Assembly: GCF_014193425.1 (NCBI RefSeq)
Contig: NZ_JACHZG010000001.1
Span: 496,001-560,000, forward strand
Reading direction: 5' to 3'
DNA from: Microlunatus antarcticus
Lineage (GTDB): Bacteria; Actinomycetota; Actinomycetes; Propionibacteriales; Propionibacteriaceae
DNA: 64,000 nt
Part shown: piece by piece, positions 1 through 64,000 of the stretch
Numbering within the stretch: the stretch's first letter is position 1
Layout of the letters: each line of letters begins with the position of its first letter
Translations under genes and position numbers: made by a program
The notes under the pieces: model-generated
What the model was told of the DNA's origin: nothing
Databases searched by the model: none
The model's input: the letters and a program-made list of their open reading frames with translations, nothing else

Positions 1-77
1 TCAATCCTAGTGAGCCGGGGGGCGGCGGGACGGTGGCGACGAGAACAGCCGGTGCCGCCCGGGCGGCGCGATCTCGG

Positions 78-106
78 TTGGGCGCCGACAGCCGTCCCGC
101 TAGGAT
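78..106 (+). promoter_or_regulatory. Candidate sigma-70-type promoter for the cold-shock gene
   Basis: TTGGGC at 78-83 and TAGGAT at 101-106 are separated by 17 bases. Transcription would start near 113 and give a leader of about 90 bases before the GTG start at 205. Bases 1-204 hold no other gene that I can support. The call rests on motif match only. Confidence 0.4.
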
Positions 107-204
107 CGGGGGGTTGCCCAGCGTGGGTGACCCGTACGCGGTCGCGGTTCGTCCACGCGACGCACAGCATCCGCAGCAGACGTGAAGAGCAGGTGAGGTT
201 CGTC

Positions 205-588
205 GTGCCGACTGGCAAGGTCCGTTTCTACGACGCCGAGAAGGGCTTCGGCTTCCTCACCAAGGACGACGGCGGGGACGTCTACCTGCGCTCCAACGCG
301 CTGCCCGAGGGTGTCACCACGCTGAAGCCCGGGCAGAAGGTCGAGTTCGGAATCGTCGAGGGCCGCCGCGGCGAGCAGGCGCTGTCGCTGCACCTCCTCG
401 AGGCCCCGCCGTCGCTGTCCAAGGCGCAGCGCAAGCCCACCGAGCAGATGACCGTGATCATCGAGGACCTGATCAAGACGATGGACAGCGTGGGCAACGG
501 CTACCGCCGCGGTCGCTACCCCGACGCCCGGACGGCCGGCAAGCTCGCCTCCGTGCTGCGGGCCGTCGCCGACGAGCTGGAGCTCTAG
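205..588 (+). CDS. Cold-shock domain protein with C-terminal extension
   Basis: Small nucleic-acid-binding protein of 127 residues. The first ~65 residues form a cold-shock domain with the RNP1-like motif KGFGFL. The usual RNP2 segment (VFVH) is altered to DVYLRSNAL. A helical C-terminal half of ~60 residues ends in DELEL; this longer architecture is usual for actinobacterial homologues, whereas classical CspA is ~67 residues. The GTG at 205 was chosen because AGGTGAGG (191-198) lies six bases upstream and the domain starts there; the frame is open further upstream but the extra residues are low-complexity. The stop codon overlaps the start of the DUF3027 gene by one base, so the two are probably translationally coupled. 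Cytoplasmic RNA chaperone or single-strand binder by family; the precise target is unknown. Confidence 0.85.
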   Translation: MPTGKVRFYDAEKGFGFLTKDDGGDVYLRSNALPEGVTTLKPGQKVEFGIVEGRRGEQALSLHLLEAPPSLSKAQRKPTEQMTVIIEDLIKTMDSVGNGYRRGRYPDARTAGKLASVLRAVADELEL

Positions 589-1403
589 TGACGACACCCA
601 CCACCACCCCCGCGCGCGCCCCGCGGGCGCCCAAGGCGCCGAAGGCCGACCAGGCCTGCCTCGACGCCGTCGACCTCGCGCGTGACGCGGCCGTCGAGAC
701 CGCCGGCGTGATCGGGGTCGGCGAGCACCTCGGTGCCGTCGCCGAGGGCGACCGCGTCCTCACCCACGTGTTCGCCTCGACCCACCCGGGCTACGCCGGC
801 TGGCACTGGTCGGTGACCGTCGCCCGCGCCTCGCGGGCCAAGGTCGTCACCGTCGACGAGGTCGTCCTGCTCCCGGGCGACGGGTCGCTGCTGGCGCCGC
901 GCTGGGTCCCGTGGGCCGAGCGCGTCGGCCCGGGCGACGTGACCGCGGGCCTCCTGATGGCCTCGCCGGTCGACGACGAGCGGCTCGAGCCCGGCTACAC
1001 CGGCGGCGAGTCCGCCACCAGCGAGGACCCCGCCGAGGAGGAGCTGGCCCGCGTCGTCGTGGCCGAGCTCGGCCTGGGCCGCGAGCGCGTGCTGACGCGT
1101 ACGGGTCGCGACGACGCCACGCTGCGCTGGCTGCAGGGCCCGCCCGGCCCGGACAACAACCTCACCCGCCAGGCGCCCGACGTGTGCGAGACCTGCGGGT
1201 TCTTCACCCGCCTGACCGGTGAGCTGGGCGTTCTCTTCGGCGCCTGCACCAACGGCTTCTCCGCCTCGGACGGCTCGGTCGTCAGCGTCGACCACGGCTG
1301 CGGCGCCCACTCGAGCGTCGTCGAGGAGGAGCACGTCGAGGAGCTCCCGGCCCTGCTCTGGGAGACCATCGACTGGGACCAGAGCGACTCCCTCTTCGAC
1401 TGA
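588..1403 (+). CDS. DUF3027 family protein
   Basis: 271-residue protein of the actinobacterial DUF3027 family, function unknown. After an Ala/Pro/Thr-rich N-terminus it contains the motifs GYAGWHWSV and VLLPGDGSLLAPRWVPW typical of the family. A C-terminal cysteine cluster (CETCG, a later GAC, then HGCGAHS) could bind a metal; that is inference. The GTG start overlaps the TAG stop of the cold-shock gene by one base. Pairing of a cold-shock protein gene with a DUF3027 gene recurs in actinobacteria, which hints at a shared RNA-related or stress role, but nothing in the sequence proves one. Confidence 0.8.
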   Translation: MTTPTTTPARAPRAPKAPKADQACLDAVDLARDAAVETAGVIGVGEHLGAVAEGDRVLTHVFASTHPGYAGWHWSVTVARASRAKVVTVDEVVLLPGDGSLLAPRWVPWAERVGPGDVTAGLLMASPVDDERLEPGYTGGESATSEDPAEEELARVVVAELGLGRERVLTRTGRDDATLRWLQGPPGPDNNLTRQAPDVCETCGFFTRLTGELGVLFGACTNGFSASDGSVVSVDHGCGAHSSVVEEEHVEELPALLWETIDWDQSDSLFD

Positions 1404-1444
1404 CGTCGTTGGCCGACCACGCACCGATCGGTGAGACTGACCCC

Positions 1445-1978
1445 ATGACTGACGCGCCGGCAGCCGCCGACAAGACGGCCGTCCTCTCCCCGGGCGACGC
1501 CGCGGACCTGCGTCAGGCGGTCGCGACCTTCGTGGCGGCCGGCGCCGACGAGTCGATCCAGCGCGTCACCACCGCGGTGCACCGGCTCTCCCGCCGGCTC
1601 AACCAGTGGTACGACCGCCAGCTCGTCGACCTCGACATCTCGACCAACGAGTACCTGGTCATCTCCGAGCTCGCGCGGAGCCCCGGCCACGCGCCGCTCA
1701 CCCCGTCCCAGCTCGCCGCGGCCACGAACATCGCCCCGTCGTCGATGACGCACCGCCTCGACCGCCTCGTCGAGCGGGGCCTGATCACGCGCGAGCAGGA
1801 CTCCGACAACCGCACCCGGGTGCTGATCCAGCTGAGCGACGCCGGCTACGCCCTCTTCGTCGAGGTGATCCGCCAGTCCGACATGGTCGAGTCCGACGTG
1901 CTCTCCGGCCTCACCGAGGACGAGATCGAGACGATGGCGGAGCTGCTCGAGAAGGTCATCGCCGGCCTCGACGTCTGA
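1445..1978 (+). CDS. MarR-family transcriptional regulator
   Basis: 177-residue winged-helix regulator. The central DNA-binding region reads LTPSQLAAATNIAPSSMTHRLDRLVERGLITR, broken here as helix-turn-helix LTPSQLAAATNIAPSSMTHR followed by the wing with DSDNRTRVLIQLSDAG. Long N- and C-terminal helices would form the dimer interface. The ATG at 1445 follows a GGTGAG ribosome site at ~1429; an in-frame start at 1409 is less likely because it has no such site. It stands alone, convergent with the broken gene at 2012-2344, so its target is not evident from context. Confidence 0.85.
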   Translation: MTDAPAAADKTAVLSPGDAADLRQAVATFVAAGADESIQRVTTAVHRLSRRLNQWYDRQLVDLDISTNEYLVISELARSPGHAPLTPSQLAAATNIAPSSMTHRLDRLVERGLITREQDSDNRTRVLIQLSDAGYALFVEVIRQSDMVESDVLSGLTEDEIETMAELLEKVIAGLDV

Positions 1979-1980
1979 GC

Positions 1981-2018
1981 CTCAGAGCGCTGAGCTTCAG
2001 AGCACTGAGACTCAGAGG
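1981..2018. repeat. Short tandem repeat, 15-bp period, between convergent genes
   Basis: Two and a half copies of a 15-base unit (CTCAGAGCGCTGAGC, then TTCAGAGCACTGAGA, then CTCAGAGG). Each full copy contains CTCAG and CTGAG, so each can fold into a small hairpin. The repeat sits just past the MarR stop and overlaps the stop codon of the minus-strand gene. It may act as a weak bidirectional terminator. Confidence 0.55.
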
Positions 2019-2344
2019 ACGGCGGCGGCGACCGTCGCGTGGACCGTCCGCAGCCGGGCGACCTGGTCCTCGGCCCGGTCGAGGAGCCCGTCGAGGTCGA
2101 CGGGGAGGGTGGTCCCGTACGCGGCCTGCAGCGCCCGTCACCCGTTCGCCTTGGCCAGCAGCGCGTCGAGCCCGCCCTCGACCACGACCTGCGTCGGCTC
2201 CCAGGCCCGGTCGGCCCGCGAGCGGGACATCCGGGCGAAGAGGTCCGCGCCGGCCAGCGCCGCGGCGGCGTGGTCGCGCGGGTAGATCGCGAGCGCCTGC
2301 GTGGTTCGCGGGCCAGGTCGGCCGGTGGGCGTGGTGCTGTCCAT
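2012..2344 (-). pseudogene. Small protein gene interrupted by an in-frame TGA
   Basis: Reading from the ATG at 2344, 68 codons encode a helical protein (ALAIYPRDHAAAALAGADLF and onward, ending LLAKANG) before TGA at 2140-2138. The same frame then continues without a break for 41 codons of typical-looking coding sequence (RALQAAYGTTLPVDLDGLL, RAEDQVARLRTVHA) to a second TGA at 2014-2012. Composition and codon bias are the same on both sides. One base change (for example TGG or CGA to TGA) would restore a ~110-residue protein. Possibilities are a recent nonsense mutation, a sequencing error, or readthrough (the stop is followed by C). I do not recognise the family. Confidence 0.6.
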
Positions 2345-2374
2345 GCGACGTCCCCCACCCCGCGTGGTGGCGCC

Positions 2375-3493
2375 TCAGTCGCCGATCTTGATCTTCGCCT
2401 TGGTGTCGGGCAGCTCCACGAACGTCTGCCCCGGGGCCATCCGGAGCGGCTCGCCGTTGGTGAGCGCGAAGCTGAACGGTTCCGCGACCCCGGCCTTGCG
2501 CCAGGTCCCGGTCACGTACCGGCCCCGGTTGAAGTAGAGGAACGTGCCCTTGGTGTCGATGACGTCGTGGAACGGCTCGTGGTGCTCGTAGTGCTGGTGC
2601 GCCTTGATCACCAGCACGTTGTCGGTCGAGACGCGCTTGCCGTCGGCCAGCACGTGCGGGCCCCAGGGCATGCTCCGCAGGTAGCGCTTGGACTTCTTGT
2701 CGTAGGTGTAGCCCATCAGGTAGCCGTCCCCCTTGTACGGGACCTGCAGCCTCGTGCCGTCCTTGCCCTTGAACTTCACCGTGCTCACCTCCTTGTCGCT
2801 GGACGCGATGGGGAAGTAGACGCGCGGCGGACCGTCCCGGAACCGCTTGGTCTGCTGCGCCAGGACCTTCGGATGGCAGGTGGTGGCGCGGTCGTAGTAG
2901 GTCTGGCCCTGGTACTGGTAGACCCGCGACTGGTCGGTCCCGTACGCGCCGGTGCCCTTCGTCGCGAGGTAGGACAGCATCGACTCGAGGTGCTTGTCGT
3001 ACTTCTTCACGTACTTGATCGTCCACTTCGCGGCGCCCGTGTTGCCGATGATCGCGTCCATCGGGCTGAGCAGCGGGACGTCGACGGGGCGGATCGAGCG
3101 GACCGGCTCCACCGTGTCGGGCATGTGCTTGTGGAACACCGGGACGAGGCGGGTCGAGCTGTAGCCGTCGGCGTCGAGGTAGCCCTCCAGCTGCACGAAG
3201 ACGATGTCGGCGTCGTTGATGCCCCGCTGCGGGTGCTCCTGGCGGTTGTCCGGGACCTTGACCGCCACGGCGGCGTGCCGGGCGTCCTTCTTGTCGTCGA
3301 GCAGCTCGCCCGTCAGCGGCCAGCGGGGCCGCGTGTCGACCGGGGCCGCCGGCGTGGTCGACGCCGCGGGCGTCGGAACCGGGGTCGGGACGTCCGCCGC
3401 GGGGGCGGGCGCCGGGGTCTTGTCCCGCGAGCAGGCGGCCAGCGCGGCGGCCGCCACTCCCAGCAGCGCCGTGCGGCGGCTGATCCGCGCCAT
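2375..3493 (-). CDS. DUF3048 family lipoprotein
   Basis: 372-residue exported lipoprotein of the DUF3048 family. The N-terminus has a twin-arginine-like signal (SRRTALLG) ending in a lipobox LAAC with Cys21 as the predicted lipid-modified residue, then a Pro/Ala/Thr-rich linker to about residue 50. The mature domain carries family motifs such as RPRWPLTGELL, GINDADIVFVQLEG, EPVRSIRPVDVPLL and GTFLYFNRGRYVTGTW. Family members are cell-surface proteins of unknown function. The ATG is preceded by GAGAGGGAAC. It lies 143 bases downstream of the SMR exporter gene on the same strand, probably with its own promoter. Confidence 0.85.
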   Translation of the reverse strand: MARISRRTALLGVAAAALAACSRDKTPAPAPAADVPTPVPTPAASTTPAAPVDTRPRWPLTGELLDDKKDARHAAVAVKVPDNRQEHPQRGINDADIVFVQLEGYLDADGYSSTRLVPVFHKHMPDTVEPVRSIRPVDVPLLSPMDAIIGNTGAAKWTIKYVKKYDKHLESMLSYLATKGTGAYGTDQSRVYQYQGQTYYDRATTCHPKVLAQQTKRFRDGPPRVYFPIASSDKEVSTVKFKGKDGTRLQVPYKGDGYLMGYTYDKKSKRYLRSMPWGPHVLADGKRVSTDNVLVIKAHQHYEHHEPFHDVIDTKGTFLYFNRGRYVTGTWRKAGVAEPFSFALTNGEPLRMAPGQTFVELPDTKAKIKIGD

Positions 3494-3636
3494 CTCGGGT
3501 TCCCTCTCCGTCCGTGGCCGGGTCCACGCCCGGTCTCGTCATCGTACGGACGGCCCGCGCCGGCACCCGTCCTCCGCCACGGCGGCGCCGCAGGTGTTCA
3601 TCCGGGCGTCGTCTCCGGGCCGGCTGCGCGCCCGGC

Positions 3637-3951
3637 TCAGTGCAGGAGCTTGAGCCCGATCACGCAGCCGACGATGCCGGCGAGCAGGAGCGCCTTGACG
3701 ACGGAGAACGGTTCCTCGCCGGTCGCCATGGCGTAGACGATCGTGAGGACCGCGCCGATCCCGACCCACACCGCGTACGCCGTGCCGACCGGGAGCGAGC
3801 GCATCGCGTACGCCAGCCCGGCCATGCTCACCACCAGCCCGGCGCCGAACACGACGGTCGGTGCGAGGCGGCTGAACCCCTCGGACTTCCCGAGCGCCGT
3901 GGCCCACACCGCTTCCATCACGCCCGACAGCACCAGCACGACCCACGCCAT
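3637..3951 (-). CDS. Small multidrug resistance (SMR) family exporter, SugE/Gdx-like
   Basis: 104-residue membrane protein with four predicted transmembrane helices, the normal SMR length. The conserved membrane-embedded glutamate is present in the first helix (SGVMEAVWATALG), which resembles the guanidinium-exporter (Gdx/SugE) branch more than EmrE. SMR proteins work as antiparallel dimers exchanging protons for cations. The gene is divergent from the MarR regulator at 4076; the operator there lies 80-110 bases upstream of this start and could influence it. No guanidine riboswitch was recognised in the short upstream region. Substrate assignment is inferred. Confidence 0.85.
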   Translation of the reverse strand: MAWVVLVLSGVMEAVWATALGKSEGFSRLAPTVVFGAGLVVSMAGLAYAMRSLPVGTAYAVWVGIGAVLTIVYAMATGEEPFSVVKALLLAGIVGCVIGLKLLH

Positions 3952-4031
3952 GGACCCACCCCTCGTTCTCGCCGACCCCCTGCGGGCGGCTGCCGAGCAT
4001 CGTGCCCCGTGGCCGCGCTCATCCGGCGTTG

Positions 4032-4068
4032 CTTAGCCTTTGTATTTAACATTGCTAAGGAGTAGATT
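4032..4068 (+). promoter_or_regulatory. MarR operator and leaderless promoter
   Basis: A conspicuously AT-rich patch. CTTAGC at 4032-4037 and GCTAAG at 4054-4059 form a perfect 6-bp inverted repeat with 16 bases between. It overlaps a candidate -35 (TTGTAT, 4040-4045); a -10 (TAGATT, 4063-4068) follows after 17 bases. The -10 lies seven bases before the ATG at 4076, so the transcript is probably leaderless. The layout fits autorepression by the MarR protein encoded directly downstream. Confidence 0.55.
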
Positions 4069-4075
4069 GAGGGTC

Positions 4076-4540
4076 ATGAGCACGACGACCCCCACCCGGA
4101 GCACCCGCAGCGAGCTGCGGAGCGTCGCCGGCCTCGCCGACGGGCTGCGGCCCGCGGTCATGCGCCTCGCGCGCCGGCTCCGGCAGGTGCGGGCGGACGG
4201 GCTCGAGCTGACGGCCAGCCAGCTGTCGGCGATGGGCACCCTCGCGCGGGCCGACGACCAGCCGATCGGGACGCTCGCCGCCGCCGAGCGCGTGGCCGCC
4301 CCGTCGATGACGCGGGTCGTCAACGCGCTCCAGGAGCGCGGGCTCGTCGTCCGCACCCCGGACCCGACCGACCGGCGCCAGTCGCTGGTCTCCCTGACCA
4401 CGAGCGGACGCGAGCTCCTGCTGCTCAACCGCCGCCGCCGCTCCGAGTGGCTCGCCCAACGCATCGCCGAGCTCGACCCGGACGACAGAGAGGTGCTCCG
4501 CCGTGCGGTGGGCATCCTCGAGAGGATCAACGCCGCGTGA
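4076..4540 (+). CDS. MarR-family regulator of the adjacent MFS exporter
   Basis: 154-residue MarR-type winged-helix protein. The helix-turn-helix region reads IGTLAAAERVAAPSMTRVVN and is followed by a wing with PTDRRQSLVSLTTSG. The ATG at 4076 was preferred to an upstream in-frame start at 4040, which would overlap the operator. The stop codon overlaps the GTG of the MFS gene (GTGA), so regulator and transporter are one transcription unit. The usual arrangement is a drug-sensing repressor that controls itself and the exporter; here that follows from context and the palindromic operator, not from direct evidence of a ligand. Confidence 0.88.
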   Translation: MSTTTPTRSTRSELRSVAGLADGLRPAVMRLARRLRQVRADGLELTASQLSAMGTLARADDQPIGTLAAAERVAAPSMTRVVNALQERGLVVRTPDPTDRRQSLVSLTTSGRELLLLNRRRRSEWLAQRIAELDPDDREVLRRAVGILERINAA

Positions 4541-5928
4541 CCGTGGACACCGACCGTCCCACCCCGCTGACCGACACCCGGGCCGACCGCCCGACCGACC
4601 CCGCCGACCTGCCCGACGCCGCCGAGGCCGTCGTCGCCGACGAGCGTGGGGCCGAGGAAGCGGGGACGAAGCGCCGCAGCATGTTCGCCGCGCTCGGCCA
4701 GCCGAACTACCGGATCTACTTCGCCGGCGCCTTCGTCTCCAACATCGGCACGTGGATGCAGCGCGTCGCCCAGGACTGGCTCGTCCTCGAGCTGTCCCAC
4801 GGCTCGGCGCTGGCCGTCGGCGTGACGACGGGGCTGCAGTTCCTGCCCATGCTGCTGCTGTCGCCGTACGGCGGGCTCATCGCCGACCGCTTCGACAAGC
4901 GCCGCATCCTTCGGGTCACCCAGGGCTGGATGGCGGTGTGCGCGGCCGTGCTCGGCCTGCTCGCCGTCACCGGGGTCGCCCAGACCTGGCACGTCTTCGT
5001 CATCGCCCTCGCCTTCGGGCTCGGGACCGCCTTCGACAACCCGGCGCGCCAGGCGTTCGTCTCCGAGGTCGCCGGCGGCGAGCACATCGCCAACGCCGTC
5101 GGGCTCAACTCGGCCAACTTCAACGCCGGGCGCGTCATCGGCCCGGCCCTCGCCGGCCTGGTCATCGCCGGCTTCGGCTCAGGCTGGGCGATCCTCTCCA
5201 ACGCCGTCACGTACGGCGCGATGATCCTCGCGCTGAGCCTGATGAACCCGGCCCTGCTCAACCGGGCCGAACGCCCCCCGCGGGCCAAGCACCAGATCCG
5301 CGAGGGCATGTCCTACATCGCCCACCGCAGCGACCTCCTGCTGATCCTGTGCGTGGCGTTCTTCGTCGGGACCTTCGGCATGAACTTCCAGATGACCTCC
5401 GCCCTCATGGCGCAGCAGGAGTTCCACAAGGGCGCGGCCGCGTACGGGATCCTCGGCACGTTCATGGCCGTCGGCTCGCTCACCGGCGCACTGCTGGCCG
5501 CCCGGCGCCAGACCCGCCCGCGCGGACGGTTCGTGGTGATCATGGCCCTGGCCTTCGCGGTCGTCGAGATCGCCGCCGGGCTGATGCCGACCTACGCCAC
5601 GTACGCGGCGATCCTGCCGCTGCTCGGCCTCGTCGCCCTGCTGACGCTGACCGCCGCGAACGCCTCCGTCCAGCTCGGCGCCGCCGGCCACCTCCGCGGT
5701 CGCGTGATGGCGCTCTACATGATGGTGCTGATGGGCGGCACCCCGATCGGTGCGCCCCTGCTCGGCTGGGTCGGCGAGGTCCTCGGCCCTCGCTGGACCC
5801 TCATCGGCGGCGGCGGCCTCACCGCCCTCGGCGTCCTCGCGAGCGTCGCGTTCGTCCTGCACCGCGAGCACCTGAAGGTCCGCCCCCACCTCCACCCGCA
5901 CCCCAACCTCGAGGTGAAGGCCGCCTGA
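4537..5928 (+). CDS. Major facilitator superfamily exporter (MFS_3/DHA3-like)
   Basis: 463-residue transporter with about 12 transmembrane helices and a ~45-residue charged N-terminal tail. The loop between helices 2 and 3 carries the MFS signature GGLIADRFDKRR. N-terminal sequence NYRIYFAGAFVSNIGTWMQR is typical of the MFS_3 drug/siderophore exporter group. The GTG at 4537 overlaps the MarR stop codon as GTGA, which decides the start. Cotranscribed with and probably repressed by the MarR protein. The substrate is unknown; an antiporter of toxic small molecules is the likeliest role. A strong inverted repeat follows eight bases after the stop. Confidence 0.88.
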   Translation: MTVDTDRPTPLTDTRADRPTDPADLPDAAEAVVADERGAEEAGTKRRSMFAALGQPNYRIYFAGAFVSNIGTWMQRVAQDWLVLELSHGSALAVGVTTGLQFLPMLLLSPYGGLIADRFDKRRILRVTQGWMAVCAAVLGLLAVTGVAQTWHVFVIALAFGLGTAFDNPARQAFVSEVAGGEHIANAVGLNSANFNAGRVIGPALAGLVIAGFGSGWAILSNAVTYGAMILALSLMNPALLNRAERPPRAKHQIREGMSYIAHRSDLLLILCVAFFVGTFGMNFQMTSALMAQQEFHKGAAAYGILGTFMAVGSLTGALLAARRQTRPRGRFVVIMALAFAVVEIAAGLMPTYATYAAILPLLGLVALLTLTAANASVQLGAAGHLRGRVMALYMMVLMGGTPIGAPLLGWVGEVLGPRWTLIGGGGLTALGVLASVAFVLHREHLKVRPHLHPHPNLEVKAA

Positions 5929-5935
5929 GCTCTGG

Positions 5936-6036
5936 GGAACGCTCCCTGAGCTTGTCGAAGGGCCCGGAACGGGCTGGCTCCTGGTCGAGTGGAGCCAACC
6001 TCTTCGAGGCCCTTCGACAGGCTCAGGGAGCGTTCC
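5936..6036. repeat. Long inverted repeat (28-bp arms), terminator-like
   Basis: Arms at 5936-5963 and 6009-6036 are complementary over 28 bp with one G-U type mismatch. The core is CCCTGAGCTTGTCGAAGGG. The 45-base loop contains a second weaker stem (GGCTGGCTCC against GGAGCCAACC). It lies between two plus-strand genes, so it can end MFS transcription, and its right arm borders the SIMPL promoter. I recall this core as recurring between genes in actinobacterial genomes, but could not check that here. Confidence 0.8.
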
Positions 6037-6053
6037 TGATCTCTCGTGCTCGC

Positions 6054-6059
6054 TAGGGT
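6054..6059 (+). promoter_or_regulatory. -10 element for a leaderless SIMPL transcript
   Basis: TAGGGT ends six bases before the ATG at 6066, the spacing expected when transcription starts at the initiation codon. No Shine-Dalgarno site is present. The region where a -35 would lie falls in the right arm of the inverted repeat. Confidence 0.4.
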
Positions 6060-6065
6060 CGGCGC

Positions 6066-6722
6066 ATGAGTGCGACGCCGACCGTGACCGTCCGGGGCGA
6101 GGGGCAGGTCGAGGGGCCGCCGGAGCTCGCGACCGTGTCGGTCGTCCTGCACACCACCGGGCGTACCGCCACCGACGTCGCCCGCGCCCTCGGCGATCTC
6201 GGGCGGCAGGTCGACGCCGCCCGGCCCGACCTCGTGTACGACGCGGTCCGCACCGACCCGCTCCAGGTCACGCCCGTCTTCGACCGCCGCTCCGGCGTGA
6301 AGATCACCGGCTACACCGGTCGGTACGCGGCCTCCTTCGTCCTCGCCGACTTCGCCGGCCTCTCCGACCTCGTCGTCGCCCTCGTCGGCCTGCCGGGCGC
6401 GCAGGTCGACGGCCCCTGGTGGTCGCTGCGCCGCGAGTCGCCGCTCCAGCGCGAGGCCCGCCTCGCCGCCGTCCGCGCCGCGGTCAACCGGGCCCGCGAC
6501 TACGCCACCGCCCTCGGCGCGACCCTCGGCGACCTCCTCGAGCTCTCCGACACCGACGGCGGCCTCGGCCAGATGCCTCGCATGTTCGCCATGTCGGCCA
6601 AGGGTGGTGCCGAGCCCGCACCCGAGCTCGACCTCGAACCCCAGCCGCAGACCGCCACGGCGAACGTGACAGCACGCTTCGCCCTGACCGACGTGCCACC
6701 GTCAGACGCCCTGCCGACCTAG
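6066..6722 (+). CDS. SIMPL-domain (DUF541) protein
   Basis: 218-residue protein spanning one SIMPL (DUF541) domain: it opens with PTVTVRGEGQVEGPPELATV, has the mid-domain segment VKITGYTGRYAASFVL and the later helix RAAVNRARDYATALGATLGD. No signal peptide is evident, although many SIMPL proteins are exported, so this one may be cytoplasmic. The family has been linked to oxidative-stress protection and signalling in other bacteria, without a defined biochemical activity. The gene stands alone between two long inverted repeats, starting from a leaderless promoter. Confidence 0.82.
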   Translation: MSATPTVTVRGEGQVEGPPELATVSVVLHTTGRTATDVARALGDLGRQVDAARPDLVYDAVRTDPLQVTPVFDRRSGVKITGYTGRYAASFVLADFAGLSDLVVALVGLPGAQVDGPWWSLRRESPLQREARLAAVRAAVNRARDYATALGATLGDLLELSDTDGGLGQMPRMFAMSAKGGAEPAPELDLEPQPQTATANVTARFALTDVPPSDALPT

Positions 6723-6826
6723 GGACGGGTGCTCCCACGAGGCCCCCGAGCGTGGATGGGTCTGGCGGGAGCCCGAGCTTGCGAGGGCGGATGGTTGTGA
6801 GGGGGCCTCGTGAGAGCACCCGTCCC
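6722..6826. repeat. Long inverted repeat (26-bp arms)
   Basis: Arms at 6722-6747 and 6801-6826 match over 26 bp with one mismatch; the loop is 53 bases. The left arm begins on the last base of the SIMPL stop codon. Position and size fit a transcription terminator. The arms share no sequence with the repeat at 5936-6036, but the architecture is the same. The rest of the gap to 6911 shows nothing else. Confidence 0.8.
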
Positions 6827-6911
6827 GGGCCGCCCAGCGCGTCAGGCGTTCGGCGGCAGGACGCGGAGCGAGCAGCGCGGACGTGTAGCGGACCGGTAAC
6901 ACGCGGCCAGA

Positions 6912-6917
6912 TAGGTT
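6912..6917 (+). promoter_or_regulatory. -10 element for a leaderless pyruvate carboxylase transcript
   Basis: TAGGTT ends six bases before the ATG at 6924 and no Shine-Dalgarno site lies between. A convincing -35 could not be identified. This is the same spacing as at SIMPL, citrate synthase and the ABC-F gene. Confidence 0.4.
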
Positions 6918-6923
6918 CTCGGC

Positions 6924-9900
6924 ATGTTCACGAAGGTGCTGGTCGCCAACCGGGGTGAGATCGCCGTGCGGGCTTTTCGCGCCGCCTACGAGCTCGGAGC
7001 CCAGACGGTCGCGGTCTACCCGTACGAGGACCGCAACGCGGTGCACCGCATCAAGGCGGACGAGGCGTACCTGATCGGCGAGCGCGGGCACCCCGTCCGC
7101 GCCTACCTGGACATCGACGAGATCATCCGCGCGGCGCTGGAGTCCGGCGCCGACGCGATCTACCCGGGCTACGGCTTCCTGTCGGAGAACCCCGACCTCG
7201 CGCGCGCCTGCGACGCGAACGGGATCACCTTCATCGGCCCGCCGGCCGACGTGCTCGAGCTGGCCGGCAACAAGGTGCGCGCCCTGGGCGCCGCCCGCGC
7301 GGCCGGCGTGCCGACGCTGCGCTCGACCCCGCCCTCGGCCGACGTCGACGAGCTCGTGGCCGGCGCCGAGGAGATCGGCTTCCCCGTCTTCGTCAAGGCG
7401 GTCGCCGGCGGCGGCGGGCGCGGCATGCGCCGGGTCGACGACCCGGCCAATCTCCGCGAGCTGACCGAGGCGGCCATGCGCGAGGCCGAGGGCGCGTTCG
7501 GCGACCCGACCGCCTTCATCGAGCAGGCCGTCGGGCGCCCGCGGCACATCGAGGTGCAGATCCTCGCCGACGCGTCCGGGCACGTGATGCACCTGTTCGA
7601 GCGCGACTGCTCGATCCAGCGCCGCCACCAGAAGGTCATCGAGATCGCCCCGGCGCCGAACATCAGCCCCGAGCTGCGCGAGGCGCTGTGCGCCGACGCC
7701 GTGAAGTTCGCGACCTCGATCGGCTACTCGTGCGCCGGCACCGTCGAGTTCCTCGTCGAGACCGAGGGCCCGCGCGCGGGCGAGCACGTCTTCATCGAGA
7801 TGAACCCGCGGATCCAGGTCGAGCACACGGTCACCGAGGAGATCACCGACGTCGACCTCGTCCAGTCGCAGATGCGCATCGCCAGTGGCGAGTCGCTCGC
7901 CGACCTCGGCCTGTCGCAGGAGAACGTCCGCATCAACGGCGCGGCCCTGCAGTGCCGCATCACGACCGAGGACCCGGCCAACGGCTTCCGTCCCGACACC
8001 GGGACGATCACCGCCTACCGCAGCGCGGGCGGCGCCGGCGTCCGCCTCGACGGCGGCACGGTCGACACGGGCGTGGAAATCAGCGCCCACTTCGACTCGA
8101 TGCTCGTCAAGCTCACCTGCCGGGCCCGGAGCTTCGACGCCGCGGTCGCCCGCGCGCGCCGAGCGCTGGCCGAGTTCCGCATCCGCGGCGTCAGCACGAA
8201 CATCCCGTTCCTGCAGGCCGTCCTCGAGGACCCCGACTTCATCGCCGGCGACGTCTCGACCGCGTTCATCGAGGAACGTCCCGGCCTCCTCACCACCCAC
8301 GCGCCCGCCGACCGCGGCACCAAGCTGCTGCGCTGGCTCGCCGAGGTCACGGTGAACAAGCCGTGGGGCCCCGCGCCGACGCACCTCGACCCGGGGGTCA
8401 AGCGCCCGGTCGGGATCGACCTGTCGAAGCCGTCGCCGCAGGGCTCGCGGCAGCGGCTGCTCGAGCTCGGGCCGGAGGGCTTCGCGGCCGACCTGCGGGC
8501 GCGGGTCCGCACCGAGGTCACGGACACGACGTTCCGCGACGCGCACCAGTCGCTGCTGGCGACCCGCGTCCGTACCAAGGACCTGCTGCGCATCGCCCCG
8601 TACGTCGGGCGGATGACCCCCGAGCTGCTGAGCGTCGAGTGCTGGGGCGGGGCGACGTACGACGTGGCCCTGCGCTTCCTCGCCGAGGACCCGTGGGAGC
8701 GGCTCGCGGCGCTGCGCTACAACATGCCGGGCGTCGCCCTGCAGATGCTGCTGCGCGGCCGGAACACGGTCGGCTACACGCCCTACCCGGCCAAGGTGAC
8801 GAGCGCGTTCGTCGCGGAGGCGGCGACGGTCGGCATCGACATCTTCCGCATCTTCGACGCGCTGAACGACGTCAACCAGATGCGCCCGGCGATCGAGGCG
8901 GTCCGCGAGACCGGGACGACGGTCGCCGAGGTGGCGCTCTGCTACACCGCCGACCTCACCAACCCGGACGAGAAGCTCTACACGCTCGACTACTACCTGC
9001 GCCTGGCCGAGCAGATCGTCGACGCCGGCGCGCACGTGCTGGCGATCAAGGACATGGCTGGCCTGCTCCGCCCACCGGCGGCGAAGACCCTGGTCACCGC
9101 GCTGCGCGAGCGTTTCGACCTGCCCGTGCACCTGCACACCCACGACACCGCCGGCGGCCAGCTCGCCACCCTGATGGCCGCGGTGGACGCCGGGGTCGAC
9201 GCCGTCGACGTGGCCAGCGCGCCCATGGCCGGCACGACCTCGCAGGTGCCCGCGTCCGCGCTCGTGGCGGCGCTCGAGCACACCGAGCGCGCGACGAACC
9301 TCGACCTGCGCGCGGTGATGGACCTGGAGCCGTACTGGGAGGCGCTGCGCAAGGTCTACGCGCCCTTCGAGTCCGGCCTGGACGCCCCGACCGGGCGCGT
9401 CTACGACCACGAGATCCCCGGTGGTCAGCTCTCCAACCTGCGCCAGCAGGCTGTGGCGCTGGGCCTGGGGGAGAAGTTCGAGCAGATCGAGGCGATGTAC
9501 GCCGCCGCGAACCGCATCCTCGGCCGGCCGACCAAGGTCACGCCGAGCTCGAAGGTCGTCGGCGACCTGGCGCTGCAGCTGGTGGCGGCGGGGGCGGACC
9601 CGCAGGAGTTCGAGGACAACCCGCAGGCGTACGACATCCCCGACTCGGTGATCGGCTTCCTCGGCGGCGAGCTCGGCGACCCGCCCGGGGGCTGGCCGGA
9701 ACCGTTCCGGACCAAGGCCCTGGCCGGCCGGACGGTGCCGCTGCGCGAGACCGAGCTGTCGGACGAGGACTCCGCCGAGCTCGACCGCGAGGGCGCCCCG
9801 CGCCAGGCCGCGCTCAACCGGCTGCTCTTCCCCGGCCCGACGAAGGACTTCCTGCACCTGCGCGAGACGTACGGCAACGTGGGCCGGCTCGACACCCTCG

Positions 9901-10331
9901 ACTACCTCTACGGCCTCCAGCCGGGCGAGGAGCACATCGCGCGCATCGGGCGCGGCGTCAGCCTGATCCTTGGCCTGTCCGCGATCGGTGACCCCGACGA
10001 GCGCGGCATGCGCACCGTCATGTGCACGATCAACGGCCAGCTGCGGCCGATCCGGGTCCGCGACAAGGCGGTCCGCGTCGACGTCAAGGCGGCCGAGAAG
10101 GCCGACCCGACCCGTCCGGGCCAGGTGGCCGCGCCGTTCGCCGGCGTCGTCACCGTGACGGTCGCCGAGGGCGACGAGGTCGAGGCCGGGGCCACGGTCG
10201 CGACCATCGAGGCCATGAAGATGGAGGCCGCCATCACCTCGGCCGTCGCCGGGCGCGTCGAGCGGCTGGCGCTCAGCGCGATCCAGCAGGTCGAGGGCGG
10301 TGACCTGGTGCTGGTGGTCGTCCCCGTCTGA
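6924..10331 (+). CDS. pyc: Pyruvate carboxylase
   Basis: 1135-residue single-chain biotin enzyme converting pyruvate, bicarbonate and ATP to oxaloacetate, the main anaplerotic entry to the TCA cycle. Order of domains: biotin carboxylase (residues 1-~450; KVLVANRGEIAVRAFRAAYE at the N-terminus, ATP-grasp glycine-rich loop KAVAGGGGRGMR, active-site segment EMNPRIQVEHTVTEE); carboxyltransferase (~530-830; TDTTFRDAHQSLLATR, metal-site HLHTHDT, Lys in AIKDMAG); allosteric linker; C-terminal biotinyl domain with the biotinylated lysine in EAMKMEA near residue 1096. Length is normal for the family and all key motifs are intact. The start is set by the N-terminal motif and the -10 element six bases before the ATG. 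It precedes mntP by 15 bases. Confidence 0.97.
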   Translation: MFTKVLVANRGEIAVRAFRAAYELGAQTVAVYPYEDRNAVHRIKADEAYLIGERGHPVRAYLDIDEIIRAALESGADAIYPGYGFLSENPDLARACDANGITFIGPPADVLELAGNKVRALGAARAAGVPTLRSTPPSADVDELVAGAEEIGFPVFVKAVAGGGGRGMRRVDDPANLRELTEAAMREAEGAFGDPTAFIEQAVGRPRHIEVQILADASGHVMHLFERDCSIQRRHQKVIEIAPAPNISPELREALCADAVKFATSIGYSCAGTVEFLVETEGPRAGEHVFIEMNPRIQVEHTVTEEITDVDLVQSQMRIASGESLADLGLSQENVRINGAALQCRITTEDPANGFRPDTGTITAYRSAGGAGVRLDGGTVDTGVEISAHFDSMLVKLTCRARSFDAAVARARRALAEFRIRGVSTNIPFLQAVLEDPDFIAGDVSTAFIEERPGLLTTHAPADRGTKLLRWLAEVTVNKPWGPAPTHLDPGVKRPVGIDLSKPSPQGSRQRLLELGPEGFAADLRARVRTEVTDTTFRDAHQSLLATRVRTKDLLRIAPYVGRMTPELLSVECWGGATYDVALRFLAEDPWERLAALRYNMPGVALQMLLRGRNTVGYTPYPAKVTSAFVAEAATVGIDIFRIFDALNDVNQMRPAIEAVRETGTTVAEVALCYTADLTNPDEKLYTLDYYLRLAEQIVDAGAHVLAIKDMAGLLRPPAAKTLVTALRERFDLPVHLHTHDTAGGQLATLMAAVDAGVDAVDVASAPMAGTTSQVPASALVAALEHTERATNLDLRAVMDLEPYWEALRKVYAPFESGLDAPTGRVYDHEIPGGQLSNLRQQAVALGLGEKFEQIEAMYAAANRILGRPTKVTPSSKVVGDLALQLVAAGADPQEFEDNPQAYDIPDSVIGFLGGELGDPPGGWPEPFRTKALAGRTVPLRETELSDEDSAELDREGAPRQAALNRLLFPGPTKDFLHLRETYGNVGRLDTLDYLYGLQPGEEHIARIGRGVSLILGLSAIGDPDERGMRTVMCTINGQLRPIRVRDKAVRVDVKAAEKADPTRPGQVAAPFAGVVTVTVAEGDEVEAGATVATIEAMKMEAAITSAVAGRVERLALSAIQQVEGGDLVLVVVPV

Positions 10332-10346
10332 CGGGGACCGCTCGTC

Positions 10347-10913
10347 ATGTCCTTCTTCGGTCTGCTGCTCATCGCCATCGGTGTGTCCGCGGACGCCTTC
10401 GCGGTCGCCCTCGGCAAGGGCCTGCACATGAAGACGTTCAACCTGCGCCACGCCCTGGCCATCGCGCTCGCGTTCGGCGGGTTCCAGGCCGTCATGCCGC
10501 TGCTGGGCTGGCTGCTGGCCCGCCAGTTCGCCCGCTACATCACCGGCGTCGACCACTGGGTCGCCTTCGGGCTGCTGACGCTGATCGGCGCCAAGATGAT
10601 CTGGGAGGCCGTACGCGGCGGCGAGGACGACGCGGAGGACAGCGACACCCTGCCCGTCCGGGAGCTGCTCCTGCTCGCGGTGGCCACGAGCATCGACGCC
10701 CTGGCCGTGGGGATCTCGTTCGCGTTCCTGCCCGTGCCGGTCGGTCAGGCGGTGCTGCTGATCGGGGTGTGCACGTTCGTGCTGAGCCTGGCCGGTGTCG
10801 TGCTCGGCCGACGGGTGGGCAAGCGGTTCGGGGCGCCCGCCGAGATCGCCGGCGGCGTCATCCTCATCCTGATCGGGACGCGCGTGCTGCTGGACCACAC
10901 GGGCGTGTTGTAG
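10347..10913 (+). CDS. mntP: Manganese efflux pump MntP
   Basis: 188-residue membrane protein of six predicted helices, full length for MntP. Two conserved acidic motifs typical of the family are visible in the two halves: IGVSADAFAVALGKG and ATSIDALAVGISFAF. It exports Mn(II) and prevents manganese toxicity. The ATG lies 15 bases past the pyc stop with GGGGA upstream, so it is probably co-transcribed with pyc, an enzyme whose carboxyltransferase domain uses a divalent metal, often Mn or Zn. That functional link is inference. The gap is too short for a yybP-ykoY manganese riboswitch. Confidence 0.9.
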   Translation: MSFFGLLLIAIGVSADAFAVALGKGLHMKTFNLRHALAIALAFGGFQAVMPLLGWLLARQFARYITGVDHWVAFGLLTLIGAKMIWEAVRGGEDDAEDSDTLPVRELLLLAVATSIDALAVGISFAFLPVPVGQAVLLIGVCTFVLSLAGVVLGRRVGKRFGAPAEIAGGVILILIGTRVLLDHTGVL

Positions 10914-10916
10914 GGG

Positions 10917-10936
10917 CTCACCGCACCGGTGGTGAG
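10917..10936. terminator. Short hairpin between convergent genes
   Basis: CTCACCGCACCGGTGGTGAG folds on itself with a small bulge and almost no loop. It fills the 24-base gap between the ends of mntP and the convergent small gene and may help terminate both. Confidence 0.3.
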
Positions 10937-10937
10937 G

Positions 10938-11099
10938 TCAGCTCGTGCGCGGTGCGGGCTTGACGTCCCGCTCCTGCTCCATCTCGCGCCGGACCTTGGT
11001 CTCGGCCCGGCGTCGGGCGCGCTCGAAGTAGCCCTTCGGGTCGGTCAGGATCGCCTCGATCCGCCGGTCGTGGTGGTCGCCGTCGATCGTCATCGCCAC
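10938..11099 (-). CDS. Small charged protein of unknown function (53 aa)
   Basis: Coding frame of 53 codons. From the second start it reads MTIDGDHHDRRIEAILTDPK and continues with GYFERARRRAETKVRREMEQ to the end. The product is helical and highly charged, with no membrane segment. A strong ribosome site GAGGAGGTGA (11115-11106) lies six bases before the GTG at 11099, which decides the start over the ATG at 11093. The DPKGYFERAR segment looks like a conserved core; I suspect an actinobacterial small-protein family but cannot name it. Convergent with mntP. Confidence 0.6.
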   Translation of the reverse strand: MAMTIDGDHHDRRIEAILTDPKGYFERARRRAETKVRREMEQERDVKPAPRTS

Positions 11100-11184
11100 G
11101 TGCCGTCACCTCCTCGGTCTGGAGACCCATTCTCGCACCCGTGTCCAACGCGCGCGAGCACGCCGGAGCCGGCCGGCCCGACGA

Positions 11185-11955
11185 TCACCGGATGCTCATC
11201 GCGGCGCCCAGCAGGCCGGCCATCAGGCGGACGAGCGCGACATCGTCGTCGTCGAAGCAGTCCACCTCCAGCGCGTCGAGGGTGATCATCCCGTGGGCGA
11301 CGTTCCCGACGGTCACGGCCACCACGACCAGGCTGCGGTACGCCGTGGTGTCGTCGAGCTCCCACAGTCCCGGGGCGTCGACCTCGAGGTCGCGGACCAG
11401 CAGCCGCGAGCTGGCGGTGACCAGGTCGAGGGCGGCGTCGCCGCCCGGGGTGCCGCGCTCGAAGACGGTCGTCACCGGGCCCGCGCGGCCCAGCGACTCC
11501 TGGGGCCGCAGCCGTTCCGGAGGTCCGGGCTCGAGCGCGAACCAGCACGCCCGGACGCGGTCCTCTCCCGTCAGCTGGGCCGTGGTCGTGAGCACCAGCG
11601 GCACGGCCTGCGCCCGCCGCCGTTCGCGCTGGTCGCGGTCGGTCTCCTGCGCGAGCTCGCCGAGCAGCCGGACGACGGGCTCCAGCGCGTCGTTGAACGC
11701 CAGCTCCACCTCGACCCGGGTGTCGAACTCCCGCTCCTCGGCCTTGGCCTGCCGGTGCTCGGAGCGGATCTGACGGATCTGCGGGATGAGGAACGCGGCC
11801 GCCGTGGCGAGCGCCTGGACGGCGACCCAGCCGAGCGAGGCGCGGCCGGTCGCGTCCCGGGTGAGGAGCGACGCGACGGGGGACAGCACGACGAAGACGA
11901 CCGCCACCGCGACCCAGGGCCACGCCCTCGCCTCACCCGCCACCCGCTTCACCAC
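11185..11955 (-). CDS. Membrane-anchored GAF-like domain protein
   Basis: 256-residue protein with two N-terminal transmembrane helices (about residues 13-28 and 42-58), a charged helical linker (RQAKAEEREFDTRVEVELAF) and a C-terminal domain that looks like a GAF sensor domain (DTTAYRSLVVVAVTVGNVAH, GMITLDALEVDCFDDDDVAL, ending LVRLMAGLLGAAMSIR). No output domain is present, so it would have to signal through a partner; none is adjacent. Two GTG codons in a row stand at the start, seven and ten bases after a -10-like TATCGT (11968-11963), suggesting a leaderless transcript. The GAF assignment is from pattern only. Confidence 0.65.
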   Translation of the reverse strand: MVKRVAGEARAWPWVAVAVVFVVLSPVASLLTRDATGRASLGWVAVQALATAAAFLIPQIRQIRSEHRQAKAEEREFDTRVEVELAFNDALEPVVRLLGELAQETDRDQRERRRAQAVPLVLTTTAQLTGEDRVRACWFALEPGPPERLRPQESLGRAGPVTTVFERGTPGGDAALDLVTASSRLLVRDLEVDAPGLWELDDTTAYRSLVVVAVTVGNVAHGMITLDALEVDCFDDDDVALVRLMAGLLGAAMSIR

Positions 11956-12029
11956 CCGTCAGACGATAGGGGTCGGGGCCGACAGAAACCGTGCGGCGGT
12001 GGCCGTGGGTCCGGCGTACGCCGAGGCCG

Positions 12030-12560
12030 TCAGGGCAGGCCGAGGACGACGACGTCGGGCCGTGGGCGTCCGGCCCGGCCCGCGGCCTCCGTCCAGGCCT
12101 GCGACGTCTCGAGCCAGTCGTGCAGGGCCGGGACCACGGCGGCGTCGTCGAGCCGGCACCAGCCCGCGACCAGGCCCTCGAGCGGCGGCAGGTCGAGCCC
12201 GGCGGGCCCGAGGAGCGACGTCAGCCGTGCGTCCTCGGGGGCCGGGGAGGAGGACCAGGCGAGCCCGGCGGCGAACGCCTCGACCAGGCGCCACACGGGG
12301 GCCGCGCGTCGCGGGAGGATCGGCGTCCCGGCCAGAAGCGCGTCGAGGTCCCTCCGCGTCGGGTCCTCGGGCCGGACCACGGGGGCGCCGGGCACGCGCC
12401 GGTAGATCGGGCCCAGCCGGTCGGGGACGGCCGACGCCGCCCCGCCGGGCGGGAACGCCTGCGCGGCGATCGCCCTCAGCCGCTCGGCCGCCGGACCCGT
12501 CGCGCCGACGACGGCGCGCAGCTCCGCGACCCCCAGGGCGTACGCACGGAGCCCGGCCAC
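12030..12560 (-). CDS. Hypothetical protein (176 aa)
   Basis: The frame is open from 12857, but plausible protein sequence begins at the GTG at 12560 (VAGLRAYALGVAELRAVVGA); the upstream codons read as low-complexity and overlap two other genes. The protein is Ala/Leu-rich and soluble, with segments PVWRLVEAFAAGLAWSSSP and ending RPRPDVVVLGLP. GGTGAG lies three bases before the GTG, and a better AGGATAGGAG about 20 bases before it, so the exact start is uncertain. I do not recognise the family with confidence. It is divergent from the 28-aa peptide gene at 12597. Confidence 0.55.
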   Translation of the reverse strand: MAGLRAYALGVAELRAVVGATGPAAERLRAIAAQAFPPGGAASAVPDRLGPIYRRVPGAPVVRPEDPTRRDLDALLAGTPILPRRAAPVWRLVEAFAAGLAWSSSPAPEDARLTSLLGPAGLDLPPLEGLVAGWCRLDDAAVVPALHDWLETSQAWTEAAGRAGRPRPDVVVLGLP

Positions 12561-12583
12561 GCGCTCACCGTACGAGCCGCTCC

Positions 12584-12589
12584 TATCCT
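12584..12589 (+). promoter_or_regulatory. -10 element for a leaderless peptide gene
   Basis: TATCCT is followed by seven bases and then the GTG at 12597. There is no Shine-Dalgarno site between, so initiation would be leaderless. Confidence 0.35.
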
Positions 12590-12596
12590 CGGTCGT

Positions 12597-12683
12597 GTGA
12601 ACCCCCGGACCCGTCGCGTGATCGTGTCCGGTGTCCTGGTGGGGCTGGTGTTGCTCGTCGTCGTCACCGCGCTGCTGCGCTGA
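12597..12683 (+). CDS. Small single-pass membrane peptide (28 aa)
   Basis: A 28-codon frame beginning GTG encodes a basic N-terminus (NPRTRRV) followed by one hydrophobic helix (SGVLVGLVLLVVVTALL) and a final Arg. This is the textbook pattern of a tiny inner-membrane protein. A -10 element seven bases before the GTG supports leaderless expression. It is not part of the following exported-protein gene, which starts 125 bases later with its own signal peptide. Function unknown; the call depends on composition and the promoter match. Confidence 0.45.
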   Translation: MNPRTRRVIVSGVLVGLVLLVVVTALLR

Positions 12684-12808
12684 GCCAGCGCTGCCGCGTG
12701 GCGGGCCGCGTCTCACGACTCGCAGGCGGAGACTGTTCGGACGTACGCTGCCCGCTGACCCGTCGGCGGACCCACCCGCAGCGGCCCTCACACCGAGAGC
12801 GAGATCCC

Positions 12809-13783
12809 ATGCGTAGGCGCGCGACCCTGCGAGCCGCAGCGGCGTCCGTGCTCGCACTCGGTCTGGCGACGTCCTTCCCGCTGGTGGCGGGTGCGGCCGG
12901 CAAGACCGCGTTCACGATCAGGGACAGCCGGATCACCGAGAACTCCGGCATGGCCCGCGACACCACGAACAAGGTCTACTGGACCGTCAACGACTCCGGC
13001 GCGCTGGGGATCGTCTACGGCGTCGACTCGTCCGGCAAGGTCAAGGGGACGCTGCGCTACAACGCCTTCCCCGTCGACGCCGAGGCGGTGGCCTGGCGCA
13101 ACGACCGCCTCTACGTCGGCGACATCGGCGACAACGACGCGAAGCGCAAGACGATCCGCGTCTACTACTTCGACGACCCCAAGCCGGACGACGAGGTCCG
13201 CACCTACCGTGCGTACGACTTCCGCTACCCCGACGGCGCGCACGACGCGGAGACGCTCCTGGTCACCCCGGCCGGCGTCCTCTACGTGGCGACGAAGGAG
13301 GCGAAGGGCGGGCTCTACCGCGCGCCGGAGAAGCCGAGCCGCGACGGGGTCAACAAGCTCACCCGCATCAAGGACGTCCCCGCGACGCTCACGGACGGGG
13401 TGATCCTGCCCGGTGGCAAGGAGATCGCCTACCTCACGTACGGCAAGGTCCTGGTGGTCAACGGGACCTCTGGTCAGGTCGTCGCGAGCGAGGACGTCAC
13501 CGACGTCGCCCAGGCCGAGGCGCTGACGCTGTCGTTGGACGGGAAGTCGCTGCTGGTCGGCGGCGAGGGCAAGAACGCGAAGGTCGTCTCCATGCCGATC
13601 CCGGGCGCGGCCGCCTCGGCGAGCCCCTCGGCGTCGTCCGACCCCGGCTCGGACGAGGACCCGGAGGACACCGCCGCCACCCCGGTGACGCGCCAGCGGG
13701 GCACCTACCTGGCCGTCGGTCTCGCGGGCGTCGTGGCCGTGGTGGCCGGCGTCGTCGTGGCTCTGGTGCGCCGGCCGGGCTGA
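12809..13783 (+). CDS. Exported, membrane-anchored propeller-like protein
   Basis: 324 residues. A Sec-type signal peptide (MRRRATLRAAAASVLALG through VAGAA) is followed by a ~235-residue domain with repeated beta motifs (YWTVNDSGALGIVYGVDSSG, EAVAWRNDRLYVGDIGDND, AETLLVTPAGVLYVATKEAK) that resembles a beta-propeller or esterase-like phytase fold. Then come a Ser/Pro/Asp/Glu linker and a C-terminal transmembrane helix (TYLAVGLAGVVAVVAGVVVA) ending in RRPG, which anchors it on the outer face. Function unknown; an extracellular sensor or binding protein is plausible. The ATG is set by the signal peptide; no clear operon partner. Confidence 0.75.
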   Translation: MRRRATLRAAAASVLALGLATSFPLVAGAAGKTAFTIRDSRITENSGMARDTTNKVYWTVNDSGALGIVYGVDSSGKVKGTLRYNAFPVDAEAVAWRNDRLYVGDIGDNDAKRKTIRVYYFDDPKPDDEVRTYRAYDFRYPDGAHDAETLLVTPAGVLYVATKEAKGGLYRAPEKPSRDGVNKLTRIKDVPATLTDGVILPGGKEIAYLTYGKVLVVNGTSGQVVASEDVTDVAQAEALTLSLDGKSLLVGGEGKNAKVVSMPIPGAAASASPSASSDPGSDEDPEDTAATPVTRQRGTYLAVGLAGVVAVVAGVVVALVRRPG

Positions 13784-13819
13784 GGCCGCGCCTCCCGACG
13801 TCGGTCGAGAGACGCGGCC
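13784..13819. terminator. Bidirectional terminator hairpin
   Basis: GGCCGCGCCTC (13784-13794) pairs with GAGACGCGGCC (13809-13819) with one mismatch; the 14-base loop itself contains the palindrome CCGACGTCGG. It fills the gap between the ends of the convergent exported-protein gene and katG. Confidence 0.6.
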
Positions 13820-13825
13820 CCGCGC

Positions 13826-16162
<2,337 letters not shown>

Positions 16163-16274
16163 GTGTTCCTGTTCCTACCTCTCGCCCGACGGCACGAGAA
16201 CCGTGCCTCACCAGCGATTCTGCGCCTCGGTGCTCAGCAGTTGCCGACGCGGCCGGACGGCGCACAGGTGGCGC

Positions 16275-18115
<1,841 letters not shown>

Positions 18116-18121
18116 ACCCAG

Positions 18122-18162
18122 TGGGGATGCTTTGGCACCCGGTGGGTGCCAGATCATCCCCA
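18122..18162. repeat. Palindromic repeat, copy A
   Basis: Arms 18122-18140 and 18144-18162 (19 bp, two mismatches, three-base loop). The right arm, read on the minus strand, contains GGGGATGATCTGGCACC, identical to the core of copy B at 19178-19224. It lies just past the pdxH stop and includes the stop codon and last residues of the AbiEi-like gene. It can serve as terminator for pdxH. Confidence 0.75.
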
Positions 18163-19119
18163 TTCCCCTGCGGGGACGAGTCGGCAGCGGCGACAGCGAG
18201 TCGGCAGGCCGCTCCAGCCACGCTGGTGAAGAGCACGGGCGACCTTGGCCGCCACACGGCACGGCTGGCCGTGAAGGTCACCAGCGCCGAAGCGCAGGGT
18301 GAGCAAGCCGTCAAGGCTTGCCTCGTTGTCGCGGTCCATGTCGCGAAACCGCCCGAGCTCGGTGTGCCCGAGCCGTCCGTCGAGCTCGACCACGACGCCG
18401 AACTGCGTGTACCAGACGTCACGCACCGCCTTCTTGTCCCGCGAGGGCAGCTGCCGGCTGACCAGGGCACTCAGCCCGTGCGCTCGCTCGACGTCGCGCA
18501 GGTAGGTCATCTCCAGCGGAGACCGGACGCCCACCGCGACGTCGGCGAGGAGTCCCTCGAGAAGGTCGCGGCGCGGATGCCGTCTGCGACCGGCCAGCGT
18601 GCGTCGGAGGCGCTTCGCCGTCGTCCGACGGCGCTCCACGGCCACGGTCACCCAGCCGACGACGTCCTCCGGCCGAGCGGTGGTGCACAGGTCGAGCACG
18701 GTGTCCTCGACGGTGGTGCGGGGTGGCGCACCGATCGATCGGCCACGGGTGCCCGCGCGCTCGCGGACGAACTCGTAGCCGCGGCGCGGGGCGGGCCGCT
18801 GCGCGTGAGGTACCAGGACGATGATCCGATCCGGGTCTTCGTCGGCCAACCCGTGGAGCCGACCCGCGGCAAGGTCTCCTACCCGCGCGTCGTCACCGCC
18901 CAGCAGCGTGCCCACCCACGCGCGAGCCACGAAGGGCGGCTCGAGGTGGGCAGTGAAGAAGACCCCACGCTCCAGGCGCCGCCAATGGCCCTCGTCAAGC
19001 AGCCGTGCGACGACGCGAGGTGAGACCCCGTGGGCGCTGGCCTGCTCGCGCGTGATCACGCCGGCCTGGAGGTCGGCAAGCGGCTTGAGCGCTCGCAGCA
19101 CCTCGGCCGATGTCGTCAC
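18154..19119 (-). CDS. AbiEi-like winged-helix / DUF559 nuclease-fold fusion
   Basis: 321 residues. The N-terminal ~70 residues (LADLQAGVITREQASAHGVS, then a VARLLDEGHWRRLERGVFFT segment) match the winged-helix domain found at the start of AbiEi-type antitoxins. The middle is a helical region. The C-terminal ~110 residues look like a DUF559/Vsr-like PD-(D/E)XK nuclease fold: a conserved Glu in VRSPLEMTYL, then the Asp in VVVELDGRLGH, then FRDMDRDNEASLDGLLTLRF. Candidate catalytic residues are intact. No AbiEii-type toxin partner is adjacent. Bracketed by two copies of one palindrome, and its stop codon is inside copy A. Function unknown; DNA cleavage or regulation is inference. Confidence 0.75.
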   Translation of the reverse strand: MTTSAEVLRALKPLADLQAGVITREQASAHGVSPRVVARLLDEGHWRRLERGVFFTAHLEPPFVARAWVGTLLGGDDARVGDLAAGRLHGLADEDPDRIIVLVPHAQRPAPRRGYEFVRERAGTRGRSIGAPPRTTVEDTVLDLCTTARPEDVVGWVTVAVERRRTTAKRLRRTLAGRRRHPRRDLLEGLLADVAVGVRSPLEMTYLRDVERAHGLSALVSRQLPSRDKKAVRDVWYTQFGVVVELDGRLGHTELGRFRDMDRDNEASLDGLLTLRFGAGDLHGQPCRVAAKVARALHQRGWSGLPTRCRRCRLVPAGEWG

Positions 19120-19177
19120 CCGAAAAGCCTGAGGCGCACACGGCGGGGCTCACCCCTTCATCCACAGGGCAAAAGCA

Positions 19178-19224
19178 CAACGGGGATGATCTGGCACCTC
19201 ACAGGTGCCGGATCATCCCCGTTG
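19178..19224. repeat. Palindromic repeat, copy B
   Basis: Arms 19178-19199 and 19203-19224 (22 bp, one mismatch, loop CAC). The core GGGGATGATCTGGCACC is shared with copy A. It lies 11 bases past the sodA stop and 58 bases before the start of the AbiEi-like gene. It probably terminates sodA transcription. Confidence 0.8.
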
Positions 19225-19235
19225 TCGGGCTGAGG

Positions 19236-19850
19236 TCAGATCAGACCGGGGGTCTGCGCCTTCGCCTTGGCGAACCGCTCCTGGGCGTCGGCCCAGTTGA
19301 CGACGTTCCACCACGCCTTGGCGTAGTCGGCCTTGACGTTCTTGTACTGCAGGTAGAAGGCGTGCTCCCACATGTCGAGGAGGACGACCGGGATCTGCCC
19401 GAGCGGCAGGTTGGCCTGCTGGTCGTATAGCTGGTTGATGTTGAGCCGCTGGCCCAGCGAGTCCCAGACCAGCATCGACCAGCCGGAGCCCTGGATCGCG
19501 TTGGCGTTGGCCTCGAACTGCGCCCGGAAGCCGTCGAAGCTGCCGAAGAACTCGTCGATCGCCGCCGCGAGCTCGCCGGTCGGCTTGTCGCCGCCGTCCG
19601 GGGACATGTTCGGCCAGAAGACCGAGTGGTTGATGTGCCCGCCGAGGTGGAACGCGAGCGTCTTCTCGAGGCCGTTGATCGGGCCGAAGGCGTTCTTGTC
19701 GCGCGCGTCCGCGAGCTGGTCGAGGACCGTGTTGACGCCGGCCACGTAGGTGGCGTGGTGCTTGTCGTGGTGCAGCTGCATGATCTCGCCGGAGATGTGC
19801 GGCTCGAGCGCGCTGTAGTCGTACGGAAGGTCAGGAAGTGTGTACGTCAC
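19236..19850 (-). CDS. sodA: Superoxide dismutase, Mn/Fe type
   Basis: Converts superoxide to oxygen and hydrogen peroxide in the cytoplasm. 204 residues from the GTG at 19850 ([20 protein letters not shown]). Metal ligands are visible: His in [14 protein letters not shown], His in [10 protein letters not shown], and Asp and His in [13 protein letters not shown]. The fingerprint [20 protein letters not shown] and a nearby Gln suit manganese or cambialistic use, not resolved here. Two GTG codons are in tandem; the second lies six bases after a -10-like TACGGT (19862-19857), so I prefer it. Works with KatG, which removes the peroxide produced. Confidence 0.95.
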
Positions 19851-19892
19851 CACCCCACCGTACGAGGGTCCCTCCGACCGTCGCCGCCGGGG

Positions 19893-20513
19893 TCAGCCCG
19901 CCGCGGGCGTCACGACCAGCACCCGGAAGCCCTTGCTGCTCGCGGCGCGCCCGCACCCGTAGCCCTGGTCGACCAGCCAGCGCTGCAGCGTGTCGGCGCC
20001 CAGGTTCTTGCTGACGACCAGTCGGGCCGTCCCGGTCGGCGCCAGCCGGGGCAGCCAGGTCAGCAGCAGCGCGTGCAGCGCCTCCTTGCCGACGCGGATC
20101 GGTGGGTTGGACCAGATCTCGTCGTACGTCGTCCCCGGCTCGACCTGGTCGGGCAGCAGGGCGCGGACGCGGTCGGCGACGCCCAGCTCGGCCGCGTTGT
20201 CGCGGCACAGCGCCAGGGCGCGTTCGTTGACGTCGACGGCGTCGACCTGCGCGCCCGGGCAGGCCAACGCGATGCCCAGGGCCACCGGTCCGTAGCCGCA
20301 GCCGAGGTCCAGCACGCGCGGGCTGCCCGTGGGCGGGGCGGACTCGCGCAGCAGGATCTCGGTCCCACGGTCGAGGTGGTCGGCGGAGAACACGCCGTTG
20401 GCGCTCTGCAGGACGAACCGCCGGCCCCACACCTCGACGTCGAGGCGACGGCGGTGCTCCGGCCCGGCGGGCGTGCCCGAGAAGTAGTGCTCCGGCTGCT
20501 CCGGCGAGGTCAC
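19893..20513 (-). CDS. RsmC-like class I methyltransferase
   Basis: 206-residue SAM-dependent methyltransferase of the MTS (methyltransferase small) family. SAM-binding motif I is VLDLGCGYGPVALGIALA, acidic motif II VDAVDVNERALAL, and the target-site motif NPPIR in EIWSNPPIRVGKEALH. This set is typical of RsmC/RlmG enzymes, which methylate guanine N2 in ribosomal RNA; actinobacterial homologues are this single-domain length. Its GTG overlaps the truA stop as GTGA, so it is the last gene of a trmB-truA-methyltransferase operon. RNA modification is strongly implied, the exact base is not. Confidence 0.85.
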   Translation of the reverse strand: MTSPEQPEHYFSGTPAGPEHRRRLDVEVWGRRFVLQSANGVFSADHLDRGTEILLRESAPPTGSPRVLDLGCGYGPVALGIALACPGAQVDAVDVNERALALCRDNAAELGVADRVRALLPDQVEPGTTYDEIWSNPPIRVGKEALHALLLTWLPRLAPTGTARLVVSKNLGADTLQRWLVDQGYGCGRAASSKGFRVLVVTPAAG

Positions 20514-21331
20514 ACGAGCTCCCGTACGGCTCGGGCTTCGCGCGACCGGGTGGCCAGCGCGTCGTCAGCGGGGTAGCCGACCTCCTCCAGCGTGAGGCCC
20601 CGGGCCGGCAGCACCGGCACGGACGGCTCGCGAGCGGACGCGTCGAGGAGCCCGGCCAGCCACACCCCGTCCCGGCGTCCGTCGGCGACGGCGACGAGCG
20701 CGCCGACCAGCGAGCGCACCATCGAGTGGCAGAAGGCGTCCGCCCGCACCGTCACCTCGACCACGCCGGCCAGCGGGCCCGCCGCGACCCGCTCCGCGCG
20801 GAGGTCGAGCAGCGTACGGATCGTCGTCGCGCCCTCGCGGCGCCGGCAGAACGCGGCGAACTCGTGGAGCCCGAGCAGCGCGGGCGCCACGGCGGCCAGC
20901 GTGTCGAGGTCGAGCGTGCCCGGGACGTCCTGCACGAAGCCGCGCAGCAGCGGGTCGCGGGGTGTCCGATCGTCGGCGAGGCGGTAGACGTAGCGTCGCC
21001 AGACCGCCGCGAACCGCGCGTCGAAGCCCGCGGGCGCCTCCCGGACCGAGGAGACGACGAGGTCGGGCGGGAGCACCCGGGCCAGCCGGCGGTGGAGCTC
21101 CTCGGGCGGCGTGGGGAGGCCCTCGGGCACGTCGAGGTGGGCGACCTGGCCGCGGGCGTGCACGCCGGCGTCGGTGCGACCCGCGCAGACCAGGGTGGCC
21201 GGCGCGTCGAGGCGGAGCACGGTGGTCGTCCACCGCTCGAGCTCACCCGCGACGGTCCGCTGCCCGGGCTGGGTGGCCCAGCCCGCGAACCCGGCCCCGT
21301 CGTACGCGACGTCCAGCCGCCAGCGGGGCAC
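20510..21331 (-). CDS. truA: tRNA pseudouridine synthase A
   Basis: 273-residue enzyme that isomerises U38-U40 in the anticodon stem of tRNAs. The catalytic aspartate is in CAGRTDAGVHARGQVAHLD. Other family features: N-terminal RWRLDVAYDGAGFAGWATQP and the central WRRYVYRLADDRTPRDPLLR. Starts with GTG at 21331, one base after the trmB stop codon, and ends overlapping the methyltransferase gene. In many actinobacteria truA sits behind rplQ and ahead of rplM; here rplM is 17 kb away, so that link has been broken. Confidence 0.95.
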   Translation of the reverse strand: MPRWRLDVAYDGAGFAGWATQPGQRTVAGELERWTTTVLRLDAPATLVCAGRTDAGVHARGQVAHLDVPEGLPTPPEELHRRLARVLPPDLVVSSVREAPAGFDARFAAVWRRYVYRLADDRTPRDPLLRGFVQDVPGTLDLDTLAAVAPALLGLHEFAAFCRRREGATTIRTLLDLRAERVAAGPLAGVVEVTVRADAFCHSMVRSLVGALVAVADGRRDGVWLAGLLDASAREPSVPVLPARGLTLEEVGYPADDALATRSREARAVRELV

Positions 21332-21332
21332 G

Positions 21333-22046
21333 TCAGGCGACCCGTCGGTAGACGAGGTCGGCGATCGCGCGGTCCTCGGCGAGGCCGCGCCGCTCGAAAC
21401 GGGTGACCGGCCGGTCGCCGCGCTCCTCGGGCTCGGCGACGAAGGCGGGGTGGCCGCCGACGACGGCGCGCATCTGGTCGGCGTACTCGGCCCAGTCCGT
21501 GGCCAGCCGCCAGAGCCCGCCCGGCCGGAGCCGCGAGGCGACGAGGTCGGCGAAGGCGGGGTCGATGAGCCGGCGCTTGTGGTGCTTGAGCTTGGGCCAG
21601 GGGTCGGGGAAGAACGTCCAGACCTCGGCCAGCCCTCCGGCCGGCACGAGCCGTTCCAGCCCGGCCACGGCGTCGACCGGGGCGACGCGCACGTTGCTCA
21701 CGTCCTCACGGACGGCCCGGGCCACGAGGGCGGCGGCGGCCGGTTCGAAGACCTCGAACGCCAAGACGTCGATCTCGGGGCGCGCCCGGGCCATCGGCAC
21801 GAGGGAGTCGCCGGGTCCGCAGCCGATCTCGACCACGACCGGTGCCGTCCGCCCGAACGTGGCCGGCAGGTCCAGGACGGCCGCGTCGTCGGCGACCGAC
21901 GTCCTCAGCGCACCCTGGGGCACGTCCAGCACGATTCCGCCGACCTGCGCCTCGTACGCCCGCCGCTGCGAGTCCCGCATCCGCGCGCTGCGCCGGACGA
22001 AGGACGTCACCTCGCGGTGGAGTCGCGGGCGGAGGTCGGTGGGCAC
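21333..22046 (-). CDS. trmB: tRNA (guanine-N7)-methyltransferase
   Basis: 237-residue SAM-dependent enzyme forming m7G46 in tRNA. SAM motif VVVEIGCGPGDSLVPMAR, the TrmB signature EVWTFFPDPWPKLKHHKRRL and the downstream RLRPGGLWRLATDWAEYADQ are all present. An N-terminal extension with Arg-rich segment (FVRRSARMRDSQRRAYE) is usual in actinobacteria. GTG start at 22046 with AGGAGAG a few bases upstream. First gene of an overlapping RNA-modification operon with truA and the RsmC-like gene. A long inverted repeat lies directly upstream. Confidence 0.93.
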   Translation of the reverse strand: MPTDLRPRLHREVTSFVRRSARMRDSQRRAYEAQVGGIVLDVPQGALRTSVADDAAVLDLPATFGRTAPVVVEIGCGPGDSLVPMARARPEIDVLAFEVFEPAAAALVARAVREDVSNVRVAPVDAVAGLERLVPAGGLAEVWTFFPDPWPKLKHHKRRLIDPAFADLVASRLRPGGLWRLATDWAEYADQMRAVVGGHPAFVAEPEERGDRPVTRFERRGLAEDRAIADLVYRRVA

Positions 22047-22083
22047 GGGTCGCGTCTCTCCTGCTGGCTGGTGGTCACGTCCG

Positions 22084-22203
22084 CCGGGAGGGGCCGTGCT
22101 CGGTCCGTCGAACCTGCGTCTCGGGTCACTGCCCGACGCGAGCTCGACGGGCGCCGGGACTCAGGCATCTTAGGTTCGCCGCGCCGAGCACGGCCCCTCC
22201 CGG
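22084..22203. repeat. Long two-step inverted repeat
   Basis: A perfect 20-bp outer stem (22084-22103 against 22184-22203) continues, after a five-base unpaired stretch on each side, into a 7-bp inner stem (CGAACCT against AGGTTCG). The central ~55 bases contain GCCCGACGCGAGCTCGACGGGC-like self-complementarity at about 22131-22152. It separates the ABC exporter genes from trmB, both on the minus strand, so it lies downstream of nothing it could obviously terminate on that strand except read-through toward trmB's upstream side. Confidence 0.75.
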
Positions 22204-22236
22204 CTCTCGCGCGCGCCGCGGAGCCGATCGACGGGA

Positions 22237-23118
22237 CTAGGAGGTGATGTCTTTCGACCGGAACCGTGCCCACGCCGCGACCAGGAACACGACCGCGTAG
22301 ACCAAGGCGGTCAGCAGGCCCCGGCTGATGGCGTCGGTGCTGATCGGGTCGCGCAGCAGGTCGCCGAAGGCGGACCAGTGGTCGACCAGCAGCCACGGGT
22401 GCAGCCAGGCGAGCTGGGGGATCGCGTCGAGGATGAACATCAGGACGTCGATCCCGATCGTCGCCACGATCGCGGCGATCGGCTGCTCGGTCAGGGTCGA
22501 GACGAACAGCCCGATCGCGCCCAGCGCGGCGAAGCCGGCGCTGAGGTAGAGCACGCTCAGCGCGAGCCGGCCGACCCCGTCGGCGAAGCTCGTCGTGGTC
22601 CCGGACAGCAGGATCACGTCGCCGCCGCCGAAGAGCGCGAGCCCGGAGACGACACCGGCCAGCGCGACGAGCGCGGTGGCCACCAGGCCGAAGATCACGA
22701 CGGCCGCGTACTTGGTCAGGAGGAGCCGCGTACGCCCGGCCGGGATGGTCAGGAGGTAGCGCAGCGTGCCCTGGTTGGCCTCGCCGGCGATGGCGTCACC
22801 CGAGGCGGCCGCGACGGCGAGGGGCAGGAACAGGGGGAGCGTGGCGGCCAGCGCCGCGAACGCCACGAACAGGCCGTTGCTGGTGATGGCCTCGAAGAAG
22901 CCGGGCCCGCCCCCGCCCCGGCCGTCGTCCGGGCCGGACGACACCTTGAGCGCGATCGCGAGCAGGACCGGGATGGCCGCGAGGACGCCGAGGAGCACGA
23001 GGTTGCGGCGCTTGCCGAAGACGATCGCCAGCTCCGAGCGCAGGAACCGCCCGGGGAGCGCGACCCCCGGACGGGGCGGCTCACGGGTGACCAGCACGTC
23101 GGCCTCAGCCGCTGACAT
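22237..23118 (-). CDS. ABC-2 type transporter permease
   Basis: 293-residue membrane protein with about six transmembrane helices and an early large extracytoplasmic loop rich in Gly/Asp (SSGPDDGRGGGGPGFFEAI). The segment GEANQGTLRYLLTIPAGRTR is the typical coupling region of ABC-2 permeases. The ATG at 23118 was chosen; it overlaps the end of the ATPase gene by 14 bases, indicating translational coupling. With the ATPase it forms an exporter of unknown substrate, possibly a lipid, peptide or drug. Confidence 0.87.
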   Translation of the reverse strand: MSAAEADVLVTREPPRPGVALPGRFLRSELAIVFGKRRNLVLLGVLAAIPVLLAIALKVSSGPDDGRGGGGPGFFEAITSNGLFVAFAALAATLPLFLPLAVAAASGDAIAGEANQGTLRYLLTIPAGRTRLLLTKYAAVVIFGLVATALVALAGVVSGLALFGGGDVILLSGTTTSFADGVGRLALSVLYLSAGFAALGAIGLFVSTLTEQPIAAIVATIGIDVLMFILDAIPQLAWLHPWLLVDHWSAFGDLLRDPISTDAISRGLLTALVYAVVFLVAAWARFRSKDITS

Positions 23119-24070
23119 CAAAGCCCTCTCCGGTCAACGACACGAACACGTCCTCCAGGGACGGCCGCAGGACGGCGAAGCCGAGGACCGGCACGCCGTC
23201 GTTCACGAGCTCGGGCACGACCTTCTCGATGGCCACCTCGCCGAGCAGCGCGGTGACGTGGTCGTCGCGGAGCCGGACGTCGGTCAGGCCGAGCGTCCGC
23301 AGCACCGCGGCCGCGTCCTCGGTCCGGTCGGTGTCGACGCGCACCGTCTGGGCCGTCGTCGCGTGCAGGTCCGACAGCAGGCCCTGGGTGAGCAACTTGC
23401 CCTCGAACATCACGCCCACGTGGGTGCACATCTGGTCGACCTCGCTGAGCAGGTGGCTCGACACGAGGACGGTGGTGCCGTCGGCGGCGAGCTCCTCGAT
23501 CAGGTGCCGCACCTCGCGGGTGCCCTGCGGGTCGAGGCCGTTGGTCGGCTCGTCGAGCACCAGCAGGTCGCGCGGCACGAGCAGCGCGTTGGCGATGGCG
23601 AGGCGCTGGCGCATCCCGAGCGAGTACGCGCGATAACGCTTGGTCGCGGCCGGCAGCAGCCCGACGCGGTCGAGCGCGGCGTCGATCCGGGCGGGCGCCG
23701 TCCGGGCGTCGCTGTGCGGGTCGGCGGCGTCGAGGCGGCCCAGGTTGGCGCGGCCGGACAGGTACGGGTGGAACGCCGGCCCCTCGACCAGCGCGCCCAC
23801 CCGGCGCAGCGTCCGGGAGGCACCGCCGGGCATGGCCTCGCCGAGGACCTCGATGCTCCCCGACGTCGCGGAGATCAAGCCCAGCAGCATCCGGATGGTC
23901 GTGGTCTTGCCGGACCCGTTCGGACCGAGGAAGCCGTAGACCGCCCCGCTCGGAACCTCGAGGTCGATCCCCCCGACGGCCGTCTGCTGGCGGAACCGCT
24001 TGGTCAGGCCACGCGTCCGGACGGCGGCGGGGAGGTCCCCGCCACCGTCACGGACCGGTGCTGCCGTCAT
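23105..24070 (-). CDS. ABC transporter ATPase subunit
   Basis: 321-residue nucleotide-binding subunit of an ABC-2 exporter. Walker A GFLGPNGSGKTTTIRML, the signature YSLGMRQRLAIANALL (SLGMRQR in place of LSGGQ, common in this subgroup), Walker B LLVLDEPTNGLD and the switch His in VSSHLLSEV. The ~90 C-terminal residues form the accessory domain usual for drug/lantibiotic-type exporters. Start ATG 24070. It precedes the permease with overlap. The LolA-like gene ends 28 bases upstream on the same strand, so the three may share a transcript. Confidence 0.9.
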   Translation of the reverse strand: MTAAPVRDGGGDLPAAVRTRGLTKRFRQQTAVGGIDLEVPSGAVYGFLGPNGSGKTTTIRMLLGLISATSGSIEVLGEAMPGGASRTLRRVGALVEGPAFHPYLSGRANLGRLDAADPHSDARTAPARIDAALDRVGLLPAATKRYRAYSLGMRQRLAIANALLVPRDLLVLDEPTNGLDPQGTREVRHLIEELAADGTTVLVSSHLLSEVDQMCTHVGVMFEGKLLTQGLLSDLHATTAQTVRVDTDRTEDAAAVLRTLGLTDVRLRDDHVTALLGEVAIEKVVPELVNDGVPVLGFAVLRPSLEDVFVSLTGEGFDVSG

Positions 24071-24098
24071 GCTCTGCTTCTACCCGCCGTCAGTCCCG

Positions 24099-25196
24099 TC
24101 AGCGCGCGAGGGCTGCGGCGACGACGTCCGCGCCGACCGCACCCACGGCCAGCCGGCCGTCGTCGGTGAGGATCGCGGTCACGACGGTCCCGTCGAGCTC
24201 GCGCCCGGTGCCCCACGAGCCGGAGACCGGCTTGAGCTGACCGAGGAAGCCCTTGAGCGTCTCGTTGCCGTTCGCGGCGTCGCCCGGGAGCTTGGTCACG
24301 ACGACCGTGCTCCAGCCGGTGCCGACAACAGTGGTGTCCTTCTGAGCCTGGGCCTTGCGGGCCTCGAGCTCCTTCTTCTCCGCCGCCGTCGGGGCCTTGC
24401 GCTCCGGCACGGCCTTCTCGGTCACCTTGGTGCCCTCGGGCGCGTTGAAGGAGAACATCCGCGCGTCCGGCTGGCCGAAGGCGATGTCGGTGTACGCGAC
24501 GTCGAGCGCGGGCTTGTCACCGGCGCCGAAGACCTGCACGCGCAGGGGGACGAAGTTCGCCCCGTCCACGGCGACGCGGACCTGCTTGACCAGCGACGCG
24601 CCGTCCTTCGGGGTCAGCACGAGGTCGTACGCGGCCTGGCCGGCGACGGTGACGTCGGGGTCAACCCGGACGGCGGTGGTCGGCGTGAGCTTGGCGAGGA
24701 CCTCCTGCGCGGCCTGCTGCGGCGTCTGCGGGGCGCCGGCCGGGGCCTGGCGGTCGGCGCGGTCGCTGCCGTCGGGCAGCGTGGTGTGCGTCGCCGCCTT
24801 GGCGCGGCTGTCGTAGGTCCACACGTCGGTGCCGTTGGTGACGACGTCGGTCTCGGCGTACTCGTCGTTGACCGCGAGGCGGGCCTTGTCGGCGCCGTCG
24901 GTCCACACGCGCATGGTGTGGCTGCCCGAGAGCAGGGAGGTCAGCTGGCCGCCGGCGCTGCCGGTGCCGCCCGGGATGGCCGGGATGCCGAGGTCGGCGT
25001 TCTGCACGACGGTGCCCGAGAGCCCGTCGACCTTCGCGCCGCCGACCTTCACGAGGAGGTCCTGCGCGGAGATCGTCGGGAGCGGCGCCTTGGCGTTGGC
25101 GCTGTTGACGACGAGGAAGGAGGCCAGGACGGCGAGCAGGACCGCGAGCGGGACGAGCCAGCGCAGGGTCGGACGAGCAGCAGTGAGCGAACGCAT
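24099..25196 (-). CDS. LolA-like exported lipoprotein-carrier-fold protein (DUF2092-like)
   Basis: 365 residues. An N-terminal membrane segment (WLVPLAVLLAVLASFLVVNS) acts as signal or anchor. The extracellular domain shows the half-barrel pattern of LolA/DUF2092 proteins: RVWTDGADKARLAVND, ETDVVTNGTDVWTYDSRAK, VAGQAAYDLVLTPKDGASLV and FVPLRVQVFGAGDKPALDVA. A Lys/Glu-rich helical stretch (TAAEKKELEARKAQAQKD) precedes the C-terminal part. In actinobacteria such proteins often sit beside an exporter and a two-component system, as here. It is divergent from the response regulator (75-base gap). Role unknown; binding of a lipid or sensing of envelope stress is inference. The ATG was chosen by the membrane segment. 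Confidence 0.78.
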   Translation of the reverse strand: MRSLTAARPTLRWLVPLAVLLAVLASFLVVNSANAKAPLPTISAQDLLVKVGGAKVDGLSGTVVQNADLGIPAIPGGTGSAGGQLTSLLSGSHTMRVWTDGADKARLAVNDEYAETDVVTNGTDVWTYDSRAKAATHTTLPDGSDRADRQAPAGAPQTPQQAAQEVLAKLTPTTAVRVDPDVTVAGQAAYDLVLTPKDGASLVKQVRVAVDGANFVPLRVQVFGAGDKPALDVAYTDIAFGQPDARMFSFNAPEGTKVTEKAVPERKAPTAAEKKELEARKAQAQKDTTVVGTGWSTVVVTKLPGDAANGNETLKGFLGQLKPVSGSWGTGRELDGTVVTAILTDDGRLAVGAVGADVVAAALAR

Positions 25197-25271
25197 GCTC
25201 AGAGTCTGCAAGCACCCCGCTGTCAGGAGGCTGAGAAGGCGGCCGAGGGTGCGCCGGAGACACTGGTCGGC

Positions 25272-25928
25272 ATGCGGTTGCTGCTGGTCGACGACGAGAC
25301 CCGGCTGACGGCCGCGCTGCGCAAGGGGCTCACGGCGGACGGGTTCGCGGTCGACGTCGCCGGTGACGGGGTCGAGGCGCTCGAGCGGGCCGGCCAGGAG
25401 GCGTACGACGTCGTCGTCCTGGACGTGATGCTGCCGCGGCTGTCGGGCTACGAGGTCGTGCGGCGGCTCCGGGCGGCCGGCAACTGGGTGCCGGTGCTGA
25501 TGCTCTCGGCCAAGGACGGCGAGCACGACCAGGCCGACGCGCTGGACGACGGGGCCGACGACTACCTGACCAAGCCGTTCTCGTACGTCGTCCTGCTCGC
25601 GCGGCTCCGGGCCCTGCTGCGGCGCGGTGCGGGCGCACGACCCGTGGTGCTCGCGGTGGGTGACGTGCGGCTCGACCCGGCGAGTCGCGAGGTGGACGTC
25701 GCGGGCGAGCCCGTGGAGCTGACCGGTCGGGAGTTCGCCCTGCTGGAGTACCTGGCCCGCCACGCCGGCCGGGTGCTGACCAAGACCGAGCTGCTGGACC
25801 ACGTGTGGGAGGCCGCGGCGGAGACCGGGCCGAACGCCGTCGAGGTCTACGTCGGCTACCTGCGCCGCAAGATCGGGGCGGACCGGCTGATCACCGTGCG
25901 CGGCGCGGGCTACCGGCTCGTGGGATGA
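25272..25928 (+). CDS. OmpR/PhoB-family response regulator
   Basis: 218 residues. The receiver domain (1-~115) has the acidic pair in LLLVDDETRLT, the phospho-acceptor Asp51 in VVVLDVMLPRLSGYE and the conserved Lys in ADDYLTKPFSY. A winged-helix output domain follows (VELTGREFALLEYLARHAGR, TGPNAVEVYVGYLRRKIGAD, ITVRGAGYRLVG). The kinase gene overlaps its stop codon as ATGA, so this is a two-component pair. The divergent LolA-like gene and exporter next door are the obvious candidate targets. No operator could be picked out with confidence in the 75-base divergent gap. Confidence 0.93.
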   Translation: MRLLLVDDETRLTAALRKGLTADGFAVDVAGDGVEALERAGQEAYDVVVLDVMLPRLSGYEVVRRLRAAGNWVPVLMLSAKDGEHDQADALDDGADDYLTKPFSYVVLLARLRALLRRGAGARPVVLAVGDVRLDPASREVDVAGEPVELTGREFALLEYLARHAGRVLTKTELLDHVWEAAAETGPNAVEVYVGYLRRKIGADRLITVRGAGYRLVG

Positions 25929-27346
25929 GGGCGCCCCGGACGCGCAGCCTCAGCCTGCGGACGCGGCTGCTGCTGATCGGGGTGACGGGCGTGGCGATCG
26001 CCCTGCTCGTCGGCGGTGCCGGTTTCTACCAGGCGCTGACCGTCTCGACGGACCGCACGCTGGACCGCGAGGCCCTGACGAGCGCGAACGAGGTGGCCCT
26101 CCTCGTGGACGAGGGCCGGCTGCCGGAGGCGCTGCCGACGACCGGGTCGCAGCTCGTGCAGGTCGTCGACGCGCAGGAGCGCGTCATCGCGGCGTCGCTC
26201 GGGGCCGACCGTCTCGTACCGGTGCTGACCCCGGTGCAGCTGCAGCGGGCGCTCACCGGGGAGGCGGTCGTGGTCGACGGCGCGCGGATCGGGTCCTCCG
26301 GGCCGCTCCGGGTCCGCGCCATCCCCGCCGGCCCCGCCACCGCGCCGGTCAGGGTCATCGTGGCCGTCCAGGTCGGGGACGTGCTGGCGGCCCGCTCGGC
26401 GCTGCGGACGGGGCTGCTCGTCGTGTTCCCGGCCGTGCTGCTCGTCATGGCCGTGGTGGCCTGGGTGGTCATGGGCCGCACCCTGCGCCCGGTCGAGCAG
26501 CTGCGGGCCGGGGCCGAGCGCATCGGGGCCGACGGCATCGGGGTCGGGCGCACCGCAGGCGGGCCGGGTGCGCCCGGCGTCCGGGCGGACCCCGACGCAC
26601 GCCTGCCCGTGCCCGCCGCGGCGGACGAGATCCGCGCCCTCGCCCTGACCCTCAACGGGATGCTCGACCGCCTGTCCGCGGCCCGGGAGCGGCAGCGGAC
26701 GTTCGTGGCCGACGCCGCGCACGAGCTGCGCAGCCCGCTGGCGAGCATGCGGGTGCAGCTCGAGGTGGCGGCGCGGCTGGGGGAGGGCGGCGACCTGCCG
26801 GCCGAGCTGACGCCCGAGCTCGCCCGGCTCTCGGCGCTGGTCGAGGACCTCCTGCTGCTCGCCCGCAGCGGCGCGGACGCCCCCGTGCCGCCCCACCCCG
26901 AGCCGGTGGCCGTGGGTCCGCTGCTCGCCGACGTCGCGGCCGACGTGCCGGGACGGGCGGGCGTACGGGTCGAGGCGCTCCCGCCGGACGGCGACCCGAC
27001 CGTGCTCGCCGACCCGGCCGAGCTGCGGCGGGTGCTCGTGAACCTCACCTCCAACGCGGTCCGGCACGCCGGTTCGCGGGTCGACCTGGACGCCGTCGTC
27101 GCGCCCGACGGCCGCGTCGTCCTGCGGGTGACCGACGACGGCCCCGGCATCGGTGCGACGGACCGCGTCCGGGTGTTCGAACGGTTCGCCCGCCTCGACG
27201 ACGCCCGCAGCCGCGACGCGGGCGGCACCGGCCTCGGCCTGCCGATCGTGGCCGAGCTCGTGGCGCGGGCGGGCGGGGAGATCGTGCTCACCGACGGCCC
27301 GGACGGCGGGCTCCGGGCGCTCGTCACGCTGCCGGCCCCCGGCTGA
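25925..27346 (+). CDS. Sensor histidine kinase paired with the OmpR-type regulator
   Basis: 473 residues. Transmembrane helix 1 near residues 14-36, an extracellular sensor of ~120 residues, helix 2 (TGLLVVFPAVLLVMAVVAWV), a HAMP region with a Gly/Pro-rich insertion (VGRTAGGPGAPGVRADPD), then the dimerisation domain with phospho-acceptor His near residue 266 in VADAAHELRSPLASM. The ATPase domain shows the N box NLTSNAVRHA, G1 TDDGPGIG and G2 GGTGLGLPIV. The ATG at 25925 overlaps the regulator's stop codon. Input signal unknown; the neighbouring exporter and LolA-like protein suggest envelope stress. Confidence 0.92.
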   Translation: MRAPRTRSLSLRTRLLLIGVTGVAIALLVGGAGFYQALTVSTDRTLDREALTSANEVALLVDEGRLPEALPTTGSQLVQVVDAQERVIAASLGADRLVPVLTPVQLQRALTGEAVVVDGARIGSSGPLRVRAIPAGPATAPVRVIVAVQVGDVLAARSALRTGLLVVFPAVLLVMAVVAWVVMGRTLRPVEQLRAGAERIGADGIGVGRTAGGPGAPGVRADPDARLPVPAAADEIRALALTLNGMLDRLSAARERQRTFVADAAHELRSPLASMRVQLEVAARLGEGGDLPAELTPELARLSALVEDLLLLARSGADAPVPPHPEPVAVGPLLADVAADVPGRAGVRVEALPPDGDPTVLADPAELRRVLVNLTSNAVRHAGSRVDLDAVVAPDGRVVLRVTDDGPGIGATDRVRVFERFARLDDARSRDAGGTGLGLPIVAELVARAGGEIVLTDGPDGGLRALVTLPAPG

Positions 27347-27455
27347 GGCGCGGTGTTACAACTCGGTACGGACCTGAGCGTTTCCTTGTGATCGCGTCCG
27401 GGGCGAGTGCAGAGTGGCTCCACGCAGCACCCGCGCTCGTTCGAGGGGGTCTTCC

Positions 27456-27995
27456 ATGACTGGCCACGAGGGTTCGTCCCGCCGAGCGATCGAGGTCGCC
27501 CCCCTGCAGTCCCGCGGGTCGCTCTACGGCTTCATGCTGATCGGCCGGTGGCCCGACGACACGGTCGAGTGGGCCAAGTTCCTGGTGCTGGCCGTCCGGA
27601 TGGCCGCCGTGCCGGGCCTGCTCGGCGCGAGCACCGTCTTCCGCATCCGCGAGGAGCTGCCCGAGGACCCGCAGCCCGGGGCCGTCGGGCTCGTCGTGGC
27701 CGAGGGCTCCCTGGTCGGCGAGCACCCGCTGCGTCCGGGCCAGTTCGCCGAGGCGACGCCGCCCGGCCTCGTCGTCCTGCACCCGCCGCGGAGCACCCCG
27801 CGCACGCTGCCCGACTACGAGGTCGCCTCCGGCTGCGTGTTCCTGCCGGGCCTGCCGCACCTCGGGCTCGACCACCGCGCCGCCTGGGTCCAGGCCGACG
27901 TCGACGGCACGGTCACCCAGCTGATCAGCCGGGGCGGCATCGACCCCGCCGGGAACGCCGACACGGCCGCCCTGGCCCTCCTGCTCGCCGCCTGA
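27456..27995 (+). CDS. Hypothetical soluble protein (179 aa)
   Basis: I do not recognise this family. The protein is soluble and has no signal peptide. Distinct segments are [57 protein letters not shown] and HRAAWVQADVDGTVTQLISR. The ATG at 27456 is preceded by GAGGGGG eight bases upstream; an in-frame start at 27414 lacks a ribosome site. It lies 109 bases after the kinase gene and 61 bases before the ABC-F gene, all on the plus strand, with a separate leaderless promoter for the latter. Confidence 0.65.
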   Translation: MTGHEGSSRRAIEVAPLQSRGSLYGFMLIGRWPDDTVEWAKFLVLAVRMAAVPGLLGASTVFRIREELPEDPQPGAVGLVVAEGSLVGEHPLRPGQFAEATPPGLVVLHPPRSTPRTLPDYEVASGCVFLPGLPHLGLDHRAAWVQADVDGTVTQLISRGGIDPAGNADTAALALLLAA

Positions 27996-28044
27996 GCGCC
28001 CCGGCGCCCTTGGAATCAGGGGTGCCGACGCGGGCCCGCCCGTC

Positions 28045-28050
28045 TACGCT
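28045..28050 (+). promoter_or_regulatory. -10 element for a leaderless ABC-F transcript
   Basis: TACGCT is followed by exactly six bases and the GTG at 28057. No Shine-Dalgarno site is present. A matching -35 was not found at the usual distance. Confidence 0.35.
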
Positions 28051-28056
28051 CCGCCC

Positions 28057-29739
<1,683 letters not shown>

Positions 29740-29752
29740 CCCGACCCGGTCG

Positions 29753-31768
29753 TCAGCGACCGCCCGGAGGAGCACCACCCGCGCCCGGACCGGCGCCGCC
29801 GCCCGCGAACGCCCGCGCCCCCTGGTTGGCGCTCGTCGTCGGGAGCGCGGTCGTGGTGTCGGCGATGACCAGCACCTGGCCGGGCGTCACGCCGTCGGTC
29901 ACCTGGACGGTGCTGGTGCCGACAACGCCGAGCGTCACCGGCTTGCGGGTGACGACCCCGCCGGCCAGGACCTGGACGGTCCCCGTGCTGCCGCTGCGGG
30001 TCAGGGCGGACACGGGCACGACGGTCGCGTCCTCCGCGCTGGCCACGGTCACCGCGAGCGAGGCCGTGGCGCCGGTCGGCAGGGTGCGTGCGGCCTTGCC
30101 CGAGGCGGTGACCGTGACGGGGTACGTCGTCGTCGTCGTGGACGTGTCGGGCAGCAGGCCCCGCTGGGTGACCTTGCCGCTGGCCTGACCACCGCCGGGC
30201 GTCGTGAGGGCGACGGCCTGGCCCACCTTCAGGAGCCGGAACGACGCCTCGGGCACGGCCATCTGCACCGACACCGCGCCGGACCCGACGACGGTCACCG
30301 TGTCGCCCGAACCGGCGGTGTCGCCTTGGGCGAACGGCACGTCCGCGACCGTCCCGCTGATCGGGGCGGTCATCGTCGCGGCCTCGAGCTGGGCCTGCGC
30401 GGAGTCGAGCGCGAGCTGGGCCTTGGTCACCGCGGCCTCGGCCGAGGCGACGGTCGTGGTCTGGCCGGTGCGCCCGGAGGTGCCGGTCGCGCTGCTCTGA
30501 CCGGTGGCGGCGGTCGACCCGGCGCCGGTCGACCCGGTGCCGGTCGACGGCGTGCGGGTGGGCGTGCTCCCACCGCCGGTCGAACCGCTCCCACCGTTCC
30601 CACCGCCGGACCCACCGGTCGAGCCCGAGCCGGTCCCCGAGCCCGGGCTCGAGCCCTGACCCTGGCTCGACGCGGCGGTGACGAGGGCGTTGACGGCGGT
30701 GTCGTACGCGGTGCGGCGGCTCGCGTCGGACTGCTGGGTCTGCTGCAGCGTGACGACCGCGGCGATGCAGCGTGCGAGCGTCCTGGCGTCGACCGAGGCC
30801 ACCGGGGACAGCGTCAGCGTCTCGGTCGGGGTCGCCCCCGACGTGGGCGTCGCGCTGCTCGACGGCGTCGCCGAGCCCGTGGGTGTGGCCGACGCGGTGG
30901 GGGTCGCCGAACCCGTGGGGGTTGCCGACGCGGTCGGGTTCGCCGAACCCGTCGGGGTCGCCGAGGACGACGGGCTCGCGGAGCCCGACGCGCTGGGCGA
31001 GCCCGAGGGGCTCGGGGTGACGGAGAGCGGCGTGCAGGCCTTCTGCTGCTCCGCGAGCTGGAGGGCGGCCGTGTGCTCGACCTGCGTCAGCGCCGCCTGC
31101 GCCTTGACGACGTTCCTGGCCAGCGTGGGGAGCGAGGCGGCCGGGAGGGCTCCACCCCCGGAACCACCCGTCCCGGAACCACCCGTCCCGGAACCACCGC
31201 CTCCCGTCCCGCCGGTCGGGGTGGCGGTCGCCGTCGGCGTGGGGGTCGGTGTGGGCGAGCGGGTGGGTGTGCCTCCGCCCGGCGAGGAGGAGGTGCTCCG
31301 GGTCGCGCTCGACCGCGCGGCGCTCGGGGAGGCGCTGGCCGAAGCCGAGGCGCTGGCCGAGGCGGAAGCGCTGGCCGAGGCGTCGGCCGCGTCCTGGGCG
31401 TCCTCCAGCGCGACCTGCGCCTCGGTCAGCGTCTGCTCGGCCTCGAGCTCGGCCGTCTCGAGCGCGGTGTCGTCGATGCTCGCGAGGGCGTCGCCGACCT
31501 CGACGTGGTCGCCGACGGCGACGTCCACCTTCGTGACCGCGCCGGACACCGGGAAGGTGGCCGTGGCCTCCTTCACCTGCGCGACCGTGCCGCTGCCCGC
31601 GTACGTCTGCGTGACCGAGCCGGTGCCGACTGTCGTGGTGGCGTACCGGTCGGCCTCGGCGCCGGAGGCCGTCCCGGCCCGCACCGCGAACCAGACGACG
31701 ACGGCCAGCACGAGGACGGCCGGCACCCCCCAGCGCAGACCCCGGCGGACGGCGACGCGGTCAGCCAT
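29753..31768 (-). CDS. HlyD/MacA-type adaptor with three long disordered inserts
   Basis: 671 residues. An N-terminal transmembrane anchor (residues 13-29) is followed by lipoyl/barrel sequence (TFPVSGAVTKVDVAVGDHVE). Where other adaptors have one continuous helical hairpin, this one has helices at about 104-128, 214-245, 325-366 and 439-463 separated by three low-complexity stretches: 129-207 (Ala/Ser, Pro/Thr, then Gly/Ser), 249-317 (Pro/Ser/Thr/Ala) and 369-437 (Gly/Ser/Thr). After them come the second lipoyl half (TMTAPISGTVADVPFAQGD) and the beta-barrel and membrane-proximal domains. The ATG overlaps the DUF5666 gene by eight bases. Last gene of the five-gene exporter operon. Flexible spacing across the thick wall is a possible purpose; that is inference. 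Confidence 0.82.
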   Translation of the reverse strand: MADRVAVRRGLRWGVPAVLVLAVVVWFAVRAGTASGAEADRYATTTVGTGSVTQTYAGSGTVAQVKEATATFPVSGAVTKVDVAVGDHVEVGDALASIDDTALETAELEAEQTLTEAQVALEDAQDAADASASASASASASASASASPSAARSSATRSTSSSPGGGTPTRSPTPTPTPTATATPTGGTGGGGSGTGGSGTGGSGGGALPAASLPTLARNVVKAQAALTQVEHTAALQLAEQQKACTPLSVTPSPSGSPSASGSASPSSSATPTGSANPTASATPTGSATPTASATPTGSATPSSSATPTSGATPTETLTLSPVASVDARTLARCIAAVVTLQQTQQSDASRRTAYDTAVNALVTAASSQGQGSSPGSGTGSGSTGGSGGGNGGSGSTGGGSTPTRTPSTGTGSTGAGSTAATGQSSATGTSGRTGQTTTVASAEAAVTKAQLALDSAQAQLEAATMTAPISGTVADVPFAQGDTAGSGDTVTVVGSGAVSVQMAVPEASFRLLKVGQAVALTTPGGGQASGKVTQRGLLPDTSTTTTTYPVTVTASGKAARTLPTGATASLAVTVASAEDATVVPVSALTRSGSTGTVQVLAGGVVTRKPVTLGVVGTSTVQVTDGVTPGQVLVIADTTTALPTTSANQGARAFAGGGAGPGAGGAPPGGR
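30840..30990. repeat. In-gene tandem repeat coding Pro/Thr/Ser/Ala
   Basis: Units of about 36 bases built on CCCGTGGGGGTTGCCGACGC recur about three times and encode the [20 protein letters not shown] stretch of the second adaptor. A second, shorter-period repeat lies at 31325-31382 (GAGGCGCTGGCCGAAGCC and variants), encoding alternating Ala and Ser. Both are prone to length change. Confidence 0.65.
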
Positions 31769-32642
31769 TCGCGGTGCTCCCGCCGGCGGGCTGCCCGCCC
31801 TGGCCCGGCTGCCCGCCCTGACCACCGCGGCCGCCGCCGAACGTGGCGCAGGTGCCGTCGGAGGTCGGTGCGCTCAGCCGGACGGTCGTGGCGGTCAGGG
31901 CGCCGGTGCCGTTGGTGGTGCCCGTAGCCGTCGCGCAGCGGCCGACCGTCGCCGCCTTGGCGCTGGCCTTCGCGACCTGCGACCAGGTGGTGGCCGAGGT
32001 CGTGGTCACGGTGACGTCGGTCGTGGTGCTCGCGCCCGGGCGGGTCTCGGCGACCACGAAGCTCGAGCCGTCGACCGAGCTGACCCGGCCGCTGGTCCCG
32101 CGGCCGAACCCGGCGGCGCCGGAGGGCGCTCCCGACGGTGCCGTGCCGCCCGGAGCGGCACCCGACGGCGCCCCGGACGGAGCCGCCCCCGAGGGTGCGC
32201 CCGCCGGCCGGGCGCCGCCCGCCCCGCCCGGGCACGACCCGTCGACGGCGGGGCTGAGCGTGACCGACGACGCCGCCACCGTGGTCGCCGGCGTGGCACC
32301 GGCGGCGGCCTCCGCGGTCCGGACCGTGGCGCAGAGCCCGCTGGCCAGGTCCGACGCCTTGGCGGTCTTCGTCTCGCTGAACGTCGTCTTGTCCGTGTAG
32401 GTCACGGCCGTCTGCTCCGTCGTGCTCTGCACCTGGAGCGTCGTGCCCGACACCGCGGCGATCAGCCCGGACACCCCCGGCTGACGCTGGCCGCCCGCGC
32501 GTTGACCCGAGGCGGCCCCGCCGGACGGGTCGGCTCCGGCGGTGCTGGTGCCCGGGCTGCTGCACCCCGCGAGCGCGAGGGCGAGGCCGGCGGTGAGGGC
32601 GGCGGCGAGCATCGCCGGGCGGGTGGGCGTACGGACGGACAT
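31761..32642 (-). CDS. DUF5666-type lipoprotein
   Basis: 293 residues. A signal peptide ends in the lipobox LALAGC (Cys near residue 27). Two copies of a small beta domain resembling DUF5666 are visible: [20 protein letters not shown] with [20 protein letters not shown], and [20 protein letters not shown] with [20 protein letters not shown]. Between them is a Pro/Ser/Gly/Ala linker ([20 protein letters not shown]). The C-terminus is Gly/Gln-rich. The ATG at 32642 was chosen because the signal peptide starts there. It sits between the permease and second adaptor genes, so it probably works with the exporter on the outside of the membrane. Function of the domain is unknown. Confidence 0.75.
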
Positions 32643-32688
32643 GGTTCTCCTGGGGTTGCGCAGAGGGGGCGGAGCGGAGGGTGGCGCG

Positions 32689-34010
32689 TCAGTCGCTGCG
32701 GAGCGCGTCGATAGGGGCGAGGCGGGCGGCGCGGGAGGCGGGGTAGACGCCGGCCACGACCCCGACGGCGAGCGCAACCCCGAGCGCGCCGAACGAGGCG
32801 GGCAGCGAGATCGTCACGGGCTGCCCGATGAGCGCCGGCAGCAGCCAGGCGCCGAGGTAGCCGGTGCCGAGCCCGAGGACGCCGCCGGCCAGGCTCAGCA
32901 GGCAGGCCTCGGCCAGGAACTGGCGGCGGATGAGCGCCGGTGGCGCGCCGAGGGCCTTGCGCAGGCCGATCTCGCGGATCCGCTCGGAGACCGAGACCAG
33001 CATGATGTTCATGACCCCGATCCCGCCGACCAGGAGCGAGATGCCGGCGACGCCGGCGAGCAGGATCGTCAGGGTCTTCGACGTCGCGGTCGCGGCCTGG
33101 ACCAGGGACTGCTGGCTGGTGATCGAGAAGTCGACGGTGCCGGTCGTCCCGCCGGTCCCGCCGGTCGTGGTGGTCCCCGCCCGCGTCCCCGTCGTGCCCG
33201 TCCCCGCCGTGCCCGTGGCGCCGGTGTCGTGCCGGGTCGCCAGGGCGGCGTACGCCTCCTGGTAGGCCGCAGAGAGCCGGTCGCCCGAGGCGGCCTCGAG
33301 GTAGATCGACGACACGGAGCCGGTGGTGGTCGAGCCGACCACCTGGTCGGCGGTGCTCATCGGCGTGACGGCGAGGTCGTCCTCGTCGGTCGTGCCGGTC
33401 GAGCCGCTCGCGGCCAGCACCCCGACGACGGTGAACGCGGTCCCGCCGAGCGTGACGGTGCTGCCGACCCCCGTCCGCAGCCCGAGCTCGGACACCGTCG
33501 TGTCGCCCAGGACCAGGACGTGGGCCGCGGTCGTCTCGTCGGCGGCGGTGAGGAAGCGGCCGGCGCTGAGCGTCCGGGCGCGCACGCCCAGCCAGTCCGG
33601 CGTCGTCGCCGTGACCGTGGTCGTCCACGTGGTGGTGCCCTGGGTGAGGACGCTCGAGCTGGTCCGGACCGGGGCCACGTGGGCGATGTCCGGGGCGACG
33701 GCGGGGTCGGCCAGGGCCGTGGCGTCCGCAGTCGTCAGGGTCGTCGCGGTGCCGCGCCCGCCGCGGACGCCGCCGGTCGTCGAGCTGCCGGGGGAGACCA
33801 CGAGCAGGTTGCTGCCCAGGCTGTCGATCTGCGCCGCGACCTGGGCCTGGGCACCCTGGCCGAGACCGACGGTGAGGGTGACGGAGGCGATGCCGATCCA
33901 GATCCCGAGCACGGTCAGCAGCGAGCGCATGCGGTGCGTGCGGACCGACTCCAGGGCGATCCCGAGGGTCTCACCCGCCCGGACGCGGGGCGGGTGGAGC
34001 GCGGGGGTGC

Positions 34011-34014
<4 letters not shown>
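32689..34014 (-). CDS. MacB/FtsX-type ABC permease
   Basis: 441 residues. MacB-like core: an N-terminal helix ([20 protein letters not shown]), a ~250-residue extracellular domain, and three C-terminal helices with the signature [20 protein letters not shown] and GLRKALGA, ending [18 protein letters not shown]. The extracellular domain carries a Thr/Gly-rich insert ([20 protein letters not shown]) not usual in the family, echoing the low-complexity inserts in the neighbouring adaptor. GTG start overlaps the ATPase stop as GTGA. With the ATPase it forms a mechanotransmission-type exporter pumping substrates taken up from outside the membrane. Confidence 0.92.
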
Positions 34015-34714
<700 letters not shown>

Positions 34715-34718
<4 letters not shown>

Positions 34719-35983
34719 CGGGTCCCCCCGCCGGTGCCGTTCCCCGTGCCCGCGCCCGGCTGACCACCCGGGACGCCGCCGCCGAAGCCGCCGGTCCCGT
34801 TCCCCGTGCCGCCGAAGCCACCCGAGCCGGCGCTGCTGCGGCCGGACGCGTTCCCGCCCGCGGCCCGGCCGGGGACCGTCACGACGACCTGGTCGCCCGC
34901 GGCGAGGCCCTGCGTCACCTCGGTCGTGGCGCCGTAGCTCGTGCCGAGCGTGACCGGGGTGGCGACCTTCTGCGTGCCGACGAGCCGGGTGACCACGGTC
35001 TGGCCGTTGGCGCTGGAGACCGCCGCGGTGGGCACGGTCAGCACGTCGTCACGCTGGCTGACGATGATCGACACCGTGGCCGTGGCGCCCGCGTACAGGT
35101 CCTTGCGGGTCCCGGTCACGGTGATCACGACCGGGAACGTCGCGCTGCCGGCGGCCGTTCCGGTCCCGGCGCTCGTCGAGCCGGAGGTCGAGGCCATGAC
35201 GGCCACCGACGACACGGTGCCGAAGACGGTCGAGGTCGAGCCGCTCGTGGTGATCTGGGCCTGCAGGCCCTTCTTGACCTTGGCCAGGTCGGCGCTGCCG
35301 ACACCGGCGGCGACGGTGTAGCGGTCGGTCGAGATGACCGTCACCGCGGCGGTGGTCGTGCCGGTGGTGCCCGTGCCGGAGGAGCCGGAGGAGCCCGAGC
35401 CGGAGGACGCCGAGCCGGAGCCGACCGTGTCGCCCTTGGCCACCCCGACCTCGGCCACCGTCCCCGCGAACGTGGCGCGAAGCCTGGCTGCGTCCCGGGC
35501 GGTCTCGGCGGTGGAGACGGTGCTCTCGTCGACCGCCACCTTCGCCTTCGCCGCGCTCAGCTCCGCCGCTGTCGTGTCGTCGTCGTCCTCGGCGGTGGTG
35601 AGGTCGTCCTGCGCGGACTCCAGGTCGGCCTGCGCCGCGTCGAGGTCGGCCTGGAGGTCGTCGTCGTCCAGCGTGGCCAGCACGTCGCCCTTGGCGACCT
35701 GGTCGCCGACGGCCACCTTCACCGACGTCACGGTGCCGGCGGCGCCGAAGGAGAGGTCCGCGCGGCGGGCGGGTTCCACGGTCCCGGTCGCCCCGACCGT
35801 CTCCTTGACCGTCTCCTGGGCGAGCGTCACGGTCCGCTCGGTGGCGGCCGGCGTCGTGCTCGCCCGGGTCAGGCTCCAGGCCAGGGCGCCGCCGCCGCCC
35901 ACCAGGACGACCGCGGCCGCCGCGACGACCAGCCAGAGCCGACGGCGTCGGGGGCGGGCGTTCGTGGGGCGGGCTCGGCGCAC
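34715..35983 (-). CDS. HlyD/MacA-type membrane fusion adaptor
   Basis: 422 residues, first gene of the exporter operon. An Arg-rich N-terminus leads into a transmembrane anchor ([20 protein letters not shown]). The first lipoyl half ([20 protein letters not shown]) is followed by an acidic helical hairpin ([20 protein letters not shown]), then the second lipoyl half ([20 protein letters not shown]) with a short Gly/Ser insert, barrel and membrane-proximal domains, and a Gly-rich tail. The GTG at 35983 has GAGGAC about seven bases upstream. In a Gram-positive cell it would link the MacB-type permease to the wall or to substrate, as there is no TolC. Confidence 0.9.
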
Positions 35984-36132
35984 GGCTGCGTCCTCGTTCT
36001 GCTCGTGACGGGACGCGGACGGTCCCGGGGCTCGCCGTGATCTTGGTGAGGTCGGCTATGCGACGTCTGGGGCCGACCTGTGGTGCGGCTGTGACCGCCG
36101 GCCCCGGCCGCAGGAGGACGGGGCGGCTGGCC

Positions 36133-37008
36133 TCAGGCGGGCCGGGCGACCCGGTGGAGCGTGGGGGCGTGCCGGGCGCTGAGCTCGCGCAGGTCGTCGA
36201 AGAGCCGGGCCATCTCGTTGCCCGGGTCGAGGACGTCGAAGCGGAGCACCAGCTTGGGCTCGTCGTACGCCACGTAGAGCTGGCGGTCGTAGAAGGCGCA
36301 GTCGCGGGGGAGGTCGCGGCCCGGGAAGGCGGTCCGGAAGTCGCCCGTGCTCATCCAGTACGTGTCGACGTCGCCGGTGTGACGCCAGTAGTACGTCATC
36401 ACGTCGTCGTCGGCGAGGTCGGCCTCCATCGCGTCGAGGTCGGCGTCGTCGACCAGCAGCAGCCGCGTCTTCACGCCCATGGGCTTGTCGCGGAGGCCGT
36501 CGAGGTAGTGCCCGGCGTCGGTGTCGCGGTACCAGCGGAAGCCGGAGGTGTGCACGCCCTCGTAGCGGGCGGCGTGGTCGATCGCGAGCTCCAGCACCCG
36601 TAGGTAGGACGCGACGCCGACGTCGGGGATGCTGCGGAACTTGTCCTTCATGGACGCCGTGATCAGCTCGTCCAGCGCCGCGTGGTGGCGTGGCGCGTCC
36701 ATGAGCATGCCCAGCGCCTGGTCGGCGAAGCCCAGCCGACGCGTCAGCCGGGCGACGTCACGCTCGAGCGCGGCGACCGCACGGACGGCGCCGTCGGTCA
36801 CCTCGGTCTGCGCCTTGAACACCTCGAACAGCCAACCGCCGGCGAAGCCGACGACGCCGGACGCCACGATCGACGGCAGTCGCGCGAGCGAGAACGTGCT
36901 GCCGCCGGTCAGCTGCGTGACCGCCACGTCGAAGACCAGGCCGAGCAGTGCGCCGACCAGCGCCGCCTTCACCAGGCGGGCGTAGCTGAGCCGGTCGGGC
37001 GTCACCAC
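36133..37008 (-). CDS. Membrane protein of unknown function (291 aa)
   Basis: Two N-terminal transmembrane helices (ALVGALLGLVFDVAVTQLTG and IVASGVVGFAGGWLFEVFKA), a helical stretch, then a ~190-residue soluble domain: KFRSIPDVGVASYLRVLELA, EGVHTSGFRWYRDTDAGHYL, TRLLLVDDADLDAMEADLAD, YYWRHTGDVDTYWMSTGDFR and YDRQLYVAYDEPKLVLRFDV. The soluble part alternates strands and helices in the style of a phospholipase D-like or sensor domain, but I cannot assign a family. GTG start. It follows the citrate synthase gene by 34 bases on the same strand and could be co-transcribed. The 149-base gap to the next gene (35984-36132) shows nothing clear. Confidence 0.65.
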   Translation of the reverse strand: MVTPDRLSYARLVKAALVGALLGLVFDVAVTQLTGGSTFSLARLPSIVASGVVGFAGGWLFEVFKAQTEVTDGAVRAVAALERDVARLTRRLGFADQALGMLMDAPRHHAALDELITASMKDKFRSIPDVGVASYLRVLELAIDHAARYEGVHTSGFRWYRDTDAGHYLDGLRDKPMGVKTRLLLVDDADLDAMEADLADDDVMTYYWRHTGDVDTYWMSTGDFRTAFPGRDLPRDCAFYDRQLYVAYDEPKLVLRFDVLDPGNEMARLFDDLRELSARHAPTLHRVARPA

Positions 37009-37042
37009 GCGTCCGACCGGCTCCTGGACCTCGCTCCGGGCC

Positions 37043-38422
<1,380 letters not shown>

Positions 38423-38428
38423 GGGCCC

Positions 38429-38458
38429 AATCTAGAAGGACGTCCGAATATCGGTGAA
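38429..38458 (-). promoter_or_regulatory. Leaderless promoter of citrate synthase
   Basis: On the minus strand TTCACC (38458-38453), an 18-base spacer and TAGATT (38434-38429) are followed by six bases and the ATG at 38422. Transcription would start at or next to the initiation codon. It has the same TAGATT -10 as the marR gene at 4076. Confidence 0.6.
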
Positions 38459-38540
38459 GGGCGGTCGGCGCCCAGGAGGGGTGATCCCCACCACCTCGGG
38501 GGCCCGGGCGGTGCGGTTCCGGGCTCGTTCCGTCGTGGTT

Positions 38541-38570
38541 TTGACCGGCTGCGGAGAGCGCGGGTAACCT
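38541..38570 (+). promoter_or_regulatory. Promoter of the rplM-rpsI operon
   Basis: TTGACC (38541-38546), an 18-base spacer and TAACCT (38565-38570) form the best -35/-10 pair in the window. Transcription would start near 38577 and give a leader of ~145 bases before the L13 gene, room for ribosomal-protein autocontrol, though no specific structure was recognised. Confidence 0.65.
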
Positions 38571-38720
38571 GATGGGTCGTTGCGTCCGCGCACGTGTTCG
38601 AGCCGTGCCCGGCCTGGTGCCTGGGGACGCGCGAGCACGGCCGAACCGCCACGAGAACCGCACGAACCGCACCGTAAGAACGATCGATCCACCCACTGAT
38701 CCGAGAGCTGGTCCACGACC

Positions 38721-39179
38721 TTGTCCCCGAACGACAACAAGACGTTCAGCCCGAAGCCAGGTGACCTCACGAGGGACTGGCACGTCATCGACGCGTCTGA
38801 CGTCGTCCTCGGTCGGCTCGCCGTCCAGGTCGCCACGCTGCTGCGCGGCAAGCACAAGGCGACCTTCGCGCCGCACATGGACGGCGGCGACTTCGTCGTC
38901 GTGGTCAACGCCTCGAAGATCTCTCTCGGGGGCAGCAAGGGAACCGACAAGATGTACCACCGCCACTCGGGTCGCCCGGGTGGTCTGAAGTCGGTCCCGG
39001 CGGGCGAGCTGCTCGCCCGTGACCCGCGCAAGGTCGTCGAGCTCGCGGTGTGGGGCATGCTCCCCAAGAACCGGCTCAGCCGCCAGCTCATCAAGAAGCT
39101 CAAGGTCTACTCCGGCCCCGAGCACCCGCACTCGGCCCAGCAGCCGCAGGCGTACGCGATCACCCAGGTCGCCCAGTAG
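38721..39179 (+). CDS. rplM: 50S ribosomal protein L13
   Basis: 152-residue ribosomal protein L13. Family core: [80 protein letters not shown] and [20 protein letters not shown]. The only start codon ahead of the conserved FSPKPGD segment in this frame is TTG at 38721, giving seven extra residues (MSPNDNK) relative to the usual MxTYSPKPG start. The ribosome site is weak (GAGAG), which suits a controlled ribosomal-protein gene. Followed by rpsI after 73 bases. Confidence 0.95.
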
Positions 39180-39252
39180 CACCGTTCAGCCTCATCGCTG
39201 AGCAGCCGCAGCACAGACCGCACCACCGAGCTTCTTAAGGACACCCCAGAAC

Positions 39253-39753
39253 GTGACCGAAACCGCCACCGAGATCGCCCCCATCACCGAGGGTGACCGC
39301 GAGATCGCCTACCGCTCCGAGGCCAACCCGGGCTCGACGGGCACCGGCAACCGCCCGGCCGTCGTCGCCCCGGCCGGTGCCACCGGCCGCCGCAAGGAGG
39401 CGATCGCCCGCGTGCGCATCGTCCCGGGCAGCGGTCAGTGGACCATCAACGGCCGCGACCTCGAGAACTACTTCCCGAACAAGGTGCACCAGCAGATCGT
39501 GGCCGAGCCCTTCGGCACCGCTGCGGTCACCGGCTCGTACGACGTCATCGCCCGCATCCACGGCGGCGGCGTCACCGGCCAGGCCGGCGCGCTGCGTCTC
39601 GGGATCGCCCGCTGCCTCAACTTCGTCGACGAGGAGGCCAGCCGTCCGGCCCTGAAGAAGGCCGGGATGCTGACCCGCGACGCGCGGATCAAGGAGCGCA
39701 AGAAGGCCGGTCTCAAGAAGGCCCGCAAGGCTCCTCAGTACAGCAAGCGCTGA
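39253..39753 (+). CDS. rpsI: 30S ribosomal protein S9
   Basis: 166-residue ribosomal protein S9. The first ~40 residues ([20 protein letters not shown]) are a non-conserved acidic extension common in actinobacteria. The S9 core follows: [60 protein letters not shown] and the basic tail [17 protein letters not shown] that reaches the decoding site. GTG start with AAGGA 11 bases upstream. Forms the standard rplM-rpsI pair and is followed after 51 bases by glmM, a conserved order. Confidence 0.97.
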
Positions 39754-39804
39754 TCGCGCTCGTCGCGGCCGCCGTGTCGTCCTCGCGTCTGGCACGCTGA
39801 TCCC

Positions 39805-41157
39805 GTGGGTCGTCTCTTCGGCACCGACGGGGTGCGTGGTCGTGCGAACGACGAGCTGACCGCCGAGCTCTCGCTGGACCTCGCCGTCGCCGCCGCCCAC
39901 GTGCTGGGCGAGGCCGGCGAGTTCAGCGGGCACCGGCCGTTCGCGGTCGTGGGCCGCGACCCGCGTGCCTCCGGGGAGTTCCTGGAGGCCGCGGTCGTGG
40001 CCGGGCTGGCCAGCGCCGGGGTCGACGTCGTCCGCTTGGGCGTCGTGCCGACCCCGGGGGTCGCGTTCCTGACCGGTCAGCAGCAGGCCGACCTCGGCGT
40101 CATGCTGTCGGCCAGCCACAACCCGATGCCCGACAACGGCATCAAGTTCTTCGCCCGCGGCGGCGTCAAGCTCGACGACACCGTCGAGGACGCCATCGAG
40201 GCCCGGCTCCGTGAGCCCTGGGCCCGCCCCACGGGTGGCGGCGTCGGCCGCGTCCGCGACGACTACTCCCTCGTGGAGACCTACGTCGCGCACCTGGTCA
40301 ACAGCGTCGGCACGCCGGTCAGCCTGCACGGCCTCAAGGTCGTCCTCGACTGCGCGAACGGCGCCGCGTACGTCGCCGGCCCCGCCGCCTTCGAGGCCCA
40401 GGGGGCCGAGGTCGTCCGGATCCACGCGACGCCCGACGGCCTCAACATCAACGAGAACTGCGGGTCCACCCACATGGACTCGTTGCGGTCCGCGGTGCTG
40501 GAGCACGGGGCCGACCTCGGCATCGCGCTCGACGGCGACGCGGACCGTTGCCTCGCGGTGGACGCGGACGGCCGGATCGTCGACGGCGACCAGATCCTGG
40601 CCGTGCTGGCCCTCGCGATGCACGAGGACGGCCGGCTCAAGAACGACACCGTCGTGGCCACGGTGATGAGCAACCTCGGCTTCCTGCACTCCATGCGCCG
40701 CTCCGGCATCGCCGTCGAGCAGACCGCCGTCGGCGACCGCTACGTCCTCGAGGCGATGAAGGTCGGGAGCCACACCCTGGGCGGCGAGCAGTCCGGGCAC
40801 GTGATCATGTCCGAGCACGCCACCACCGGGGACGGCGTGCTGACCGCCCTGCACCTGGCGAGCCGGATGGCGACCACCGGCCGCAGCCTGGCCGACCTCG
40901 CGGCCGTGATGAACCGCCTGCCGCAGGTCCTGGTGAACGTCTCCGGCGTCGACAAGGCCCGCGCGGGCACCGACCCCGGGCTGCTGGCGGCCGTCGCCGA
41001 GGCCGAGGCCGAGCTCGGGGACCAGGGCCGGGTGCTGCTGCGCTCGTCCGGCACCGAGGCGCTCGTCCGCGTGATGGTGGAGGCCGAGTCGTACGACGTG
41101 GCCGACACCGTCGCGCAGCGTCTGTCCGACGTCGTCCGGGTGCAGCTCGGCCTGTGA
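39805..41157 (+). CDS. glmM: Phosphoglucosamine mutase
   Basis: 450-residue enzyme converting glucosamine-6-phosphate to glucosamine-1-phosphate on the way to UDP-GlcNAc and peptidoglycan. Opening [20 protein letters not shown], catalytic phosphoserine loop in [20 protein letters not shown], metal-binding loop [20 protein letters not shown], and sugar-binding [19 protein letters not shown] with the phosphate-binding [12 protein letters not shown] near the end. Starts with GTG at 39805. Its stop overlaps the GTG of the kinase gene, an unusual coupling of a wall-precursor enzyme and a sensor kinase. Confidence 0.97.
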
Positions 41158-42644
41158 CCGCGGAGGGGGCGCCTGCGTCCGTCCGGTCGGCCCGGACGGC
41201 TCGTCCGGTCCCGGCTGCCCTGGCCGCCGCGGGTCGCCGATGCCTCCGCCTCACCCTCGGTCCGTCGCTGCAGCGTCGCGTCGGGCGGTTCACGCTGCTG
41301 ATCGTCGCGCTCGCCGTCCTGGTCACCGGTCTCGGTGGCTACCTCGCGTCCCGCGCCGCCGCGTTCAACGCCGCGGACGACGCCCTCCTGCGGGCCTCCG
41401 ACATGGCGCTCGCCGACCTCGGTCCGGCTCCTGGGCCGGCGGACCTCGAGCGGTTCGTGAGCACCGCACCCGGCCTGAGCACCATCGTGACCGCGGTCGT
41501 CCGCGCCGACGGGTCGGTGCTGCGGGGGACGACGCCCGACGTCGTGCCGGTGCAGGCCGGGGACGTGGCCGTCGCCGGGGGCCTCCGGGACGCGTACACG
41601 CACTCGGCGACGACGGACGCCGGCGCGCTCTACCGCGTCCGGGTCGTCCCGCTCGGCGCGGAGCCGGGCACGGCGCTGCTCGTGGGGCGCCCGATGGCCG
41701 GGACGCAGCAGATCCTGATGGCCCTGGCCATGGGCCTGCTCGTGTGCGGGGTCGTGGCGGTGGCGGTGGCGGGGGTCGTCGGACGCCGCGTGGCGCGGGC
41801 CGGGGTCGCCCCGGTGCGGGAGCTGACCGCCGAGGTCGAGCAACGTGCGGCCGAGGACGACCTGACGCCGGTGACGATCGCGCGGAACGACGAGCTGGGC
41901 CGCCTCGGCGTGGCCTTCAACCACCTGCTCGACACGGTCAAGGTCTCCCGGACGCGGCAGGCCCGCTTCGTCGCCGACGCGGGGCACGAGCTGCGGACGC
42001 CCCTGACCAGCCTGCGCACCAACATCGAGCTGCTGGCCGCCGACACCGACCGCGCGATGCTCGACCCCGCCGACCGGCTCACGATCATGCGGGACGTCCG
42101 CGCGCAGCTCGTCGAGTTCTCCGCGCTCGTCTCCGACCTGATCGGCCTGACCCGCGAGGACCGCGCGCCCACGGACTTTCACGAGGTCGACCTGGCGGCG
42201 GTGCTCGACGAGGCGGTCGACCGGGTCAGCATGCGTGCCCCCGGCCTGGGCTGGGCGGTGCACCTGGACCCGGTCCGCCTGCACGGGGACGCCGATCTGC
42301 TGGCCCGTGCCTTCACCAACGTCCTGGACAACGCGGTCAAGTACTCCCCGCCGGGCGGCACCGTCTCGGTGTCGCTCAAGGGGCACGAGGTGCGGATCGG
42401 CGACGAGGGCGGCGGGGTCTCGGAGGAGGAGCGGCCCTTCGTGTTCGACCGGTTCTTCCGCTCGGAGGCCTCGCGCGCGACGCCGGGCACGGGTCTCGGC
42501 CTGTCGATCACCGAGTCGGTGGTGCGCCAGCACGGCGGGACCGTCGCCGTGACGGACGCCCCGGGCGGCGGGGCCCAGTTCGTGCTGACCTTCCCGCTGG
42601 CCCTCCACCGCTCCGGCGGGGCGGGTGGCGCTACGGACCGGTGA
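41154..42644 (+). CDS. Orphan sensor histidine kinase (MprB-like)
   Basis: 496 residues. Transmembrane helix 1 ([20 protein letters not shown]), a ~125-residue extracellular sensor, helix 2 ([20 protein letters not shown]), HAMP ([18 protein letters not shown]), dimerisation domain with phospho-acceptor His near residue 278 in [21 protein letters not shown] box [15 protein letters not shown]1 box in [20 protein letters not shown] (degenerate DEGGGV) and G2 [13 protein letters not shown]. MprB is the closest well-known type. No response regulator gene is adjacent; one may lie elsewhere. The GTG at 41154 overlaps the glmM stop. Its 3' end overlaps the antiparallel small gene by 14 bases. Confidence 0.88.
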
Positions 42645-42834
42645 CGGTCTGGAAGAGCTGGGCCACACCGGGCAGGACGCCGAGAGCGGCGAGGACGAGG
42701 GCGACCACGCCGACGACCAGCGTGAGCAGCAGGGAGAAGACGGCGACGCCGAAGGCGCCGAAGAAGCCGGCCTTGAAGGCCGTCCCCGCGCTCAGCCGTT
42801 CGCGAGGGGGAAGCGGGCCCTGCTCGTTCGACAT
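42631..42834 (-). CDS. Small membrane protein (67 aa)
   Basis: 67 residues from the ATG at 42834: SNEQGPLPPRERLSAGTAFK, an amphipathic lead-in GFFGAFGVAVFSLLLTLVVG and a second hydrophobic stretch VVALVLAALGVLPGVAQLFQ. One long or two short membrane segments. The C-terminal codons overlap the end of the kinase gene by 14 bases in antiparallel orientation. Small proteins of this look are widespread in actinobacteria; function unknown. Confidence 0.6.
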   Translation of the reverse strand: MSNEQGPLPPRERLSAGTAFKAGFFGAFGVAVFSLLLTLVVGVVALVLAALGVLPGVAQLFQTVTGP

Positions 42835-42946
42835 GGCGACCACGGTAGCCCGGGAGGCTGTCCGTCACCTGAAGACGACGTGATCGACCGAGCGCGCCGG
42901 GCGGACGCCCGCGAGCCCTCGAGAGCCGGCCCGCGACGTGGGAGGA

Positions 42947-42985
42947 GCGCGTGCCGGCGGCTCCCCTCTGACCGCCGGTACGCGC
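42947..42985. terminator. Strong hairpin upstream of the giant gene
   Basis: GCGCGTGCCGGCGG (42947-42960) pairs with CCGCCGGTACGCGC (42972-42985) with one mismatch and an 11-base loop. It lies in the divergent region and would insulate the giant gene from read-through from the left. No T-tract follows. Otherwise 42835-43070 shows no gene. Confidence 0.45.
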
Positions 42986-43021
42986 GTCCTGAGGGTGAGG
43001 AGGGACGGGAGCGCGGGCTGA

Positions 43022-64000
<20,979 letters not shown>

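Follow-up and report, generated by a model that had tools for sequence, protein, structure and literature searches.

AbiEi-Vsr genes, which encode an AbiEi-type winged helix joined to a predicted Vsr/DUF559-type nuclease, commonly lie between paired copies of a private palindrome. In the palindrome types tested, only genomes with the matching gene also contain dispersed solo copies. This pattern suggests a kind of small mobile DNA system that has not been described before. The nuclease gene and its palindromes probably constitute a REP-like selfish unit, and we lean, somewhat more cautiously, towards a new class of mobile repeat, widespread in Actinomycetota, in which an AbiEi-fused Vsr-fold nuclease recognizes and propagates a private palindrome and which evolved independently of HUH transposases. 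The earlier note had suggested that this could be a unit not described as such; no description of an AbiEi/DUF559 gene-palindrome association was found in the open-access papers searched.

Within the window, the 64,000-nucleotide stretch of Microlunatus antarcticus DNA analysed here, the locus is composed as follows:

17468-18115, plus strand: pyridoxamine-5'-phosphate oxidase (PNPOx)-family gene, left neighbour of the insertion site (pdxH side); from gene annotation, and used to find empty sites
18120-18164, no strand assigned: left palindrome, at the downstream end of the nuclease gene and also at the 3' end of 17468-18115; from the core match and folding, with the design of the dispersed copies
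18154-19119, minus strand: gene for an AbiEi-type winged helix plus a predicted Vsr/DUF559-type PD-(D/E)XK nuclease; from Pfam, the AlphaFold2 model and invariant residues
19177-19225, no strand assigned: right palindrome, about 57 bp upstream of the nuclease gene's GTG and about 10 bp from the superoxide dismutase stop codon; from the core match and folding
19236-19853, minus strand: superoxide dismutase gene (sod), right neighbour of the insertion site; from gene annotation, and adjoining the left neighbour in congeners L177 and L181

The nuclease gene starts with GTG, encodes 321 aa and terminates at a stop codon (18154-18156) located inside the left palindrome. Both palindromes contain the core GGGGATGATCTGGCACC in one exact copy (18145-18161, minus strand; 19182-19198, plus strand), with 2 and 1 mismatches in the partner arms, and the window holds four matches to this core against 0.2 expected from shuffling. 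The two lie 1059 bp apart and, in register, share 79% identity; both fold as single strands far better than shuffled sequences (z about -4.5 and about -9.5); an Rfam search of the region gave no match. The PNPOx-family and superoxide dismutase genes converge on the insertion site as the immediate neighbours, and no toxin gene lies beside the nuclease gene. Three claims of the earlier note, namely two flanking palindromes with a common core, a stop codon within one of them and a gene lacking a toxin partner, are thus borne out.

Domain analysis of the window protein revealed a clear Pfam match to AbiEi_4 (1.2e-9), with the DUF559 match (0.028) falling under the Pfam cut-off by sequence. In the AlphaFold2 model (pLDDT 86), residues 3-195 are predicted to adopt the AbiEi antitoxin fold (6y8q, Z 12.8), and residues 199-302 resemble the DUF559-like structure 3hrl (Z 10.4), the EDxHD homing endonuclease I-Bth0305I (3r3p, Z 9.2) and Vsr (1cw0, Z 8.0). 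The model supports a Vsr-like nuclease domain at residues ~199-302 despite the weak DUF559 sequence score, consistent with the earlier proposal of a winged helix joined to a nuclease fold. Searches by sequence returned no NCBIfam family, weak AbiEi/AbiGI matches only in the PDB (protein profile) and no Y1_Tnp (HUH tyrosine transposase) match at E<=0.1, the predicted fold being AbiEi plus Vsr-like. Furthermore, E203, D234, E245, D247, R259, D260, R263, D264 and N265, which include an R-D-x-x-R-D-N stretch, are invariant in 23 relatives. The acidic residues, which the earlier note described as apparently intact, are conserved throughout this set, and the nuclease appears active on the strength of this conservation.

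The protein differs from its structural relatives in setting. Like the type IV toxin-antitoxin system AbiE, it has the AbiEi winged-helix fold, but it lacks an adjacent AbiEii nucleotidyltransferase toxin, carries an extra nuclease domain and is accompanied by dispersed palindromes. Unlike I-Bth0305I and Vsr, whose fold it shares, it does not reside in an intron or intein, and it apparently acts on a dispersed palindrome instead of a single conserved gene. The AbiEi family name and the PADLOC AbiEi matches of the window protein could indicate a toxin-antitoxin or defence module whose nuclease is held in check by transcribed hairpins or genomic palindromes, a nuclease with private repeats being reminiscent of RNA-antitoxin systems. 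Given the lack of a toxin partner, the genome-wide solo repeats and the housekeeping genes adjoining the gene in the window, we regard this reading as very unlikely.

We scanned for hairpins at homologues in congeners (16 of 20 genomes have one) and at 80 named loci across Actinomycetota. The scan gave 95 usable loci, some of which are close relatives at the same site and hence not all independent. Hairpins occurred upstream at 66 loci, downstream at 65 and on both sides at 47, compared with both sides in 1 of 64 control windows located 2 kb away; about half of the loci lacked two palindromes at the hairpin threshold used. The palindromes thus cluster around DUF559/AbiEi genes, a point that the earlier note had proposed to check. 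In 45 of the 47 two-sided loci, the similarity between left and right hairpins exceeded the 99th percentile of cross-locus pairs. Palindrome sequence varied from gene to gene, each gene having its own palindrome, present twice. There is good support for the nuclease gene and its palindromes being a cognate pair.

The M. antarcticus genome contains two more paralogues (L021, G000:C1:2353358-2354281; L022, G000:C8:9557-10471; 50% identical), each with its own palindromes, and solo copies like the L021 type lie elsewhere in that genome (L191, L194, L197-L199). At L024, two palindromes 1.2 kb apart (2998-3042 and 4231-4275) flank an unrelated gene whose start resembles glycerate kinase, so that a pair of flanking palindromes is not in itself peculiar to the nuclease gene.

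Covariation analysis of 35 copies from three genomes, with 500 shuffles and slid controls, revealed that the hairpin form is maintained: 93.9% of stem cells were paired, 12 of 20 stem pairs had changed on both sides, and compensatory change was seen in 97 cells versus 32 in shuffles, with covariation above all 500 shuffles and all slid controls. Palindromes at orthologous sites differed from each other about as much as random cross-genome pairs did (mean 7.9 versus 7.7-9.0 differences), which suggests turnover and does not amount to proof of concerted evolution. A universal loop tag was rejected, the loop being near-constant in one genome and variable in others. The 8-nt loop CGACTACG/CGTAGTCG is common to many unrelated stems (L048, L050, L057, L064, L079 and L081) without being universal, and recalls the GTAG tag of REPs.

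Genome searches with a covariance model of the window palindrome, covering the M. antarcticus genome and 19 congeners, showed this type to be abundant in only 4 of 20 genomes. It occupies about 24 places in the M. antarcticus genome; some of the weaker matches there are the palindrome types of the two other paralogues, and copy numbers may be slightly inflated because contigs C13 and C16 (L029, L030), which share at least 3994 identical bp surrounding a palindrome, are probably an assembly duplicate. With both strands counted, the congeners G004, G010 and G005 had 31-33 matches and the other 16 congeners 0-5. G004 and G010 carry a syntenic orthologue of the window gene (66 and 83% identical), and G005 has a nuclease gene flanked by palindromes with a nearly window-type stem.

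Three independent palindrome types followed the same distribution. The Microlunatus speluncae type was found at 14 places in its own genome and at none in 19 congeners, and the Dactylosporangium siamense type at 7 places in its own genome and at none in 8 genomes with other family members. The G006/G001 type was confined to these two genomes, the ones with that syntenic gene. The earlier note had likened the layout to REPs with an associated enzyme and had set against this a palindrome spread genome-wide as an ordinary terminator with no link to such genes; the likeness holds up, each gene having its own palindrome, with solo copies concentrated where the matching gene is present. This distribution also bears on whether another enzyme, such as a RAYT elsewhere in the genome, spreads the palindromes, with the nuclease gene as passenger or target. 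The classical link of REPs to HUH transposases (PMC3733652) lends that idea some plausibility, yet in each genome and for each orthologue the palindrome type tracks the AbiEi-Vsr gene, and we consider the idea very unlikely.

The M. speluncae repeat spans about 50 bp, has sharp borders and lies in unrelated flanking sequence. The two copies beside the gene are nearly complete, the right-hand copy having diverged at some outer bases. Among 70 solo copies, 54 have a facing stop codon no more than 150 bp away, 22 lie between convergent stops and none is inside an ORF. Placed mostly just after stop codons, the solo copies may also act as transcription ends. These positions, together with the compensatory change that preserves the stems and the unrelated hairpins often found at orthologous sites in relatives, would also be expected if the palindromes were ordinary bidirectional terminators at 3' gene ends, with the gene merely caught between two of them. 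A scan limited to U-tract terminators, GC-rich hairpins followed by a T run, detected none at either window palindrome. Moreover, terminators need no common sequence, whereas stems (and in one genome the loop too) are near-identical within a genome and absent in congeners. Matched pairs flank one gene family across families of Actinomycetota, in contrast to the windows 2 kb away, and the right-hand copy lies upstream of the nuclease gene. We therefore regard terminators alone as a distinctly unlikely explanation.

The same copies could instead be operators or regulon sites, those beside the gene autoregulatory, for a protein that is mainly a regulator or chromosome organizer and whose nuclease domain is secondary. 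The N-terminal two thirds resemble AbiEi, a DNA-binding antitoxin, winged-helix dimers typically target palindromes, and one palindrome precedes the start codon. But the other is at or past the stop codon, solo copies follow genes rather than occupy promoters, the nuclease-motif residues are invariant in the 23 relatives, and private, sharp-bordered copies look like spread sequence, not evolved operators; on balance, this role is unlikely.

Comparison with congeners provided evidence on movement. In L177 and L181, the pdxH-sod gap measures only ~20 bp and holds neither gene nor palindrome; an empty site, which the earlier note had suggested looking for in close relatives, is thus present in two congeners. 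The same gap in M. antarcticus (G000), G010 and G004 holds a palindrome-gene-palindrome block, the left copy being degraded in G004. This difference reflects either insertion in the G000/G010/G004 clade or clean loss. The nuclease gene is mostly syntenic in close relatives, and homologues of more distant congeners occupy other places; the sites shared among close relatives indicate that the gene itself moves rarely. When 11 solo sites of the M. antarcticus genome were compared with two congeners, most lacked a family palindrome there and often had another hairpin instead. Intergenic turnover between species hid the exact insertion borders, and neither a target-site duplication nor a recent gene copy at a new site was identified among these 11 sites and the gene loci. 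A plasmid search with the protein gave no match. A phage search gave one partial relative (MT835975.1:8455-9057; 43% identity, 60% query coverage), encoded in a 14 kb phage record from human faeces that lacks annotation. Carriage by plasmids or phages is therefore not the usual route.

Taking the nuclease gene and its palindromes as a REP-like unit, we infer that the nuclease spreads the palindromes. The winged-helix part would recognize the palindrome, either in duplex form or as an extruded hairpin, and cutting there or at similar sites would fall to the Vsr-like nuclease. Repair or strand transfer would then copy the short palindrome into new intergenic gaps, and occasionally the gene would be copied along with the palindromes on either side of it. 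The stem sequence would co-evolve with the specificity of the protein, giving each lineage its own palindrome type. Terminator use of individual copies would be compatible with such spread and may explain where copies are tolerated.

The system closely parallels REP-RAYT (PMC3116915, PMC3686654, PMC3733652). In both, a gene is flanked by copies of one palindrome, solo extragenic palindromes are dispersed mostly at 3' gene ends in numbers that depend on the cognate gene, the palindrome diversifies along with its enzyme, and the gene is often vertically inherited and rarely moves. For REPs, high abundance is known to depend on the cognate palindrome-flanked gene (PMC3686654), and the elements are extragenic and near 3' gene ends (PMC3733652). 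Here, unlike in REP-RAYT, the enzyme is an AbiEi-Vsr/DUF559 protein and not an HUH tyrosine transposase, and for this reason the system is not classed as REP-RAYT, though working like one. The palindrome is also longer and near-perfect (~45-50 bp), and window copies have no 5' GTAG or CGTC tag outside the stem: window and solo copies start with AACGGGG or similar, with no GTAG at the 5' foot, and GTAGTC appears only in the loops of some other types. The CGTC superfamily of REP-like palindromes has no dedicated enzyme known (PMC3733652), and one paper connects a Caulobacter DUF559 Vsr-like protein with DNA damage (PMC12907096).

Dispersal of palindromes by a Vsr-fold nuclease, if it occurs, would mean that REP elements can arise through a second enzyme unrelated to the first, and REP-like palindromes are common. 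Such a role would assign a real function to many actinobacterial genes now annotated as AbiEi antitoxin or DUF559, and would make available many natural pairs of protein and palindrome for learning the rules of recognition.
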